Below are positions 1 through 58,320 of a stretch of DNA of 58,320 bases, piece after piece. Each line of letters opens with the position of its first letter. Position 1 is the first letter of the stretch. The stretch lies in contig JAPOXO010000129.1 in assembly GCA_026707045.1 (NCBI GenBank), positions 1-58,320 on the forward strand, written 5' to 3'. Position numbers and translations under genes: made by a program. This DNA comes from Gammaproteobacteria bacterium. Lineage in GTDB: Bacteria; Pseudomonadota; Gammaproteobacteria; Pseudomonadales; Azotimanducaceae. Below the pieces are notes generated by a model. It was given only the letters and a program-made list of their open reading frames with translations, had not been told where the DNA came from and did not search any database.

Positions 1-62
1 GGAAAGTGGGTTGGTGTGGCTGGGAAATATTGAGCAATTGAGTCCCGAAGGCCCGTTAAAGT

Positions 63-1244
63 CTATGTATGTTCTACAGGCAGCAGATCTCGTCCCAGTC
101 CCGACCTATGCACGTTGTGAAAATGTTGTAGTGCAATTTCATTTCGTCCAAGCACAATATCCGATTGCACTCCAAGCTCGGCGTTAACCTGAATGTCCTC
201 TGCAATTGAATAGTCTTCATTCTCAACGACATCACGAAATCTCTTGAGTCTTTCGGCATAAGCGGACTCATTGTCGGTAAAGTACTTTTGCACGTTCGGG
301 TCTATATACCAAGCATGAATTGTTCGAGACTTCGAAGGCGTGTTATCGAGCGGAAAAATGCGCAGGAAGTCCACGCCGAAAGCGTCCACCATCATCAAAA
401 CGTTGGGATAGAAGAAGTACACGGTGTAGGTAATCTGCTTGTAAGGCCATTTGTCACGAATCGGCATCAGCAATCTCATCAAGTTTATCTTCTCGTTGGC
501 TATAACCATTCGCAGGTTCTTTCCAAAGCTATCGAATGTCTGAGCGTTGCCCACAACTTCCTTGTCTAAAGTCTCGGTGTGCAATACATTCAAATGGTAG
601 ATCTCGCCGTAGGAGTCGACACCAATCTTCCAGTTCATCCGTGCATCGATAACCTGCGTACCCGCAAAAGGATATTCTGAGAATTTCCAATGAGCTAGGT
701 CTCTATCAAGTCCAGCAAGGCACTCCGATTCCTCTATGGGGTCACCCAGAGTTGGTCGTACCCACAACGTCCCATACAACTCCGCCGAAGGCAACTCAAT
801 GAGATGAAGACCTAGACTCGAGACATCTCCAAAATGCGAGCTTTTGTTTACCGACTGCAAACGACCATCAATTCCATAGGTCCAAGCGTGAAACGGACAT
901 GTAAAACGAACTTTGGCACCGCGTCCCTCGGGCACGACTAAACTTCCTCGATGTCGGCACACGTTTGCAAACGCCCGGAACTTTCCCGTGCTATCTCGAA
1001 CCATGAGTATCGGTGTGCCTGAAGCATTGTCCGACCAGTAGGTATTAGGTTTAGGAAGTTCGGATGAAAGACCCATGCATAAAGGTGTGTTGCGAAAGAA
1101 GACTTCGCATTCTTGCTCTAAGAGAAGAGGGCAGGTAAAGTCGGACATAGGAGCCCGCATGATGCCGCCAGCGTCTGCGGTAGTGTCGTTCGCAATATGT
1201 TCTGTAAGAACATCTAGAATGTGAGTTCGTTCAGGCTTGTCCAC
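63..1244 (-). CDS. Rieske non-heme iron oxygenase, alpha-subunit type
   Basis: This is an aromatic-ring-hydroxylating-dioxygenase-like alpha subunit of 393 aa. The Rieske [2Fe-2S] ligands are visible as CRH (C96, H98) and CPFH (C116, H119). The catalytic mononuclear iron site follows in GEIYHLNVLH (H217, H222), and a later EDI acidic motif could give the third ligand. It is the last gene of the sterol cluster, 133 bp after the cyclase fusion and on the same strand, so it may oxidise a sterol, for example a C-4 methyl group or a ring position. That substrate is inferred from context only. The start used is GTG at 1244 and lacks a clear ribosome binding site; an in-frame ATG at 1160 is an alternative. 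No ferredoxin or reductase partner is encoded nearby. Confidence 0.85.
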   Translation of the reverse strand: MDKPERTHILDVLTEHIANDTTADAGGIMRAPMSDFTCPLLLEQECEVFFRNTPLCMGLSSELPKPNTYWSDNASGTPILMVRDSTGKFRAFANVCRHRGSLVVPEGRGAKVRFTCPFHAWTYGIDGRLQSVNKSSHFGDVSSLGLHLIELPSAELYGTLWVRPTLGDPIEESECLAGLDRDLAHWKFSEYPFAGTQVIDARMNWKIGVDSYGEIYHLNVLHTETLDKEVVGNAQTFDSFGKNLRMVIANEKINLMRLLMPIRDKWPYKQITYTVYFFYPNVLMMVDAFGVDFLRIFPLDNTPSKSRTIHAWYIDPNVQKYFTDNESAYAERLKRFRDVVENEDYSIAEDIQVNAELGVQSDIVLGRNEIALQHFHNVHRSGLGRDLLPVEHT

Positions 1245-1377
1245 GAGACGAATAACCTAGCTTTCTTGAATGGGAACCTTCAAATTACAGTATGACTTGA
1301 TCGAAAAGGCAATACACGATAAAGTCATTCTTAAATCATTGCCACTCAATAACACCGTCCGCGATTTGCAAAAGTCT

Positions 1378-4300
1378 TTACATACTGCTTGCGTCTGAAC
1401 CTGTTGGGGAATCAGTTTTATACCGTATTTCACGAGATTCGCGGCGTTTTTCGTACAAACCAAGCGCAGCAAGTGGAAAGTACTGTCGATAGAGGTCGTA
1501 ATCCAAAAGTGCCGTACGAAAAAACACTCCCGCCATATCCTGCCTGCTCCAAGATCCATCTTCTGACTGGCAATTTATCAGAAACTTGATTCCACGAGAA
1601 ATCGCACTCCAGTTGGACTCTCCTGCTTCGAGAAGAGCGATTAGAGCCCATGAAGTTTGGACAATTTGTCCCTCGTGATGGGGTACATAGTAGCCTTTCA
1701 AGCAACCACTATAGTGCTCGCCCCAACCTCCATCTTCACGTTGGCGATCAAGTAACCATCTACATGCGAGTCTCACGGACGGGTCGCCCGGGGCAGCACC
1801 GGCTGCCCGCAATCCTTTGATTCCAAACAGCGTGCCATAGATAAACTGCACTCCCCATACTCCACGCCATGATCCGTCAGTAGCCTGCGTTCTTCGAAGC
1901 CAAGCCTCTCCCTTTGCCATCGCGACCTTAATGGACGCATCTGTGATGGTCGAACAGCTCTCGGCAAGGGCTGCCATGCATGACGCGGTGCATTCGACAT
2001 AGGATTGTTCCGTCATTGATTCACCGAACATTTCGGCAGGATTCAACCATTCGAGATTGAGCGAAGATTTTCTAGCCTCATAACTTCCAAATCCCCCATC
2101 TTGATTTTGGCTGCGCAGTATGAATTCAACCGCTTCGCGAAGTGCGTCCACATCGATAGCTTGTGAACGGGTGTTAAGCAAGCCGAGTATGGCTTCGGCA
2201 GTGCAGTCACTCACCGGCCACCCATGCCAAATACCAGCAAAACACCATCCGCCTTTCGGATCACTCCTATATGCCGCTGCAAAGCCCTCGAAGCTATTTC
2301 GTATCTGTTGGCTAGCTAGGAAATTTGCGCCCAGATCGACAGCTTTGTTGACCTCCGAATCTAGAGGCACTGCAGCGAGTGCTTGTAAGGCAAATCCAGT
2401 ATCCCAGGAAGCACTTCGTGCTCCTGTAACCCGAGTTCCATTCGTTTCGTCTTCCCAAATCCAACCTTCTAGTCGCGCCTGAGCCTTCCGACAATTTTCG
2501 TCTTTTGGGTCCTGTAGCCACAATGCAAGAATGTTGAGAAATCCGCTGACTGGAGAGATGCTCGTATGGTCCGAACTCTGCAGTTCCCAGCGAATTCGAT
2601 CGACGAGTTTGTTGACACACTTTGCGCGCAGTCGTTTGACGTGGAATCGTTCAAACATACGTCCAATGCCAAAGACCAATCTAAGTCGGGCTGTCGGTGG
2701 TGCAAAGACATCCTCAGTTCGAAGTCGCTTGCGTCCTGAGGCGAAGTTGATCTCTTCAAAATCTTCTTCGTAGAGTTCGTCACGTAGCAAATTTATTAAC
2801 GGTGTCACAGGCGCTTGAAACTTACTCGAATAGACGACGCTCATCGCCATATATATGAGGCGCGTATGACAATACCAATTCGAAGGATGCAATGGAATCC
2901 AATTGGGAATGATCCACAATTCTGGCAATATTGGGTTCAGTCCCGTCCAGTCGTAAAGGTTTAACAGCGCTAGCCAGAACTTCCCCCAGCTGGGAATTCC
3001 TAGAACACCCTCGGAGCGAAGGAATCTTCCGGCTTCTTCGATTAGTGGATCACTCTTGTCTACCCCAAGAATCCTGGAAGCAACGTAGACTAGCGATGTG
3101 ACGAAAAGATAGGGGTGTGAGTGCTCATGAAGTCCCCAGACTTTTCCTTTTAAGCGTGTTCGTTTGAAATTTCGAAGGACGAGACGGCGGCGAAGAGGTC
3201 CGATCTGAGTACCCAATATGTAACTCAGAAGCACATACTGTGCAGTAAGCATCGGACACCAGACCATCTCACCTTCCCACCTTCCGTCGTCGTGCTGAAG
3301 ATCCAAAAGTCGGTCGGTTGCAAGTTGCAATGCTTGGCGTGCATCGAGCTGATCAGACCCATCTGGTGAATGTGTAGTTTGCCGCGCATGATCGTTCGTT
3401 TGCATAGACGCCAGCAATGAATGAGACCATTTGGACCAAAGATGTTCGGTGCGATCTTCAACGTCGCCTTCAGACTCTTTCAACGACCTGAAGCTGCTCA
3501 GGAAATTCCTGACACGGGACACGAGAGCTCCCGTAATCTCTTGTGTGCGTTTCCAAGCTTGTGAACTCAAGGACCGCGGAGCGGAATTCGCGATTGCCTT
3601 CGCCATGATTGAAAAAAATGTTAGTCCCAATCCGGCTAAGGACACGTCTTCGCAGGCTAGAAGGTTCATCGTCTTCTTGCGAACTTTTGGACTTCTCCGC
3701 CATCGACTATAGGTTGCCTGCCGGACTGCCACCGACTCAGGGCGATAATCAGCAAATACTTCGTAGAGTCCGAGTGCAAGGCGCTCGGGTGCACGCACAG
3801 CTTTCTTCCTGCTGGTTGAAAAATCTCTGAAGTTCGATGTGCTCGCCAAGGACAGCGCGTCACTGAACCCAAGAGTTATTCCGACCGCTGTCAAAGGATG
3901 GTAGTGTCCTGCTGCGTCGCCAACTAGCACTCGTTGAGAGTTCCCATAAGTTGCACGCGGCAACAACTCATTTCCTGCAGCTTGAAACTCTCCTTTGTGA
4001 ATCGCTGCTATGAATTCTTGGCGTACTGTGTTTGGTAAGAGATATGCGTATGACTCCAATAGCATTGCAACTCGGTCTCGAGGAGTCCAGTGGTCTAGAG
4101 GGACATCGACGATGACTCGAACCCGGTTCGCGTCGAGCCTGAACATGAGAATGGGACCCGGCCCACCTAGGATTACGTGTCCGTATCCTTCGTGTGGAAG
4201 TTGGGCTGCTTGTGCTACAACACCAATCATGCGTGAGCATGTCATCCGATCCTTAGGCAGTCCCAACGACTTGCGGACGACAGAAGCACGCCCATCTGCG

Positions 4301-4767
4301 CCGACTAACCGATCGGTCAAGAACGATCTCTTTGTGCCTTCAAGCGAAAACGTGATTCGTCGCTCTTCGATGTCTCGCACTCGTGCGCCGCTGAAGAAGT
4401 GCACGTTCGAATTGAATTCAATCTCTTTGTGGAGAATCGAGACGAGTGCGGAGTGTTCACAAGCCATGCCTGCGGCATCGTTGGGATACGGGAGCATGAT
4501 CGGTTCCGAACGGTCTTCCGGATATACCACAAACCCGTTTCCAGGGCTACTCTGAGGGCAGTCGTCTAAAGTAATACCAAGTTCGCCAAGCATACGAATG
4601 GCTGGAGGATGGAGCCATTCACCTGCCAGCCGATTGGAAGCCTTGGGATTCGCTTCGAGGAGGGCAACCTGTGCTCCCTTCTGAGCGTGGGCAAGCGCAC
4701 ACACGCTTCCCCCGGGCCCCGCGCCTACGATGGCAACGTCGTATTGAGGAGGAATGGAGTCGATCAA
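1378..4767 (-). CDS. Squalene monooxygenase / oxidosqualene cyclase fusion
   Basis: One uninterrupted frame of 1129 aa joins two consecutive sterol enzymes. Residues 1-430 are a class A flavoprotein monooxygenase: GAGPGG (15-20) binds FAD, VGADGR (155-160) is the DG motif, and GDAAGHYHPLT (283-293) is the GD motif with the HPLT signature of squalene epoxidase. Residues 475-1105 are a triterpene cyclase of the oxidosqualene type: the protonating motif is DCTAE (854-858) rather than the DxDDTA of squalene-hopene cyclase. LNLYDWTGL (602-610), WLNPAEMFG (907-915) and several QW repeats (near 889, 962, 1011, 1069) also match eukaryotic-type cyclases. A polar linker (about 430-475) separates the halves. 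The expected reactions are squalene to 2,3-oxidosqualene to a protosterol. Its ATG overlaps the CYP51 stop by 4 nt (ATGA). Bacteria normally encode these as two genes. Confidence 0.93.
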   Translation of the reverse strand: MIDSIPPQYDVAIVGAGPGGSVCALAHAQKGAQVALLEANPKASNRLAGEWLHPPAIRMLGELGITLDDCPQSSPGNGFVVYPEDRSEPIMLPYPNDAAGMACEHSALVSILHKEIEFNSNVHFFSGARVRDIEERRITFSLEGTKRSFLTDRLVGADGRASVVRKSLGLPKDRMTCSRMIGVVAQAAQLPHEGYGHVILGGPGPILMFRLDANRVRVIVDVPLDHWTPRDRVAMLLESYAYLLPNTVRQEFIAAIHKGEFQAAGNELLPRATYGNSQRVLVGDAAGHYHPLTAVGITLGFSDALSLASTSNFRDFSTSRKKAVRAPERLALGLYEVFADYRPESVAVRQATYSRWRRSPKVRKKTMNLLACEDVSLAGLGLTFFSIMAKAIANSAPRSLSSQAWKRTQEITGALVSRVRNFLSSFRSLKESEGDVEDRTEHLWSKWSHSLLASMQTNDHARQTTHSPDGSDQLDARQALQLATDRLLDLQHDDGRWEGEMVWCPMLTAQYVLLSYILGTQIGPLRRRLVLRNFKRTRLKGKVWGLHEHSHPYLFVTSLVYVASRILGVDKSDPLIEEAGRFLRSEGVLGIPSWGKFWLALLNLYDWTGLNPILPELWIIPNWIPLHPSNWYCHTRLIYMAMSVVYSSKFQAPVTPLINLLRDELYEEDFEEINFASGRKRLRTEDVFAPPTARLRLVFGIGRMFERFHVKRLRAKCVNKLVDRIRWELQSSDHTSISPVSGFLNILALWLQDPKDENCRKAQARLEGWIWEDETNGTRVTGARSASWDTGFALQALAAVPLDSEVNKAVDLGANFLASQQIRNSFEGFAAAYRSDPKGGWCFAGIWHGWPVSDCTAEAILGLLNTRSQAIDVDALREAVEFILRSQNQDGGFGSYEARKSSLNLEWLNPAEMFGESMTEQSYVECTASCMAALAESCSTITDASIKVAMAKGEAWLRRTQATDGSWRGVWGVQFIYGTLFGIKGLRAAGAAPGDPSVRLACRWLLDRQREDGGWGEHYSGCLKGYYVPHHEGQIVQTSWALIALLEAGESNWSAISRGIKFLINCQSEDGSWSRQDMAGVFFRTALLDYDLYRQYFPLAALGLYEKRRESREIRYKTDSPTGSDASSM

Positions 4768-6167
4768 CGAAAAACGCTTTGTTGGGATCGACTGCGGTAG
4801 CGAAGCAAACAGGGCAACTTAGGGCCGGTCACCCAGCTACCGTAGTTTGGGGACGGAAATGGCATGTCGAGAGAAAACTCAAACCGGTCTAACAATACAC
4901 TCCAGAGGGCTTTGATTTGTAGGATGGCAAAGTTCTTGCCCATACAACGATGTTTGCCACCGCCGAAACCTATCAATCCTTGCAGGTCCTCATTGGCAGG
5001 AGGTGCAAATCTGTCGGGATTAAAACGATCGGGTTCAGAGAACAAATGTGCAAGTCGGTGCGAAACCGCGGGAGATACTACAGCCATGGTGTTGGCCGGA
5101 ACGACTCGATTCCGATATGTCATCGGCCTAAGCACCTTGCGAATGAGAAGAATCAACGGCGGGTGCAGTCGTTCGCTCTCCCGTACGGCGTTTTCGATCA
5201 GCTGTTGGCGCTTGAGACCGGCAAAACTCATACCGCCGTCCTCTTCGTAGATCTCCCTCATTTCCTGCCTGATTCGATTAATGTAATTCTCGTCCCTCGC
5301 TAACTCTAATCCCATCCATGTGGCGAGCACCGCGCTTGTGTGCTGGCCTGCGAAAAGTGCGGTCAACGTAATACCTGTGATTTCGTCGACAGTCAACTCT
5401 CGTCCATCTTTGTATCGAGCGCTCATGAGAGTTTTCATAAAGCTCTCGGAATCTGAATCCGAGGTTCGATGTTCCTCCATGATCCGAGTAAAGATTTCCG
5501 TGATCTGCCTTCGTGCTCGGTCCCTTCTTCGATGTGCAGGAATTGGAATTCGAGGAAAAAAGAACCCTATAGTGTTGATGCCGTTTTGGAGTTGGTGATA
5601 TGCCTCAGCGAATTCCTCATCTACTTCGCGTCTAATCTCTTCACCTAAGAAGCATCGACTAGCAATGTTCACTGTGAGTTGGTTCATCGCAACCGGTACA
5701 TCCAACACACCTTCAGAACCCATGACATCAGCGAAGGTACTTGCTTCCTCGTACATGATTGCGACGTACCGACGCATGGCAGACTCTCGAAGCGCTGGAA
5801 ACAGAAAACCCAGTTGTTCCGTCATGACTTCAGGTGCGACGTCATATGCCACTCCACGACCAAAAATGGGAACTGTGAACTGGTAGACAGACTTTGGATC
5901 GAGTTGATCTTCGGGTGCCTTGAAATATGCCTCGTGAGCTTCCATACCACTGAAGAGGACAAAGTCGTACGGACCGATTCGGAAGCGGAATAGGTCGCCG
6001 CACTGCTCGTATCCGCGCAACAGCAGCGCGAGAGGGTCTGTTTGAAATTCCTTCAAGTGGCCCAAGACCGGCCAGCCGCCAGTCAGAGTGGGAATCGCCT
6101 CAGTTTTGTTCGACGACGTGGTGTTTATTTCTTGAATTTGATCGGCCATCGCTCGCTCAATGGACAA
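4764..6167 (-). CDS. cyp51: Sterol 14-alpha-demethylase, cytochrome P450 CYP51
   Basis: This 467 aa P450 removes the 14-alpha methyl group of the first sterol intermediate. CYP51 hallmarks are the substrate-recognition segment VPIFGRGVAYD (99-109) and the I-helix FAGQHTS (272-278). The ESER motif (330-333) supplies ExxR, and the haem loop FGGGKHRCMGKNFA has ligand C408. There is no N-terminal membrane anchor, as is usual for bacterial CYP51. Its ATG lies inside the end of the sterol reductase gene (11-nt overlap), and its stop overlaps the cyclase start, so the three genes are probably translated from one mRNA. An in-frame ATG at 6149 is an alternative start. Confidence 0.95.
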   Translation of the reverse strand: MSIERAMADQIQEINTTSSNKTEAIPTLTGGWPVLGHLKEFQTDPLALLLRGYEQCGDLFRFRIGPYDFVLFSGMEAHEAYFKAPEDQLDPKSVYQFTVPIFGRGVAYDVAPEVMTEQLGFLFPALRESAMRRYVAIMYEEASTFADVMGSEGVLDVPVAMNQLTVNIASRCFLGEEIRREVDEEFAEAYHQLQNGINTIGFFFPRIPIPAHRRRDRARRQITEIFTRIMEEHRTSDSDSESFMKTLMSARYKDGRELTVDEITGITLTALFAGQHTSAVLATWMGLELARDENYINRIRQEMREIYEEDGGMSFAGLKRQQLIENAVRESERLHPPLILLIRKVLRPMTYRNRVVPANTMAVVSPAVSHRLAHLFSEPDRFNPDRFAPPANEDLQGLIGFGGGKHRCMGKNFAILQIKALWSVLLDRFEFSLDMPFPSPNYGSWVTGPKLPCLLRYRSRSQQSVFR

Positions 6168-7224
6168 AAGGAATCATCGAAAATCGTGCTCGTTCAATGT
6201 ACCTATCCCATAGTTCGCCATACTTTGCCCTGCATCTGCGATCGTCGCGCCACGACCGATGTCCGAGCAATCCTACCAACCATGCGACCAACAAAAGAGG
6301 AATCCAGGACTCGAGACAAGCTATGAGAACGAATGCCAGGTAAACACAGATTTCGCCAGTGTAGTTGAGATGTCGGCCTATTCCCCAAAATCCCGATACC
6401 AATAGTCGCCCGTCCAGTGTTTCCGCTGGCTTTCCCCAAATCTTGGCGCGGGAATCCTGTTTGAATCGGTGCTTTTGTTCGTTAGCGCCACGGAACAGCC
6501 AGAAACCAAAAACGAACAAAGTCACCAGTGCTACTGCAATAGCTGGCGCTAGCGTGGCCTGAGCGTGCACGAGAAACCAACCCGCAATGCAGTAGAAAAA
6601 CGGTACAAGTACGAAATTGCCCCACACCAACATACATCCGAATCGTTCACTGACAATGTCCCATGTGTGGACCATTCCGTATTCGAACTGAAAGTAGTTG
6701 AAGATGTACACAAAGGTGAAAATTTGATAGAGCACCATTGCGAGCGACAGTTGGCCATAGGTCTCGACCTGCACTACCGCGAAAGAAATGTTGAAGAGTG
6801 CCAGGGCTATCAATGACGGACGATAGCTGAAGAACTTCAAGTCAATTCCGAGCCATACCGGATTGAGGTCTCGACCCAAGAAAAAGCCGCGAAAGAACCC
6901 TTTGAATGAATTTCGGGACTCGGAACTTCGCCAATACAACCATCCAGATAGTGCAAACGCTACGACGTTTGCCACAATGAACAGAATCCAGAAATTGTCT
7001 TGTACGAACGTCAAGGAAAACCACCCCAACAGGTGTGCGATGCCAACCACAAGTAAGGTCAAGAGAAACAGAGCAAGCCCGTTCAACTTGAAAACGCGGG
7101 TAACTTCTCCCCCTTCAGCTAGTACGACCTTTCGACCGGGTAGGAGTTTTGAGCCGACGAAGAGAACGGTTAGAAAGGCAACCACCGCTCCTGTTGTTTG
7201 CAGGATTTCAATTCCCGTGTTCAC
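6157..7224 (-). CDS. Sterol reductase, ERG24/DHCR7 family (probable C-14 reductase)
   Basis: This polytopic membrane protein of 355 aa belongs to the ERG4/ERG24/DHCR7 sterol reductase family. Family signatures are GRDLNPVWLGIDLKFF, ERFGCMLVWGNFVLVPFFY, LLVSGFWGIGRHLNYTGE near the C terminus, and the terminal YGELWDRYIERARFSMIPF block. About eight to ten hydrophobic segments are visible. The gene next to it encodes CYP51, whose product carries a 14(15) double bond, so NADPH-dependent C-14 reduction is the natural assignment. The same family also contains C-7 and C-24(28) reductases, which the sequence alone does not exclude. It lies 12 bp after the SdmA-like gene and overlaps CYP51. Confidence 0.88.
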   Translation of the reverse strand: MNTGIEILQTTGAVVAFLTVLFVGSKLLPGRKVVLAEGGEVTRVFKLNGLALFLLTLLVVGIAHLLGWFSLTFVQDNFWILFIVANVVAFALSGWLYWRSSESRNSFKGFFRGFFLGRDLNPVWLGIDLKFFSYRPSLIALALFNISFAVVQVETYGQLSLAMVLYQIFTFVYIFNYFQFEYGMVHTWDIVSERFGCMLVWGNFVLVPFFYCIAGWFLVHAQATLAPAIAVALVTLFVFGFWLFRGANEQKHRFKQDSRAKIWGKPAETLDGRLLVSGFWGIGRHLNYTGEICVYLAFVLIACLESWIPLLLVAWLVGLLGHRSWRDDRRCRAKYGELWDRYIERARFSMIPFVH

Positions 7225-7236
7225 TGCTAGTTGACT

Positions 7237-8334
7237 TCAAGCCTTAGCAGATTGCGAATCCTCTTCGCGCTCCAGACACTCGCGCCACTTTCGCACCGTG
7301 AGAGTTTGAAAGGCATTAACTGCAGGATTCAATTCAACAGGAGGAGCATCCCAATGTTGCTCGTAGGCTGATTGTTCCGCTTCGACCGCGAATCTATCCT
7401 GGTCAAGCAAAGGAGCGATGAGAAAGTGGTTTGAGACCTTCATAACTGCTTTCATAGCAAATCGTGGAATTCGCACAGGAAGCAGCGGGATCTTCAACGA
7501 CTTAAAGTAGAACAGGAAGAAGCATCGCGTAGTCCTTTCATCGACTGGTAGAACAAAGAGCCAATGCTTGATTGCATTGTCTGTATTGGACCATTGATAC
7601 GGATATTGGTAGCAGAGCTCGATATGGCTGGTGTCGATACGATCGTGTTCGACAAACCGACCCGAGATGCGACCGCGTCCAACCTTAGAGTCATAAGCAA
7701 CATGTACGCTATCGTCAATTGTCTCGCATCGAGTTAGATCGGCACCTTCAAAAGGCTTGTATCGACGATGCAGATGGGCATGCGTGAAGTCGCTTACATT
7801 GTCAATTACCATTGAGTGATGTGCTGCCCAAGTGAACACTAACGGCACACAAGCCCACGATTTTGGACCTTCAAGTTCGGGAATATCGGGAATCTGTCGA
7901 TTTTCTGCCTGCTCAGGGTCGCCGGGAAACAGCCAGACCAATCCGTAACGTACTTTTACTGGGTATTTCCTTAACGCAAGTTTTGGAAAGCCACGTCCGA
8001 ATCTCTCATGTGGAATCTCAACAACCCGACCGTCCGCATCGTATTGCCAACCGTGGTAAGCACAGACTAGGCGACAATCTTCAACGGTTCCTAGAGAGAG
8101 CTTTAGTTGCCTGTGCGCACAACGGTTCTCAATTGCGTGAAACGATCCTTCTTGAGTCCGAAATAGCGCAATTGAGTGCTTCCAAAAAACTATCTCTACC
8201 ACGGTTCCTGGCTTTACATTGCGCACTTCTTCAACTGCGTACCAAAAGTTCGGATCCATGCCGGTGGCGCGGGCCTGTTGTCGCAATCGTTTCGCTTCTG
8301 CAAATGCGGGAGGCTGTTTTGTTATTAAGTTCAT
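7237..8334 (-). CDS. sdmA: Rieske oxygenase, SdmA-like sterol C-4 demethylase candidate
   Basis: This is a 365 aa Rieske-type oxygenase. The [2Fe-2S] ligands are C72/H74 (RCAHR) and C91/H94 (CAYHGWQYD). The catalytic iron site is DNVSDFTHAHLH (178-189), with D182, H185 and probably H189 as ligands. The general layout matches the pheophorbide-oxygenase, KshA and Neverland branch that handles steroids and large hydrophobic rings. In Methylococcus capsulatus, SdmA (Rieske) and SdmB (NAD(P)-dependent dehydrogenase) demethylate sterols at C-4. Here the gene directly follows an SdmB-like gene with a 4-nt overlap, which supports the same pairing. The substrate is inferred from context and family. 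Confidence 0.75.
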   Translation of the reverse strand: MNLITKQPPAFAEAKRLRQQARATGMDPNFWYAVEEVRNVKPGTVVEIVFWKHSIALFRTQEGSFHAIENRCAHRQLKLSLGTVEDCRLVCAYHGWQYDADGRVVEIPHERFGRGFPKLALRKYPVKVRYGLVWLFPGDPEQAENRQIPDIPELEGPKSWACVPLVFTWAAHHSMVIDNVSDFTHAHLHRRYKPFEGADLTRCETIDDSVHVAYDSKVGRGRISGRFVEHDRIDTSHIELCYQYPYQWSNTDNAIKHWLFVLPVDERTTRCFFLFYFKSLKIPLLPVRIPRFAMKAVMKVSNHFLIAPLLDQDRFAVEAEQSAYEQHWDAPPVELNPAVNAFQTLTVRKWRECLEREEDSQSAKA

Positions 8335-9452
8335 GATGGGACTGAACTCCCATCCATTATTTGTTCACCCACTGTAGGGGATGTTACATCTGGTGCCTTT
8401 GCACGTGGGTTTGTAATCGAGCCTCGAGCGTAGTGGAATGCATAGGCCTCCTGAACAGCTGCGCGAATGCTCGTTGGTTGAAAACCAAGTTCGCTCTTCG
8501 CCCTATCGGTGTTGGCATGTCGCCGTTTCTTAAGAAGGCGAATTGCACCAGGAGTGAATCTCTGTGGATAGTTTGGGTGAAATCGGCTCAAGTAAAAGCT
8601 TGCTAATTCAGAAAGCACGTACATGATAGGTGTAGGAATCCGCAACCGCGGTCGAGGAATTCCCGACACTTCCTCGTAAAGGTCCAGGATATCGGATATG
8701 GTCTTATATTCGCTAGCAAAAATATATTTCTGACCCGTGCGTCCCTGATTCATACACAACAAATGCCCTTCGACAATATCGCGCGCCGCAACAAAGGCAA
8801 AACCACCATCGACGTAAGCTCGAACTTTACCACTTGTGTAATTGCACAAGGTCCTTCCCAGTCTTGAAGGTACGTAGTCTGCACCTCCAACCACCGCACA
8901 GCATGTAGCAATGACAACATCCTGCCCAAGCGCAACTGCTTTTAGGCATTCATGCTCCACGAGCACCTTGCTTCGTTCATAAGGCATGGTTCTTTCCATG
9001 GGATAGAACTGCATCGATTCGTCACTAGGGGCAGATGGATCATCAAGTTCGTATCCAACGGCACTAAACGATCCTGTGACTACCACTCTTCCGGCATCGG
9101 TTTCCCGCGCCGCTTGAAGGACGTTTCGCGTTCCTAGCACATTGCACTCAAATATCTCCCGCTTGTGGACTAGATCGCCGTCGATTGTGGAAATCTTTGC
9201 AGCACAGTGGTAGATTGAACGGCATCCGTTTAGTGCTGTTCGTGTCGAGTCAAGATTCCGAATGTCGGCATAGACTCGTTCGACATCCAGCCCGTCCAAA
9301 GCTTCATTTCTACTCTCTTGTCTCAAAAGTACTCTGACTCGAACTCCATCGTCGATAAGACGACGGACTAGATTTGCGCCAACATGACCTGAAGAACCAG
9401 TTACTAGAACTGGAGCATCCGAAGATTCGGTTGTGTTAGTTTGCGCGTTCAT
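8331..9452 (-). CDS. sdmB: NAD(P)-dependent sterol dehydrogenase/decarboxylase, SdmB-like extended SDR
   Basis: This extended short-chain dehydrogenase (373 aa) is of the 3-beta-HSD/epimerase type. It has a cofactor loop TGSSGHVGANLVRR at the N terminus, a TGSFSAVG strand and the catalytic YERSK motif. It resembles HpnA and dihydroflavonol-reductase-like proteins as well as sterol C-4 demethylation dehydrogenases. Position next to a Rieske oxygenase inside a sterol operon suggests oxidation of the 3-hydroxyl with loss of the C-4 carboxylate, as for SdmB. The frame extends upstream to a TTG at 9521, but the ATG at 9452 places the Rossmann motif at the usual distance from the N terminus and was preferred. 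The stop overlaps the sdmA-like start by 4 nt. Confidence 0.75.
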   Translation of the reverse strand: MNAQTNTTESSDAPVLVTGSSGHVGANLVRRLIDDGVRVRVLLRQESRNEALDGLDVERVYADIRNLDSTRTALNGCRSIYHCAAKISTIDGDLVHKREIFECNVLGTRNVLQAARETDAGRVVVTGSFSAVGYELDDPSAPSDESMQFYPMERTMPYERSKVLVEHECLKAVALGQDVVIATCCAVVGGADYVPSRLGRTLCNYTSGKVRAYVDGGFAFVAARDIVEGHLLCMNQGRTGQKYIFASEYKTISDILDLYEEVSGIPRPRLRIPTPIMYVLSELASFYLSRFHPNYPQRFTPGAIRLLKKRRHANTDRAKSELGFQPTSIRAAVQEAYAFHYARGSITNPRAKAPDVTSPTVGEQIMDGSSVPS

Positions 9453-9524
9453 TTCTTGGTTGGAAGAGTTTGCGAATGTAGCCTTCGGCTGAATGAACCA
9501 TAACTCAATTCGCCACAGCAATAG

Positions 9525-11822
9525 CTATTGCACATGCGTGCCACCCGCCTCAAAGGCAAATGCCTCGTAACCAATTGCTTCAATGCCTGCTTTCACGGAT
9601 TCTGTTCCATTGGGGCACAGAGCAACAACTGAGCCTCCGCCGCCTCCTCCAGTTAGCTTCGCACCAACTGCACCATGCCGACGAGCGATTTCGACAATTT
9701 CCTCTATTTCCCTCGTCGATACCTGAAGAGCATTCAAAAACCCTTGGCAAAGGTTCATCAAATCGCCGAGTTCGTTGAGTGCGCCGACGCGAGCGGCCTC
9801 CGCGCCTGCAATGGTCAACTCGTCTATTTGGTCGAACACTCTCTCATAGCGCTTCTTGTTTTTTTTCCAAGCTTGTGCCACACGGGCCACTGTTCCGGCA
9901 GTAAGGCTTTCCTTTCCAGTCTGTGCAATTATCAGAGGCAAGGGGGTTGTAATAACTATATCCTGAAAAGAGGAGGGGCGTTCTTGACTAGGACCGCGAA
10001 ACAGAATGGGCTTACCGTAAGTTGCGACAGTATTGTCGACTCCTGAAGGTGTTCCGTGAGCTGAACGTTCACATTCGAATGCAAAGTCGTTTACCTGACT
10101 GTCATTCAAACCCAATCCGAAGTGAGTGCTGAGAGCTCGAATTACACTTACTGCTAGAGCCGCCGAACCTCCAAGTCCGACCGCTCTGGGTACATTGGGG
10201 AAGACTTCAATAGTCATTGGTCGATTGGTCAGTTCTAGTCGCTGCAGCAAGAGTGCAAGGATTCCCGCAACTCCAGCTGGATGTTCATCCAATGGAGGTA
10301 CTCGTTGCTCGACACCCCATCTGGGAATAAGGAGCTGGACACCATCTTCAGCATCCACGACTCGGGACTCCACGGCAAGCGGAATAGGGGCGGCCATAGC
10401 CGAGCGTCCGTAGACCACAGCATGCTCTCCCAAGAGGACAACTTTTCCACATGCGGAACTACGAGGCTCAGCCTCTGGAGTGGGAACCTCGTTCGTCTTT
10501 TTCAACATTCGACTGACGATTTCCTCGGCCTTCCAAACCTTGATTTCTCCGCTCTCAATCAACGCATCGACTACTTCGTCAAACAGTTCCTGAGGTACAT
10601 TTGCAGTAGACGCTACGCTACGCGCATGCAGCGTCATGTGGTTTTGCTGTATTCCTGCAGTAGACAACGATCGAAGCGCTGCATAGTTCTGCGCTAATCC
10701 CACAGCACCGATAATTCCGGCAAGCTTGGATGCATCGGGATTGCCAAGCAATCTGAGACTAAGGCGAACCGAAGGATTTGTCTCGAGAGAGCCGCCGACT
10801 GTTCCCACCTTTACAGGCATTTCAATTTCGCCCTTTAGGTCGCCTTCCTCGGTCGCATACCAGCGGGTGAGCGCGCGATATCGTCCAGAGCGAGCTGCGT
10901 AGGCGTGTGCAGCAGCCTCGATTGCTCGAAAGTCGTTTCCCGTTGCAATGGCAATGGCGTCGACGCCATTCATGATGCCTTTGTTGTGGGTGGTGGCTCT
11001 GTATGGATCTACAAGTGCTAAATCGTTGGCGAGTACGATTCCGTCGCGAACATCTTCGCCAGAAAAACCCTTCATCGTAAGATTCTGAGCAGGAATCTTC
11101 ACTTGCGCTCGAACAAGGGCGCGATCCGTCAAGTTCGAGAGAATTCGCAAAAAGACCTTGCCTCCGGCAATGCCTTCCACAAAGCTCGCCACGCCTTCGC
11201 ACATACTATTGACGATGTTTGCTCCCATGGCATCTCTAGTATCTACCAGCAAATGCAGCACCAACATATCGCGCTCCGGAGCACCTTTAATTCCTCCTTC
11301 CGGCACACGATGGTGAAACACTTCAATGCCTTGCACGCCGCCTCCACGTGCAACCATCTTGGGGTGCAGGCTATTTGCAAGATTGATGATTTCGTTTTCG
11401 TGCTCGAGCAACTTCTGCTTCGCGTTGTCTACATTTGCCGGATTCACGATCTGCACCTGGCCGATCAGAACGGGAGCAGAAACTTCAGTCTTGTAGCCTC
11501 CTGACAATCTGGCCGTTCGCGCTGCACCTGAAAGGCCAGCAACAATCGATGGCTCCTCAACTGAGAGAGGCACGATTACTTCTTGCCCATCTATCAAGAA
11601 GTTGAGACCGAGACCTAGCGGCAAACCAAAAACGCCAACCACGTTTTCGATCATCTTGTCGGCTACATGGCACCGTAGTGTGTGACTACCGTGTTCGAGG
11701 GCTACCAAGTCTTCTTCAGTCAGATCCGTATGAGCACGAAGGGCTTCAATACGATCCTTGACGCTCAACTTGAAGAAATTTGGGATTCGCGACCTTAAAT
11801 TGGATGCAGTAGCGGCTGTCAT
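9525..11822 (-). CDS. Class II HMG-CoA reductase / mevalonate kinase fusion
   Basis: A single 765 aa protein carries two mevalonate-pathway enzymes. Residues 1-440 are a class II (bacterial/archaeal) HMG-CoA reductase: catalytic Glu in IENVVGVFGLPLG (E59), DAMGANIVN, K281 in HNKGIMNG, D297 in GND, and the late histidines in QNHMTLHAR. Residues 455-765 are a GHMP-family mevalonate kinase: CGKVVLLGEHAVVYG, the ATP loop PRAVGLGGSAA (545-555), SGVDN with catalytic D596, and a glycine-rich KLTGGGGGG near the end. The start chosen is ATG 11822 because AAGGAG lies about 10 nt upstream; the frame continues to a TTG at 11846. The product would convert HMG-CoA to mevalonate and then to phosphomevalonate. 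The two enzymes are not consecutive with the rest of the pathway here, since phosphomevalonate kinase and the decarboxylase are absent. Confidence 0.93.
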   Translation of the reverse strand: MTAATASNLRSRIPNFFKLSVKDRIEALRAHTDLTEEDLVALEHGSHTLRCHVADKMIENVVGVFGLPLGLGLNFLIDGQEVIVPLSVEEPSIVAGLSGAARTARLSGGYKTEVSAPVLIGQVQIVNPANVDNAKQKLLEHENEIINLANSLHPKMVARGGGVQGIEVFHHRVPEGGIKGAPERDMLVLHLLVDTRDAMGANIVNSMCEGVASFVEGIAGGKVFLRILSNLTDRALVRAQVKIPAQNLTMKGFSGEDVRDGIVLANDLALVDPYRATTHNKGIMNGVDAIAIATGNDFRAIEAAAHAYAARSGRYRALTRWYATEEGDLKGEIEMPVKVGTVGGSLETNPSVRLSLRLLGNPDASKLAGIIGAVGLAQNYAALRSLSTAGIQQNHMTLHARSVASTANVPQELFDEVVDALIESGEIKVWKAEEIVSRMLKKTNEVPTPEAEPRSSACGKVVLLGEHAVVYGRSAMAAPIPLAVESRVVDAEDGVQLLIPRWGVEQRVPPLDEHPAGVAGILALLLQRLELTNRPMTIEVFPNVPRAVGLGGSAALAVSVIRALSTHFGLGLNDSQVNDFAFECERSAHGTPSGVDNTVATYGKPILFRGPSQERPSSFQDIVITTPLPLIIAQTGKESLTAGTVARVAQAWKKNKKRYERVFDQIDELTIAGAEAARVGALNELGDLMNLCQGFLNALQVSTREIEEIVEIARRHGAVGAKLTGGGGGGSVVALCPNGTESVKAGIEAIGYEAFAFEAGGTHVQ

Positions 11823-11964
11823 TCTGCCGTGACTCCTTGAGCGCAAACCGTCATATCGCCGTGAGAGTGCGACATTCTACATGTTTGTTGAGAGTTTTGC
11901 TTGTGGTTCCAGCAGCGTTTTGGAGAAGCCAGAATCGTTTCAATTGGCCTTGATAAATCGAATT

Positions 11965-12531
11965 CTAAGGCTCAAATTCCGCCAGAAAATCGGTACGTAA
12001 TCGCTTCCATTCGATCATAAGCCATGGGGTAAACATCGAGGGTTCGATTTCGATTTCCCGATCAAGTTTGTCGGGACTGGTCCATCGCCACTCTGCGATT
12101 TCAGAAGCATTGACATTGGGCTCCTGTGTCGTAACACAAGTAAATACTGAACATAGTTCGTATTCAGTACCTATGTTCTGAAACGACGCTCTGTAACTAA
12201 ATTTGAACAAGAAGCGAGGGTCGACTGAGAGTCCAAGTTCCTGTCGCGCGCGCCTTTCTACCGCTTCATCAATGGATTCGCCGTGTCGTGGATGGGAACA
12301 GCAACCGTTGGACCAATATCCTGGCCAGAGTCGTTTATCCGGATGTCGTCGTTGCAGGAGAGTTTCGCCTTGCAGATTGAAAACGAATAGTGAGAACGCA
12401 CGATGCAAGGTGCCGTCACCGTCGTGACACGAAGCCTTGTCAAGAGTGCCTATCTGTCGGTCGTTGTCGTCTACGAGAATCAGCGGTTCATCGTCACTAG
12501 AGACAAGTTCGAATCGATTTAATTTGCTCAC
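11965..12531 (-). CDS. idi: Isopentenyl-diphosphate delta-isomerase, type I
   Basis: This Nudix-fold isomerase interconverts IPP and DMAPP. It has the metal/catalytic motif NGCCSHPRHGE with the active-site Cys of the E. coli NSVCGHP motif, the Nudix-like EAVERRARQELG helix, and the second catalytic Glu in EYELCSVF. The GTG at 12531 gives 188 aa, close to the usual length. The frame is open to a TTG at 12570 and neither start has a strong ribosome binding site. It is the promoter-proximal gene of the minus-strand isoprenoid/sterol cluster, 142 bp before the reductase-kinase fusion. Confidence 0.92.
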   Translation of the reverse strand: MSKLNRFELVSSDDEPLILVDDNDRQIGTLDKASCHDGDGTLHRAFSLFVFNLQGETLLQRRHPDKRLWPGYWSNGCCSHPRHGESIDEAVERRARQELGLSVDPRFLFKFSYRASFQNIGTEYELCSVFTCVTTQEPNVNASEIAEWRWTSPDKLDREIEIEPSMFTPWLMIEWKRLRTDFLAEFEP

Positions 12532-12690
12532 CCGACAAGTATAGGCATTGAGTCGACTGCCAATTTCCAATCAGAAATCAAGCTGACGACTTACAACCTG
12601 GCCGCAAGTGTCAGACTTGATAACCATAGGGCTACAATTGCGAAGAATTCTCGGTTTGTTGCAATAAGCAAACAGAAACAGGAGGGCCTC

Positions 12691-13299
12691 TTGGCTGATT
12701 CGGAGAATAAAAGGACGAACAAGATTCGGAAACACTTCACAATCATTGTGTTGTGTGCAGCAGTCGTGGTTACAAGTGCGGTGCTGCTGCATGTCATGTT
12801 CAGTGCTGACGTTTCCAATCTCACGATCGAAATACTTGCCGCGGTTGTAGCAGTTGTCATGGTTGTCGTTTCGGTTGCGGTCACGTTGCACTTTCAAGTG
12901 GAATATGAAGCTGAGAAGGAATTCAAAACCGAGGTATTCAAGGAAAAGTTGCAGAAGTACTACGAACTGTTATCGACATTCTCGCAAGTCGACGACGACA
13001 ATCATATTGACGAAGAAGAACTGAATGAAATGAAGAATTTATCGAGAAGCGTGGCACTGATCGCCAAACCGGATGTTGTGATTACACTGGCAAATTTCAT
13101 TCAAGAAGTAGAAAAGAAGAAGCAACTCTATATTGATGAAAAAGACCTATCTGACGTAACCAATCCTCATCGCGGCACTTTTCGCAATTTAGTCATCCAG
13201 ATGCGTACTGATCTCGAGGTCGTTGATTTAGAAAAGAGAGAAGCTGTTAGGGATGCTGTCCGTAGATTGGTTGATCCAACCAACGAACAGGCAAACTGA
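12691..13299 (+). CDS. Two-helix membrane protein of unknown function
   Basis: I do not recognise this 202 aa protein. Two hydrophobic segments near the N terminus (about residues 16-36 and 46-66) are followed by a charged, probably helical and partly coiled-coil cytoplasmic part. That part contains the acidic stretch DDDNHIDEEELNE, which could be an EF-hand-like acidic loop but is not a proven one. The TTG start is supported by an AGGAGGG sequence just upstream. It is divergent from idi, with about 160 bp between the two starts. Confidence 0.7.
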   Translation: MADSENKRTNKIRKHFTIIVLCAAVVVTSAVLLHVMFSADVSNLTIEILAAVVAVVMVVVSVAVTLHFQVEYEAEKEFKTEVFKEKLQKYYELLSTFSQVDDDNHIDEEELNEMKNLSRSVALIAKPDVVITLANFIQEVEKKKQLYIDEKDLSDVTNPHRGTFRNLVIQMRTDLEVVDLEKREAVRDAVRRLVDPTNEQAN

Positions 13300-13371
13300 A
13301 CTAATCGACTAAACAAGCGTTATCAGACCCATTTACAACGTGGTTGCAACGGGCACAGGCATGCTGAAGCA

Positions 13372-13386
13372 TACAGATATACTGTA
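13372..13386. promoter_or_regulatory. 15-bp palindrome upstream of acyl-CoA dehydrogenase
   Basis: The sequence tacagatatactgta is a perfect inverted repeat (TACAG-N5-CTGTA) that ends 33 bp before the ATG at 13420. Its size and place fit an operator for a dimeric TetR-like repressor. No regulator gene is adjacent, so this is an inference from symmetry and position only. Confidence 0.35.
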
Positions 13387-13419
13387 CTTTAACTGATCGC
13401 TCAATCTAGGACATTTTCA

Positions 13420-14604
13420 ATGAGCTCGTTGGACACATTTCGGCACGAAACACGAGATTGGCTGGAATCGAACTGTCCTCCAGGTTCACGAAGCGGGGGC
13501 CCGGATCCTTCACTAATCCCCGAACCGCAAGATACTAGAAAAGATGCTCGACTTTGGCTCGACCGGATGATCGAAAAAGGATGGACTGCACCAACATGGC
13601 CAATTGAATTTGGTGGCGGAGGTCTGAATACCGAACAGTACATGATCTTGATCGAAGAAATGAGGCGGATCGGTGCCCAAGTTCCGTTAGGCGGAATGGG
13701 GATTTCACTCATCGGACCGACCCTTCTAGAGTTCGGTACTGACGATCAGAAACAACGACACTTGCCGCCGATAGTCCGAGCGGAAGTTTCATGGTGTCAA
13801 GGTTACAGTGAACCAAACGCAGGGTCCGACTTGGCATCGCTACAGACTCGGGCAGAGGACAAGGGCGACCATTTTCTCGTCAACGGATCAAAAATTTGGA
13901 CCTCTGGCGCACAATATGCAAATTGGATATTTGCACTTGTTAGAACTAATCCGAATGTTCCAAAACACGAAGGCATCAGCTTTGTACTTATGGATATGTC
14001 ACAGGACGGAGTCACTGTGAAACCCATTCGACTGATCTCCGGCGAATCGCCATTCTGTGAAACCTTCTTCGACAATGCTATTGCAAGAAAGGAGGATTTG
14101 GTTGGTGAGCTGAATAAAGGCTGGACTGTGGGCAAACGACTGCTTCAGCACGAAAGAGGAAGCATGGCTTCATTGGTCGGAGGAGGTGCTTCGCGCACAC
14201 CAGGACCATCTTTGGAACAGGAAGCGAAGGAATACGCTGGAACAGACAATGGTCGAATTGCGGACGACTTACTGCGTAGCCGAGTTGTTGCAACCAATAT
14301 GAACTCGCATGCGTTTCAGTTAACACAACGACGAACCGTCGAGGAGACAGAAGATGGCAGTACTCCTGGTCCACAGACTTCGATATTCAAAATGTACGGT
14401 ACAGAGCTACAGCAGACTCGATCGGAACTGTTCTTGCAAATGCGAGGCTCTCTGGGTTTGGGCTGGAAAGGTGAAGAATTTCCTGCAAGGAACATTGGAG
14501 ACACACGAGGTTGGTTGGCAGGTCGCGCATCGTCCATCTATAGTGGCAGTAACGAAATTCAGAGAAATATCGTAGCCAAGCGAGTGTTGGGACTTCCAGA
14601 CTAA
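13420..14604 (+). CDS. Acyl-CoA dehydrogenase family protein
   Basis: This 394 aa flavoenzyme of the acyl-CoA dehydrogenase superfamily forms a trans-2,3 double bond in an acyl-CoA. The family pattern WCQGYSEPNAGSDLASL (near 125-145), then NGSKIWTSGA and a C-terminal AGRASSIYSGSNEIQRNIVAKRVLG carries the FAD- and substrate-binding elements. The overall type resembles the FadE-like enzymes of steroid or branched-chain catabolism, but the substrate cannot be read from sequence. It stands alone on the plus strand between two membrane protein genes. Confidence 0.9.
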   Translation: MSSLDTFRHETRDWLESNCPPGSRSGGPDPSLIPEPQDTRKDARLWLDRMIEKGWTAPTWPIEFGGGGLNTEQYMILIEEMRRIGAQVPLGGMGISLIGPTLLEFGTDDQKQRHLPPIVRAEVSWCQGYSEPNAGSDLASLQTRAEDKGDHFLVNGSKIWTSGAQYANWIFALVRTNPNVPKHEGISFVLMDMSQDGVTVKPIRLISGESPFCETFFDNAIARKEDLVGELNKGWTVGKRLLQHERGSMASLVGGGASRTPGPSLEQEAKEYAGTDNGRIADDLLRSRVVATNMNSHAFQLTQRRTVEETEDGSTPGPQTSIFKMYGTELQQTRSELFLQMRGSLGLGWKGEEFPARNIGDTRGWLAGRASSIYSGSNEIQRNIVAKRVLGLPD

Positions 14605-14719
14605 CCAATCTCTAATCAATCTGCGCTTAAGCGGTTCATTCGAATTACTATCAGGAGTTGCTCCTAACTTGTGCGTCATTGAGACTAGCACCCATTAAAC
14701 CCAATCTATCCATCAGTCA

Positions 14720-15409
14720 ATGAAACCAGTTCAAATCACACTTTTGGTAGCACTGGTCGTCGCTGTCATTTGCTTCTTTGCACTGGGCCTAACGGAGTAC
14801 TTTTCCCTTTCTTATCTGCAAGAACAACGAATGCGAATTCTTGACTTTTATCGTGAGAATCCAGTAGTCACGATCTTGCTATTTATTCTGGTGTACGTGG
14901 CGTTAACTGGATTGTCGATTCCGAGTGCGACGGCACTTACGCTACTTGCAGGAGCTATTTTTGACTTGGTTGTGGGAGTCATTGTGGTTTCTTTCGCAAG
15001 CGTGGTTGGAGCAAGCATTGCGTTCGCTTTTGCAAGGTACCTTTTCAGAGATCTGGTCAGAACCAAATTCTCGGATCAATTGGACACCATAAATAGAGGA
15101 ATTGAAAAGGATGGAGCTTTCTACCTATTCGCAATTCGACTGGTTCCCATAATTCCATACTTTGTGGTGAATGTCGCAATGAGCCTGACGACGATAAGAC
15201 TCTGGACGTTTTTTTGGGTGAGCTGCATCGGAATGCTTGCCGGAACGACCGTGTTCGTTAATGCAGGTAGCCAGCTTGGACAGCTTGATTCGCTGTCGGG
15301 GATTTTGTCGCCAGGACTTATTGGCTCTCTAATCCTGCTCGGAATATTTCCGTTACTGGCTAAACGCGCATTGAGTTACTTGCGAAACCGATTTTCTGCT
15401 TCAGAGTAG
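14720..15409 (+). CDS. TVP38/TMEM64 (SNARE-associated, DedA-like) membrane protein
   Basis: This 229 aa polytopic membrane protein is of the TVP38/TMEM64 family. It has an N-terminal transmembrane segment, then the core LSIPSATALTLLAGAIFDLVVG and a second conserved region RLVPIIPYFVVNVAMSLT that recalls the paired re-entrant elements of DedA-like proteins. Members act in membrane lipid or ion handling; the exact role here is unknown. It ends 55 bp before the stop of the convergent helicase gene. Confidence 0.85.
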   Translation: MKPVQITLLVALVVAVICFFALGLTEYFSLSYLQEQRMRILDFYRENPVVTILLFILVYVALTGLSIPSATALTLLAGAIFDLVVGVIVVSFASVVGASIAFAFARYLFRDLVRTKFSDQLDTINRGIEKDGAFYLFAIRLVPIIPYFVVNVAMSLTTIRLWTFFWVSCIGMLAGTTVFVNAGSQLGQLDSLSGILSPGLIGSLILLGIFPLLAKRALSYLRNRFSASE

Positions 15410-15464
15410 CGTACGCAAACACAACCGAAATCCGCAGGTGGTTTCTGATAATGCCAATTGCCGC

Positions 15465-18400
15465 TCACGCATTCGAAAAATCTTCTAGTTCGACGTAGAT
15501 CTTCGCGTGGTCTCGATATGCATTTGTTGATCTGAGGATCGATTCAGCATATTGGCTTGAACGTGCGGGAACTCCGTTAATTTCCTCAATTGAGAGAGAT
15601 CGTTCATCCGTAATAGCTCTTGCCATATCCACAAACAAGAGATGGAGCCGATTGTCGTCGGGAGCTATGAATACTTGAAGCTTTCTGCCCTGAGCGGTAG
15701 AGCTGCAGACTACTTCTCCGTCAATCAGACCTAAGTAGTTGCCGACTCTCCTCGCGGGTAGCTCGGGCCAATCGATTCCCAGCCCACACGGCGCTATGGC
15801 GTCATACGCGGAAATCCATGAAACTCCAGTAGTGGAATAGTTTGTCAACGCTCGAATCGCATCGCTTCGCGCGAATTGAGGCCCGGAGAACTCAGTCACA
15901 AATAAGCCACCAACGATTTCGCCAGACAACTCCATGAGACGTAGTGCCTCGAAAATTGCCTGCCAACGAAAGTCTCTGCCTTCTCTGTTTGCGACCTCTC
16001 TGGAAATTATTCCGTAACGATCCAAAAGAACACGCACTCGTTCCTTTTGGTCTTCGAGCCGCATTAACGGTTCTTCGGGTTCTGGCTGAACGCATGTGAG
16101 ATACCACGTTCCAGGCCATGCATTTCGAGGACGTAAATGCGCCGAGCGTCTACGAAGCCGCCTGTCTCGACTAGTGTTAACCCAACGATCACGTCCTTTG
16201 AATTTTCTTTTCATGCCTGCTCGCAAAGGAGTTAGACTGTCGGACGAAACAAACCCGTTCCATACTGAATTCCAGAATGCCTCGTTGAACTGTCTGAAGC
16301 TGGCTGAAGAGTTCGCTAGCAATTGATTGAATGTGTAGCTTCCTCTAGGATCTGCGAATTCACTCTCGATGTGTTGAAGATCTGTTCGAGACGGGGCTGA
16401 GATTGCGATGTCTTCATGCAAACCGAATGCTATTTTTTCTCGGTCTACGCCACGCCAGCAGATTTCCTGAGAATTTAGGTTCTGCTCGATCTCGTCGAAT
16501 GGAATATCTCCAAGTCGGGACAGCCAAGCATCGCGCAACCAGAACGTCACAGGAGCAGCATATCCCCGCAAGCACTCGACTATGTCGAGGACCGATTCAC
16601 TCTTTCCGTACTTATCCGCCAAGTCTTGCCAAGCAATAAGGTAGCTAGACCACTGCTTAATGGATATTGGATCGACTGAAACTCGGTTTGCGGAACGTTG
16701 TAACCGCAGGAGAATGTCTAGATTCTCACGATCGCAAGTCAGCAATTCATCGCGACCGCTGACTTGGACGTCATTGACCAGCACTTCATTCGCTAACAAC
16801 TCGTCTAGGATCGAATCTAGTCGGTTGCTGTCAATTGGAATAATTCGCGCGAATTCTTCTCGAGAATGGGGACCGTAGAACTGAAGTGCATTGGCTACTG
16901 CTTGGATTGGATTTTCTTGAATAAACGTATCGTTCTCGGGATGCGTGAATCCAGTCCAGCGATGGGCTTTTAGCTCTGTCAGGACAGGTGATGGTTCGAG
17001 CCCATCAAACCACTCTTCCCGAGGAATCCAGATACGAGCCTTAACCCATTCCTCAAGCTCCAACTGACTTTCCGGTTCGTAGTTCGTGATTCGTCGTTGA
17101 ATCTTGCGTTCAAATTCTTCGACGACACTTCGAGAGAGGACTGGGCGCAGCTCCGGGTTCTGAATTGCACTATCGATCAAATCGCTTGAAATTCCTGAGT
17201 TCCGTCTTTGCTCCGGTTCGTCCTGCTCGTACATGTACCTACCGATTTGGTCGTAATTTATCCCCAATGCAAAGGGACTCGGTAGTTTGTTGCGCACGAC
17301 GACAGTCTTGATCGCCCCTTCGGCAATTCGTTGAAGAATTTGTCTCGCAGAGTGCATGTCAAATTCGTCATTAAGACAAGTGCGCCATGTTTCTATGAGA
17401 ATGGGGAAATCGTCAAAGTCTTGGGATGCCGCCATGAGTTTTTTGGACTGCATTCGAGTCATCCACAAAGGCACGCGTTGATCGAATCTAGTTTTGTTCA
17501 AGAGCAGCGCACGACCTGCACATTCTCTGAATCGCGCTCCAAAGAAACCTGACTTCTCCAAAGAATCTGACAGTCGAAGTTCGAAACTCTGTGGATCGAG
17601 CAACTCGAGCGTTGATTCGACATCCGCTTCTTGTTTCAATTGAATAACGATGCTGTAGTTATCGCAGAATATGTCGGGTTCTGATCGAAACTTCTCTCTC
17701 CACGCTGACCCCATTGCTAGCGCGATAGGCTGATTGACGCGGCCGCCCCAGTTGGTGTGGAGGATCAATTGTTCGTCGCTGGCCTCCGAGACATAGCCTC
17801 CCGGTCCCACGCCAACCACTTCAGCTACCAGATTGTCTTTATGCGGAAGAACTTGTGTGCTTACGCGTTGGCGGTGCAACAGGTCCAGCAGATGTGAAGC
17901 CGCGGAATTTTCAAATCCACTGCTGAGTAGGAGATTAACAAGAGACGACGAGTCATCTTGTTCTAGCAGTTGATCTGCTTCGTAGAGGAAATTTCCTACT
18001 AAGTTAGAAAAGTGAAAGTCGCGGTTCAGCGATTCGGATCGGAAGAACGGTACACCTGGACTTACCGAGCCGACCGACCGAACATTTACGTCGTTGTGGG
18101 TTATGGAGGTGATCTCCCATTGTTGAGTGCCAAATGTGAGACGTTGTCCGATTTTCGCTTCCCAGACGTATTCTTCGTCAAGATCTCCAATCAAAGTACC
18201 AGAGTCCATGTGGCGAAGTCGGTAGTAGCCACGATCGGGTATGACTCCGCCAGAAGCGTAGAGAGCAAGCGAAGCACCTTTTCGAGCGGATATTTGGTTA
18301 GTCGCTCGATCTAGTGCAATTCTTGGATGCAAGCTTCGAATTCGAGCATCTTGGAAACGGCCGGTCAATAGCCCAATCACCAGATCAAACTTGTCTCTCT

Positions 18401-19742
18401 CAAGTGTGGAATACGGGTAGCTGCGCGTTAGCGTCAAGTACACATCGTCAACTGAGCAAGTATTTGCAACGACATGAGAGACAACGAGCTGCGCAAGCAA
18501 ATCCAAAGGCCCGATTAACGGTTGTAAGGGTTCAATATCGCGGTCGTCGATGGCGCGAACTAAGGCGGCGGCGTCGACCAAGTCTCGTGCATGAGTGGGA
18601 TAAAGCTTTCCGCGAGAGACATCTCCGACTCGATGACCCGAACGTCCTATACGCTGTAATGTTGAAGAAACAGTTTGTGGCGACTGAACCAATAGGACCT
18701 CGTCAAGAGCTCCAATATCAATCCCCATCTCCAATGAGCTTGTTGCAACTATGGACCTTAGCTCACCACGTTTTAGTAGCGATTCAACTTCTTCTCGGAT
18801 TTCACGCGAAAGCGAACCGTGATGGGAATAGGAAATCAGGGAATCTGAGAGCGCGTTCAGGTCGTGAGCAATTCGTTCCGACATACTGCGAGACTCCACG
18901 AATACAAGCGTAGAGTTGTTCATTTCAATAGTCTTGCGAAATTCCTCGACGAGATGTTCCCAAATTGGCTGCGACTCTTCGAATGCTCGAATGGCGGCCT
19001 CGGGCATATGAACAGTGAGCGAGATTTGCTTTGACAATTGAGATTCAACTATTCCTATCGACCTTGAATTCCCGAGGTGATCAAATCCAGCCACATAGTC
19101 AGCAATGACGGAGAGTGGACGAACGGTTGCAGACAGAGCAATACGCTGAAACTCGCCCGACAAATCTACCATCCGCTCTAGGCAGGCCATAAGCATTGCT
19201 CCCCGACGGTTTTCGACAACTGCATGAATCTCATCCAAGATGACCGTCTCAACGTGATCAAATAGCCGCTGACTCCGTTTTGCAGTAAGCATGAACATCA
19301 GGCTCTCGGGAGTAGTAACCAAGATTTCGGGCGGCTTGCGAACCATACGTGCTCGAGCAGATTGGGGAGTGTCTCCACTTCGAGTCTGTACGTGAATCGT
19401 TGGAAACTCAACCCCTGCATCTTCAAACAACTTTTGAAGTTCCTCAAGTGGCTCGACCAAGTTTCGCTGTATATCGTTGTTGAGTGCTTTTAAAGGCGAG
19501 ACATAGACGCACCGGACCCAGCCTGTTTCCAATTTGCCTTGAATGAATTGATCAATCAGGGAAAGAAATGCGGTCAGAGTCTTACCGCTTCCCGTCGGAG
19601 CAGTGATGACTAGGCTTTCGTTGAGCGCGATCCTCGGCCAGCTTTTCTCTTGAACTTCGGTGGGCGTACCGTATTTTCGGGTGAACCATTCTTGGACAAG
19701 AGGGTGAAACCCAAAGCCGGTCTGTTCAGTATTTACAGCCAC
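15465..19742 (-). CDS. lhr: Lhr-type large ATP-dependent helicase
   Basis: This protein of 1425 aa has the layout of long Lhr helicases. A superfamily 2 core holds TAPTGSGKT (Walker A, about residue 49), LDEIHAV (motif II), SATVR (motif III) and QRIGRSGHR (motif VI). Winged-helix and Lhr-core domains follow, with a long C-terminal extension related to the HTH_42/AlkZ-like region. Lhr proteins act on RNA:DNA hybrids and in DNA repair. The GTG at 19742 is the first start and puts the Q-motif region at the expected distance. The size matches the long (about 1500 aa) Lhr class. No partner gene is adjacent. Confidence 0.93.
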   Translation of the reverse strand: MAVNTEQTGFGFHPLVQEWFTRKYGTPTEVQEKSWPRIALNESLVITAPTGSGKTLTAFLSLIDQFIQGKLETGWVRCVYVSPLKALNNDIQRNLVEPLEELQKLFEDAGVEFPTIHVQTRSGDTPQSARARMVRKPPEILVTTPESLMFMLTAKRSQRLFDHVETVILDEIHAVVENRRGAMLMACLERMVDLSGEFQRIALSATVRPLSVIADYVAGFDHLGNSRSIGIVESQLSKQISLTVHMPEAAIRAFEESQPIWEHLVEEFRKTIEMNNSTLVFVESRSMSERIAHDLNALSDSLISYSHHGSLSREIREEVESLLKRGELRSIVATSSLEMGIDIGALDEVLLVQSPQTVSSTLQRIGRSGHRVGDVSRGKLYPTHARDLVDAAALVRAIDDRDIEPLQPLIGPLDLLAQLVVSHVVANTCSVDDVYLTLTRSYPYSTLERDKFDLVIGLLTGRFQDARIRSLHPRIALDRATNQISARKGASLALYASGGVIPDRGYYRLRHMDSGTLIGDLDEEYVWEAKIGQRLTFGTQQWEITSITHNDVNVRSVGSVSPGVPFFRSESLNRDFHFSNLVGNFLYEADQLLEQDDSSSLVNLLLSSGFENSAASHLLDLLHRQRVSTQVLPHKDNLVAEVVGVGPGGYVSEASDEQLILHTNWGGRVNQPIALAMGSAWREKFRSEPDIFCDNYSIVIQLKQEADVESTLELLDPQSFELRLSDSLEKSGFFGARFRECAGRALLLNKTRFDQRVPLWMTRMQSKKLMAASQDFDDFPILIETWRTCLNDEFDMHSARQILQRIAEGAIKTVVVRNKLPSPFALGINYDQIGRYMYEQDEPEQRRNSGISSDLIDSAIQNPELRPVLSRSVVEEFERKIQRRITNYEPESQLELEEWVKARIWIPREEWFDGLEPSPVLTELKAHRWTGFTHPENDTFIQENPIQAVANALQFYGPHSREEFARIIPIDSNRLDSILDELLANEVLVNDVQVSGRDELLTCDRENLDILLRLQRSANRVSVDPISIKQWSSYLIAWQDLADKYGKSESVLDIVECLRGYAAPVTFWLRDAWLSRLGDIPFDEIEQNLNSQEICWRGVDREKIAFGLHEDIAISAPSRTDLQHIESEFADPRGSYTFNQLLANSSASFRQFNEAFWNSVWNGFVSSDSLTPLRAGMKRKFKGRDRWVNTSRDRRLRRRSAHLRPRNAWPGTWYLTCVQPEPEEPLMRLEDQKERVRVLLDRYGIISREVANREGRDFRWQAIFEALRLMELSGEIVGGLFVTEFSGPQFARSDAIRALTNYSTTGVSWISAYDAIAPCGLGIDWPELPARRVGNYLGLIDGEVVCSSTAQGRKLQVFIAPDDNRLHLLFVDMARAITDERSLSIEEINGVPARSSQYAESILRSTNAYRDHAKIYVELEDFSNA

Positions 19743-19812
19743 GTAACGCTGATGATTATTGGGAGTTTGGGCAAAGTCTCAGTAAGGCTGGTCAATCGCA
19801 ATCTAGCGCTAG

Positions 19813-20592
19813 CTAGTACCAGTCGTAATCCACTGTTCCGCCTGCGTTGCACAGTATCCGTGTACCAGTCATGTAGGAGTTTTCGGATGACACAAGAAAT
19901 CGGACCAAGTTGGCGATTTCTTCAGGTTGGCACACATGACCAAATGGTGATACGTCGTCAAGTTCCTCAATGTCTAATACACCCGCGCGAGCCTTCATGA
20001 GTCGCCGCCCCATTTCCGTGTCGACCAGCCCGGGAGCAACGACATTGGCCCGAATTCCGTGGTCGCGCTCTTCCTTTGCTATGGTGTACGCGAGCATTTC
20101 CAATGCTGCTTTGGCCATGTTGTAGGGTGCACCATTGGCTATCGGATCTGTGGTAGTGGCACTTGAAATCATTACGATGTCCGCGCGATCTTCCCGTCGC
20201 ATTTGAGGAATGAGCAATCGGCAGATTGTGTGCGCCGCAAATGCGTGAACATGCATGACCTTCTCCACTTCTGTAGCATTGGTTTCAGCAACCGAGAGCC
20301 CTCGGCTCGCGATTCCCGCGTTGCTCACAAATATATTTGGGTGCCCGAGATCAGCGTTCACTTGTTCAATCAATGACTCACATTCGCTTTCGACTTCTAA
20401 GTGTGCGCAGTAGGAATACGCTCGCACCCCATCTTGCTGAAGATCGTTCACGGTGCGGTGAGCTGCGGCTTCGTCCCTTCGATAGCTGAGAGCTATGTCA
20501 GAGCCTGCCGCTCCCAACGCCAACGAGATTGAGCGACCGATTCCTCGTCCGCCTCCCGTAACAAGCGCAATTCGACCGTGAAGCGAAGTCAT
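19813..20592 (-). CDS. Short-chain dehydrogenase/reductase, FabG-like
   Basis: A classical SDR of 259 aa. The cofactor loop TGGGRGIGRSI is at residues 12-22, NAG occurs in VSNAGIASRG, the catalytic Ser lies in MISSA, and the YNMAK motif supplies Tyr and Lys. It would reduce or oxidise a keto/hydroxy substrate with NAD(P)H; FabG-like names for such proteins rarely give the substrate. Its ATG overlaps the enoyl-CoA hydratase stop by one base (TAATG), so both act in one pathway, probably acyl-CoA turnover. Confidence 0.9.
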   Translation of the reverse strand: MTSLHGRIALVTGGGRGIGRSISLALGAAGSDIALSYRRDEAAAHRTVNDLQQDGVRAYSYCAHLEVESECESLIEQVNADLGHPNIFVSNAGIASRGLSVAETNATEVEKVMHVHAFAAHTICRLLIPQMRREDRADIVMISSATTTDPIANGAPYNMAKAALEMLAYTIAKEERDHGIRANVVAPGLVDTEMGRRLMKARAGVLDIEELDDVSPFGHVCQPEEIANLVRFLVSSENSYMTGTRILCNAGGTVDYDWY

Positions 20593-21371
20593 TAGCGTCC
20601 TTTGAACTGCGGGTCCCGTTTCTCTAGAAAAGCAGAAACACCTTCCGAATTGTCTTCCGTCCTACCTGCTTCCGATTGTAAGCGAGCTTCCATGTCTAAC
20701 TGTTGTTCATAAGCATTGTGCGGAGATGCCCAGTACAGTTTGCGGATCAATCCAAGAGATGCAGGACCTTGTGCAAGTCGCCGGGCAATTTCCATTGCTC
20801 CCTCCATCAGTTGTTCAGTGTCCTCGTAGAGTCGGTTGATCAACCCCCACTCCATCGCTTTCTCCGCTGAAAGTCGCTCCGCTAACATCGAGAGTTCCAT
20901 CGCTCGACCCCATCCGATCAATCTAGGCAACAGAAAGGTAGAGCCACCGTCAGGGACCAATCCGATTCTTGCGAACGCTTGTAAGAAAAACGCTTGCTTC
21001 GACGCGCATACGATGTCGCCCATCAACGCAAAGCTCATTCCAACACCAGCAGCGGCACCGTTTATGGCTGTCACAATCGGAATTTCTAAGTCTCGTAGCG
21101 TTAGAAACAGGGGGTGGTAACCGCCTCTCAGTGAACCATCGACGTTTCTCGTCGTGCTTGAATCTGATAGATTTGCTCCAGAACAGAATCCTCTGCCCAC
21201 TCCTGTGAGCAATAGGCAGCGAGCAGGTCGATTTCGTCCCGCAATAACCGACACGGCTTGCTTGAGTTCACCCAACATCTCATTTCCAACTGCGTTCCTG
21301 ACCCTTGGGTCGTTAAATCGGATAATCGCTACTTCGTCTTGAGTTTCAAACTCAATCTTGTTGAAATTCAC
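20592..21371 (-). CDS. Enoyl-CoA hydratase/isomerase family protein
   Basis: A crotonase-fold protein of 259 aa. The oxyanion-hole segments GRGFCSGANL and NGAAAGVGMSFAL are present, and a C-terminal FLEKRDPQFKGR tail is typical of the enoyl-CoA hydratase branch. It would hydrate or isomerise an enoyl-CoA. It is the first gene of a two-gene unit with the downstream SDR. Confidence 0.9.
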   Translation of the reverse strand: MNFNKIEFETQDEVAIIRFNDPRVRNAVGNEMLGELKQAVSVIAGRNRPARCLLLTGVGRGFCSGANLSDSSTTRNVDGSLRGGYHPLFLTLRDLEIPIVTAINGAAAGVGMSFALMGDIVCASKQAFFLQAFARIGLVPDGGSTFLLPRLIGWGRAMELSMLAERLSAEKAMEWGLINRLYEDTEQLMEGAMEIARRLAQGPASLGLIRKLYWASPHNAYEQQLDMEARLQSEAGRTEDNSEGVSAFLEKRDPQFKGR

Positions 21372-21461
21372 TTTACCGTCTCTATCTCTGTACCGAAGTC
21401 ACCATAAGGATTGTGCACGAAGTGGACTCTGTAAAGAACTCAAAGCAATGGATGTGCGACT

Positions 21462-22355
21462 TTGATTGTTGAACTGACACCAACAAAAGTTCAAAGTGTC
21501 GTTCAAGAAAATACTGAACTTTCGATTGAAACAATTTCGCGATTGGGAACAGGATTCGACTTTGACACGTTTCTCGTCAACGATGAATGGGTTTTTCGAT
21601 TCCCGATGACAACAAGCGCTGCCGATGCTATGTACGAAGAGCACACAGTTCTAAACGGACTTTCATTGCCGACGGCGATACCCGATTTCGAGCATTGGTT
21701 AGACCGACCATTTGGATATCCCCTGCCGGTTTCAGCGTACAGGCTTATTCGCGGCTTGACTTTGGAGTCACTCGAATTCGACTCATTCGAATGGTCTCAA
21801 TTGGCGGCAGATCTAGGGAATACCCTCCAATCGCTCCATGTAGCTGGTGATGACAGAACATTTTTTGTAGAGTTCAGTTCAGATTACCTTTCACCTGAAT
21901 TTGAGGAACTAGTGGAATGCGATGTGATTGGATTGACAGCAAACGAAAAATCATCTGTGAATCAGTTTGTACGGAATTGTCACCACTACAAAACAAAGTC
22001 ACTGAGCGCAAGGATCCATGGAGATTTAGGAGTTGAGCACATAATTACCAATGGACAACGCCAATTAGTGGGTCTTATTGATTGGTCGAATACAGCTTAC
22101 GGAAACAAATTCAAGGATTTTGTCGGACTGTGGGGTTGGGGTGGAGACAAGTTTACAGCGCAAGTCCTGTCGAACTACGAAGAATCACCGCGGAAATATG
22201 ATTGGCAATACATTCGTGTGAACGGTTTGATGTATTGTTTTCACAGGCTCAAGTACGTCGCAGCTAGTCGTCAACAGGACTTGTCTATCCTTCGGAATCG
22301 CCTTCGCAAAAGAATCGCGGAAACGAGTGGAATGAAACCTAGCGATCCGCCATGA
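21462..22355 (+). CDS. Aminoglycoside/macrolide phosphotransferase-like kinase
   Basis: This 297 aa kinase-like protein belongs to the APH family. The catalytic loop is HGDLGVEHII and the metal-binding motif is LIDWSNTAYG. The TTG at 21462 is the only start that keeps the N-terminal strand; nearby ATGs at 21448 and 21452 are out of frame. It overlaps the following acetyltransferase by 4 nt. Such pairs can inactivate antibiotics or act on a natural metabolite. The sequence does not show which, and it should not be called a resistance gene without a test. Confidence 0.8.
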   Translation: MIVELTPTKVQSVVQENTELSIETISRLGTGFDFDTFLVNDEWVFRFPMTTSAADAMYEEHTVLNGLSLPTAIPDFEHWLDRPFGYPLPVSAYRLIRGLTLESLEFDSFEWSQLAADLGNTLQSLHVAGDDRTFFVEFSSDYLSPEFEELVECDVIGLTANEKSSVNQFVRNCHHYKTKSLSARIHGDLGVEHIITNGQRQLVGLIDWSNTAYGNKFKDFVGLWGWGGDKFTAQVLSNYEESPRKYDWQYIRVNGLMYCFHRLKYVAASRQQDLSILRNRLRKRIAETSGMKPSDPP

Positions 22356-22876
22356 CCGTGCGCTCCGTTGAAATTGAACTAGCGAGAAGTCAAGATATTC
22401 CTTCTATAGCCTTGCTGGCTCGCGACGAGATTGAACACGGACTGGGATGGCGTTACCGACCAGAAGCGGTTCGAGGACTGCTACATGACCCAGACACAGT
22501 AGTTCTCGTAGCGCGGAGGAGTGAACCCGAAAGCGCCGCTTGCAAAGTGGTAGGTTTCGCTGTCATGACCTACGACGCCCTCGAAGCTCACCTGAAACTC
22601 TTGGCTGTTTCGCCAGAACACCGCCGCCAAGGAATTGCGCGTAGTCTCTTGTCGTGGGTGGAAAAGACCGCTCTTTTTGCTGGTGTACAACGAGTCTATT
22701 TGGAAGTACGACAAGAGAATGCCCCAGCGTTAACGTTTTACGAATCTGCCGGGTTTGAAAGGATCGAACTGGTTCAGAACTATTACAGGGGACCAGGCGG
22801 ACGAAGCGAGAACGCCTGGCGGATGCACCATGTCCTAGTTGAGACTGAGGCTCCCAATCAAGGTCTCCAAACCTAG
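22352..22876 (+). CDS. GNAT-family N-acetyltransferase
   Basis: This 174 aa protein has the GNAT acetyl-CoA binding motif RRQGIARSLL (motif A, about residues 91-100) and the motif B region ENAPALTFYESAGFERI. It resembles RimI-like acetyltransferases acting on protein N termini or small amines. Its ATG overlaps the stop of the APH-like kinase, so the two are probably co-translated. Confidence 0.85.
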   Translation: MTVRSVEIELARSQDIPSIALLARDEIEHGLGWRYRPEAVRGLLHDPDTVVLVARRSEPESAACKVVGFAVMTYDALEAHLKLLAVSPEHRRQGIARSLLSWVEKTALFAGVQRVYLEVRQENAPALTFYESAGFERIELVQNYYRGPGGRSENAWRMHHVLVETEAPNQGLQT

Positions 22877-22920
22877 ATGGTCAATTCACTTGAACATCAA
22901 AGACCTATCGACTAATGGTT

Positions 22921-23925
22921 CTAACCCAGTAGTTCCAATGCTCGGTCGATCAACGGTTTCATTGAGAGCTTGGTTTGCTCCCAGCTGGGATCAGGTCGTT
23001 TTCCACGGCGATGCAGACTCAGATTAAATCCGGTGATAATTGCAAATTTGTAGGCAGCGAGAGCTCGATACCAAGCTATGTCGGGTAAGTCTTGCCCGTA
23101 GGCTTGGACATACAGACTGGAGAGCACCTCTGGATTCATGAACATTGGTCGTTCGCCCGATTCGCCCTTGTACCAAGCTTCTGAATCACTGAAGGTACAG
23201 ATCCAACCCACGTCATTGAGGGTGGCACCTATACCAGTAAGTTCCCAATCAATTACTGCTAGCAAGGTTCCTTCCTTGTTGCAAAAGAGGTTCGATGTTT
23301 GGAAATCGCCGTGAAAAATCCCTGTTGGAGCTGAACTAGGTAGTTTATCAAGTAGCTTTTGCCGACACTCTGGCACTCGCGACAATAAGTGTGGATCGGC
23401 GGCGCGCTCGTAAAAACGGTCCCATCGCTTCACGTCTTCGTCAAAGGGTACTGGATCGCCAAGGTACGGAGCCTTTGAAGCATCGACTTTGTGAATGTGG
23501 GCCAAAGCGGACATAATTTGGTTAGCAAGTTCTTGCTTCTTCTCATCCGAAAGGTTCGACGCCCAGTCATTGGGGCCAAGTCGAAGAACGTCGCCGTTAA
23601 GAAAGGGCACAACAAAGTATGGACAGCCAAACCATTGAAGGTCGTCGCCCGACCACTTTACGTTGCAATGTGGAACTTCGGATCCTTCTAGTGCATTGAG
23701 AACCTCTACTTGTCGCAAGACATCGGCGGTACCACGCCAGTTGACATTGGGCGGTGGTAATCGAATGAACCACCTTTCTTTGTCTCCATGCGAGGAAACC
23801 GTGAAACCATATGAAAACCCCGCGTGTCCAGGCATCGTCTCAACGTCTTCAACGACCGCCGACTCATCCTCGTAGTGGTGGCGGCAAAACGGCACTAGTT
23901 TTTCGTGAAGCTCAGCGGTGTTCAT
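22921..23925 (-). CDS. APH-family phosphotransferase linked to acyl-CoA metabolism
   Basis: A 334 aa APH-fold kinase with the catalytic loop IFHGDFQTSNLF and the metal site VIDWELTGIGATLNDVGWI. It follows an acyl-CoA synthetase by 3 bp on the same strand. Similar kinases accompany acyl-CoA dehydrogenase or ligase genes in many Proteobacteria and resemble the kinase domain of ACAD10/ACAD11, which phosphorylates 4-hydroxyacyl-CoAs. That role is therefore plausible here but rests on gene order. Confidence 0.8.
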   Translation of the reverse strand: MNTAELHEKLVPFCRHHYEDESAVVEDVETMPGHAGFSYGFTVSSHGDKERWFIRLPPPNVNWRGTADVLRQVEVLNALEGSEVPHCNVKWSGDDLQWFGCPYFVVPFLNGDVLRLGPNDWASNLSDEKKQELANQIMSALAHIHKVDASKAPYLGDPVPFDEDVKRWDRFYERAADPHLLSRVPECRQKLLDKLPSSAPTGIFHGDFQTSNLFCNKEGTLLAVIDWELTGIGATLNDVGWICTFSDSEAWYKGESGERPMFMNPEVLSSLYVQAYGQDLPDIAWYRALAAYKFAIITGFNLSLHRRGKRPDPSWEQTKLSMKPLIDRALELLG

Positions 23926-23928
23926 CGG

Positions 23929-25473
23929 TTAATTGAACGCAGGCCCTGGGTATTTCTCACGCAGTACCCATTTAAGGATTTTGCCGCTGGGATTTCGCGG
24001 TATCGCATCGACGAAAACTACCCCATAGGGAAGCTTGTAGCGAGCGATCTTGCTTTGCAGGAAACTGAGTACATCGGATTCTGTCAAGTTTTCATTTGTT
24101 CGCACAACTATTGCGAGTGGGCTCTCGCCCCACTTTTCACTAGGTTGGCCAATGACTGCACTCTCCCCAATGTACGGATGTTCTTGAAGTGAATTTTCGA
24201 TCTCGGCCGGATAGATATTCTCCCCTCCCGAAATAATCATGTCTTTGATGCGATCTTGGATGTAGATGAATCCTTCCTCATCTTTGAGTGCCACATCGCC
24301 GGTATGAAGCCATCCGTTGACTATGGTTTCGCTTGTTGCTTCGGGTCGATTCCAATACTCGAGCATTATGTGATTGCCGCGGACAAGCACTTCTCCCGAT
24401 TCGTTTGCATTGCATTCGGAGCCATCGGAACGAACGATGCGAACATCCGTATGAAAGAACGGTTTGCCTGCTGAACCAATCTTCCGTTGCGTGTTCTCCT
24501 GGTTCGAGGCAGTCGCCGGTCCGCAGGATTCGGTCAGTCCGTAAACAATCACCACGGGAATTCCAAGGTTTCCGAATTCTTCGATCAACGCATCGGGCAC
24601 CGGCGCGGCACCGGTAAGAATCATCCGCAACGAGGAACAATCGAATCGTTGAACATCACCTACCTGTAGCATGAAGTTCAACATTGCGGGGACCAAGAGA
24701 CCAAAAGTTGCACGTTCTTGTTCAATAAGGTGCCAAGCCTTTAGCGGGTCAAAGCTATGCATTACGACTGAAGTAATACCTTTGTAAACCATCAAAGTTA
24801 GCGGAATCAAAGCACCGACATGGAACATTGGCATCGGAGAAAAGTAGCGGTCCTTCTCGTGAAGATAGAAGGTGCCCATAAATGTGAAAATCGCCCAGGC
24901 TACTGTGTTGTGGGTGTGTACAACACCTTTTGGAAGGCCGGTTGTACCTGATGTATACATGATGTAAAGAAGATCATCGTCACCAACATCTAGGTTTGGT
25001 TCTGCCGCCGTACCTTGGTCCCGAAACAGTTCGTAGTCTTCAGCGAAATTGGCGATCGGAGTGTTGTGACTTACTTGAATCCAATGTTGAATATCGGTTT
25101 TTCCGCCGCGAGATTCGAGATCCTCGACAACTGACAGAAAACTATCGTCGTAAATCAATCTGGTAGCGCCACTATCTTTAAGAATGAACTCCAATTCGTC
25201 TGCAACCAATCGCCAGTTGAGTGGTACAACGACGGCGCCAATCTTTGCAAGAGCAAAATACGATTCGACAAACTCAGAGCAATTGCCCAGTAGGAGTGCA
25301 ATACGTTCTTCTTTTTTGACACCGTGAGCCAAGAATGCATTTGCCAGCTTGCATGTTTGGTTGTTCAATTCTTCGAATGACAGGCGTGTTAGTGACAGTC
25401 CGTCAACATAGGCCTCACGATTGGGAGAAAGCAACGCCCGTTTGGATAGCCAATGTCCAATATTCGTACTCAC
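23929..25473 (-). CDS. Acyl-CoA synthetase (AMP-forming)
   Basis: This 514 aa ANL-superfamily ligase activates a carboxylic acid to its CoA thioester through an acyl-AMP. The ATP-binding P-loop YTSGTTGLPKGVVHT is at 173-187, the adenylate motif YGLTESCG lies mid-protein, the hinge/TGD region is LHTGDVALKD, and the adenylation lysine is K498 in NPSGKILKW. Length and motifs fit medium- or long-chain fatty acid ligases. The start is GTG 25473. It is coupled to the downstream APH-like kinase. Confidence 0.9.
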   Translation of the reverse strand: MSTNIGHWLSKRALLSPNREAYVDGLSLTRLSFEELNNQTCKLANAFLAHGVKKEERIALLLGNCSEFVESYFALAKIGAVVVPLNWRLVADELEFILKDSGATRLIYDDSFLSVVEDLESRGGKTDIQHWIQVSHNTPIANFAEDYELFRDQGTAAEPNLDVGDDDLLYIMYTSGTTGLPKGVVHTHNTVAWAIFTFMGTFYLHEKDRYFSPMPMFHVGALIPLTLMVYKGITSVVMHSFDPLKAWHLIEQERATFGLLVPAMLNFMLQVGDVQRFDCSSLRMILTGAAPVPDALIEEFGNLGIPVVIVYGLTESCGPATASNQENTQRKIGSAGKPFFHTDVRIVRSDGSECNANESGEVLVRGNHIMLEYWNRPEATSETIVNGWLHTGDVALKDEEGFIYIQDRIKDMIISGGENIYPAEIENSLQEHPYIGESAVIGQPSEKWGESPLAIVVRTNENLTESDVLSFLQSKIARYKLPYGVVFVDAIPRNPSGKILKWVLREKYPGPAFN

Positions 25474-25911
25474 GATTGTGAATTACTCATGTCAACTGGT
25501 TTGGTGGATTGTAAATTGAGTTAATTATTCCTCCCACGCACTGAACGGAACAGAACGTTTTCGAACGTGAACTCTATCAGAATGGGTGTTTGGACGATCG
25601 CGCGGCTACAGAGTGAAGCATGCGCTCTTGGAATATGTCAATTGCAACGTACCGAAAGCGTACTTGATTTCGCTCTCGAGGTAGCGTTCAGTAGGTTTAC
25701 TGCAATCGTGCGTTTACGTTTCGTTAGCGAGAGCAGAGTTTCGGGTTGATCCAAGACCCTAGCAGTGTGGTGACACCAAATGCCTTATGGCTCTGATTCA
25801 ACCTAACGAAGGAGCTGTTGAGAATGTCAGTGTGTGAACTGAATTCTCTCTACAGAAATCAAACGGCTAGGTCGTGATAACACGGACGGCTGTCCACGTC
25901 GCGTCAAAAGG
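25474..25911. other. Intergenic stretch without recognised features
   Basis: This 438-bp region lies between the starts/ends of two minus-strand genes. A 60-codon open frame (25567-25749, plus strand) has no ribosome binding site or recognisable motif and I do not call it a gene. I see no convincing promoter, terminator or repeat. Confidence 0.4.
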
Positions 25912-26943
25912 TCAGCGAGCCGTCTCCGATTCTTCGATCCAAGCTTTCCAAGCTTCAACATCCGTTCCAAAGTCCTTGCCGCTTACCGCCACAAGGAAGT
26001 CCAGTGCCGCCTTGCGAAACTTTTCGTGATGCGCCCCTGCATAGGCGAGAAGTAATTCAGGCTTTTCCTGTACCAATTGTGTTCCGAATCTAGGGTCCAC
26101 CTTTGTTGCGACTAGTGCTTTCAAGATATCGTTGAACGCGAACGCATACGTGCCGCCTAGCAGAGCCAATAGAGTCTCCCGCGCTTTCGACCATCTGACT
26201 GGATCTTCTCGCTCGGTTTGAGTCAATCCAACAATCAGTTTACTCGCCATATCTCGAACTTGCTGTGCCTGGTCGATCAATGAATCAGCGACACCATGCC
26301 AAGACGCATCGATTTCTGGAAAGTACCCAAGAACTATTAACGCTACCAGTCTAGCCGACCATGATTCGTCCTTAGCCAGTACCTCGAGTGCTAAGTCATG
26401 ATCCAGGTTCTCAGCTATGCTGTCCAGGACCTTAACAACCTTGTCAGAGTTTTCTGGATTCGCCCCGAAGTATTCCGCAAGCTCTGATAGCTTTTCAGTC
26501 CTATCGTCCCCATCATGGAGATGGCTTATGTAAACCACGGTGTTCACCGTCACGAAGTCCTGCTCGGCAATAGATCGGAGTTGTTTCCATGATTCAGGCA
26601 GTTCGACTGTCTCGGTTCCAGGTGTTCGATAGCGTACTGCTGCGCTGTCTTCCACACCCACAACAACCGTGTAAAACCCTTTTGACCAATCATTCTCGTC
26701 GGTCATGTAGACGAAGGCGGCTGCATCCGGAAACTCCAGACTACGTATCATCACTGCGGCGCATGCGTGGAAGGGTTTATCAGGATCTTGCTCTTGTATA
26801 GCCTTGAACAACTCTGAAGCAGTCCACTTTTCTAGCCCAACGAACTCTACGGGTCCCTTTGGACCTTCTAGGACTTGTGCGCCACCCTGTGACACTATCC
26901 CAATGCATAGCGCGAGGACTCCGGAAATCAAATAGGATTTCAT
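25912..26943 (-). CDS. Secreted HEAT-like repeat protein of unknown function
   Basis: A 343 aa exported protein. The signal peptide MKSYLISGVLALCIGIVSQG is followed by a mature domain rich in short helices, such as SWSARLVALIVLGYF, MASKLIVGL and RKAALDFLVAV, which suggests HEAT-like repeats. It ends with a FGTDVEAWKAWIEE tail common in such proteins. The start is ATG 26943, with AAGGG about 12 nt upstream; the open frame runs further upstream to 27027 but that part has no signal sequence. Function unknown; likely periplasmic scaffold or binding protein. Confidence 0.75.
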   Translation of the reverse strand: MKSYLISGVLALCIGIVSQGGAQVLEGPKGPVEFVGLEKWTASELFKAIQEQDPDKPFHACAAVMIRSLEFPDAAAFVYMTDENDWSKGFYTVVVGVEDSAAVRYRTPGTETVELPESWKQLRSIAEQDFVTVNTVVYISHLHDGDDRTEKLSELAEYFGANPENSDKVVKVLDSIAENLDHDLALEVLAKDESWSARLVALIVLGYFPEIDASWHGVADSLIDQAQQVRDMASKLIVGLTQTEREDPVRWSKARETLLALLGGTYAFAFNDILKALVATKVDPRFGTQLVQEKPELLLAYAGAHHEKFRKAALDFLVAVSGKDFGTDVEAWKAWIEESETAR

Positions 26944-27155
26944 ATTTATAGTTTTCCCTTGTTGGATCGTTGATCGGACCTCGGAGGACTTACTCCACCA
27001 CGAGCAACACTCCTGACTCATCAACATTCTAGTTCTTGACTGCCTAGTGACGATGTCAAGCTTGTGACGATGTCAAGAAATTCCCCTCTAGTTGAGATGC
27101 TTTCGAGTCAGCATCCGTTACAAACTCATTGCTGAAACCACAAGTCGATTACCTG

Positions 27156-27185
27156 TTGACACAGAAAATAAATTGTTGCTACAAT
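27156..27185 (+). promoter_or_regulatory. Sigma-70 type promoter of the MerR-like gene
   Basis: A consensus -35 TTGACA (27156-27161) and a near-consensus -10 TACAAT (27180-27185) are spaced by 18 bp, ending 66 bp upstream of the GTG start at 27252. The operator-like repeats at 27187-27203 would cover the transcription start. Confidence 0.75.
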
Positions 27186-27186
27186 C

Positions 27187-27203
27187 TGTACAAAACCTGT
27201 ACA
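27187..27203. promoter_or_regulatory. Operator: two phased TGTACA repeats
   Basis: TGTACA occurs at 27187-27192 and 27198-27203, offset by exactly 11 bp, just after the -10 element. CarH and LitR proteins of the MerR family bind 11-bp direct repeats with a TnTACA core. The gene that follows encodes such a protein, so autoregulation is likely. Confidence 0.6.
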
Positions 27204-27251
27204 CAGGATGTGGAAGCAGGATTCGTACAGAAAAGAGACTAGGAAGGCACT

Positions 27252-28118
27252 GTGCAAGACCAACTCTACAAGATCGGGGCAGTAGCTCAAGAAACCGGCT
27301 TGGCAGTAGAACGACTAAGAGCTTGGGAAAGGCGCTATGGATTCGACCCGGCGCACAAGGTAAACCGCACTCGGTATTACGACAAGGACCAAGTTGCGAA
27401 ACTGTCATTGATCAAAGAGCTGCTCGAGCGAGGACATTCAATCAAGCAGTTAGTGGCTCTGACGATCGACGAGTTAAAAGAATTGACTGACACGCGTCCT
27501 TCCGTATTTGCAAACAGTGAATGCTCACTGACACTCGTGGGTCCGGCCATCCAAGAAATGGAGGCCAACGCGGCTACCGGAAACTGCGAGATCGCGGGGC
27601 GTATGCACTCACTAGACGAATTGGAATCAAATCTAGACACAATTGGTCACACAGATGCAATGATAGTTGAGACCGATAGCCTAGATGCAGAGAGACTCGG
27701 GAGCCTGAAGGAAGCTCTTTCAATTCCTCTGATTGTGGTTTATCGCTATGCCAGTAAACAAGACATTGACGAAGCAACAGAAAAGAGTTTGTCGTTTCAC
27801 AAATTGGGAGAAGTCAGTTGGAACGATCTCCTACTGATTGTCGTTCAACAGTTAGGAAATCTCAAACAATCATCAAGAGGGGAGAAGAGATTCTCAGAAG
27901 CAGAGCTCTATCACTTGAGTCGAACACGATTTACTGGCGACATTGCACCGAAGGACTTGGTCGATATTGTTCTTGCGCAACGAGCGTTGGCTAGTCACGT
28001 AAATCGCCACACAAACAATGCATTTGGAGTGGAACTAGCAGGAGTAATTCAGTTGTCGGCCGCAACAATGGAAGATGCACTGGAGCTAGTGGCAAAAGAA
28101 TACGAACTTTTTAGTTGA
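27252..28118 (+). CDS. MerR-family regulator, CarH/LitR/MlrA-like
   Basis: A 288 aa regulator. The N-terminal MerR winged helix (about residues 5-75) contains the CarH/LitR-type RLRAWERRYG motif followed by RYYDKDQVAKL. The C-terminal half (about 90-285) aligns in outline with the sensor part of CarH-like proteins, but I see no clear cobalamin-binding E/DxH motif, so B12-dependent light sensing is not shown. The GTG start at 27252 has AGGAAGG upstream. TnTACA repeats in its own promoter suggest autorepression. An AT-rich hairpin spans its stop codon. Confidence 0.85.
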   Translation: MQDQLYKIGAVAQETGLAVERLRAWERRYGFDPAHKVNRTRYYDKDQVAKLSLIKELLERGHSIKQLVALTIDELKELTDTRPSVFANSECSLTLVGPAIQEMEANAATGNCEIAGRMHSLDELESNLDTIGHTDAMIVETDSLDAERLGSLKEALSIPLIVVYRYASKQDIDEATEKSLSFHKLGEVSWNDLLLIVVQQLGNLKQSSRGEKRFSEAELYHLSRTRFTGDIAPKDLVDIVLAQRALASHVNRHTNNAFGVELAGVIQLSAATMEDALELVAKEYELFS

Positions 28119-28129
28119 AAAAAAGTTCG
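28103..28129. repeat. Inverted repeat spanning the regulator stop codon
   Basis: Arms CGAACTTTTT (28103-28112) and AAAAAGTTCG (28120-28129) form a perfect 10-bp stem with a 7-nt loop that contains part of the stop codon. The stem is AT-rich and has no following T-run, so it is not a canonical terminator. It could stabilise the mRNA end or act with the operator cluster just downstream. Confidence 0.5.
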
Positions 28130-28135
28130 AATTAG

Positions 28136-28157
28136 TGTACAGTACATGAACTGGACA
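28136..28157. promoter_or_regulatory. Second operator-like cluster upstream of an orphan promoter
   Basis: TGTACA (28136-28141), AGTACA (28141-28146) and TGGACA (28152-28157) lie directly before the -35 at 28161. The last two are 11 bp apart, the phase seen in the regulator's own operator, and TGTAC-A-GTACA is palindromic. Binding by the adjacent MerR-like regulator is likely but inferred. Confidence 0.5.
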
Positions 28158-28160
28158 GGG

Positions 28161-28189
28161 TTGACAAAAAATTAGTTTTGGTTTACGAT
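28161..28189 (+). promoter_or_regulatory. Near-consensus promoter without a clear gene
   Basis: TTGACA (28161-28166), 17 bp, TACGAT (28184-28189) is a strong sigma-70 promoter reading rightward. A 7-bp inverted repeat (AACTGGA 28149-28155, TCCAGTT 28189-28195) flanks it. Transcription would begin near 28196, just ahead of a short open frame at 28211. Confidence 0.6.
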
Positions 28190-28210
28190 CCAGTTTCGAG
28201 GGTAAAACGA

Positions 28211-28348
28211 ATGACGCAAATGCGTGATGAAGACCAAACGACTGACGCTCTACAAGGATGTCTCAAGCGTCAGTTCGCCCGGCTCTTCCAGTTGCGACTT
28301 CGAGCAAATGCAAAGTCACGTCGTCATGAGTTTCCGCGGCGGAAATAG
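28211..28348 (+). CDS. Possible 45-aa basic peptide behind the orphan promoter
   Basis: An ATG frame of 45 codons starts 22 nt after the -10 element and has GAGGG 8 nt upstream, a good ribosome binding site. The peptide is rich in Arg, Lys and Gln (for example CLKRQFARLFQLRLR). No family is recognised. The stem at 28241-28274 lies inside it, and a second open frame (28227-28385) overlaps. The transcript could also be a non-coding RNA, so this entry is tentative. Confidence 0.3.
   Translation: MTQMRDEDQTTDALQGCLKRQFARLFQLRLRANAKSRRHEFPRRK
28241..28274. repeat. 9-bp perfect stem inside the orphan transcript
   Basis: ACTGACGCT (28241-28249) and AGCGTCAGT (28266-28274) are perfectly complementary with a 16-nt loop. 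No T-run follows, so it is not a terminator. It supports a structured RNA from the promoter at 28161. Confidence 0.5.
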
Positions 28349-29036
28349 ACACAGGAGTGCTCAGGGCCATGGATGTCAAGATTAGAAACACGGAGGTTTC
28401 CTCGCCCGACATGGATAGGCTCCTATTTCCGTCGTTATGACGCACTGCACCAATTGCGGTGCGAATTGCATCTTAGGGGTATTGTAGCAATTTTTGTTTG
28501 AAGCATGAAGCTTCTTTCGACAATACCCCTCAAGTTCTCACTTCATTTTCGATACCTCTGACCTCGACCTCTTGCAGGTAGTTGAGATTTTGCCGTTTTG
28601 TAAATTTGGACCGAATTGTTGCCACAAGTAGTAGTGACCGAAAAGACCGATACTGATTAAGGTCTTATAGTTCAGTAAGAGTTTCCACGTACTTTTTGAA
28701 CAACTCATCGATCTAGTCATTTTGACTAACTAGTCCCTTGAAAGTTGCAGGTAGCAGTGCTTTGCTGCGCTTCAAGCCTCCGAATTGCCAAGCTATAGTC
28801 CAGTACTAATTCTGGTGCTTTCTAAGTTGAGCCAAGTTTTCTTTCGATTTCGAATTCTGTGTCAGCATTTAGCCGCGTACAGAAATAACACTTGGTTGTG
28901 CTTGAGCTCAGCCTCAAGTCAACTATGTGCACAATAACAAGAAGCTTTCGAACACAACAGCTAGAGCTCAAATCGTGTTGGTCTGTTGCGTTGTAAGGGT
29001 TCGGTAATCTCTATTGACCTCAAGTAACGCGAATTC
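28349..29036. other. Intergenic stretch rich in inverted repeats
   Basis: No convincing gene is present before smc. Inverted repeats seen are GCACC/GGTGC (28447-28462), the nested element at 28475-28530, CTTGAA/TTCAAG enclosing GCAG/CTGC (28737-28776), and CTTGAG/CTCAAG with a 6-nt loop (28901-28918). The smc promoter must lie here but I could not pick it. Confidence 0.4.
28475..28530. repeat. Nested inverted repeat (possible structured RNA)
   Basis: Outer arms AGGGGTATTGT (28475-28485) and ACAATACCCCT (28520-28530) are perfectly complementary over 11 bp, and an inner GAAGC/GCTTC stem sits near 28500-28514. Two nested stems with an AT-rich spacer fit a folded RNA or a small mobile inverted-repeat element. 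No second copy was noticed in the window. Confidence 0.5.
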
Positions 29037-32000
29037 ATGCGCCTAAAGTCCATAAACCTTGCAGGCTTCAAGTCGTTTGTAGACCCAACGACAATTGATC
29101 TACCTCGAGCAATTAGCGTGTTTGTTGGGCCAAACGGGTGTGGCAAGTCCAATGTTGTCGACGCAGTTCGGCTTGTGATTGGGGAGAGTCAAGCTAGCCA
29201 TATTCGAGGTGATTCTCTTTCAGACGTCATTTTCAATGGAACTGATTCACGTTCTCCTACGGTCCAGGCCAGTGTCGAGCTCATTTTTGATAACGCTGAT
29301 CAGAGAATTGCGGGGCCGTACGCAAAATACTCGGACATATCGATGCGGCGAGAGGTCTTCAGGGATACTCGTTCGAAATTTTTCCTCAATGGAAGAGCAT
29401 GCCGTCGGAAGGACATTCAGGACCTGTTTCTGGGTTCGGGATTTGGTGTACGAGGCTACGCCATCGTCGAACAAGGTCTCATAAGCCGATTGGTTGAGGC
29501 GCGGCCCGAGGAGCTTCGCGCTCACATTGAGGAAGTAGCGGGTATCTCCAAGTACAGAGATAGACGACGCGAGACCGAAAGGCGAATTAGAACAACCACT
29601 GAAAATCTAGAGCGTGTCAGAGACCATAGTGCCGAACTTGCTCGTCACATCTCAAGACTTGATCGACAGGCAAGAGAAGCTCGTAGATTTACCGAACTGA
29701 AGGAACGTGAGCGATTGGCGCAAGCTCGATTGATTGCGTACAAAGTTCAGTCGCTGGGGCCGGTCTTAGACAGTCACGAAGAGCAGGTTGCATCAACCCA
29801 ACTCAATCTTCAGAGAATTCAGACGGCTTTGCAAACGACTCGCACAGAGATCGACCGACTACGAGACGACGAGGTCGAGGTAAACGAGTCCTTCAACTTG
29901 ATTCAAGGCAAAGCATTTGAAGCGCGTGCGCGAAGCGGTCGTATCGATGAAGAAATTTCTAGCCGACAAAAACGGCTCGTCGATATTGAGGGCGAAGATT
30001 TGGCATTAACGCAACGTCGAGACAGTCTCAATGAAGAATTCAATGCGGATAAGAATGCATTGCGTGAGCTGGAACAAACCCACCAACAGGTTTCGAGCGA
30101 CCGAGACGCTGCCAGGATTCGCATGGAAGAAGCCAATAAGCTAGTCATTGAAGCTCAAAATGCGTTTGACCGATGGCAGGAAGAGTGGAACACGCTGCTC
30201 CGAGACATCGCTGATTTGGAACGAGAGAAGCAGTACGCACAAGCGAATCTTTCAAGTATTTCGCAGAACCAGGAAGAGCTTGGCAATCGAAGGGTTCGGG
30301 CACAGATCGACATTGAGATTGAGTGTGATGATGTCGAGATCGTATCAATCGAGACGAGAATGGCAGAAGTGGAGAGAGTGCGTACTGAAATCCAAATCGG
30401 TCTACAGCGAAGCGAACAAAAGCTCGACGAATTGGAGCGCACACGAGTAGCTGCCGAGGAATCCAGACTTGAGCTTGAAGAGCAGATTAATGCAACGCGA
30501 AGCCAGATAGCTGCAAACGTTGCTGTCTTTGAACGTGCTGTGGGACGCGACTCATCTCCGGAAGACATGAAGTGGCTAGAGTCCAGAGAACTAGTCGAAG
30601 TACCTCGACTTGGCGAGCAGATTGAAGTTGATACTGAATGGCAACGGGCACTGGAGGTCGTACTCGCTGACGACATTAAAGCCATTCCGTTGGCCAATCT
30701 TGAGGAGCACACCCAGGACTTGCATGAAAACATTCGAGATGGATTCGTTTTAGTCGAACCAGCATCAGATTCCACGACTCTGTCGACAAAGACATTTCTG
30801 GCGCACGTGACCACAGGAAGAGAATTCGTTGCATCTCTACTAAGAACTGTTTATGCCGCCGATTCATTGAGCGAAGCACTAGAGCTCCGCTCAACACTCC
30901 AAGATCACGAAAGTGCCATCACACGAGATGCTATATGGGTAAGCAAGCACTGGATCAAATTTCCAGGAGAGAGCGGCTATGAGGGCGGCATCATGGAACT
31001 CAGAAGTGTCATCGATTCGCTTGAATCAAAATTGGAAGAACTGGATTCCAACTACATCGTTCTGCAAGAGCAACTTGAAAGCTACTTCGAGCACACCTCC
31101 TCCTTGCGTGTTGAGATTCGCGATTTTCAAAACGAACTAAGTGAACACTCTGAATCTTTGTCCAATCTTCGACTCGAACTGCAGCGCAGGCAATTGGAAC
31201 TAGCAGAGATCAAAGACAAACACGATAGAGCACAGAGTGAGCTAGCTCTCATTGCAACCCGAGAGAGCGAATTGAATCTCGAGTCTGAACGGCATACCGA
31301 CACAATTGAAAGGTGCACTCAGCAGCTCGATGTCTTGAGGGATGAGAGGGCTCAACTTGACCCTGATCGAACTAAGATTGCGAACGGAGTAGAAATCTCG
31401 CTGAGCGATGCTCAACAGTGTGGCGAAAGATTTCGCGAATTGGATGTCCGTTTCAACACAATGGCATCGACGCAGTTATCGTTGCAGAAGTCGGCGGCCC
31501 GACGACAGAACGATCTTCAAGAATTGGATCGTCAGATCCAAAGGCTTGCTCTCTCTCTCGGTGAGATTAGCGGCGAGATTGGACAGCTAAAACTCGAGCA
31601 GACAGACGCACTACAGTCATACGCCGAAGTAGAAACCGAACTGCGTGAAGTACAGGTAGAACGTGACCGATTAATTCACAGAATACGAGAGCTGTCGAAT
31701 GATGCTGTTCTTCAGGAGCGGCAAACGCAGGAGATTCAGCAAGAGCTTGAATCTCACCGCGAGGAACTGATACGGTTGAATGCGGACAAGAATCACTTGT
31801 TGAGTGACTTGGCTGCGACCAAACACTCCTATGAGGAGGTCGTAGTAAACCTTGCGGAGCAGGACGACCAAGAGAGATTGGGTAGAGCACTTCACCGAAT
31901 CTCAAACCGAATTGCTCGACTGGGGGCGGTGAATCTTGCAGCCGTAGAAGATCTAGCAGCACTGAAAGAGGAGCAACAGTTGGTAGTTCGCCAGGTCGAA

Positions 32001-32534
32001 GACCTGGAGACGTCGCAGGAAACACTATTGCGCGCCATCCAAAAAATCGATATTGAGACGCTCACTATGTTCGAGAGTACTCTTGCAGGCGCTAACGAGC
32101 GACTATCCGATGTATTTCGAAAATTGTTCGGAGGTGGCTCAGCGCATCTTGTCTTGACCGAAGAAGACCCATTAACAGCTGGGGTGGCAATTCGAGCGCA
32201 ACCCCCCGGAAAACGTACAAAAAGTGTTAATCAACTCTCGGGAGGGGAGAAGGCTCTGGCGGCCATAGCGTTCATTTTCGCGATGTTTGAGTTGAATCCT
32301 AGTCCCGTCTGTGTTCTAGATGAGGTCGATGCGCCGCTAGATGACAATAATGTCAGTCGTTTCATTGAACTTATTAAAGAGATGTCTGAAGATGTACAAT
32401 TTTTGATAATTTCGCATAATCGGGCTACAATGCGTATGGCCGATTCCTTAATCGGGGTAACAATGCAGGAAGCAGGTGTGTCCCGATTGGTCTCAGTTGA
32501 CCTCGAAAAGGCTTTCGAGTCGGCAATGAACTGA
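29037..32534 (+). CDS. smc: Chromosome segregation protein SMC
   Basis: This 1165 aa condensin subunit organises and segregates the chromosome. Walker A is FVGPNGCGKSN (about 30-39), long coiled-coil arms flank a hinge near residues 500-650, and the C terminus has the signature LSGGEKALAA and Walker B PVCVLDEVDAPLDDNN. Length is typical of bacterial SMC. It is followed 32 bp later by zipA-like and ligA genes. Presence of SMC rather than MukB fits gammaproteobacteria outside the enteric/Vibrio group. Confidence 0.96.
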   Translation: MRLKSINLAGFKSFVDPTTIDLPRAISVFVGPNGCGKSNVVDAVRLVIGESQASHIRGDSLSDVIFNGTDSRSPTVQASVELIFDNADQRIAGPYAKYSDISMRREVFRDTRSKFFLNGRACRRKDIQDLFLGSGFGVRGYAIVEQGLISRLVEARPEELRAHIEEVAGISKYRDRRRETERRIRTTTENLERVRDHSAELARHISRLDRQAREARRFTELKERERLAQARLIAYKVQSLGPVLDSHEEQVASTQLNLQRIQTALQTTRTEIDRLRDDEVEVNESFNLIQGKAFEARARSGRIDEEISSRQKRLVDIEGEDLALTQRRDSLNEEFNADKNALRELEQTHQQVSSDRDAARIRMEEANKLVIEAQNAFDRWQEEWNTLLRDIADLEREKQYAQANLSSISQNQEELGNRRVRAQIDIEIECDDVEIVSIETRMAEVERVRTEIQIGLQRSEQKLDELERTRVAAEESRLELEEQINATRSQIAANVAVFERAVGRDSSPEDMKWLESRELVEVPRLGEQIEVDTEWQRALEVVLADDIKAIPLANLEEHTQDLHENIRDGFVLVEPASDSTTLSTKTFLAHVTTGREFVASLLRTVYAADSLSEALELRSTLQDHESAITRDAIWVSKHWIKFPGESGYEGGIMELRSVIDSLESKLEELDSNYIVLQEQLESYFEHTSSLRVEIRDFQNELSEHSESLSNLRLELQRRQLELAEIKDKHDRAQSELALIATRESELNLESERHTDTIERCTQQLDVLRDERAQLDPDRTKIANGVEISLSDAQQCGERFRELDVRFNTMASTQLSLQKSAARRQNDLQELDRQIQRLALSLGEISGEIGQLKLEQTDALQSYAEVETELREVQVERDRLIHRIRELSNDAVLQERQTQEIQQELESHREELIRLNADKNHLLSDLAATKHSYEEVVVNLAEQDDQERLGRALHRISNRIARLGAVNLAAVEDLAALKEEQQLVVRQVEDLETSQETLLRAIQKIDIETLTMFESTLAGANERLSDVFRKLFGGGSAHLVLTEEDPLTAGVAIRAQPPGKRTKSVNQLSGGEKALAAIAFIFAMFELNPSPVCVLDEVDAPLDDNNVSRFIELIKEMSEDVQFLIISHNRATMRMADSLIGVTMQEAGVSRLVSVDLEKAFESAMN

Positions 32535-32575
32535 CCAACTGGAATCACATATGACCAACACTAGAGGTGATAGAT

Positions 32576-33718
32576 ATGGACGTCTTTCAGGTTCTTACCC
32601 TTTGTTCCCTTTTGGGTGTCATGTTTGTCGGGGTACTTGCCTACGGCATCTACCGTAACTGGCAACGCGACCAACTGGAATTGATTCGCGCACCATCAGT
32701 CGATCCTGATGTTTCCAACTCAAGTGACACGACAGGTCGCATTTATCCGAACATTCACGTAAGCAGCAAGCCAAAGACTAAGAAGCCGCAGCTGCAACCC
32801 GGGATATTTGCCGATACTCGATCTGAGCCACGTGTTGCGGATAAGACAAGCGAAGACGCAAAACAAGCGTCACGCATTGATTCGGCCAGTAATGCAGCAA
32901 GGGTCGAATCACCTTCTAGTTCAATGCTGGGAGACGCAGATTTATTTTCTGCTACAGACCCCACAGGGGAACCTTCGAACTGTAACGATGTATTGATTCA
33001 GCCAAAGGCAGCTTCTAGCGACACACGGGAGACTGAAAACTCTATTGAATGCTCTAGTTCAAAGCATGAGGAAGAAGTCGGACTGAGTCTTTTTGAGAAA
33101 AGCACGACTTTGGCAGAAGACAACGAGGATAGGCAGAGTTCGAAACCCAAATTTCTCCGAGTAAAGAATAATTCCCGTCTCGAGAGAAAGCCTCCGCAGC
33201 CTTCGAAACGTCGAAAATCGAAATCTGTCGAGAGCTTGAAAGGCGAAACACGGTCATCTACTCGCAATGGAGATTCTCGAAGCCAACGAAACAGCGAGGA
33301 TTTTGTCATGTTCTTCGTCATGGGCGAACACGACGGATCGTTTCGCATGAACGACGTAGGACATTTCTTGCAAGCTCGGGATCTTGTCCTTGATGAAATG
33401 GGTCTGTTTTGTCGCCGAGACCAGGAGAGTGGAGAGGTGCTATTTAAAGTCGGTGATGTCTTCTATCCAGGATCTTTCCAAGTCGAGGAATTGGAGCACT
33501 ATCGAACGACCGGCATCTCGTTGGCGATGAAGATTCCCAATGTGAACAACGCTCAAGTTGTTTTCGAGCAAATGCTTTCGCTTGCCAACGAGTGCGCAGA
33601 GAGGTTCATGGGAACTGTCAAGGACGAGAATTTCAACAGTATGAGCAATCAAACGCTTGCGCACTACCGAAGTCGTGTCTCGGACTTTCGCAGAAAACAG
33701 CTTACGATGTTTGCTTGA
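32576..33718 (+). CDS. zipA: Cell division protein ZipA
   Basis: This 380 aa protein anchors FtsZ to the membrane. An N-terminal transmembrane helix (VFQVLTLCSLLGVMFVGVLA) is followed by a long polar, low-complexity linker (about 30-240), then the C-terminal FtsZ-binding domain (from EDFVMFFVMGEHDGSFRMND, about 245-380). The ATG at 32576 is preferred because AGAGGTGA lies 5 nt upstream; an in-frame GTG at 32567 is possible. It sits between smc and ligA, the usual gammaproteobacterial arrangement. Confidence 0.92.
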   Translation: MDVFQVLTLCSLLGVMFVGVLAYGIYRNWQRDQLELIRAPSVDPDVSNSSDTTGRIYPNIHVSSKPKTKKPQLQPGIFADTRSEPRVADKTSEDAKQASRIDSASNAARVESPSSSMLGDADLFSATDPTGEPSNCNDVLIQPKAASSDTRETENSIECSSSKHEEEVGLSLFEKSTTLAEDNEDRQSSKPKFLRVKNNSRLERKPPQPSKRRKSKSVESLKGETRSSTRNGDSRSQRNSEDFVMFFVMGEHDGSFRMNDVGHFLQARDLVLDEMGLFCRRDQESGEVLFKVGDVFYPGSFQVEELEHYRTTGISLAMKIPNVNNAQVVFEQMLSLANECAERFMGTVKDENFNSMSNQTLAHYRSRVSDFRRKQLTMFA

Positions 33719-33727
33719 ACATCCTAG

Positions 33728-35746
<2,019 letters not shown>

Positions 35747-35879
35747 GCAACCCCATTGCTGCCTACGTGGTTTTTTTCGGCCAAAGCAAGCGAATCAGAA
35801 ACCTTCGCGATGTCTTCAATTGCTGAATCTATCCCTGCAAGTAACATAGCGATATCTTCCAATTGTCCCTATTAGAAAG

Positions 35880-36923
35880 ATGCAGCTAGAGTTCACACGA
35901 GAAGAATTGTTGAGCGAGCACGAATATGCGCGACCCAATGTAATCAATGGGACACGTATGCACGGAGGGTTTGACAAATCAGGTACTTACATTCCTCCTA
36001 GATCGTTGGGACGATCAGTGGCGATCGAAAACTGGACTGACGCTCTTCGTAAGCGGGGAGGAGACCTACTCGAGGCTGATTCGAGCTTGCTATCCGGTCC
36101 TCGACTACCGAATGTCGAACAACAGAGATTACTGATTCGTGAAGGCATGAGCCGAGTATTTTGGAACGGCTTGACCATTACGGGCAAGATTGAGGGGCGT
36201 GGAAGAATGCTGGCCACAATGCCGATGCCTCCCCTCCAAACCTGCATAGTGGAGAACATATCCGAAATGGCATTGGGACACCTGCACAAAGGGCTACTAT
36301 TTGCTCACGGCATCGATGAAGGTGGAGAACCGGAAAAAGACATTGGTGGTCACGATGTGATGTGGTTCGTAGCGCGCGATCTCTCACTTGGAGAGTCCGC
36401 GTGGCCAGATGTTGATCCACCAGCGAGCATTTCGCGGCCGGATTCCGGAGATCGGAAAATGCCACAAATTGCACCTGAAATCGAGGGCTTCTTGGCGTTC
36501 CTAATGAATCTACTTCTCATTGAGTTTCGGGCAGAGATTGGATTTGCGGCCACTCAAGAAACTCTTCGTACACGCGGGCTATTTGCCGAACGAGAAGAAA
36601 GGGCCAACCTAGCAGCAGAAATAGTTGAACGAATCCGTACAGACGAGAAAATTCATGTCGAATCATTGCGACTCTATTTAGGTGAACTACGCACTCTGCA
36701 CTTGAAAAGCGTTGATAGAGGAGAAGTTCTTGGATCTGAGTTGATTGATCCGTATTGGAGCAATCTTGTTGGCTGGGCAACTGGAGACCAGCCGATCATT
36801 GCTGCACGACAAACCTATGCCGCAATTGTCGAACTTATAAAAGAGCTACCGGAGCACGAGCGAGTTCAATCCGAATTTGAACGTTTGATGGATGCTGGAA
36901 TCTTGGAACATCAGGCTGCGTAG
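35880..36923 (+). CDS. Unknown protein with a possible di-iron (ferritin-like) helix set
   Basis: I do not recognise this 347 aa protein by name. The C-terminal part has helices with metal-ligand-like spacing: EFRAE (215-219) and DEKIHVESL (255-263, ExxH). The segment SEMALGHLHKGL (128-139) also carries acidic and histidine residues. This pattern recalls ferritin-like di-iron carboxylate proteins but is not proof. No signal peptide is seen. It follows ligA by 133 bp and ends convergently with a DUF169 gene. Function unknown. Confidence 0.6.
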   Translation: MQLEFTREELLSEHEYARPNVINGTRMHGGFDKSGTYIPPRSLGRSVAIENWTDALRKRGGDLLEADSSLLSGPRLPNVEQQRLLIREGMSRVFWNGLTITGKIEGRGRMLATMPMPPLQTCIVENISEMALGHLHKGLLFAHGIDEGGEPEKDIGGHDVMWFVARDLSLGESAWPDVDPPASISRPDSGDRKMPQIAPEIEGFLAFLMNLLLIEFRAEIGFAATQETLRTRGLFAEREERANLAAEIVERIRTDEKIHVESLRLYLGELRTLHLKSVDRGEVLGSELIDPYWSNLVGWATGDQPIIAARQTYAAIVELIKELPEHERVQSEFERLMDAGILEHQAA

Positions 36924-36983
36924 CCCCGTGTGGTTGATACGTCAGTCGCCGTATCTCCCAACTGCAGTTGATGTTGCTGACTC

Positions 36984-37766
36984 TTAACTGTAGCTGACCG
37001 ACATTCCTTCCCGCACATCGTTGTTTATTCCATACTGAGGGATTGGGTAGCGCAAGCCGTTGCGAGAAAGTCGGTCAAGGCCTTCAAGGATGCCGGGCAG
37101 ATACGAAGGAGGAATTGCCATCAGCAACTCATCTTCCATTACTCCTCCGTAGCGTCTCTCGGCAAAGCAAGGAATTGAGAGACTTGGCTCCCCAGTTGCA
37201 ATAGCTCGCCCCCAACTGTCGGCACAAGAACTCTCTCCTACGCATCCCCATTCGAGTTTCTTGAAGCCAGTCCACTGCAACCCATTGATAAACAGAATCA
37301 TTTGGGCAGGTGTCGCATAAATTAGACAGATGTCAGGTGGATTCAATCGTCCCGCTGCCAGCGGACTTGCCGCCATTGCTTCGTACCTTCCGTACTGCAC
37401 GACATCCATAGAAGCCTGATGTAAAGCGGCCTCATGTTCATTTTCATACCAGATTCCCGCCATATGCTTGCCCGAAAGCCACTCCTCATCGCGAGGAGAC
37501 AATCCAATCACAGTGCGACATTGCGATCCGACCAGATCCTGCGCCGTAATACCGACAGTCCATCCGTTTCGACTGGCTTGTCCCACAATTTGATCGGTTG
37601 TATGGATAGATTTCGGCCTACGAATCCGTTCCACCTTTTCCATGTCTTCCTTTCGTTCGAACATTTTCAATCCGATTGGAGTCGTCCGAAGGCGCAGCAG
37701 TCGGTTCAGGTCCGCCACGAGTTGGGACCAATTAATATGCGTTGTGTCGGTAGCGATTTCTTGCAT
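36984..37766 (-). CDS. DUF169 domain protein
   Basis: This 260 aa protein belongs to DUF169. The N-terminal LLRLRTTPIGLKMF and the Cys-containing ECSSCADSWGRA-like region (here CVGESSCADSWGRA), together with LSIPCFAERRYGGVMEDELLMAIP, are family features. The function is not established; some members sit near corrinoid or iron-sulfur genes. It is downstream of an enoyl-CoA hydratase gene with 28 bp between, so a role in an acyl-CoA pathway is possible. Confidence 0.75.
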   Translation of the reverse strand: MQEIATDTTHINWSQLVADLNRLLRLRTTPIGLKMFERKEDMEKVERIRRPKSIHTTDQIVGQASRNGWTVGITAQDLVGSQCRTVIGLSPRDEEWLSGKHMAGIWYENEHEAALHQASMDVVQYGRYEAMAASPLAAGRLNPPDICLIYATPAQMILFINGLQWTGFKKLEWGCVGESSCADSWGRAIATGEPSLSIPCFAERRYGGVMEDELLMAIPPSYLPGILEGLDRLSRNGLRYPIPQYGINNDVREGMSVSYS

Positions 37767-37794
37767 TGTTTAGTGGTTCCTTGGTTGTTGTCTA

Positions 37795-38628
37795 CTAGTT
37801 GACTTTGATTCGGGAGAAATTGGGCTCGCGTCTCTCTACAAACGACTGTACTCCTTCTCTGAAATCGTTCGCTTTTAGACTTTCATCCATCCAGTCCGTG
37901 GACTCTTTCATAGCTGGAGCTAATTCTCGATTCAAGTGTTTGAAGACCTGTCTCTTCATCATCATGATGGATTTTGGAGCGCATGACTTTGCCAATTGGT
38001 TCAAGTACTGAACAGCATCATCAACGCAGTTGCCAGGCTCGCACAATTTGTTGGCGTAGCCAATCCGAAAAGCCTCTTCGCCGTCGAATTTTCGAGAAGT
38101 CCAGAATAGATCCAATGCGTGTGCGGGTCCGATTAGGCGGGGAAGCATCCAACTCGTTCCGTGTTCCGCAATCAGTCCTCGTTGGGCGAAGGATGTAGTC
38201 AATCGAGCATTGCTGTCAACGAATCTCAGGTCTGCGAACGTCGCGTAACTGAATCCGAGACCTGCACAAGCTCCGTTGATGGCAGCAATCAATGGTTTGC
38301 GCAGTCCCAAAAAATATGAGGGGCTGCCTGCGAAGTTTGGATCGTTATCCGGATTTCCTGGGCTGGCCTGCAAATGGTCGTGCGTTGAGCCAAGGCGACG
38401 ACCAGCTTCAGACATCTTTCCTAAGGCATTCATGTCCACGCCAGAGCAAAAACCTCGTCCCGCACCTGTGAGAACGGTTCCAATAGTGTCCTCATTCTGT
38501 TCCGATTCGTTTAAGGCATGACGGATCTCAGCTTGGGTCAAGTCTGTGAGAGCGTTTAGCGTGTCCGGCCGGTTCATGGTTATGATGGCGGCAGCGCTTT
38601 CATTGGCATAGAGGATTTCTTTGTACAT
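37795..38628 (-). CDS. Enoyl-CoA hydratase/isomerase family protein
   Basis: A 277 aa crotonase-fold protein with the oxyanion-hole segments AGRGFCSGVDM and NGACAGLGFSYA, and a C-terminal FVERREPNFSRI tail. The first start codon at 38718 adds about 30 polar residues; ATG 38628 gives the standard N terminus and was chosen. It would act on a fatty or alicyclic acyl-CoA. It is the second such gene in the window, distinct from 20592-21371. Confidence 0.88.
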   Translation of the reverse strand: MYKEILYANESAAAIITMNRPDTLNALTDLTQAEIRHALNESEQNEDTIGTVLTGAGRGFCSGVDMNALGKMSEAGRRLGSTHDHLQASPGNPDNDPNFAGSPSYFLGLRKPLIAAINGACAGLGFSYATFADLRFVDSNARLTTSFAQRGLIAEHGTSWMLPRLIGPAHALDLFWTSRKFDGEEAFRIGYANKLCEPGNCVDDAVQYLNQLAKSCAPKSIMMMKRQVFKHLNRELAPAMKESTDWMDESLKANDFREGVQSFVERREPNFSRIKVN

Positions 38629-38764
38629 GTGCTTCTCGATGGAGGTTTGTGATCGAAAATCATAACCCGTTGTCTTGTGTTGGGTTTGTGATGACCTTAC
38701 CCGATTGGAATTCTCCACACCGATTTAAGGCAATCCCTTCAATCGCTACCTACATGCCTTCGTC

Positions 38765-39511
38765 ATGACACCGTTGAGAAAGTGGATCATCATTTGCTTC
38801 GTCGTCGGTCTATGTTGCTGGTTAGTTCTTGACAACTTGGCAATAGGTTCGAATTTTGGTCGCTTCGTGTTAAGTCGCGATTGGCAAAATCAGCCCCTCA
38901 CGATTATTCGATTAAGCACGTTGTACGAATATGTCGAACAAGAAGATTATTTCGAAGGACTGCACGATCCAATGACTGAGCTAGTTCTGAGTCATCATGG
39001 CAGGGTCCCCGAAATACAAGCTGTCCGATTTGAAGACCTGTGTGAAACCAGAGACGCATGGCAACAGGTTTTGTTGTATGAGATCGGACAAGGGAGAGAA
39101 TTCTCGAAGATGGCTACGAGGTCGAAGTTTCGTGAACTTCAGTCAGCCAACGCATGGATTCTACGGGCTTCAGCGGAAATTGCGATCCAAACGGATTGGC
39201 AATTGGACACAAGTACAACCTACCTAATGCTGTTAATCGAAACGCGGCTCGACCATCAGTTTGAGTCCATACTCTCAGCTTTTGCCAGAACTCTGGAAGG
39301 GCACGGTGGATTGCAGATCGTGCTCTCAGAGAGAGCTTTTTCTTTGACTGGGAAAAGAAACTTCAGTCCGGATCTTGTACTAGTGGTCGCAATCGACGAA
39401 AACCAGAGTCTCCTGCGCTGGATAGATTCGATAGTCACTCAATCAGAACTAGCGTTGTTGAATGGAGATCTTGATCAAGTTCAAGCGATTCTATTGAATC
39501 CCCAGATGTAG
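38765..39511 (+). CDS. Single-pass membrane protein of unknown function
   Basis: A 248 aa protein with one N-terminal hydrophobic helix (WIIICFVVGLCCWLVLDNLAI, about 7-27), so the rest is probably periplasmic or anchored. The remainder is mixed helical sequence with no domain I recognise. It is alone on the plus strand, divergent from the enoyl-CoA hydratase with about 136 bp between the starts. Confidence 0.6.
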   Translation: MTPLRKWIIICFVVGLCCWLVLDNLAIGSNFGRFVLSRDWQNQPLTIIRLSTLYEYVEQEDYFEGLHDPMTELVLSHHGRVPEIQAVRFEDLCETRDAWQQVLLYEIGQGREFSKMATRSKFRELQSANAWILRASAEIAIQTDWQLDTSTTYLMLLIETRLDHQFESILSAFARTLEGHGGLQIVLSERAFSLTGKRNFSPDLVLVVAIDENQSLLRWIDSIVTQSELALLNGDLDQVQAILLNPQM

Positions 39512-39676
39512 ACTGCTAGTGCCTTGTACATCATTACAATTGAATTGCGACCAAAAGAATTTGAGCACTTGTCTTGCTCCTCGCGAAGATCTCAATTAGG
39601 TATCGAACTAGGGTCAAGACTTTCCAAGGCATACAAGGCGAACGAGCTCAAGTGACACAGGACGGAAATATCTCAT

Positions 39677-40822
39677 ATGCCAATGATTCTTACTGAAGAC
39701 CAGAATATCCTCAAAGATACGGCGAAGGAATTTTGTACTGAGAAAGCTCCTATTTCACAGTTGAGGAAGCTCCGCGATGAGGAGAGTCCAACTGGCTTCG
39801 ACGAAGCTACGTGGAAAGAGATGGTTGAATTAGGGTGGGCGGCAATCCCGTTCCCAGAGAGTTTTGGAGGTCTGGACTTTGGCTACAAGGGGCTAGGAGT
39901 AGTCACTGAGGAAACAGGGAGGACGCTTGCTGCCAGTCCGTTATTCGGTACCGTTTGGGTTTGTGGAACTGCCGTAAACATTGGCGGATCTGAACAACAA
40001 AAAACTGAGCTCCTAGGAAAGATCGCTAGCGGTGAGATCCTCATGGCCCTTGCCCTCGAAGAGTCACATAAACACAGTCCGTACGGAATTTCTCTTAGTG
40101 CAACGCAGGATTCGGACGGCTATTCACTTTCAGGAAGGAAGACTTTTGTCCTTGACGGCCACATTGCAGACAAGTTGATTGTCGTAGGTAGGACATCGGG
40201 AGAAAGTGGAGATCGCGAAGGTCTGACAATGTTTGTTGTGGACCGAGAGACTGACGGAGTGTCGGTCACTCGTACCATCATGGTCGACAGTCGAAACGCA
40301 GCTAATGTCGAGTTCGACAATGTATGTGTTGGTAGCGAAAGTGTTATTGGAGAAGTTGGAGGCGGGGCAAACGTGTTGGACCCTACGCTGGACATTGCTC
40401 GCATAGGCATATCGGCAGAAATGCTTGGCAGTGCTCAAGAGTGCTTTGATCGAACCATTGCTTACTTGAAAGAGAGGGTTCAGTTCGGTGTACCAATCGG
40501 TTCTTTCCAAGCACTGAAGCATCGTGCAGCCAATATGTTTTGCGAAGTTGAGCTCTCCAAATCTGTAGTACTTGAAGCATTGACTGCATTGGATGAGAAA
40601 CGTGAGGCACAGGACATAGCAGTTCTAGCAAGTCTTGCCAAGGCGAAAGTTGGCGAGATGCTTCACACGGTGTCGCGAGAGGGCATTCAGATGCATGGCG
40701 GCATCGGTATGACCGATGAATTTGACATAGGTTTCTTTCTCAAACGAGCTGCGGTAACAGAGCAGACTTTTGGAGACGTGAATTTCCACCGTAATCGCTA
40801 CGGCGAACTCCAAGGCTACTAA
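39677..40822 (+). CDS. Acyl-CoA dehydrogenase family protein
   Basis: A 381 aa flavoenzyme. The N-terminal helical domain has EESPTGFDEATWKEMVELGW, the central domain has LALEESHKH and SGRKTFVLDG, and the C-terminal helices contain QFGVPIGSFQALKHRAANM and QMHGGIGMTDEFDI, all typical of the family. It lies 114 bp upstream of a CYP153-like P450 on the same strand, which suggests joint lipid or alkane oxidation. The substrate is unknown. Confidence 0.9.
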   Translation: MPMILTEDQNILKDTAKEFCTEKAPISQLRKLRDEESPTGFDEATWKEMVELGWAAIPFPESFGGLDFGYKGLGVVTEETGRTLAASPLFGTVWVCGTAVNIGGSEQQKTELLGKIASGEILMALALEESHKHSPYGISLSATQDSDGYSLSGRKTFVLDGHIADKLIVVGRTSGESGDREGLTMFVVDRETDGVSVTRTIMVDSRNAANVEFDNVCVGSESVIGEVGGGANVLDPTLDIARIGISAEMLGSAQECFDRTIAYLKERVQFGVPIGSFQALKHRAANMFCEVELSKSVVLEALTALDEKREAQDIAVLASLAKAKVGEMLHTVSREGIQMHGGIGMTDEFDIGFFLKRAAVTEQTFGDVNFHRNRYGELQGY

Positions 40823-40936
40823 TCGATACGGTGAGAATGGATTTGAAGGTGTGATCTGAAACAAAGCAACATGCGCGTTTGTTGTCGGTCTAAATTAGCA
40901 ATACAAAGACATACTTCACACTAGAGGAGCTGCGGC

Positions 40937-42280
40937 GTGAGCGAAAGTCAAGCAGTGGATCAAAAGCTATCTATTAGCGAACGATTTGCGATTACCAATG
41001 AAGAAATTCGAACCAAGTACTCTGTCGATCCGCATCGAGACCCACTAGATATTCCGCTCGAGCAACTAGATCCTTCTCATCCAAGCTTGTTTGAGTCCGA
41101 CACGGTTCATCCCTATTTCGCACGGCTGCGAAAGGAAGACCCTGTTCACTACGTGCCAGACAGCATGTATGGCCCTTTTTGGTGCGTGACCAAATATCGC
41201 GATATTGTTGAAATGGAAAAAGCCTACGGCACTTTTTCCTCCGAACAACGGCATGGTGGAATCACGATAGGTGGAAAACCCTACGACACGGATCAACCCG
41301 ATCCGATGTTCAACTTACCTATGTTCATCATGATGGATCCTCCCAAACATGGGCAGCAGCGTAGTGTGGTCCAACCCTTGTTTTTGCAGCGTTCTCTACA
41401 GCACATGGAACCATTGATCCGAGAACGCGTAGAGGACATACTCGACTCCATTCCGGTGGGTCAGGAGTTTGACTGGGTTCCGACAGTTTCAGTAGACCTT
41501 ACAGCTCGCATGTTGGCGACTCTCTTTGATATCCCTCAAGAGGACCGAATGAAGCTGATCCATTGGTCGGATACCGTCCAAAATGCTGCAAATCCATTGG
41601 TTTACACATCAATGGGCGAAGCATTTCAAGAACTGTGGAAATGCCATGAGTACTTCGGTGATGTTTTTGAACGTCGGAAACGCCAGAGTGAACCAGGCAA
41701 GGATTTGATTTCGTTACTTGCACAAGGAGACGCCACCAGCGAGATGCCACCAAACGAACTGTTAGGCAACATATTGTTGCTCATTGTTGGGGGCAACGAC
41801 ACTACGCGAAATTCGATTTCGGGCGGAGTCCTTTTCCTCAATCAATTTCCTTCGGAATACAAGAAGCTGCAAGACAATCCAAACTTAATACCCAACATGA
41901 TTTCAGAGATTATTCGCTTTCAGTCTCCGATTGCCCACATGGCGCGAACTGCGGTTCGAGACTGCGAATTCGGTGGAAAGTCAATCCAGGCGGGAGACCG
42001 GTTTGCCATGTGGTACATATCCGGTAATCGTGACTCGGAGTCAATTCACGAGGCGGATACCTTCATGATTGATCGAGAAGGTGCTCGCAACCATATAGCG
42101 TTCGGTTTTGGAATTCATCGCTGTGTGGGTTACAGACTTGCTGAGATGCAATTGCGCGTGTTGTGGGAAGAAATAGAGAAACGTTTTGAACGCGTGGAGG
42201 TAGTTGGGGACCCAGTTTACGTGTGGTCCAGCTTCCTGCACAGCATTAAGAGTCTTCCGGTTAAAGTCCACGCGAAATAA
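40937..42280 (+). CDS. Cytochrome P450, CYP153-like terminal hydroxylase
   Basis: A 447 aa soluble P450. The I-helix LIVGGNDTTRNSISGG, the ExxR motif EIIR, the MWYISGNRD segment and the haem loop FGFGIHRCVGYRLAEMQLR (ligand Cys) match the CYP153 family. That family hydroxylates medium-chain alkanes and fatty acids at the terminal carbon. The GTG start is supported by AGAGGAG 7 nt upstream. A ferredoxin and ferredoxin reductase, its usual partners, are not next to it. Substrate prediction rests on family resemblance. Confidence 0.85.
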   Translation: MSESQAVDQKLSISERFAITNEEIRTKYSVDPHRDPLDIPLEQLDPSHPSLFESDTVHPYFARLRKEDPVHYVPDSMYGPFWCVTKYRDIVEMEKAYGTFSSEQRHGGITIGGKPYDTDQPDPMFNLPMFIMMDPPKHGQQRSVVQPLFLQRSLQHMEPLIRERVEDILDSIPVGQEFDWVPTVSVDLTARMLATLFDIPQEDRMKLIHWSDTVQNAANPLVYTSMGEAFQELWKCHEYFGDVFERRKRQSEPGKDLISLLAQGDATSEMPPNELLGNILLLIVGGNDTTRNSISGGVLFLNQFPSEYKKLQDNPNLIPNMISEIIRFQSPIAHMARTAVRDCEFGGKSIQAGDRFAMWYISGNRDSESIHEADTFMIDREGARNHIAFGFGIHRCVGYRLAEMQLRVLWEEIEKRFERVEVVGDPVYVWSSFLHSIKSLPVKVHAK

Positions 42281-42300
42281 CGGCCCGAAAGAGAGGCCGG
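42281..42300. terminator. Weak hairpin between convergent genes
   Basis: CGGCC and GGCCG form a 5-bp GC stem directly after the P450 stop, in the gap to the convergent gene at 42344. No T-run follows on the plus strand and only TTATTT on the minus strand, so termination is uncertain. Confidence 0.25.
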
Positions 42301-42343
42301 GACGAACTCAGTCTTCTGTCCTTGATTGGCTTACTGGTTGAGC

Positions 42344-42925
42344 CTACGACAAAAGCCGTGTGGCGAATGGTTTGGTGAAATACGTTAGCGTTGCTCGCTC
42401 TTGAAAGTTCGCCGCAGCTTCTGGTGGCGGCCTCCGTGAAATCTGCCAGGAATTCAAACCGTCGTACCACGTGACGAGAAGCATCAAACCTTTTGCCTTG
42501 GTTCTGTCTGCTTCGCAAAACAAACCCTGAGGTTCAGCCTGGTACTCGTCCGATTTTTCGAAGAAAGTCCAAGCTTCCGCTGAGAGATTCACAATTCGTT
42601 CAACATCCTTGTTGAGCACGCCAAAGAATCTGAACACATAAAGACCTTCGCGAGTTAAACGCGTATCCGTGGTCGGACGAGCGGTTGGTTCCAATTCAAT
42701 AGAACGAACTGTTTCTATGCTCTCAATTCCTTGCAAAGTTGAGTGGACACTGGATGTGTTTCCTGTTGTTACGAGAAAGAACTCATCTGAACCTAGTCCA
42801 AACAATCCGAAAAATGCACCCCATCGGTGAGCGGGCGCGATTAAGGAGTCGTTGTCCTCGGCGATGCGAAGATAGGTCTCTCGAAACGAAGACCGGGTCT
42901 TGATGTGGTGAAAAGTGAAAGCCAT
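42344..42925 (-). CDS. Unknown protein, possibly NIPSNAP-like
   Basis: This 193 aa protein has no clear domain. The N-terminal FHHIKTRSSFRETYLRIAEDN and the later YVFRFFGVLNKDVERIVNLSAEAW suggest tandem alpha-beta dimeric-barrel units, as in NIPSNAP or similar stress proteins. The start ATG 42925 has AAGGA 6 nt upstream. Function unknown. Confidence 0.6.
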   Translation of the reverse strand: MAFTFHHIKTRSSFRETYLRIAEDNDSLIAPAHRWGAFFGLFGLGSDEFFLVTTGNTSSVHSTLQGIESIETVRSIELEPTARPTTDTRLTREGLYVFRFFGVLNKDVERIVNLSAEAWTFFEKSDEYQAEPQGLFCEADRTKAKGLMLLVTWYDGLNSWQISRRPPPEAAANFQERATLTYFTKPFATRLLS

Positions 42926-43247
42926 TTAATCCTTGAGATGAATTCAGTTTCCGTTGCAGTTGCACAGAATAAATGACTTGGAGTACTGGCGCGCCAACAT
43001 CGCTCCTCGCAAAGACCACATTGGGTATCTGAGTGTGAGGCGGTACATCGTTTATTCATAGTGGGTTTACAATCCAATGAAGGGGAATCAGCCATAGGCG
43101 CACGAGGGATTCTTGTCTTGACACCCGAGTACACGGTCTTAGCTGTTGCTCGGTGTTGGCTTCAGATGTTTCACGTGTCTGGCACATGTCATGTTGTACT
43201 AGCTCGCAGGCTATCACTATCAAAAAACACTCGCGAAGACTGAACCT
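42926..43247. other. Intergenic stretch upstream of the permease
   Basis: The 322 bp between two divergent genes contains no gene I can support. TTGACA occurs at about 43118 but lacks a well-spaced -10. No repeat or terminator was recognised. Confidence 0.35.
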
Positions 43248-44981
43248 TTGAACACTCTCAACGAGAACATTCGGTACGAACCTCAAGAGCCCAGCTCTCC
43301 TCAATCCACAGCCAGCGTAGCCATACAAGGCGCTGTGATTGCCGTGATAAATACCATCGTGATGGTGACGATTGTGGTGAGGGCTTCCGACGAAGGTCAA
43401 GCGTACCTTTCTTGGGCAATCTTTGCTGCACTGATCATAGGTGGAGCGATTACGGCACTTCAATCGTCTCGAATCGGACGATTTGGTGCAGGACATCTTC
43501 TCCTCTGTGGAGCCGGACCACATTGGGTTGCCATTTCGGTGGTAGCAATCAATGCTGGAGGATGGACCACTTTAGCCAGTCTAATTGTTGTGTCGTCTCT
43601 CGCACAGTTTGCATTTGCCGCTTGGCTACCCGTCTTGAGAAGGATTATTACTCCCGTTGTTTGCGGAACTTCGCTGATGCTGATTTCGATTTCGGTGATT
43701 GCCGTAGCAGTTGAGAAGCTTGCAGAGGTTCCAGCGGGAACTGCAGCGATTGCAAGTCCACTGGTCGTGGCGGCAACGTTGGGGTCCGCTGTTGTCGTTT
43801 CACTGAAAGGCACTGGAGTTTTGCGTCTGTGGTCGCCCCTGATAGGCATCTTGTCTGGATGCATCGTCGCTGCGATCTTTAATCTCTATGACCTCGAATT
43901 CCTGAGGCGCGCAAGTTGGTTTGAGTTGCCCGACTTGGGTGCGTGGCCCGGACTTGAATGGGCTCCGGGAACGGAGTTCTGGTCACTGTTACCGACTTTT
44001 GTGATTGTGACACTAGTTGTCGCTGTTAAGACCGGGGGCGATGGTGTGGTCATTCAGCAAGTATCCCTTCGCGAATCGCGAGCCATAGACTTTCGGGTGG
44101 TTCAAGGCACTGTCAACGCGAGCGGACTAGGAGGACTCTTAGCCGGTCTCGCTGGAACTCCTCCAACCATTGTCTATTCGCCATCTACTATTTCACTGAT
44201 TAATTTGACTGGTATTGCATATCGAGGCATTGGATACTACATTGGAGCAGCATTGATACTGCTTGCATTCTTCCCGAAGATTACAGCTCTCTTGCTAGCA
44301 GCACCCAGTGCCGTTTTGGGCTCACTCTTATTGCTCGTAATGGGTATGTTGCTTGTGGAAGGCATGCGAATGCTCTTCAGGGAAGGTCTCGATCAGCGAA
44401 ACACACTCATTGTCGCTGTCACGCTTGCAGTCGGCCTCGGAGTGGAAAGTCTTAACGTGTTTGGAGTGCGTTCGAATGATGTTTGGATTTCGATCCTGAG
44501 CAATGGCACCACAGTAGGCATATTGGTGATGATCACATTGACTACTCTCTTAGAACTAACCAGTCCCCGAAGCAAGCGATTGGAAGTCAAACTAGAAACA
44601 TCTTCACTGCCAAAAATCGATTCGTTCCTTCAAGACTTTGCCGCTGGTATTGCGTGGAATGAGAAATCGACAAATCGTCTGCGAGCAGCTGGTGAGGAAT
44701 CCCTACTGTGTTTATTGGCATCGGAATCGGAAGCGATCCACGCGGATGCTCAACTAATTATTGTCGCTCGTACGCATGACGACATCGTCGAAATGGACTT
44801 GCTATCCGTTTTTGAAGAGCAGAATATTGAAGATCGTCTCACTTACATGAGCGAGGAGGCGCAAGTTCACGATGATCGCGAGCTGTCTTTCCGGCTGTTG
44901 CGACATCACGCGTCTTCCGTGCATCATAGAAAGTACCACGGACTGGATATCGTCACGGTTCAGGTGGAAGGAACTGAATGA
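43248..44981 (+). CDS. NCS2-like permease with an extra C-terminal cytoplasmic domain
   Basis: A 577 aa protein. Residues about 25-440 form a polytopic transporter with 12 or so hydrophobic segments and resemble xanthine/uracil permeases (NCS2). Residues about 450-577 form a soluble extension: RLRAAGEESLLCLL, then AQLIIVARTHDDIVEMDLL and ELSFRLLRHHASSVHHRKYHG. This order recalls GHKL-type anti-sigma-factor ATPases, but the usual Asn and DxGxG motifs are not seen. The extension may regulate transport. The TTG start has no strong ribosome binding site. Confidence 0.7.
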   Translation: MNTLNENIRYEPQEPSSPQSTASVAIQGAVIAVINTIVMVTIVVRASDEGQAYLSWAIFAALIIGGAITALQSSRIGRFGAGHLLLCGAGPHWVAISVVAINAGGWTTLASLIVVSSLAQFAFAAWLPVLRRIITPVVCGTSLMLISISVIAVAVEKLAEVPAGTAAIASPLVVAATLGSAVVVSLKGTGVLRLWSPLIGILSGCIVAAIFNLYDLEFLRRASWFELPDLGAWPGLEWAPGTEFWSLLPTFVIVTLVVAVKTGGDGVVIQQVSLRESRAIDFRVVQGTVNASGLGGLLAGLAGTPPTIVYSPSTISLINLTGIAYRGIGYYIGAALILLAFFPKITALLLAAPSAVLGSLLLLVMGMLLVEGMRMLFREGLDQRNTLIVAVTLAVGLGVESLNVFGVRSNDVWISILSNGTTVGILVMITLTTLLELTSPRSKRLEVKLETSSLPKIDSFLQDFAAGIAWNEKSTNRLRAAGEESLLCLLASESEAIHADAQLIIVARTHDDIVEMDLLSVFEEQNIEDRLTYMSEEAQVHDDRELSFRLLRHHASSVHHRKYHGLDIVTVQVEGTE

Positions 44982-45165
44982 ATTGCAACCAGTTTCGAAA
45001 GCCGAAGCTGGCTGCAATTGCCTGTCAAAAGGACAAAATCGCAGTTTTTGAGCTGGACTTTAGCTAGCTTGAATGATGATTCTTGACCAAAGGCAGATTT
45101 AGCGCCGTAATCTTAAGTAGATCACCGGTCCGGAGAATCACATTGGGATCATGAATTGATCCGAA

Positions 45166-45453
45166 TTAAACGCCCTCTACAAGTATCAGACTAGCATTTG
45201 CAGAACGCTGTCGAATTCTCTTAAGCTCTGTGTATTCAGGAGAATTAAGCCATCCGCGTGCTGCATTGGCATCGTCAAATTCTATGACTACCATTCGGCC
45301 GGGTGACCAATTGCCTTCAATCAATTCGGCATTTCCACTTCGAACTAAGTATCTTCCGCCGTTAGCTTCGACCGTCGCGCCGACGCGCTCTCGAAACTCT
45401 GAGAAGGTGCCTTCATCTGTAATTTCATCGTTAACAATCACGTAAGCCGCCAT
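45166..45453 (-). CDS. DUF1330 family protein
   Basis: A 95 aa protein with the ferredoxin-like fold expected for DUF1330: AAYVIVNDEI, GGRYLVRSGNAELIEGNW, MVVIEFDDANAARGWLNSPEY and a C-terminal LILVEGV. The start ATG 45453 has AAGGG 8 nt upstream. Function in the family is unknown. It is 111 bp downstream of the RFAP synthase stop on the same strand. Confidence 0.88.
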   Translation of the reverse strand: MAAYVIVNDEITDEGTFSEFRERVGATVEANGGRYLVRSGNAELIEGNWSPGRMVVIEFDDANAARGWLNSPEYTELKRIRQRSANASLILVEGV

Positions 45454-45564
45454 GGAATTTCCCTTTTGTTTGTTGCGGTTGGTATTTGGGCTGTGTTGGA
45501 TTCAGTCCCGGGTCACGAATTTTACTGCACACTTATCAAGAACGACTGCAAGGTAGACACAAGC

Positions 45565-46581
45565 TCAGAAAACTGAATTCAGTTGCATTCCGGAATTGTT
45601 AGCACGCGTACAGAGTACTTGTCCTCGAAGGGTTTTTCGTTTTTCAAGCTCTCTGTTTAGCTTGTCAACAATTGATTCGTCCGAGAACTCGTTTGAATCA
45701 AAGAAACCGAACATAGTCGCGCCTGTGGATGAGAGGCCGCAACCATGAATTCCAAAAGTTGCGCCAAACGCAGACTTCACCGATCGAAGAGGCTGCATGT
45801 CGGGCCGATTCCAATGTCTCCGTTTCCATCCTTCATCCTGAATGGCATCAAGACTCAAGCCAAACGTTTCGAGATCCAATTCGCGCAATGCGGGCAATAG
45901 AAGCATCAAGATAAGGTGCGATACAGACTGAACTTCGACGAGAGGAATAGGTGTATTGTTCAGCATGAAATCAAGCTCTTCCTGTCCTGATAGCCCACGA
46001 TGTTCGCTCGGAATGAAAAGCACTATTCCCCAAGTCCTGGGAAATTCGACACGCATTAGGAGTGGTGGTTGACCCACTTTCGTTGCGAAATGAGAGGGTG
46101 CGAATGACTTCTTCTGAGAATTTACTGAGTGTCCTCCATCAATCAATAGTCCACCGTTCTGAAAAGCATTGATACCGATACCCGATGTGCCTCCGCGAGT
46201 GGACATGGTGCAGAGCTCTTCGAGTGAATGGTTCAATTCGAATCGTTCGTTCAACGCTGACAATATTGCCAACCTAATCTGAGTCCCTGAACCCAATCCT
46301 TGATGCGGAGGAATTGTTTGCCTTATCGAAATTTGAATGTTTGGCTTCACATGGAGTATTTCACAGCTTGCTGCGATCTCTGCAGCCAGTAACTGTTGCT
46401 CACTTCGTGAGCCCCCATTAATCTCAGTTCGTTCGTGCGGACCGAATTCAAACGAAAATCCGGGGTGTTGGATTGAAAGACCGAGGCTGCCGTCCACACG
46501 GCCGCTCTCGCCATTCATGTCAATAAGGGTGAAGTGGAGTCTCGAAGGTGTACTAATTCGATGAGTCAAGGTCGAGCACAT
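45565..46581 (-). CDS. Beta-ribofuranosylaminobenzene 5'-phosphate synthase-like (GHMP)
   Basis: A 338 aa GHMP-superfamily protein matching beta-RFAP synthase, which joins para-aminobenzoate or para-hydroxybenzoate to PRPP in methanopterin synthesis. Signatures are PSRLHFTLIDMNGESGRVDG (about 13-32), the glycine-rich HQGLGSGTQ loop, and RGGTSGIGINAFQNGG followed by DGGH. The gene starts inside the TrpB2-like gene (29-bp overlap), so both are translated together. No other methanopterin genes are in the window, so the product could also be a different aryl riboside. Confidence 0.85.
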   Translation of the reverse strand: MCSTLTHRISTPSRLHFTLIDMNGESGRVDGSLGLSIQHPGFSFEFGPHERTEINGGSRSEQQLLAAEIAASCEILHVKPNIQISIRQTIPPHQGLGSGTQIRLAILSALNERFELNHSLEELCTMSTRGGTSGIGINAFQNGGLLIDGGHSVNSQKKSFAPSHFATKVGQPPLLMRVEFPRTWGIVLFIPSEHRGLSGQEELDFMLNNTPIPLVEVQSVSHLILMLLLPALRELDLETFGLSLDAIQDEGWKRRHWNRPDMQPLRSVKSAFGATFGIHGCGLSSTGATMFGFFDSNEFSDESIVDKLNRELEKRKTLRGQVLCTRANNSGMQLNSVF

Positions 46582-47923
46582 CTGAGAATCCCTTTAAGTC
46601 CAGATATCCGTGACCCGACAAACAAAAAACTATCACCTGTTTTTGCCTGGTTTTTGCAGCGTCGATTGCCCCCAATACTGCATGTGCACTTTCCGGGGCA
46701 GCAAGAACACCTTCTGTTTTTAGGAATACTTGGCCTGCTTCAAAGACTTCTTTCTGACTGTAGGTCCGGGTATTGACCACATCGTTCTTGACAAGTGCGG
46801 AGAGCACAGGCGTCTTGCCGTGATAGCGCAATCCTCCCGAATGAACTGGAGGCGGTACAAATCGATGGCCGAGGGTATACATCAGAATTCTAGGTGTTAG
46901 TTCAGAAAAGTCTGCCCAATCGTAGCGATATTCCCCTTGGCTCAAAGTTGGTATTGAATCAGGCTCGATGGCGCAAAATTCTATAGGACTTCCGCCAATT
47001 TTCTCGGGCACAAATGGTGCGATAAAACCTGTGAAATTGCTTCCTCCTCCTACGCAGCCGACCATCAAGTCGGGTGACCTATCCACTTGTTCGAGTTGTC
47101 GCTTTGTCTCCAGTCCGATGATGGATTGGTGTAGGACGGCGTAGTAAGACATACAACCCAGGGCTAGTCGACGACGGCGATCTTCCTTTACGTACTCGAT
47201 TGCTTCACTCATGCCAATGCCGAGACTTCCAGAATTGTTGGGGTCGTCTTTGAGGATACTCCGCCCAGTTTGTGTCAGTTTGCTAGGAGATGAGTAAACA
47301 CTTGCTCCTGCCATTCGCATCAGATAGCGACGATATGGCTTTTCCTCGAAACTCTTGCGAATCATGAACACATCACAATCTAGCCCAAGAGTCTCGCACG
47401 CCATGGCGAGGGCAGCTCCCCACTGACCAGCTCCTGTATCCGTAACCATACTGCGTATGTTTGATTCTTCTTCGAGGGTGGCGTAGTACGCCTGAACCAA
47501 TGCTGTGTTGAATTTGTGGCTTCCCGCAGGATTTAGATCTTCACGCTTGTAGTAAATCTCGCTAGTCGTTCCGAGGTACTTTTCTAGGGTGCGTGCACGC
47601 ACGAGAGGAGAAGGTCGGTAGCGTCGATAAACTTCAGATATGGAGCTTGGAATCTCGATCAACGCGTCTGTTCCATATTTGCCTTTGTGTAGCTCTATTC
47701 GAAGACACTCCAGAGGCCACAACCAGTCGTAGTCCTCAATTTCAACTGGTCGGTCTTCGATGGGATGCAATGGCTTTGGAACGTCAAATGGCAGTTCGGC
47801 CACAATGTTGTACCAGTTCCGGGGCAGTTGCGACTCCGAAAGGAAAATCTTGTTCTCGTTGGTCGCCACACTCTCATAATTCTGGTATTTGGCCATTGCA
47901 TCTTGTGCCAAGTCTAGTGCCAT
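46553..47923 (-). CDS. TrpB2-type pyridoxal-phosphate enzyme (tryptophan synthase beta-like)
   Basis: A 456 aa PLP enzyme of the TrpB2 group. YKREDLNPAGSHKFNTA contains the PLP lysine. ETGAGQWG-like DTGAGQWGAA, KPYRRYLMRMAGA and GSLGIGMSEA are TrpB2 hallmarks, and GCVGGGSNF is the phosphate-binding loop. TrpB2 proteins do not pair with TrpA and some have other beta-replacement roles. No trpA is nearby. The coupling to a beta-RFAP synthase suggests a role outside tryptophan synthesis. ATG 47923 is the start. Confidence 0.9.
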   Translation of the reverse strand: MALDLAQDAMAKYQNYESVATNENKIFLSESQLPRNWYNIVAELPFDVPKPLHPIEDRPVEIEDYDWLWPLECLRIELHKGKYGTDALIEIPSSISEVYRRYRPSPLVRARTLEKYLGTTSEIYYKREDLNPAGSHKFNTALVQAYYATLEEESNIRSMVTDTGAGQWGAALAMACETLGLDCDVFMIRKSFEEKPYRRYLMRMAGASVYSSPSKLTQTGRSILKDDPNNSGSLGIGMSEAIEYVKEDRRRRLALGCMSYYAVLHQSIIGLETKRQLEQVDRSPDLMVGCVGGGSNFTGFIAPFVPEKIGGSPIEFCAIEPDSIPTLSQGEYRYDWADFSELTPRILMYTLGHRFVPPPVHSGGLRYHGKTPVLSALVKNDVVNTRTYSQKEVFEAGQVFLKTEGVLAAPESAHAVLGAIDAAKTRQKQVIVFCLSGHGYLDLKGFSDVLDLDSSN

Positions 47924-48223
47924 GCTTTTTTTTATCTCAAGGAACTGTTAGTGCCCACATTGAGCTTTCCGATTTTAGACGACCTAGAACTCAAGAAAAA
48001 ATTCCTTGGGTTGTTGAGCAACACCAAGTGTTCAAATGTCGGTGGCCTAAGTCTCGACATTGAGAGAAATTGCAGCAGTTTGTACAGCTCACACTGCCGA
48101 CCACAAAGTGAACAAAATCCGCACGGTTTATCTTGAAGACTTTGACTCAGAAGAACAAAGGCTTGTTGACAGGCTCTATAGATTCAAAGATTTTTTTGAA
48201 TCGTCTGTGAAGATCACTCTGCT
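47924..48223. other. Intergenic stretch with a weak AT hairpin
   Basis: About 300 bp between two minus-strand genes. GATTCAAA and TTTGAATC (48181-48202) form an AT-rich hairpin 22 nt past the MORN-like gene stop on the minus strand, with no T-run. The plus-strand frame at 48060-48305 has no support as a gene. Confidence 0.35.
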
Positions 48224-50083
48224 TTATTTCTTGCTCCTGTCGGGCTCAAGAACAGTGAGTTTGCCCGCAAGGAAGCGTCCGCGCATCGGGATGTGTGCCT
48301 TGTAACCGTTCGTTTGTGTTTGAATCTCGATTCCGCTTTTCTTGTAGTTTGTGTATGGTGTTTCCAAACACAGACCGTTTGGATCGGTTCCAGACAAGGG
48401 ACCATGCCATGAAATGAACGGCCACGTGTAGTAACCAATCACGCCGTCTCTCCAATCGAACACATTGATTCCCTTCATGCCTTCATCCTCCCAAGGAATG
48501 GGATCGTACCAGCAGCGAATGCTAGTCCCTTGCTGTCTTCCATTTTCGTAACGAAGGTGGCTTCGATACGAACCGTCTGACAATAATTGGATCAAATTCT
48601 TTGAGCCCTTGTGATTCGTAAGACTTGGTGATTCTCGTCGATACCCATCGTGCGCCGCCAATACTGAAATTCCGAAGGATCGATCATTAAAGCGCACGCC
48701 TTTTTGCCGGCTTAACTCATGATAGAATGAGTAATACGGCACGAAATGTTGCTCCTGCACATTGATTTGAGTTCCGTGGGCCTTCCCTTTCCAATAGGGA
48801 ATATAAATGCGATGCCCATATACTGGACGTAACTTAATTTCCACTCCATGCTTGACTCCATTAACAAGTCGCGAAACCGTGCGGCTAACTGAAAGAAAGT
48901 CAGGCCTTTCGTGGTTGAGTTCTGCCTTTTCACTATATCTTGCTTGCAAATCAACGAAATCTGAATCGCTATTGGGCGACAGACTCAAGACTTCGTAGCC
49001 GATTTTCATTCCTTCATCGTAGAGAATTGTTAGATAGCTCCTGTTAGGCCACTCAAATATTGCGGTGCCGTGTTGCTCTCCATTTATCCAAGTCACCTTT
49101 TCGTTTTCACCAGTTGCCCAACTATAGATTGACTCTCCATGCACTGTTCCTTCTTTCCAAGGTATTTCCTCTCGATCACCGTTCCAGCTATTCTGGACTT
49201 GTAGACCGTGCTTCATGCCTTCATACCAAGGAATAAGGTACCGATCTATGAGTTGTTCGTTTTCATAAGACTCGAGAACCATATGCGTATATGTCTGAGT
49301 GCCGTGTTTGGCATCATTTCGATATGGAATTTCTGTAGCATCTCCATTGTTGTAATTCGCTACCCAAAGTCCAGTTCTCAATCCGCTTCGATATGTTCCC
49401 TCAAACCTAGATGCCACTCCTGATGGGTGTGGCGGACCGGCTTCAAAGTCATGTAAGGCCAGCTCACTCTCGTCCGTCAACCTACATTGAATGTTTGTCA
49501 AGCCAATACAAGGTGCTGAGAATATTTCGTAGGTCCAAAGACCTTCTTGTCTTCCATTTCTCCACTCTCCCTCTCCGCGAACGATTCTGAAGTCCCAGCG
49601 TGTCGTCCAACGCCACTCTGTTGTTCCCGATCCTGAGAGTTTTTGATTGATGCAATTGGATTTCCCTTGATAGGAAATTGATGAATTGGTGGAAGATGAA
49701 AACTCCCTTCCTTGGTCTTCGGATTTACTTTTTAATGCGATCCAACACTCGCTGTCGCTGGATGAATCTATACAGTTGAGACCAATTGTCTTGAGATTCT
49801 TCGATTCTTCAAATTCATAGAATCCGGCACTCGCGATTCCCACGAATGTCGGCATAGCTTCAAAGAGTTCACGAAAGAGACTTTGTCCCTCCCTCGCAGC
49901 TTTCACATGCAAATGGCACAATTCGTCACTTTCAGTAGCTAGCTCATGGTGTTTAGCGTTCGCGATTTGGTGATCTTGCCTAGACTTGGGTTCAGCGAGG
50001 CAGTCTAGAGCGACAAAGCAAGTTGCTATGTAAACTATAAGAATTGCTTGGCAAACAAGTGATTGCTTTTGTACGGTTTCCAT
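48224..50083 (-). CDS. Secreted MORN-like repeat protein (YwqK-like)
   Basis: A 619 aa exported protein. After the N-terminal hydrophobic stretch (QAILIVYIATCFVALDCLAEP) it carries many short MORN-like repeats of the form YxEGxxHGxxxxW: examples are WYEGMKHGLQ, WKEGTVHGES, INGEQHGTAIFEW and YWKGKAHGTQ. Such repeats form extended beta hairpins, as in YwqK-type proteins. Cys residues in the N-terminal half suggest disulphides. ATG 50083 puts the signal peptide at the N terminus; the frame extends to ATG 50116. Function unknown, probably an envelope or surface protein. Confidence 0.75.
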   Translation of the reverse strand: METVQKQSLVCQAILIVYIATCFVALDCLAEPKSRQDHQIANAKHHELATESDELCHLHVKAAREGQSLFRELFEAMPTFVGIASAGFYEFEESKNLKTIGLNCIDSSSDSECWIALKSKSEDQGREFSSSTNSSISYQGKSNCINQKLSGSGTTEWRWTTRWDFRIVRGEGEWRNGRQEGLWTYEIFSAPCIGLTNIQCRLTDESELALHDFEAGPPHPSGVASRFEGTYRSGLRTGLWVANYNNGDATEIPYRNDAKHGTQTYTHMVLESYENEQLIDRYLIPWYEGMKHGLQVQNSWNGDREEIPWKEGTVHGESIYSWATGENEKVTWINGEQHGTAIFEWPNRSYLTILYDEGMKIGYEVLSLSPNSDSDFVDLQARYSEKAELNHERPDFLSVSRTVSRLVNGVKHGVEIKLRPVYGHRIYIPYWKGKAHGTQINVQEQHFVPYYSFYHELSRQKGVRFNDRSFGISVLAAHDGYRRESPSLTNHKGSKNLIQLLSDGSYRSHLRYENGRQQGTSIRCWYDPIPWEDEGMKGINVFDWRDGVIGYYTWPFISWHGPLSGTDPNGLCLETPYTNYKKSGIEIQTQTNGYKAHIPMRGRFLAGKLTVLEPDRSKK

Positions 50084-50395
50084 CTGCAAGTGGCACTCAT
50101 GGATTGATGATGCCATCCATAGTAGAGACCAAAACTGAAGGAATGAACGAAGAAACGTGGACTATTGATTGAAGAATCGATGGCGTGGGTTCGACATCCG
50201 CTTTTGCAGGATTAACGCTTAATTCTGCGGTTGATCGTTTAGTTTAATGAACGGAACTCGTTTGCCTTTAGTCCGGACGCTGATTTCGCCTCATTCGGTA
50301 GGGTGATTAGTTAGCGCAAATTCTGGATTGATTCAAGGTTGTTGGTCACACAGCTACACTTTGAAGACCCATGGAGTAGGCGGAGCTTCTCTACA

Positions 50396-52036
50396 TTATT
50401 CAGAAGGATCAGATTCCTCGTCTGGAACCTGTTCGATTTTCCTGATCCAACCGTCACCTTTGGACAACAGATACATCTCGCCATTTCGATCAACACTAAC
50501 ACGCAGGTCAACGCGTCGTAAGTGAGGTGAGTGCTGCCAATAGGTGTTGGCCATACCGGCGATCTCACTCATTGAGCCTTCTTCGCCATCGAACAATAGT
50601 TGAAGCTCGTATACGGTTGTGGGGTCGCCAGGCACTAACACGTCTTCACTGTCTTCGGTTCCTCCCTGATCTTGAGGATCGCTGGCATCGTCCGATTGAT
50701 CAGCCTCGGTATCTACATAGAAGATTCTTCCCCGAACCAATTCGGTGAAGACATACTTACCGACTAGCTCGGGTACAGACTCTCCTCGATAGACGAAGCC
50801 CGAACCAATTGCAAATCCTTCGTCGTGGTCATACTGGGCAACGGGATATTCAAAGTCGTGCTCGTCGGCTTCTAAATCGATCTCATATACACCTCCCAAT
50901 CCGTCATTGGTCTCAACTCCGTGTGCAGTCGCAAACGTGCCTTCGCGCTGTCTCCAGCCAAAGTTTGCTCCTGCTGAACCTAGATTTATCTCCTCGATTT
51001 GGTCTTGACCGATGTCGAGGATGAACATGCGCCCATCGGTGTCCCAGGAAAAGTGTTGCGGATGGCGCAAACCATATGCCCAAAGTTCTGGGATTGCACC
51101 CTCTATTTCCGGATTGTCACTAGGAATTCCATAGGTGTCTTCAGATTCGGGGTCGAAGTCAAGGGGATCTATGCGGAGAATCGCTCCAAGAGGCGTTGTT
51201 ACGTCTTGTCCATGATTCCTTGGGTCGTGCGCACCACCGCCGTCGCCAAAGGATATGTACAGCATTCCCCAGTCTTCATGTTTAGTTTCTGTTGTCTCTC
51301 CGTCATCGGATGAGTCGTCGTCCTCGTTAATTGTTGATTCGCCCCCTTCGGAATCATCAACTTGCTCCTCGTCCAAAAGCGATACTGGATTGAAGGCGAT
51401 GTTGCCAATGTTGTGATTGGGCCGAAACTGACCAACTCTTAAGATCTCGCGGTGCGAACCGAAAAACTCTGTGGCTTTGGGGTCTACAGCTGTCCATTCA
51501 TAAATTACGCTCTCTTGAGCCGAATTTGTCTCTTCAATGAAATCTGCAGTTCCACTTTCTGGATCCGACGTGAACGCAGTGTAGAACTTTCCGTAACCAG
51601 GCGCATCTTCACTAGCGAATTCGTGATGGAAAGCAAAACTCATGAACCCAGACTCGTGTGGAAAGACATCAGGATAGAAATCGATGTCCATGTCCCGCAA
51701 GTCTAAATACACAGTCGGATCGCTGCCATCTTCGTCAGTCACATAGAGAATTCCTCGAGTGTCATTGAAAAAAAGTCGACCGGAATCATCGGGTGGAGAC
51801 TTGAGATATTGAATCCGCGCGTAGGCGTCATTGGTTCCGGACGGCGGAGAGTCGTCGTCGGTTTCTGGCGCTTGTACAAACTCAACTAGATTGACCTGTA
51901 TGTCTCCAAGTTGAATTTCGTCCGGTATTGGATCCTCAAGCGCAGTCGCATCATCGTTGGACTGGGCGACAACAAAGTTGCACACGACAATGGCAATGAC
52001 CAACATGGCCAGACAAAGTCGTCTTAAGTCGTTCAT
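50396..52036 (-). CDS. Glucose/sorbosone dehydrogenase-like secreted protein
   Basis: A 546 aa exported protein (signal LAMLVIAIVVCNFVVAQ). It is a six-bladed beta-propeller of the GSDH/PQQ-dependent soluble dehydrogenase type: MSFAFHHEF, GMLYISFGDGGG, WAYGLRHPQHFSWD and DIGQDQIEEI are typical, and FGWRQREG is near the active site. Two strongly acidic low-complexity insertions (about residues 235-260 and 450-475) are unusual for the family and may bind calcium or act as spacers. The start ATG 52036 is preferred over a TTG at 52057. It would oxidise a sugar or related alcohol in the periplasm if PQQ is bound. Confidence 0.82.
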   Translation of the reverse strand: MNDLRRLCLAMLVIAIVVCNFVVAQSNDDATALEDPIPDEIQLGDIQVNLVEFVQAPETDDDSPPSGTNDAYARIQYLKSPPDDSGRLFFNDTRGILYVTDEDGSDPTVYLDLRDMDIDFYPDVFPHESGFMSFAFHHEFASEDAPGYGKFYTAFTSDPESGTADFIEETNSAQESVIYEWTAVDPKATEFFGSHREILRVGQFRPNHNIGNIAFNPVSLLDEEQVDDSEGGESTINEDDDSSDDGETTETKHEDWGMLYISFGDGGGAHDPRNHGQDVTTPLGAILRIDPLDFDPESEDTYGIPSDNPEIEGAIPELWAYGLRHPQHFSWDTDGRMFILDIGQDQIEEINLGSAGANFGWRQREGTFATAHGVETNDGLGGVYEIDLEADEHDFEYPVAQYDHDEGFAIGSGFVYRGESVPELVGKYVFTELVRGRIFYVDTEADQSDDASDPQDQGGTEDSEDVLVPGDPTTVYELQLLFDGEEGSMSEIAGMANTYWQHSPHLRRVDLRVSVDRNGEMYLLSKGDGWIRKIEQVPDEESDPSE

Positions 52037-52242
52037 TTCACTCACTGTTTCTGCCAACGAAGGGTACTAATCGGGAAGTTCCGTTTGTGAAAATACGAGC
52101 CAAAGCATACTGCAAAGAACCACACTTTCATAGAAAAGAGTAAGGACTATGCCCAGCAAAGCTAGTGAATTTCTGACAATGGTCTTGTTCAAGCCTTGAT
52201 GTAATGCCAAGTTCATTTAGCTGTTATGTGTGATTTTGCAAT

Positions 52243-53982
52243 TCACCTTTGCGATTGAGACAAAAGAACCACACCCGTGATCGCTTTTTCGGTACGGTCT
52301 TCAAAAACCATGATGTCATCCAATTCATCGTCGTTCAATTTAAACCGCAACAGATCATGAAAGTCCGGATTGGAGGTCATGCGATGGATTACAACGGGTT
52401 CCAAGTCTTCAGTCAAATCCAAGTGGGTCATTGATTCGATGTTGGTGGCTAGCATCATCTTTCCGACATCAAGAGTGAGTTCCCTTCTTGCCTTCAGAAG
52501 CCTTCTGACTTCGTCTAATTCTGATCTCTCCTCAAAAATGGAGCCATCGCCGATAACGTTGAAAAAGACGCGTACTTCACTAGATTGGATAGCCAGCACA
52601 TCTCTGGGTTCTTCACTATCCAACTGTACATCGAGAATTGGCATCGGGGGTTCGGTATCTGAACCGAGCAGATCCAGTCGAATGGACGCCTCGACTCTTT
52701 GTTGACGGACCTCGACAGCAGCAGCTCTTACAACGGTAGGCAGAAGTGCTGGAACTTTTATATTGGCAAGAATTCGGCCATCTGGCCTTCGAGAATACAT
52801 TCCATCTGCGTGATTGAAGACCAAAAACTCAAATCGTAAAGTTGTAGGCATAACTAGGGCAAGTAGCGCCCGGCGAACCGAAATGTCATGCGGGGTCTTA
52901 ACGGCTATGAGATCTAACATTCCGTCTTCATTTGCATCGAAAATATCCAAAATGAAAGTGTTTTCATTAAATCGCATCACTTGTGACGGTTTATCTGTAT
53001 CGATGCCACTCTCGTCAGCGATATATAACAAAACACGGTTGGGCTCAAGAATGGTCAAATCCACGAGCTGATCTAGGTTTAAATCTTTAATTTGAACCCG
53101 ATTAGGCGCAAACTTTATGAGTGAGAATAGGTTTGAAAAGTCTATTGAGTCGAAGTTGATTTTCCTTGAGTCTTTCTCAAAACTGATGTCGTAGTCTGGA
53201 ATTGGCGAGAAATGACTATCTTCGGAAGCATTCCCCAGCGAAATTCGCACTGAGGAGTCGTTCTGCATGACCGCGTCCATGTGCGAGTCATTGTCAAGGT
53301 CACGAAAGACCGCCGAACTTGCTTGATATCTCTGTCCTACTCGGCCGGAAAAGTCGTCCGCCGCGAGTGTGGCTGATGAACTTGATAGAAGGGGAATCTT
53401 AGATGTACTTACAAGTCGGTGACTATCACTCAACTCAAAAACGTAAAGAAAGTGAGTTGTAGGTAGAGCGAGATCGTCGATAGAGTCTCCATTGATGTCA
53501 ACGCAGAATCGCGATCGGATTGTGTCTTGAGGCAGGTGAAGGGAAGGAATCGGAACAGTAACCTCGACTTTTTTGTAGGAGCTACCGGAAAGCCGCCATA
53601 TTGATAGGACCGAGTCGGAAGCCATCACAAGAACGGAAAGGCCAGTACCGCTTTTGTCTGTTCTCGCAACATCCCACATGGCGGAGTGTTCCGGTAACGG
53701 AATTGATTGATACTTCGAAATGCTGAACCCTTCCGGGTTTTGGAAAACCACTCTTAGTTCGTCTTGGAACTCAAGAATCAGATCTTGGCGTTGATCTGCA
53801 TTAAGGTCTATCAAGTAAACGGTTTCTGCGTCAATCGGAATCGAGAAAGGGCTTATGGCATAACCATTCAGCGGGCTAATACTCTTGGGAATTGGCTCTT
53901 CAGAATTGACGGCTGAGACGAGTGCTGTCGTCAGTATAAGCACTAGGCATGTCTTGTGACTTCGATTGGGAAATGAGCTCAT
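52243..53982 (-). CDS. Secreted FG-GAP/VCBS repeat protein, second copy
   Basis: A 579 aa exported protein (signal TCLVLILTTALVSAVNSEE). It contains several FG-GAP-like blades with calcium-binding loops DLNADQRQD, DINGDSIDD, DLDNDSHMD, DLNLDQLVD and DANEDGMLD, as in integrin-like beta-propellers. It overlaps the upstream FG-GAP gene by 4 nt (ATGA), and is the last gene of a coupled set with an ABC transporter and a PDZ lipoprotein. The role is unknown; a surface-exposed binding or export-substrate protein is likely. Confidence 0.8.
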   Translation of the reverse strand: MSSFPNRSHKTCLVLILTTALVSAVNSEEPIPKSISPLNGYAISPFSIPIDAETVYLIDLNADQRQDLILEFQDELRVVFQNPEGFSISKYQSIPLPEHSAMWDVARTDKSGTGLSVLVMASDSVLSIWRLSGSSYKKVEVTVPIPSLHLPQDTIRSRFCVDINGDSIDDLALPTTHFLYVFELSDSHRLVSTSKIPLLSSSSATLAADDFSGRVGQRYQASSAVFRDLDNDSHMDAVMQNDSSVRISLGNASEDSHFSPIPDYDISFEKDSRKINFDSIDFSNLFSLIKFAPNRVQIKDLNLDQLVDLTILEPNRVLLYIADESGIDTDKPSQVMRFNENTFILDIFDANEDGMLDLIAVKTPHDISVRRALLALVMPTTLRFEFLVFNHADGMYSRRPDGRILANIKVPALLPTVVRAAAVEVRQQRVEASIRLDLLGSDTEPPMPILDVQLDSEEPRDVLAIQSSEVRVFFNVIGDGSIFEERSELDEVRRLLKARRELTLDVGKMMLATNIESMTHLDLTEDLEPVVIHRMTSNPDFHDLLRFKLNDDELDDIMVFEDRTEKAITGVVLLSQSQR

Positions 53983-55595
53983 GGTCGTGAAACCAAATAC
54001 GTCACGGCCGTGCTGTGTTTCAAGATTAGGTCAGGCAACTGATCATTGTTGAGGTCGTCGGTTTCTGCAGAAAATACTGCATACTCCGGCGTGAACTGCC
54101 AAAACGGCTGAGTAGTCTTAAAGGTCCGTGTGTCGATACTAAGCGCTTGAACTGTACCGTCGCTCTTGCATTCCAGAATGTCATTGGACCCATCCAAATC
54201 CAAATCAAACCGTAAAGTGCTGGGCATCAGATTTCGGAGAGAATCAATGTTGATTGAATGCGTTGACGTTAGTGAAGGCTTTTGGTTGAAGACTCCCTTT
54301 TCCGATTCATCCATTTCGAACAGCAGTAAATTGCGGTGAAGTTCAATCTCGGTTAATAGCTTGCGCAAGGGAGCCGTTACAGTATTGATCAACATCAGCG
54401 GATTTTCTCCTTGTCGAATTGGCTCAAATTCGACACCGATAACGGTGCCGTTAATGCGGAATACCTGTGATGGTTTGACTGAATTGAAGAAACCGTCGTA
54501 GTTAATTGTCAAGTGAATTGTGCTGGACGCAATGCCACTATTGATAGACACAATGTCGAGATCACCATCTCCGTCAACATCTTCGAGTGACGACACTGGC
54601 TTTCCTGGATATGGAATGTCGCGAGTGATTAATTTGTAGGAATTTTGAGGATTGCCGTTGCTAGCGGCAGAGTCGGAAACAGCCGCTTGAGTGTTAGCCA
54701 TATCAGATTTGAGGTGGCTAACAATTATTCCCTTTCCCCCTTTTGTTACCAAGTCTGACAGCCCATCACCGTCAAAATCTCGTTGAATTACTCCTCGTTG
54801 CCACGAGCCGAAAGAGATTGATCGGGTTTGTAATTCATCTGGCGTAATCTCAGAAAACAAGCTTTGATATTGCGAACGCGGAACAAAAATGTTCCTCAGA
54901 CCCACTTCACCTTTGTCATCGATATCCGTGACTGTCCTAGTGAGAAGCGATCTCTGAAATGTTCTCCGTGAGACTTGAGCTGGCTCCGTTGCCTGAGTTT
55001 TTGACAATTCGATTGTTTCTACTAAGCTAAGAGTGTCGTCTTTAAAATTCAAGAAGACTCCAAAGCGATCGCGTCCGGGCAAAACTAAATCTCTTGCACC
55101 GTCGGCATTGAGGTCAACTGCCTCCACGTAAAGTAGCTCTTTTGAATCTGGATGGTTTACGAAAAGTTCCCAATCCAACAGATGCTTTAGATTTCCAACA
55201 TAACCCTGCACCCTCGCGGAATAGCTATAGACTGCATCCGCTGTTATCCATAGGATCTCTGTGCCTGGAGTCTCACGTACATCCGCAAGCGAAAACCCAA
55301 TTGCCTCCGACTTAATTTCGATCTTCAGTGGAGCATTTGCAAGCTTTGCATTTGCTTCCTGGTAGTGGATATGTAACTCACGTCCCAGCTTTGGAGAGTA
55401 CTGTGGAACAACCAAGTCCTTGAGTCCATCGCCATCAACATCGACGATGATGGGATCATGTGTAGCATGGGTCGTGTCAACGCCCCATACCCCAAATGAT
55501 GGTGCTTTAGCTATCAATGGCTGAAAACAGACAATGATGAGCAATGCGTGAATTACGCAATGGCTACTTTTCATACTGGTTGACCGTGCGATCAC
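53979..55595 (-). CDS. Secreted FG-GAP/VCBS repeat protein, first copy
   Basis: A 538 aa exported protein with a signal sequence (VIHALLIIVCFQPLIAKA). Calcium-type loops are DVDGDGLKD (52-60), DLNADGARD (161-169), DFDGDGLSD (273-281), DVDGDGDLD (339-347) and DLDLDGSND, so it is probably a propeller like its neighbour. The listed start is GTG 55595, which overlaps the PDZ gene stop as GTGA; ATG 55574 is an in-frame alternative that places the signal peptide closer to the N terminus. The two paralogous FG-GAP proteins share little detailed sequence outside the repeat loops. Confidence 0.8.
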   Translation of the reverse strand: MIARSTSMKSSHCVIHALLIIVCFQPLIAKAPSFGVWGVDTTHATHDPIIVDVDGDGLKDLVVPQYSPKLGRELHIHYQEANAKLANAPLKIEIKSEAIGFSLADVRETPGTEILWITADAVYSYSARVQGYVGNLKHLLDWELFVNHPDSKELLYVEAVDLNADGARDLVLPGRDRFGVFLNFKDDTLSLVETIELSKTQATEPAQVSRRTFQRSLLTRTVTDIDDKGEVGLRNIFVPRSQYQSLFSEITPDELQTRSISFGSWQRGVIQRDFDGDGLSDLVTKGGKGIIVSHLKSDMANTQAAVSDSAASNGNPQNSYKLITRDIPYPGKPVSSLEDVDGDGDLDIVSINSGIASSTIHLTINYDGFFNSVKPSQVFRINGTVIGVEFEPIRQGENPLMLINTVTAPLRKLLTEIELHRNLLLFEMDESEKGVFNQKPSLTSTHSINIDSLRNLMPSTLRFDLDLDGSNDILECKSDGTVQALSIDTRTFKTTQPFWQFTPEYAVFSAETDDLNNDQLPDLILKHSTAVTYLVSRP

Positions 55596-56533
55596 TGATA
55601 TGTACTTTTGTCAGGTGGATTGCGAGTATTGCGTATGTTGAAGAAGAACAAGAACTGGTGATGTGACTCGAAATCGGATTCGTAGATGCGGTAGATTGGA
55701 AGAAACTCAGGAAACTGAAAAATAACAGTCTTAGGGTCAGGACGAAACTCATATCGAAACAAGGGCCAAAGCTGCAATCGAGACAGGTAACGTCCTGGAT
55801 CCCACAGGCGGACCTGTTTGTCGAACTGTCTTCCGCTGGAAATGACTTTGAGTGTTACTTGCGCGCCCGGCGAGTAATCCTCGATCAGATCAGTGACAAA
55901 CTTTTGAGCGGATTCCACTCCTTGTGAATTGATTGCAACGATGAGGTCGCCCAGTTGGATGCCCGCCTTTTTGAGCGGACTGTCATCGGTCATTCGTACA
56001 ACCCTTGCTCCGGATGATCGGATTCCCGTGGGTAGGTAAAGAATTTCAGTGCGATAGGCTGCGCGGCTCGCAATTGGGTCTATACGATAGAGTTCTTTTA
56101 GAGGAAGGGGGCGATTAGATTGGCGCGCAATAACTGTCGCCTCCAACGCCGTGGTTCCACGACGAATGACAAACAAATGCTTGTGATCTGGTTGTGATTT
56201 CATTGCAATGGCATTGAGTGAATCCATGTCATTTGTATCTACGCCGTCAACACTAAGAATCACATCGTTGACATCGATTCCCGCAAAGTCCGCTGGACTA
56301 TTGGGGTGAACCGCAGACACCTTTAGCCCCGGAAGAATCTCGACATTGGCAAACGAATCGCTTTCATTCGTGCGTACTTCCAATCCAAAGTCCACTCCTT
56401 CTATAGTTGTTTCGCTATTACCAAGGTTCAGCTGTTCAGGGGAAAGCTCAACCGATGGAGGGATGGGATTGGACTCGAAGTGGATACATCCCGTCAGTGT
56501 CAATAAGACGCAGCTTAATAAGAACTTTCTCAT
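55592..56533 (-). CDS. Lipoprotein with two PDZ domains
   Basis: A 313 aa lipoprotein. The lipobox is LTGC (LLTLTGCIH), so the mature protein starts at that cysteine. Two PDZ domains follow: GLKVSAVHPNSPADFAGIDV with a DVILSVDG strand, and GARVVRMTDDSPLKKAGIQL with GDLIVAINSQG. No protease domain is present. PDZ pairs commonly bind C termini of envelope proteins. GAGG lies 8 nt before the ATG. It is coupled to the FG-GAP gene by a 4-nt overlap and follows the permease by 23 bp. Confidence 0.88.
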   Translation of the reverse strand: MRKFLLSCVLLTLTGCIHFESNPIPPSVELSPEQLNLGNSETTIEGVDFGLEVRTNESDSFANVEILPGLKVSAVHPNSPADFAGIDVNDVILSVDGVDTNDMDSLNAIAMKSQPDHKHLFVIRRGTTALEATVIARQSNRPLPLKELYRIDPIASRAAYRTEILYLPTGIRSSGARVVRMTDDSPLKKAGIQLGDLIVAINSQGVESAQKFVTDLIEDYSPGAQVTLKVISSGRQFDKQVRLWDPGRYLSRLQLWPLFRYEFRPDPKTVIFQFPEFLPIYRIYESDFESHHQFLFFFNIRNTRNPPDKSTYQ

Positions 56534-56556
56534 GTTGGTACCTCACTAAGAGTGAT

Positions 56557-57420
56557 TCAAAGCCTTCTTCGACCCGTGATGAAATAGATCAGGAAACAGA
56601 AGCCAATGGTTTGAATTACTGGGATCCACAGGTTCAGTCTAATTGTGCTGTTGCTGACGTACACGTCAGAGAATCCCCGCACAATGTCGCTTACTTCACG
56701 AAGGTAGGACGTATCGAACAGGAGCGGAGTAAACGTCAGAAAACAGTATTCTGCATAAGCTCCAAAGTAAGGTTGGAAAAGACCATAGATCACCAAAATG
56801 GCCAGCGTTATGACTGTGGATTGAACAGGTGAACTTGCACACACTGACACAAACATTCCCAGCGTGATTGAAGCTGGAATTGTGATAAGTGCCAATCCTA
56901 ATCCAAGAAGAATCTCCTTTCGAATCTCCATTTCGTTAATCAGCTCGAAGCTGTCTTCTACAACAGATTCGTAAGTCCATAGTGAACCCGCGAGAAAATA
57001 GGCTGAAACAAAAGCAATAACCAACGAGACAATTGCCAGCACATGTATCGTCACGATCTTGGCCAGAACGAGAGCGTGTCTACTGGTGACGCGGGTGACC
57101 AAGTGGCGGACCGTACCATTGCGGAAATCATTTGCAAATGTCCACGCAGCGTAGGTTGTGACCACGAGAACAGCACAAGTTAATGCAACCAACATTCCGT
57201 CAACCAGATTGCCGTACCCTGTGGAAATACTTCCTCCCAACGGAATTTCAATATTTGAGAATCGTTCACGTGCTTCCGTAGTCAATTCGCCAAGCCGACT
57301 CATAGACAATGAAAGGACTGCTATGGCTGTTGGCAGGACAATCGCAAAATAGGTTGAAAAACTGCGCACTGCAATCCACAAATCCGATTTAAAACAAACC
57401 AGGAAACCCTTCGTGGTCAT
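56557..57420 (-). CDS. ABC-2 type transporter permease
   Basis: A 287 aa integral membrane protein with about six hydrophobic segments and a large extracytoplasmic loop after the first. It has the charge and helix pattern of ABC-2 permeases (for example NDFRNGTVRHLVTRVTSRH between helices 2 and 3). It overlaps the ATPase gene by 4 nt and is followed by the PDZ lipoprotein. The pair would form a small exporter or lipid/protein handling system of unknown substrate. Confidence 0.85.
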   Translation of the reverse strand: MTTKGFLVCFKSDLWIAVRSFSTYFAIVLPTAIAVLSLSMSRLGELTTEARERFSNIEIPLGGSISTGYGNLVDGMLVALTCAVLVVTTYAAWTFANDFRNGTVRHLVTRVTSRHALVLAKIVTIHVLAIVSLVIAFVSAYFLAGSLWTYESVVEDSFELINEMEIRKEILLGLGLALITIPASITLGMFVSVCASSPVQSTVITLAILVIYGLFQPYFGAYAEYCFLTFTPLLFDTSYLREVSDIVRGFSDVYVSNSTIRLNLWIPVIQTIGFCFLIYFITGRRRL

Positions 57421-58320
57421 TGCAATGCCGTCCCGTCTTGTTCAATCTCTTCGCTTGTAATCGAACGAAAGAGAGAGTTAAGGGATGGTCGGACCATTGC
57501 TAATTCAGATACCGAAGCTCCTCCTTGTACAAGCAGTTCGTTTAGATTGGAAGAGCTCATGTCTTGAAGGCGAAGCTCAATAGTGTCGTCGTCAAGTTGG
57601 CCTAACAGTTCGATTTTCGGATTAGCATCAGAAATAGCTGCAATTTGGTCACATTGATCAGATCGCACTCTGACGGTCACGGCGTGTGAATCGAGCAAGT
57701 TTGCGAGCTTGTCGTGTACTGCGATGGTTCCTCCATGAAGAATTGCGACGTGGGAACAAATCCGTTCTAAGTAGGGCAACTGATGGCTTGCCAGCAAGAA
57801 TGTCGTTCCGTTGTCGCTGTTCTCTTGCTGGATGATGTTCAAGACATCTTCAACGCCCTCCGCATCGAGTCCGATGAATGGCTCATCGAATATGATGAGT
57901 TTCGGCGACCCAATTAGTGCTTGCAATATTGCCGTGCGTCTCTTGTTACCAAATGAGAGTCTTTTGGTCTTGAATTTTCGATATCGAGTCAATCGGAATT
58001 TGCCCTCAAGTGCCTCTGAATTGGATGACTTGTTATCCAAAACGTATTTAGTGTGTATGGAGCTCTGGCGTACTGTGAGCCCTGGGTAGAGGCACGGCTG
58101 ATCGAACACCGCGGAGACCTTTCCTCCTAGCAGGAAAAGTTCATTGGGGCTCGTCCCCAGAACATTGATGGATCCTTTTTGATGCCGCTGCAGACCGAGC
58201 AGACATTCGATGGTTGTAGTCTTGCCTGATCCGTTGAGACCCACCAAACCGACTATATCACTAGATTTGATGTCGAGGTCCAGTCCTTTCAAGACATCGT
58301 GAGCACCGTAGCTCTTGTGC
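57417..58320 (-). CDS. ABC transporter ATP-binding protein (N terminus outside window)
   Basis: An ABC ATPase whose frame runs off the window edge: codons HKSYGAHDVL, an A-loop-like segment, precede the Walker A (LNGSGKTT), so the real start lies beyond 58320 and the TTG at 58292 is internal. The signature region is RLSFGNKRRTAIL rather than LSGGQ, Walker B is LIIFDEPFIGLD, and the H-loop is ASHQL. A C-terminal extension of about 90 residues is DrrA/CcmA-like. It is coupled to the ABC-2 permease by a 4-nt overlap. Confidence 0.9.
   Translation of the reverse strand, partial: HKSYGAHDVLKGLDLDIKSSDIVGLVGLNGSGKTTTIECLLGLQRHQKGSINVLGTSPNELFLLGGKVSAVFDQPCLYPGLTVRQSSIHTKYVLDNKSSNSEALEGKFRLTRYRKFKTKRLSFGNKRRTAILQALIGSPKLIIFDEPFIGLDAEGVEDVLNIIQQENSDNGTTFLLASHQLPYLERICSHVAILHGGTIAVHDKLANLLDSHAVTVRVRSDQCDQIAAISDANPKIELLGQLDDDTIELRLQDMSSSNLNELLVQGGASVSELAMVRPSLNSLFRSITSEEIEQDGTALQ

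Follow-up and report, generated by a model that had tools for sequence, protein, structure and literature searches.

The SdmB-SdmA-ERG24-CYP51-SQMO::OSC core of bacterial sterol synthesis is already known as the msb/CSG cluster of sponge bacteria, described in 2020 and 2022. The msb cluster (MT026193) belongs to a gammaproteobacterial symbiont of Melophlus sarasinorum; genes msbA-E encode an NAD(P) oxidoreductase, a Rieske oxygenase, a sterol reductase, a lanosterol demethylase, and a bifunctional squalene epoxidase/cyclase, and msbF encodes an SMT (PMC7074536). CSGs with an ERG24-CYP51-LSS core were reported in 115 of 537 Ircinia MAGs, spanning 11 classes (PMC9531527). According to the same account, a DFR gene and a hypothetical gene, which are probably SdmB and SdmA (not annotated as such there), lie on the 5' side of the core. 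The claim of an earlier note on this DNA that bacterial sterol synthesis occurs in few groups only is therefore outdated, at least by what these two reports describe (PMC7074536, PMC9531527).

The window analyzed here, a stretch of 58,320 nucleotides starting at base 1 of a contig of 151,982 bases (C118), comes from a gammaproteobacterium that has not been cultured and probably lives as a symbiont of a sponge. It contains the msb/CSG arrangement: the SdmB, SdmA, ERG24, CYP51, and OSC genes are co-directional and contiguous, and epoxidase and cyclase are encoded by one ORF of 1129 aa. Judged by the published descriptions, the functions of msbA-E match this core, fusion included (PMC7074536), and the Ircinia CSGs share its ERG24-CYP51-LSS order (PMC9531527). 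The differences lie at the ends. In the window, idi and a gene for a fused HMG-CoA reductase and mevalonate kinase (HMGR-MVK) precede the core and a second Rieske oxygenase gene (Rieske2) follows it, whereas the genes flanking msb are described as having no resemblance to sterol genes (PMC7074536), and the published account of the Ircinia CSGs does not describe mevalonate or idi genes (PMC9531527). Methylococcus and Methylotuvimicrobium, as far as described, also possess CYP51, SdmA/SdmB, a lanosterol-type cyclase and, in some cases, an ERG24-type reductase; however, their CYP51 occurs with ferredoxin and they have 8,14-Bsr (PMC4919349, PMC13277303), and the SdmA/B-like proteins of the window score below the equivalog cut-offs. 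We regard the locus, with a probability of roughly 0.78, as a sterol operon of the msb/CSG sponge-symbiont type that is complete for the post-squalene steps and has gained, at its 5' end, an imported idi and HMGR-MVK fusion. As far as searched, this extension is new: the titles and openings of abstracts listed from open-licence PMC papers yielded no description of an HMGR-MVK fusion or of a sterol operon with mevalonate genes.

Layout and conservation of the locus

Positions 63-12570 hold eight ORFs, all on the minus strand and each with strong family matches, which bears out the gene identities and the layout of same-strand, partly overlapping genes (three overlaps) given in the earlier note. 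From idi (11965-12570) to Rieske2 (63-1244), the successive gaps are 118, 3, -4, 12, -11, -4, and 133 bases. The genes from HMGR-MVK (9525-11846) through the squalene monooxygenase-oxidosqualene cyclase fusion (SQMO-OSC, 1378-4767) form a tight block that is probably transcribed jointly; since idi and Rieske2 stand off this block by 118 and 133 bases, either of them might be transcribed separately. The operon sits at the contig edge, so that anything past Rieske2 is out of view. In comparison with the related genome G006, pN is 0.09-0.20 for the eight genes and pS, which is saturated, is 0.70-0.76.

The order SdmB-SdmA-ERG24-CYP51-SQMO/OSC recurs in all 10 other genomes of the genus that have the cyclase, which is split over contig ends in G008 and G016 and broken in frame near its C-terminus in G004. 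Among 80 named loci, all six core domains lie on one strand in 57, and SQMO and OSC share one open frame in 75. The recurrence of the order in the relatives and the one-strand layout of the core domains in these 57 loci exclude a chance arrangement. In G014 and G006, the corresponding operon likewise starts with an idi gene, which has 70-71% identity to that of the window.

Position and relationships of the HMGR-MVK copies

All three precursor functions of the window exceed curated cut-offs: idi encodes a type I isopentenyl-diphosphate isomerase of the NUDIX type (TIGR02150, 146.6 bits vs 105.8), and the HMGR-MVK polypeptide of 773 aa joins a class II HMG-CoA reductase (TIGR00532, 389 bits; cut-off 260) to a mevalonate kinase (TIGR00549, 235 bits; cut-off 163). 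HMGR-MVK was found in 18 of 18 genomes of the genus, 15 of which have a copy beside other GHMP kinases; the order of this mevalonate cluster is amidase-MVD-PMK-like-HMGR/MVK-xthA. In the window's own genome (G000), G006, and G014, the gene is missing from the kinase cluster, and the one copy found is the first gene of the sterol block, preceded there by idi; in the kinase cluster, the gap between PMK and xthA measures 86, 85, and 2342 bases, respectively. No HMGR-MVK relic was detected in these three gaps; a decayed copy in the long gap of G014 was considered and rejected (top match, E 0.6). MVD exceeds its cut-off in G011 and G006 (scored from L148 and L149) and is split over two contig ends in G000, whose PMK-like GHMP kinase has its top matches, both below cut-off, to TIGR00549 (76 bits) and NF040957 (75 bits). 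HMGR-MVK in the sterol operon is probably the only copy of the cell; the G000 bin is 95% complete, so that a second copy could be missing from it, and the same pattern is seen in G006 and G014.

In the HMGR-MVK tree, the operon copies group with a copy from another genus: the clade of operon copies, L080, and G463 has a support of 100/99, and the copies of the mevalonate clusters have 99/97. A single clade of all copies from the genus is rejected (AU test, p 2.4e-7), and the operon copies without G463 form one clade in only 13% of bootstrap trees. G463 has the idi-HMGR/MVK pair, with no sterol-operon match within 20 kb. We infer that idi and HMGR-MVK were imported; an old duplication with subsequent losses could also account for the foreign affinity of the operon copy.

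Neither an assembly chimera nor eukaryotic contamination is a credible source of this arrangement. The operon does occupy the first bases of its contig, and sterol genes are typical of eukaryotes; however, the segment of the window from 12.7 to 55.6 kb, including smc-zipA-ligA, has the same gene order in G006, which also carries the operon, the genes overlap in bacterial style, and window GC is 0.45-0.52. A chimeric junction between 12.5 and 29 kb, raised in the earlier note as grounds for doubt, is contradicted by this synteny, and five contigs of the same genus match records named as Gammaproteobacteria or Pseudomonadales bacterium, in agreement with the class proposed there. Apart from the view that few groups make sterols, the earlier interpretation therefore stands in its gene calls, layout, class, and freedom from chimerism. 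It is a more serious possibility, although we give it less than even odds, that the locus is an ordinary msb/CSG cluster to which idi and HMGR-MVK lie close incidentally and without regulatory meaning. Consistent with this, idi lies near the sterol block in at least 2 and HMGR in line with it in at least 3 of the 80 named loci, which are lower bounds because the loci span at most 10 kb and some end at contig edges; the earlier remark that precursor genes rarely share a sterol operon agrees with these counts. Moreover, G004, G005, G008, G009, G011, and G017 have the sterol core and one HMGR-MVK among GHMP kinases elsewhere (the region was read in G005, G009, and G011). What argues against mere proximity is the gap of 3 bases between HMGR-MVK and SdmB, the absence of the native HMGR-MVK while the operon copy is kept in three species, and the fact that L078 and L096 also have sterol genes next to mevalonate genes, although the two sets are oppositely oriented there. 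Under the reading of an extended sterol operon, a sterol cluster of patchy distribution has taken in an isoprenoid enzyme with a housekeeping role, which is a way in which the cluster could become hard to lose.

Source of isoprenoid precursors

Neither dxr nor ispH was found in any of the 18 genomes of the genus, and the same search was positive in 9 of 14 controls. Across 61 genomes of the family, HMGR-MVK occurs in 38 (35 full-length, 3 in pieces) and ispH in 18 (17 above cut-off); no genome has both, and five have neither (counted by hand). Given that the searches for dxr and ispH were negative and that no HMGR-MVK other than the operon copy was found in the bin, the genes for making sterols would be expressed jointly with those for the supply of essential isoprenoids. 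The earlier note named the genes correctly but overlooked that each of the two large ORFs encodes one fused protein, that the cell probably has no other copy of HMGR-MVK, and that the genus yields no dxr or ispH. HMGR-MVK would convert HMG-CoA via mevalonate to mevalonate-5-P, from which the PMK-like kinase and MVD, encoded elsewhere, and then the idi product would form IPP/DMAPP; these would lead via FPP to squalene, whose synthase gene adjoins the operon in relatives.

HMG-CoA synthase was not found in the 18 genomes with PF08540 or TIGR00748. Nevertheless, a synthase may have been missed, in which case a canonical mevalonate pathway would start from acetyl-CoA; we consider this plausible, if not the favored outcome, as only these two models were used and TIGR00748 is a loose test, matching 12 of 14 controls with only 3 above cut-off. 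Evidence against it comes from PF08540, which matches 4 of the 14 controls but none of the genus genomes, 15 of which are at least 90% complete. The missing synthase would also suit a reductase that breaks down sponge-derived mevalonate rather than making it, as would the name "degradative" of model TIGR00532 and the resemblance of the HMGR domain to 1qax from Pseudomonas mevalonii. Such a role is very improbable: the reductase is fused to a mevalonate kinase, copies in the genus are linked to MVD and the PMK-like kinase, and dxr and ispH were not found in 18 of 18 genomes, HMGR-MVK and ispH being mutually exclusive in the family.

A biosynthetic HMGR-MVK could possibly be fed by leucine-derived HMG-CoA. 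The leucine shunt described in Halobacterium and Leishmania would supply HMGR without HMG-CoA synthase (PMC8791446); in contrast to these, the genus is bacterial, and the one part of such a possible shunt seen in it is a carboxylase beta subunit. An MCC-beta-like carboxylase occurs in 18 of 18 genus genomes; in NCBIfam it draws no methylcrotonyl model and only TIGR01117, below cut-off. In the search for a liu operon around it, no leucine-pathway gene was seen beside it among the ORFs scanned (4 of 4 listed on a 5.5-kb contig of G000, 3 of the 10 listed in G013), and the acyl-CoA dehydrogenases and enoyl-CoA hydratases of the window were rejected as leucine-pathway enzymes, as no such model ranked first. 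It is a tentative and rather unlikely proposal that the lineage lost the MEP pathway, lacks HMG-CoA synthase, and makes all isoprenoids from leucine-derived HMG-CoA, and that in some species the sole HMGR-MVK (and idi) gave way to a copy of foreign origin that the sterol operon had acquired, so that one promoter controls cell-wall and quinone precursors along with sterols. The lineage gives a testable case of a leucine-fed mevalonate pathway in bacteria.

Predicted sterol enzymes and neighboring genes

The SQMO-OSC polypeptide (PF08491) comprises a squalene monooxygenase at about residues 1-440 and an oxidosqualene cyclase at about residues 475-1110, which align with 6c6n, a human squalene monooxygenase, and 1w6k, a lanosterol synthase; the predicted structure was too poor to judge domain arrangement (pLDDT 60.5, pTM 0.42). 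The cyclase passes the broader TIGR01787 (515 bits vs 323) but not TIGR03463 (712 bits vs a curated 851). CYP51 (4764-6167; 467 aa, without fused ferredoxin) has CYP51s as its top solved matches (E 7e-105), and its motifs YQFTVPIFGRGVAYD, AGQHTS, and FGGGKHRCMG fit the B'-helix and I-helix signatures and the heme loop of CYP51. The ERG24-type C-14 reductase (6157-7224; 355 aa; PF01222, 209.8 bits) is closest among solved structures to the delta(14)-sterol reductase 4quv (E 9e-60). The SDR encoded at 8331-9521, a predicted sterol C-4 decarboxylase/3-keto reductase and MsbA homologue, and the Rieske oxygenase at 7237-8334, a predicted sterol C-4 methyl oxidase and MsbB homologue with a Rieske C-H/C-H motif at residue 72, reach 307 and 410 bits against the Methylococcus-type equivalogs NF052578 and NF052579 (cut-off 600 each); they are homologues of SdmB and SdmA and are filed as SdmB-like and SdmA-like.

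The cyclase has DCTAE at 854 and, as expected of a lanosterol-type enzyme, V at human position 453; the published rule further names T at 381 and C/Q at 449 (PMC4919349), where alignment reading gives A and H instead. The two domains of SQMO-OSC would convert squalene to 2,3-oxidosqualene and lanosterol, which would then undergo 14-demethylation by CYP51, C-14 reduction by ERG24, and C-4 demethylation by the SdmA/SdmB-like pair. Judging from sequence, the product would be a lanosterol-derived, 4-demethylated sterol; the scores below cut-off of the SdmA/SdmB-like pair and, under TIGR03463, of the cyclase make C-4 demethylation and the product less sure.

At the 3' end of the operon, an SMT or squalene synthase gene lies on the opposite strand in G014 and, by similarity to G014, in G006, as is described for the Ircinia CSGs (PMC9531527). 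The neighborhood in relatives also includes an EBP-like protein; a search of solved-structure sequences with its profile (A3) did not return EBP among the matches. This protein is a candidate sterol isomerase of sponge bacteria and bears on the source of sponge sterol biomarkers. Finally, Rieske2 (393 aa; PF00355 and PF00848), whose nearest solved structure is carnitine monooxygenase 6y9c (E 1e-22), may add one more oxidation; among the loci read, its orthologue (84%) adjoins the operon only in G006/L050.

The sterol operon and its predicted product

Window positions 63-12570 are filled by eight minus-strand open reading frames, whose products were identified by Pfam, NCBIfam and solved-structure searches. 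The operon is headed by idi, and its other genes encode a fusion of class II HMG-CoA reductase with mevalonate kinase (HMGR-MVK), an SdmB-like SDR, an SdmA-like Rieske oxygenase, an ERG24-type reductase (top solved match 4quv), CYP51 (top solved matches CYP51s, E 7e-105), a squalene monooxygenase fused to oxidosqualene cyclase (SQMO-OSC; 6c6n and 1w6k, one per half) and a second Rieske oxygenase, Rieske2. From idi to Rieske2, the intergenic gaps are 118, 3, -4, 12, -11, -4 and 133 bases. The reading frames and matches bear out the eight-gene, single-strand sterol operon proposed in the earlier note. The first base of the window is also that of its contig, which is 151,982 bases long and belongs to a bin of 3.34 Mb that is 95% complete. 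A chimeric contig joined between 12.5 and 29 kb, which that note had said would refute its reading, is contradicted by G006, a genome of the same genus in which the operon recurs and the gene order of the window is kept between 12.7 and 55.6 kb, smc-zipA-ligA included. Moreover, pN is far below pS in all eight genes between the window and G006, pS being saturated in this comparison.

The operon is real and mostly of a known kind, its extension being unusual. The core operon with its SQMO-OSC fusion is the msb cluster (PMC7074536), and Ircinia MAGs contain a matching CSG (PMC9531527), so fusion and cluster are already in print; fused SMO/OSC homologues are also mentioned in the methods of PMC10070321, according to which SMTs from sponge metagenomes are active. 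What a specialist would not expect is a relocated, apparently foreign HMGR-MVK together with a missing HMG-CoA synthase. The cyclase carries the DCTAE motif, and its residue at human position 453 is a valine, which has been tied to a lanosterol product (PMC4919349). In our reading of the alignment, human positions 381 and 449 are occupied by A and H; therefore, the predicted lanosterol product hangs on position 453. The number of C-4 methyls removed varies among SdmA/B homologues (PMC10202945), and thus one versus two removals is left unpredicted here.

Isoprenoid supply and the origin of the operon HMGR-MVK

HMGR-MVK was found in all 18 genomes of the genus (20 copies, two seen in part only), none of which was matched for dxr or ispH. 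Among 61 genomes of the family, 38 have a match to HMGR-MVK and 18 one to ispH, none has both and five show neither. This exclusion fits a role of HMGR-MVK as the cell's isoprenoid enzyme and suggests that the mevalonate pathway may have replaced MEP in part of the family. HMG-CoA synthase was matched in 0/18 genus genomes with PF08540 and TIGR00748. A carboxylase beta subunit is present in all 18 (68-100% identity), and its top solved matches, all at 729-743 bits, are AccD1 (4q0g), 9tps (a chain named propionyl-CoA carboxylase beta) and the methylcrotonyl-CoA carboxylase beta subunits 3u9r and 8j4z, versus 469 bits for geranyl-CoA carboxylase and at most 278 for the other propionyl-CoA carboxylases listed; in NCBIfam, it matched no methylcrotonyl model. 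Such a carboxylase is also common in ordinary leucine degradation, and a leucine-to-HMG-CoA shunt in the genus is therefore put forward only as a hypothesis. Precedents for such a shunt are Halobacterium and Leishmania (PMC8791446).

In 15 of the 18 genus genomes, other GHMP kinases are encoded a few kilobases or less from an HMGR-MVK copy. An amidase-MVD-PMK-like-HMGR/MVK-xthA (MVA) cluster was read, in two arrangements, in G003, G005, G009, G011, G013, G015 and G016. In G006, G014 and the window's own genome, HMGR-MVK is missing from the MVA cluster and lies instead at the 5' end of the sterol operon; both copies occur in G015 and G016. In a tree of 36 of the 49 collected rows (three short or long-branched rows and ten family rows, mostly close kin of retained ones, were dropped), the operon copies form one group with those of the locus L080 and of G463, a genome of another genus (support 100/99), and the MVA-cluster copies of the genus form a separate group (99/97). 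A single clade of all genus copies was rejected (AU p 2.4e-7); because a quick tree had shown this grouping beforehand, the test was not blind. In G463, idi and HMGR/MVK are likewise paired; a squalene-synthase-like gene, scoring under its cut-off, lies about 7 kb away, and no cyclase match was found within 20 kb of the pair. The pair was probably imported into the genus from within the family, and the native HMGR-MVK lost. An ancient duplication with losses, rather than import, is a possible alternative.

Distribution of the fused cyclase

Eleven of the 18 genomes of the genus, one of them the window's own, have the fused cyclase. Forty genomes from other genera yielded weak matches at most (best cyclase-part match 27% identical, in G021), and 6/369 genomes across the class match at E 1e-60, own included. 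The window cyclase groups with those of G006, G014, G011 and G004 (FastTree, local support 100). G017 encodes a second, stand-alone oxidosqualene cyclase (L034:12298-14247, plus strand; 55% identical) without the fused epoxidase, on a different contig from its sterol operon.

Searching the named genomes yielded 265 relatives, of which the best 80 were kept. Titles among these 80 include at least Gammaproteobacteria, Alphaproteobacteria, Nitrospira, Rhodothermales, Acidimicrobiia, Chloroflexi, Acidobacteriota (Bryobacterales), Gemmatimonadetes and Binatota; sponges are named in two (L056 and L073). A jk18x name belongs to an Ircinia MAG in PMC9531527. For the window's genus, we infer a sponge origin. 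Within the same best 80 of 265, all six core domains lie on one strand in 57 loci, and SQMO and OSC share a single open frame in 75, the other five comprising three with a stop, one with a frame change and one cut by the contig end. An SMT match occurs in 40 of these loci, in-line HMGR-MVK in three, idi in two and a Rieske2 orthologue in one; a further Rieske2 match, in L070, was rejected as an orthologue at 30% identity. An FAD protein resembling amine oxidases is encoded near the cyclase in L032 (8883-10253, plus strand) and in 19 of the 80 (62-79% identity among those that have it).

Genes beside the operon

Downstream of the G014 operon, on the opposite strand, lie c8 (a 247-aa membrane protein), squalene synthase and SMT, homologues of which are also found downstream, on the other strand, in G006. 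The c8 genes at L049:12082-12825 and L050:13376-14119, both on the minus strand, adjoin the sterol cluster, and c8 matches, some partial, occur in 23 of the best 80 of 265 named loci, in several phyla. Human EBP was the first solved match to the c8 model (pLDDT 86; probability 1.00, TM 0.52/0.59, E 0.05), those after it having probabilities of at most 0.41; the first viral structural match was an uncharacterised Megaviridae protein (E 6e-4). The EBP/EXPERA model was weakly matched by 10 of 16 c8 members (best E 0.0027; one score shown, 10.3 versus a cut-off of 25.7), and a c8 profile run against solved sequences did not find EBP. The predicted fold and the weak EXPERA matches make c8 a candidate for a delta-8 sterol isomerase.

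A few genes upstream of the G011 sterol operon, a 661-aa protein (L024:5479-7464, plus strand) fuses a GPP34 (Golgi phosphoprotein 3) domain to a cytochrome P450, with equivalents in G004 and G008. In the window itself (45565-47923, minus strand), a beta-RFAP-synthase-like GHMP protein, odd in this setting, overlaps a TrpB-like enzyme; beta-RFAP synthase is best known from methanopterin synthesis.
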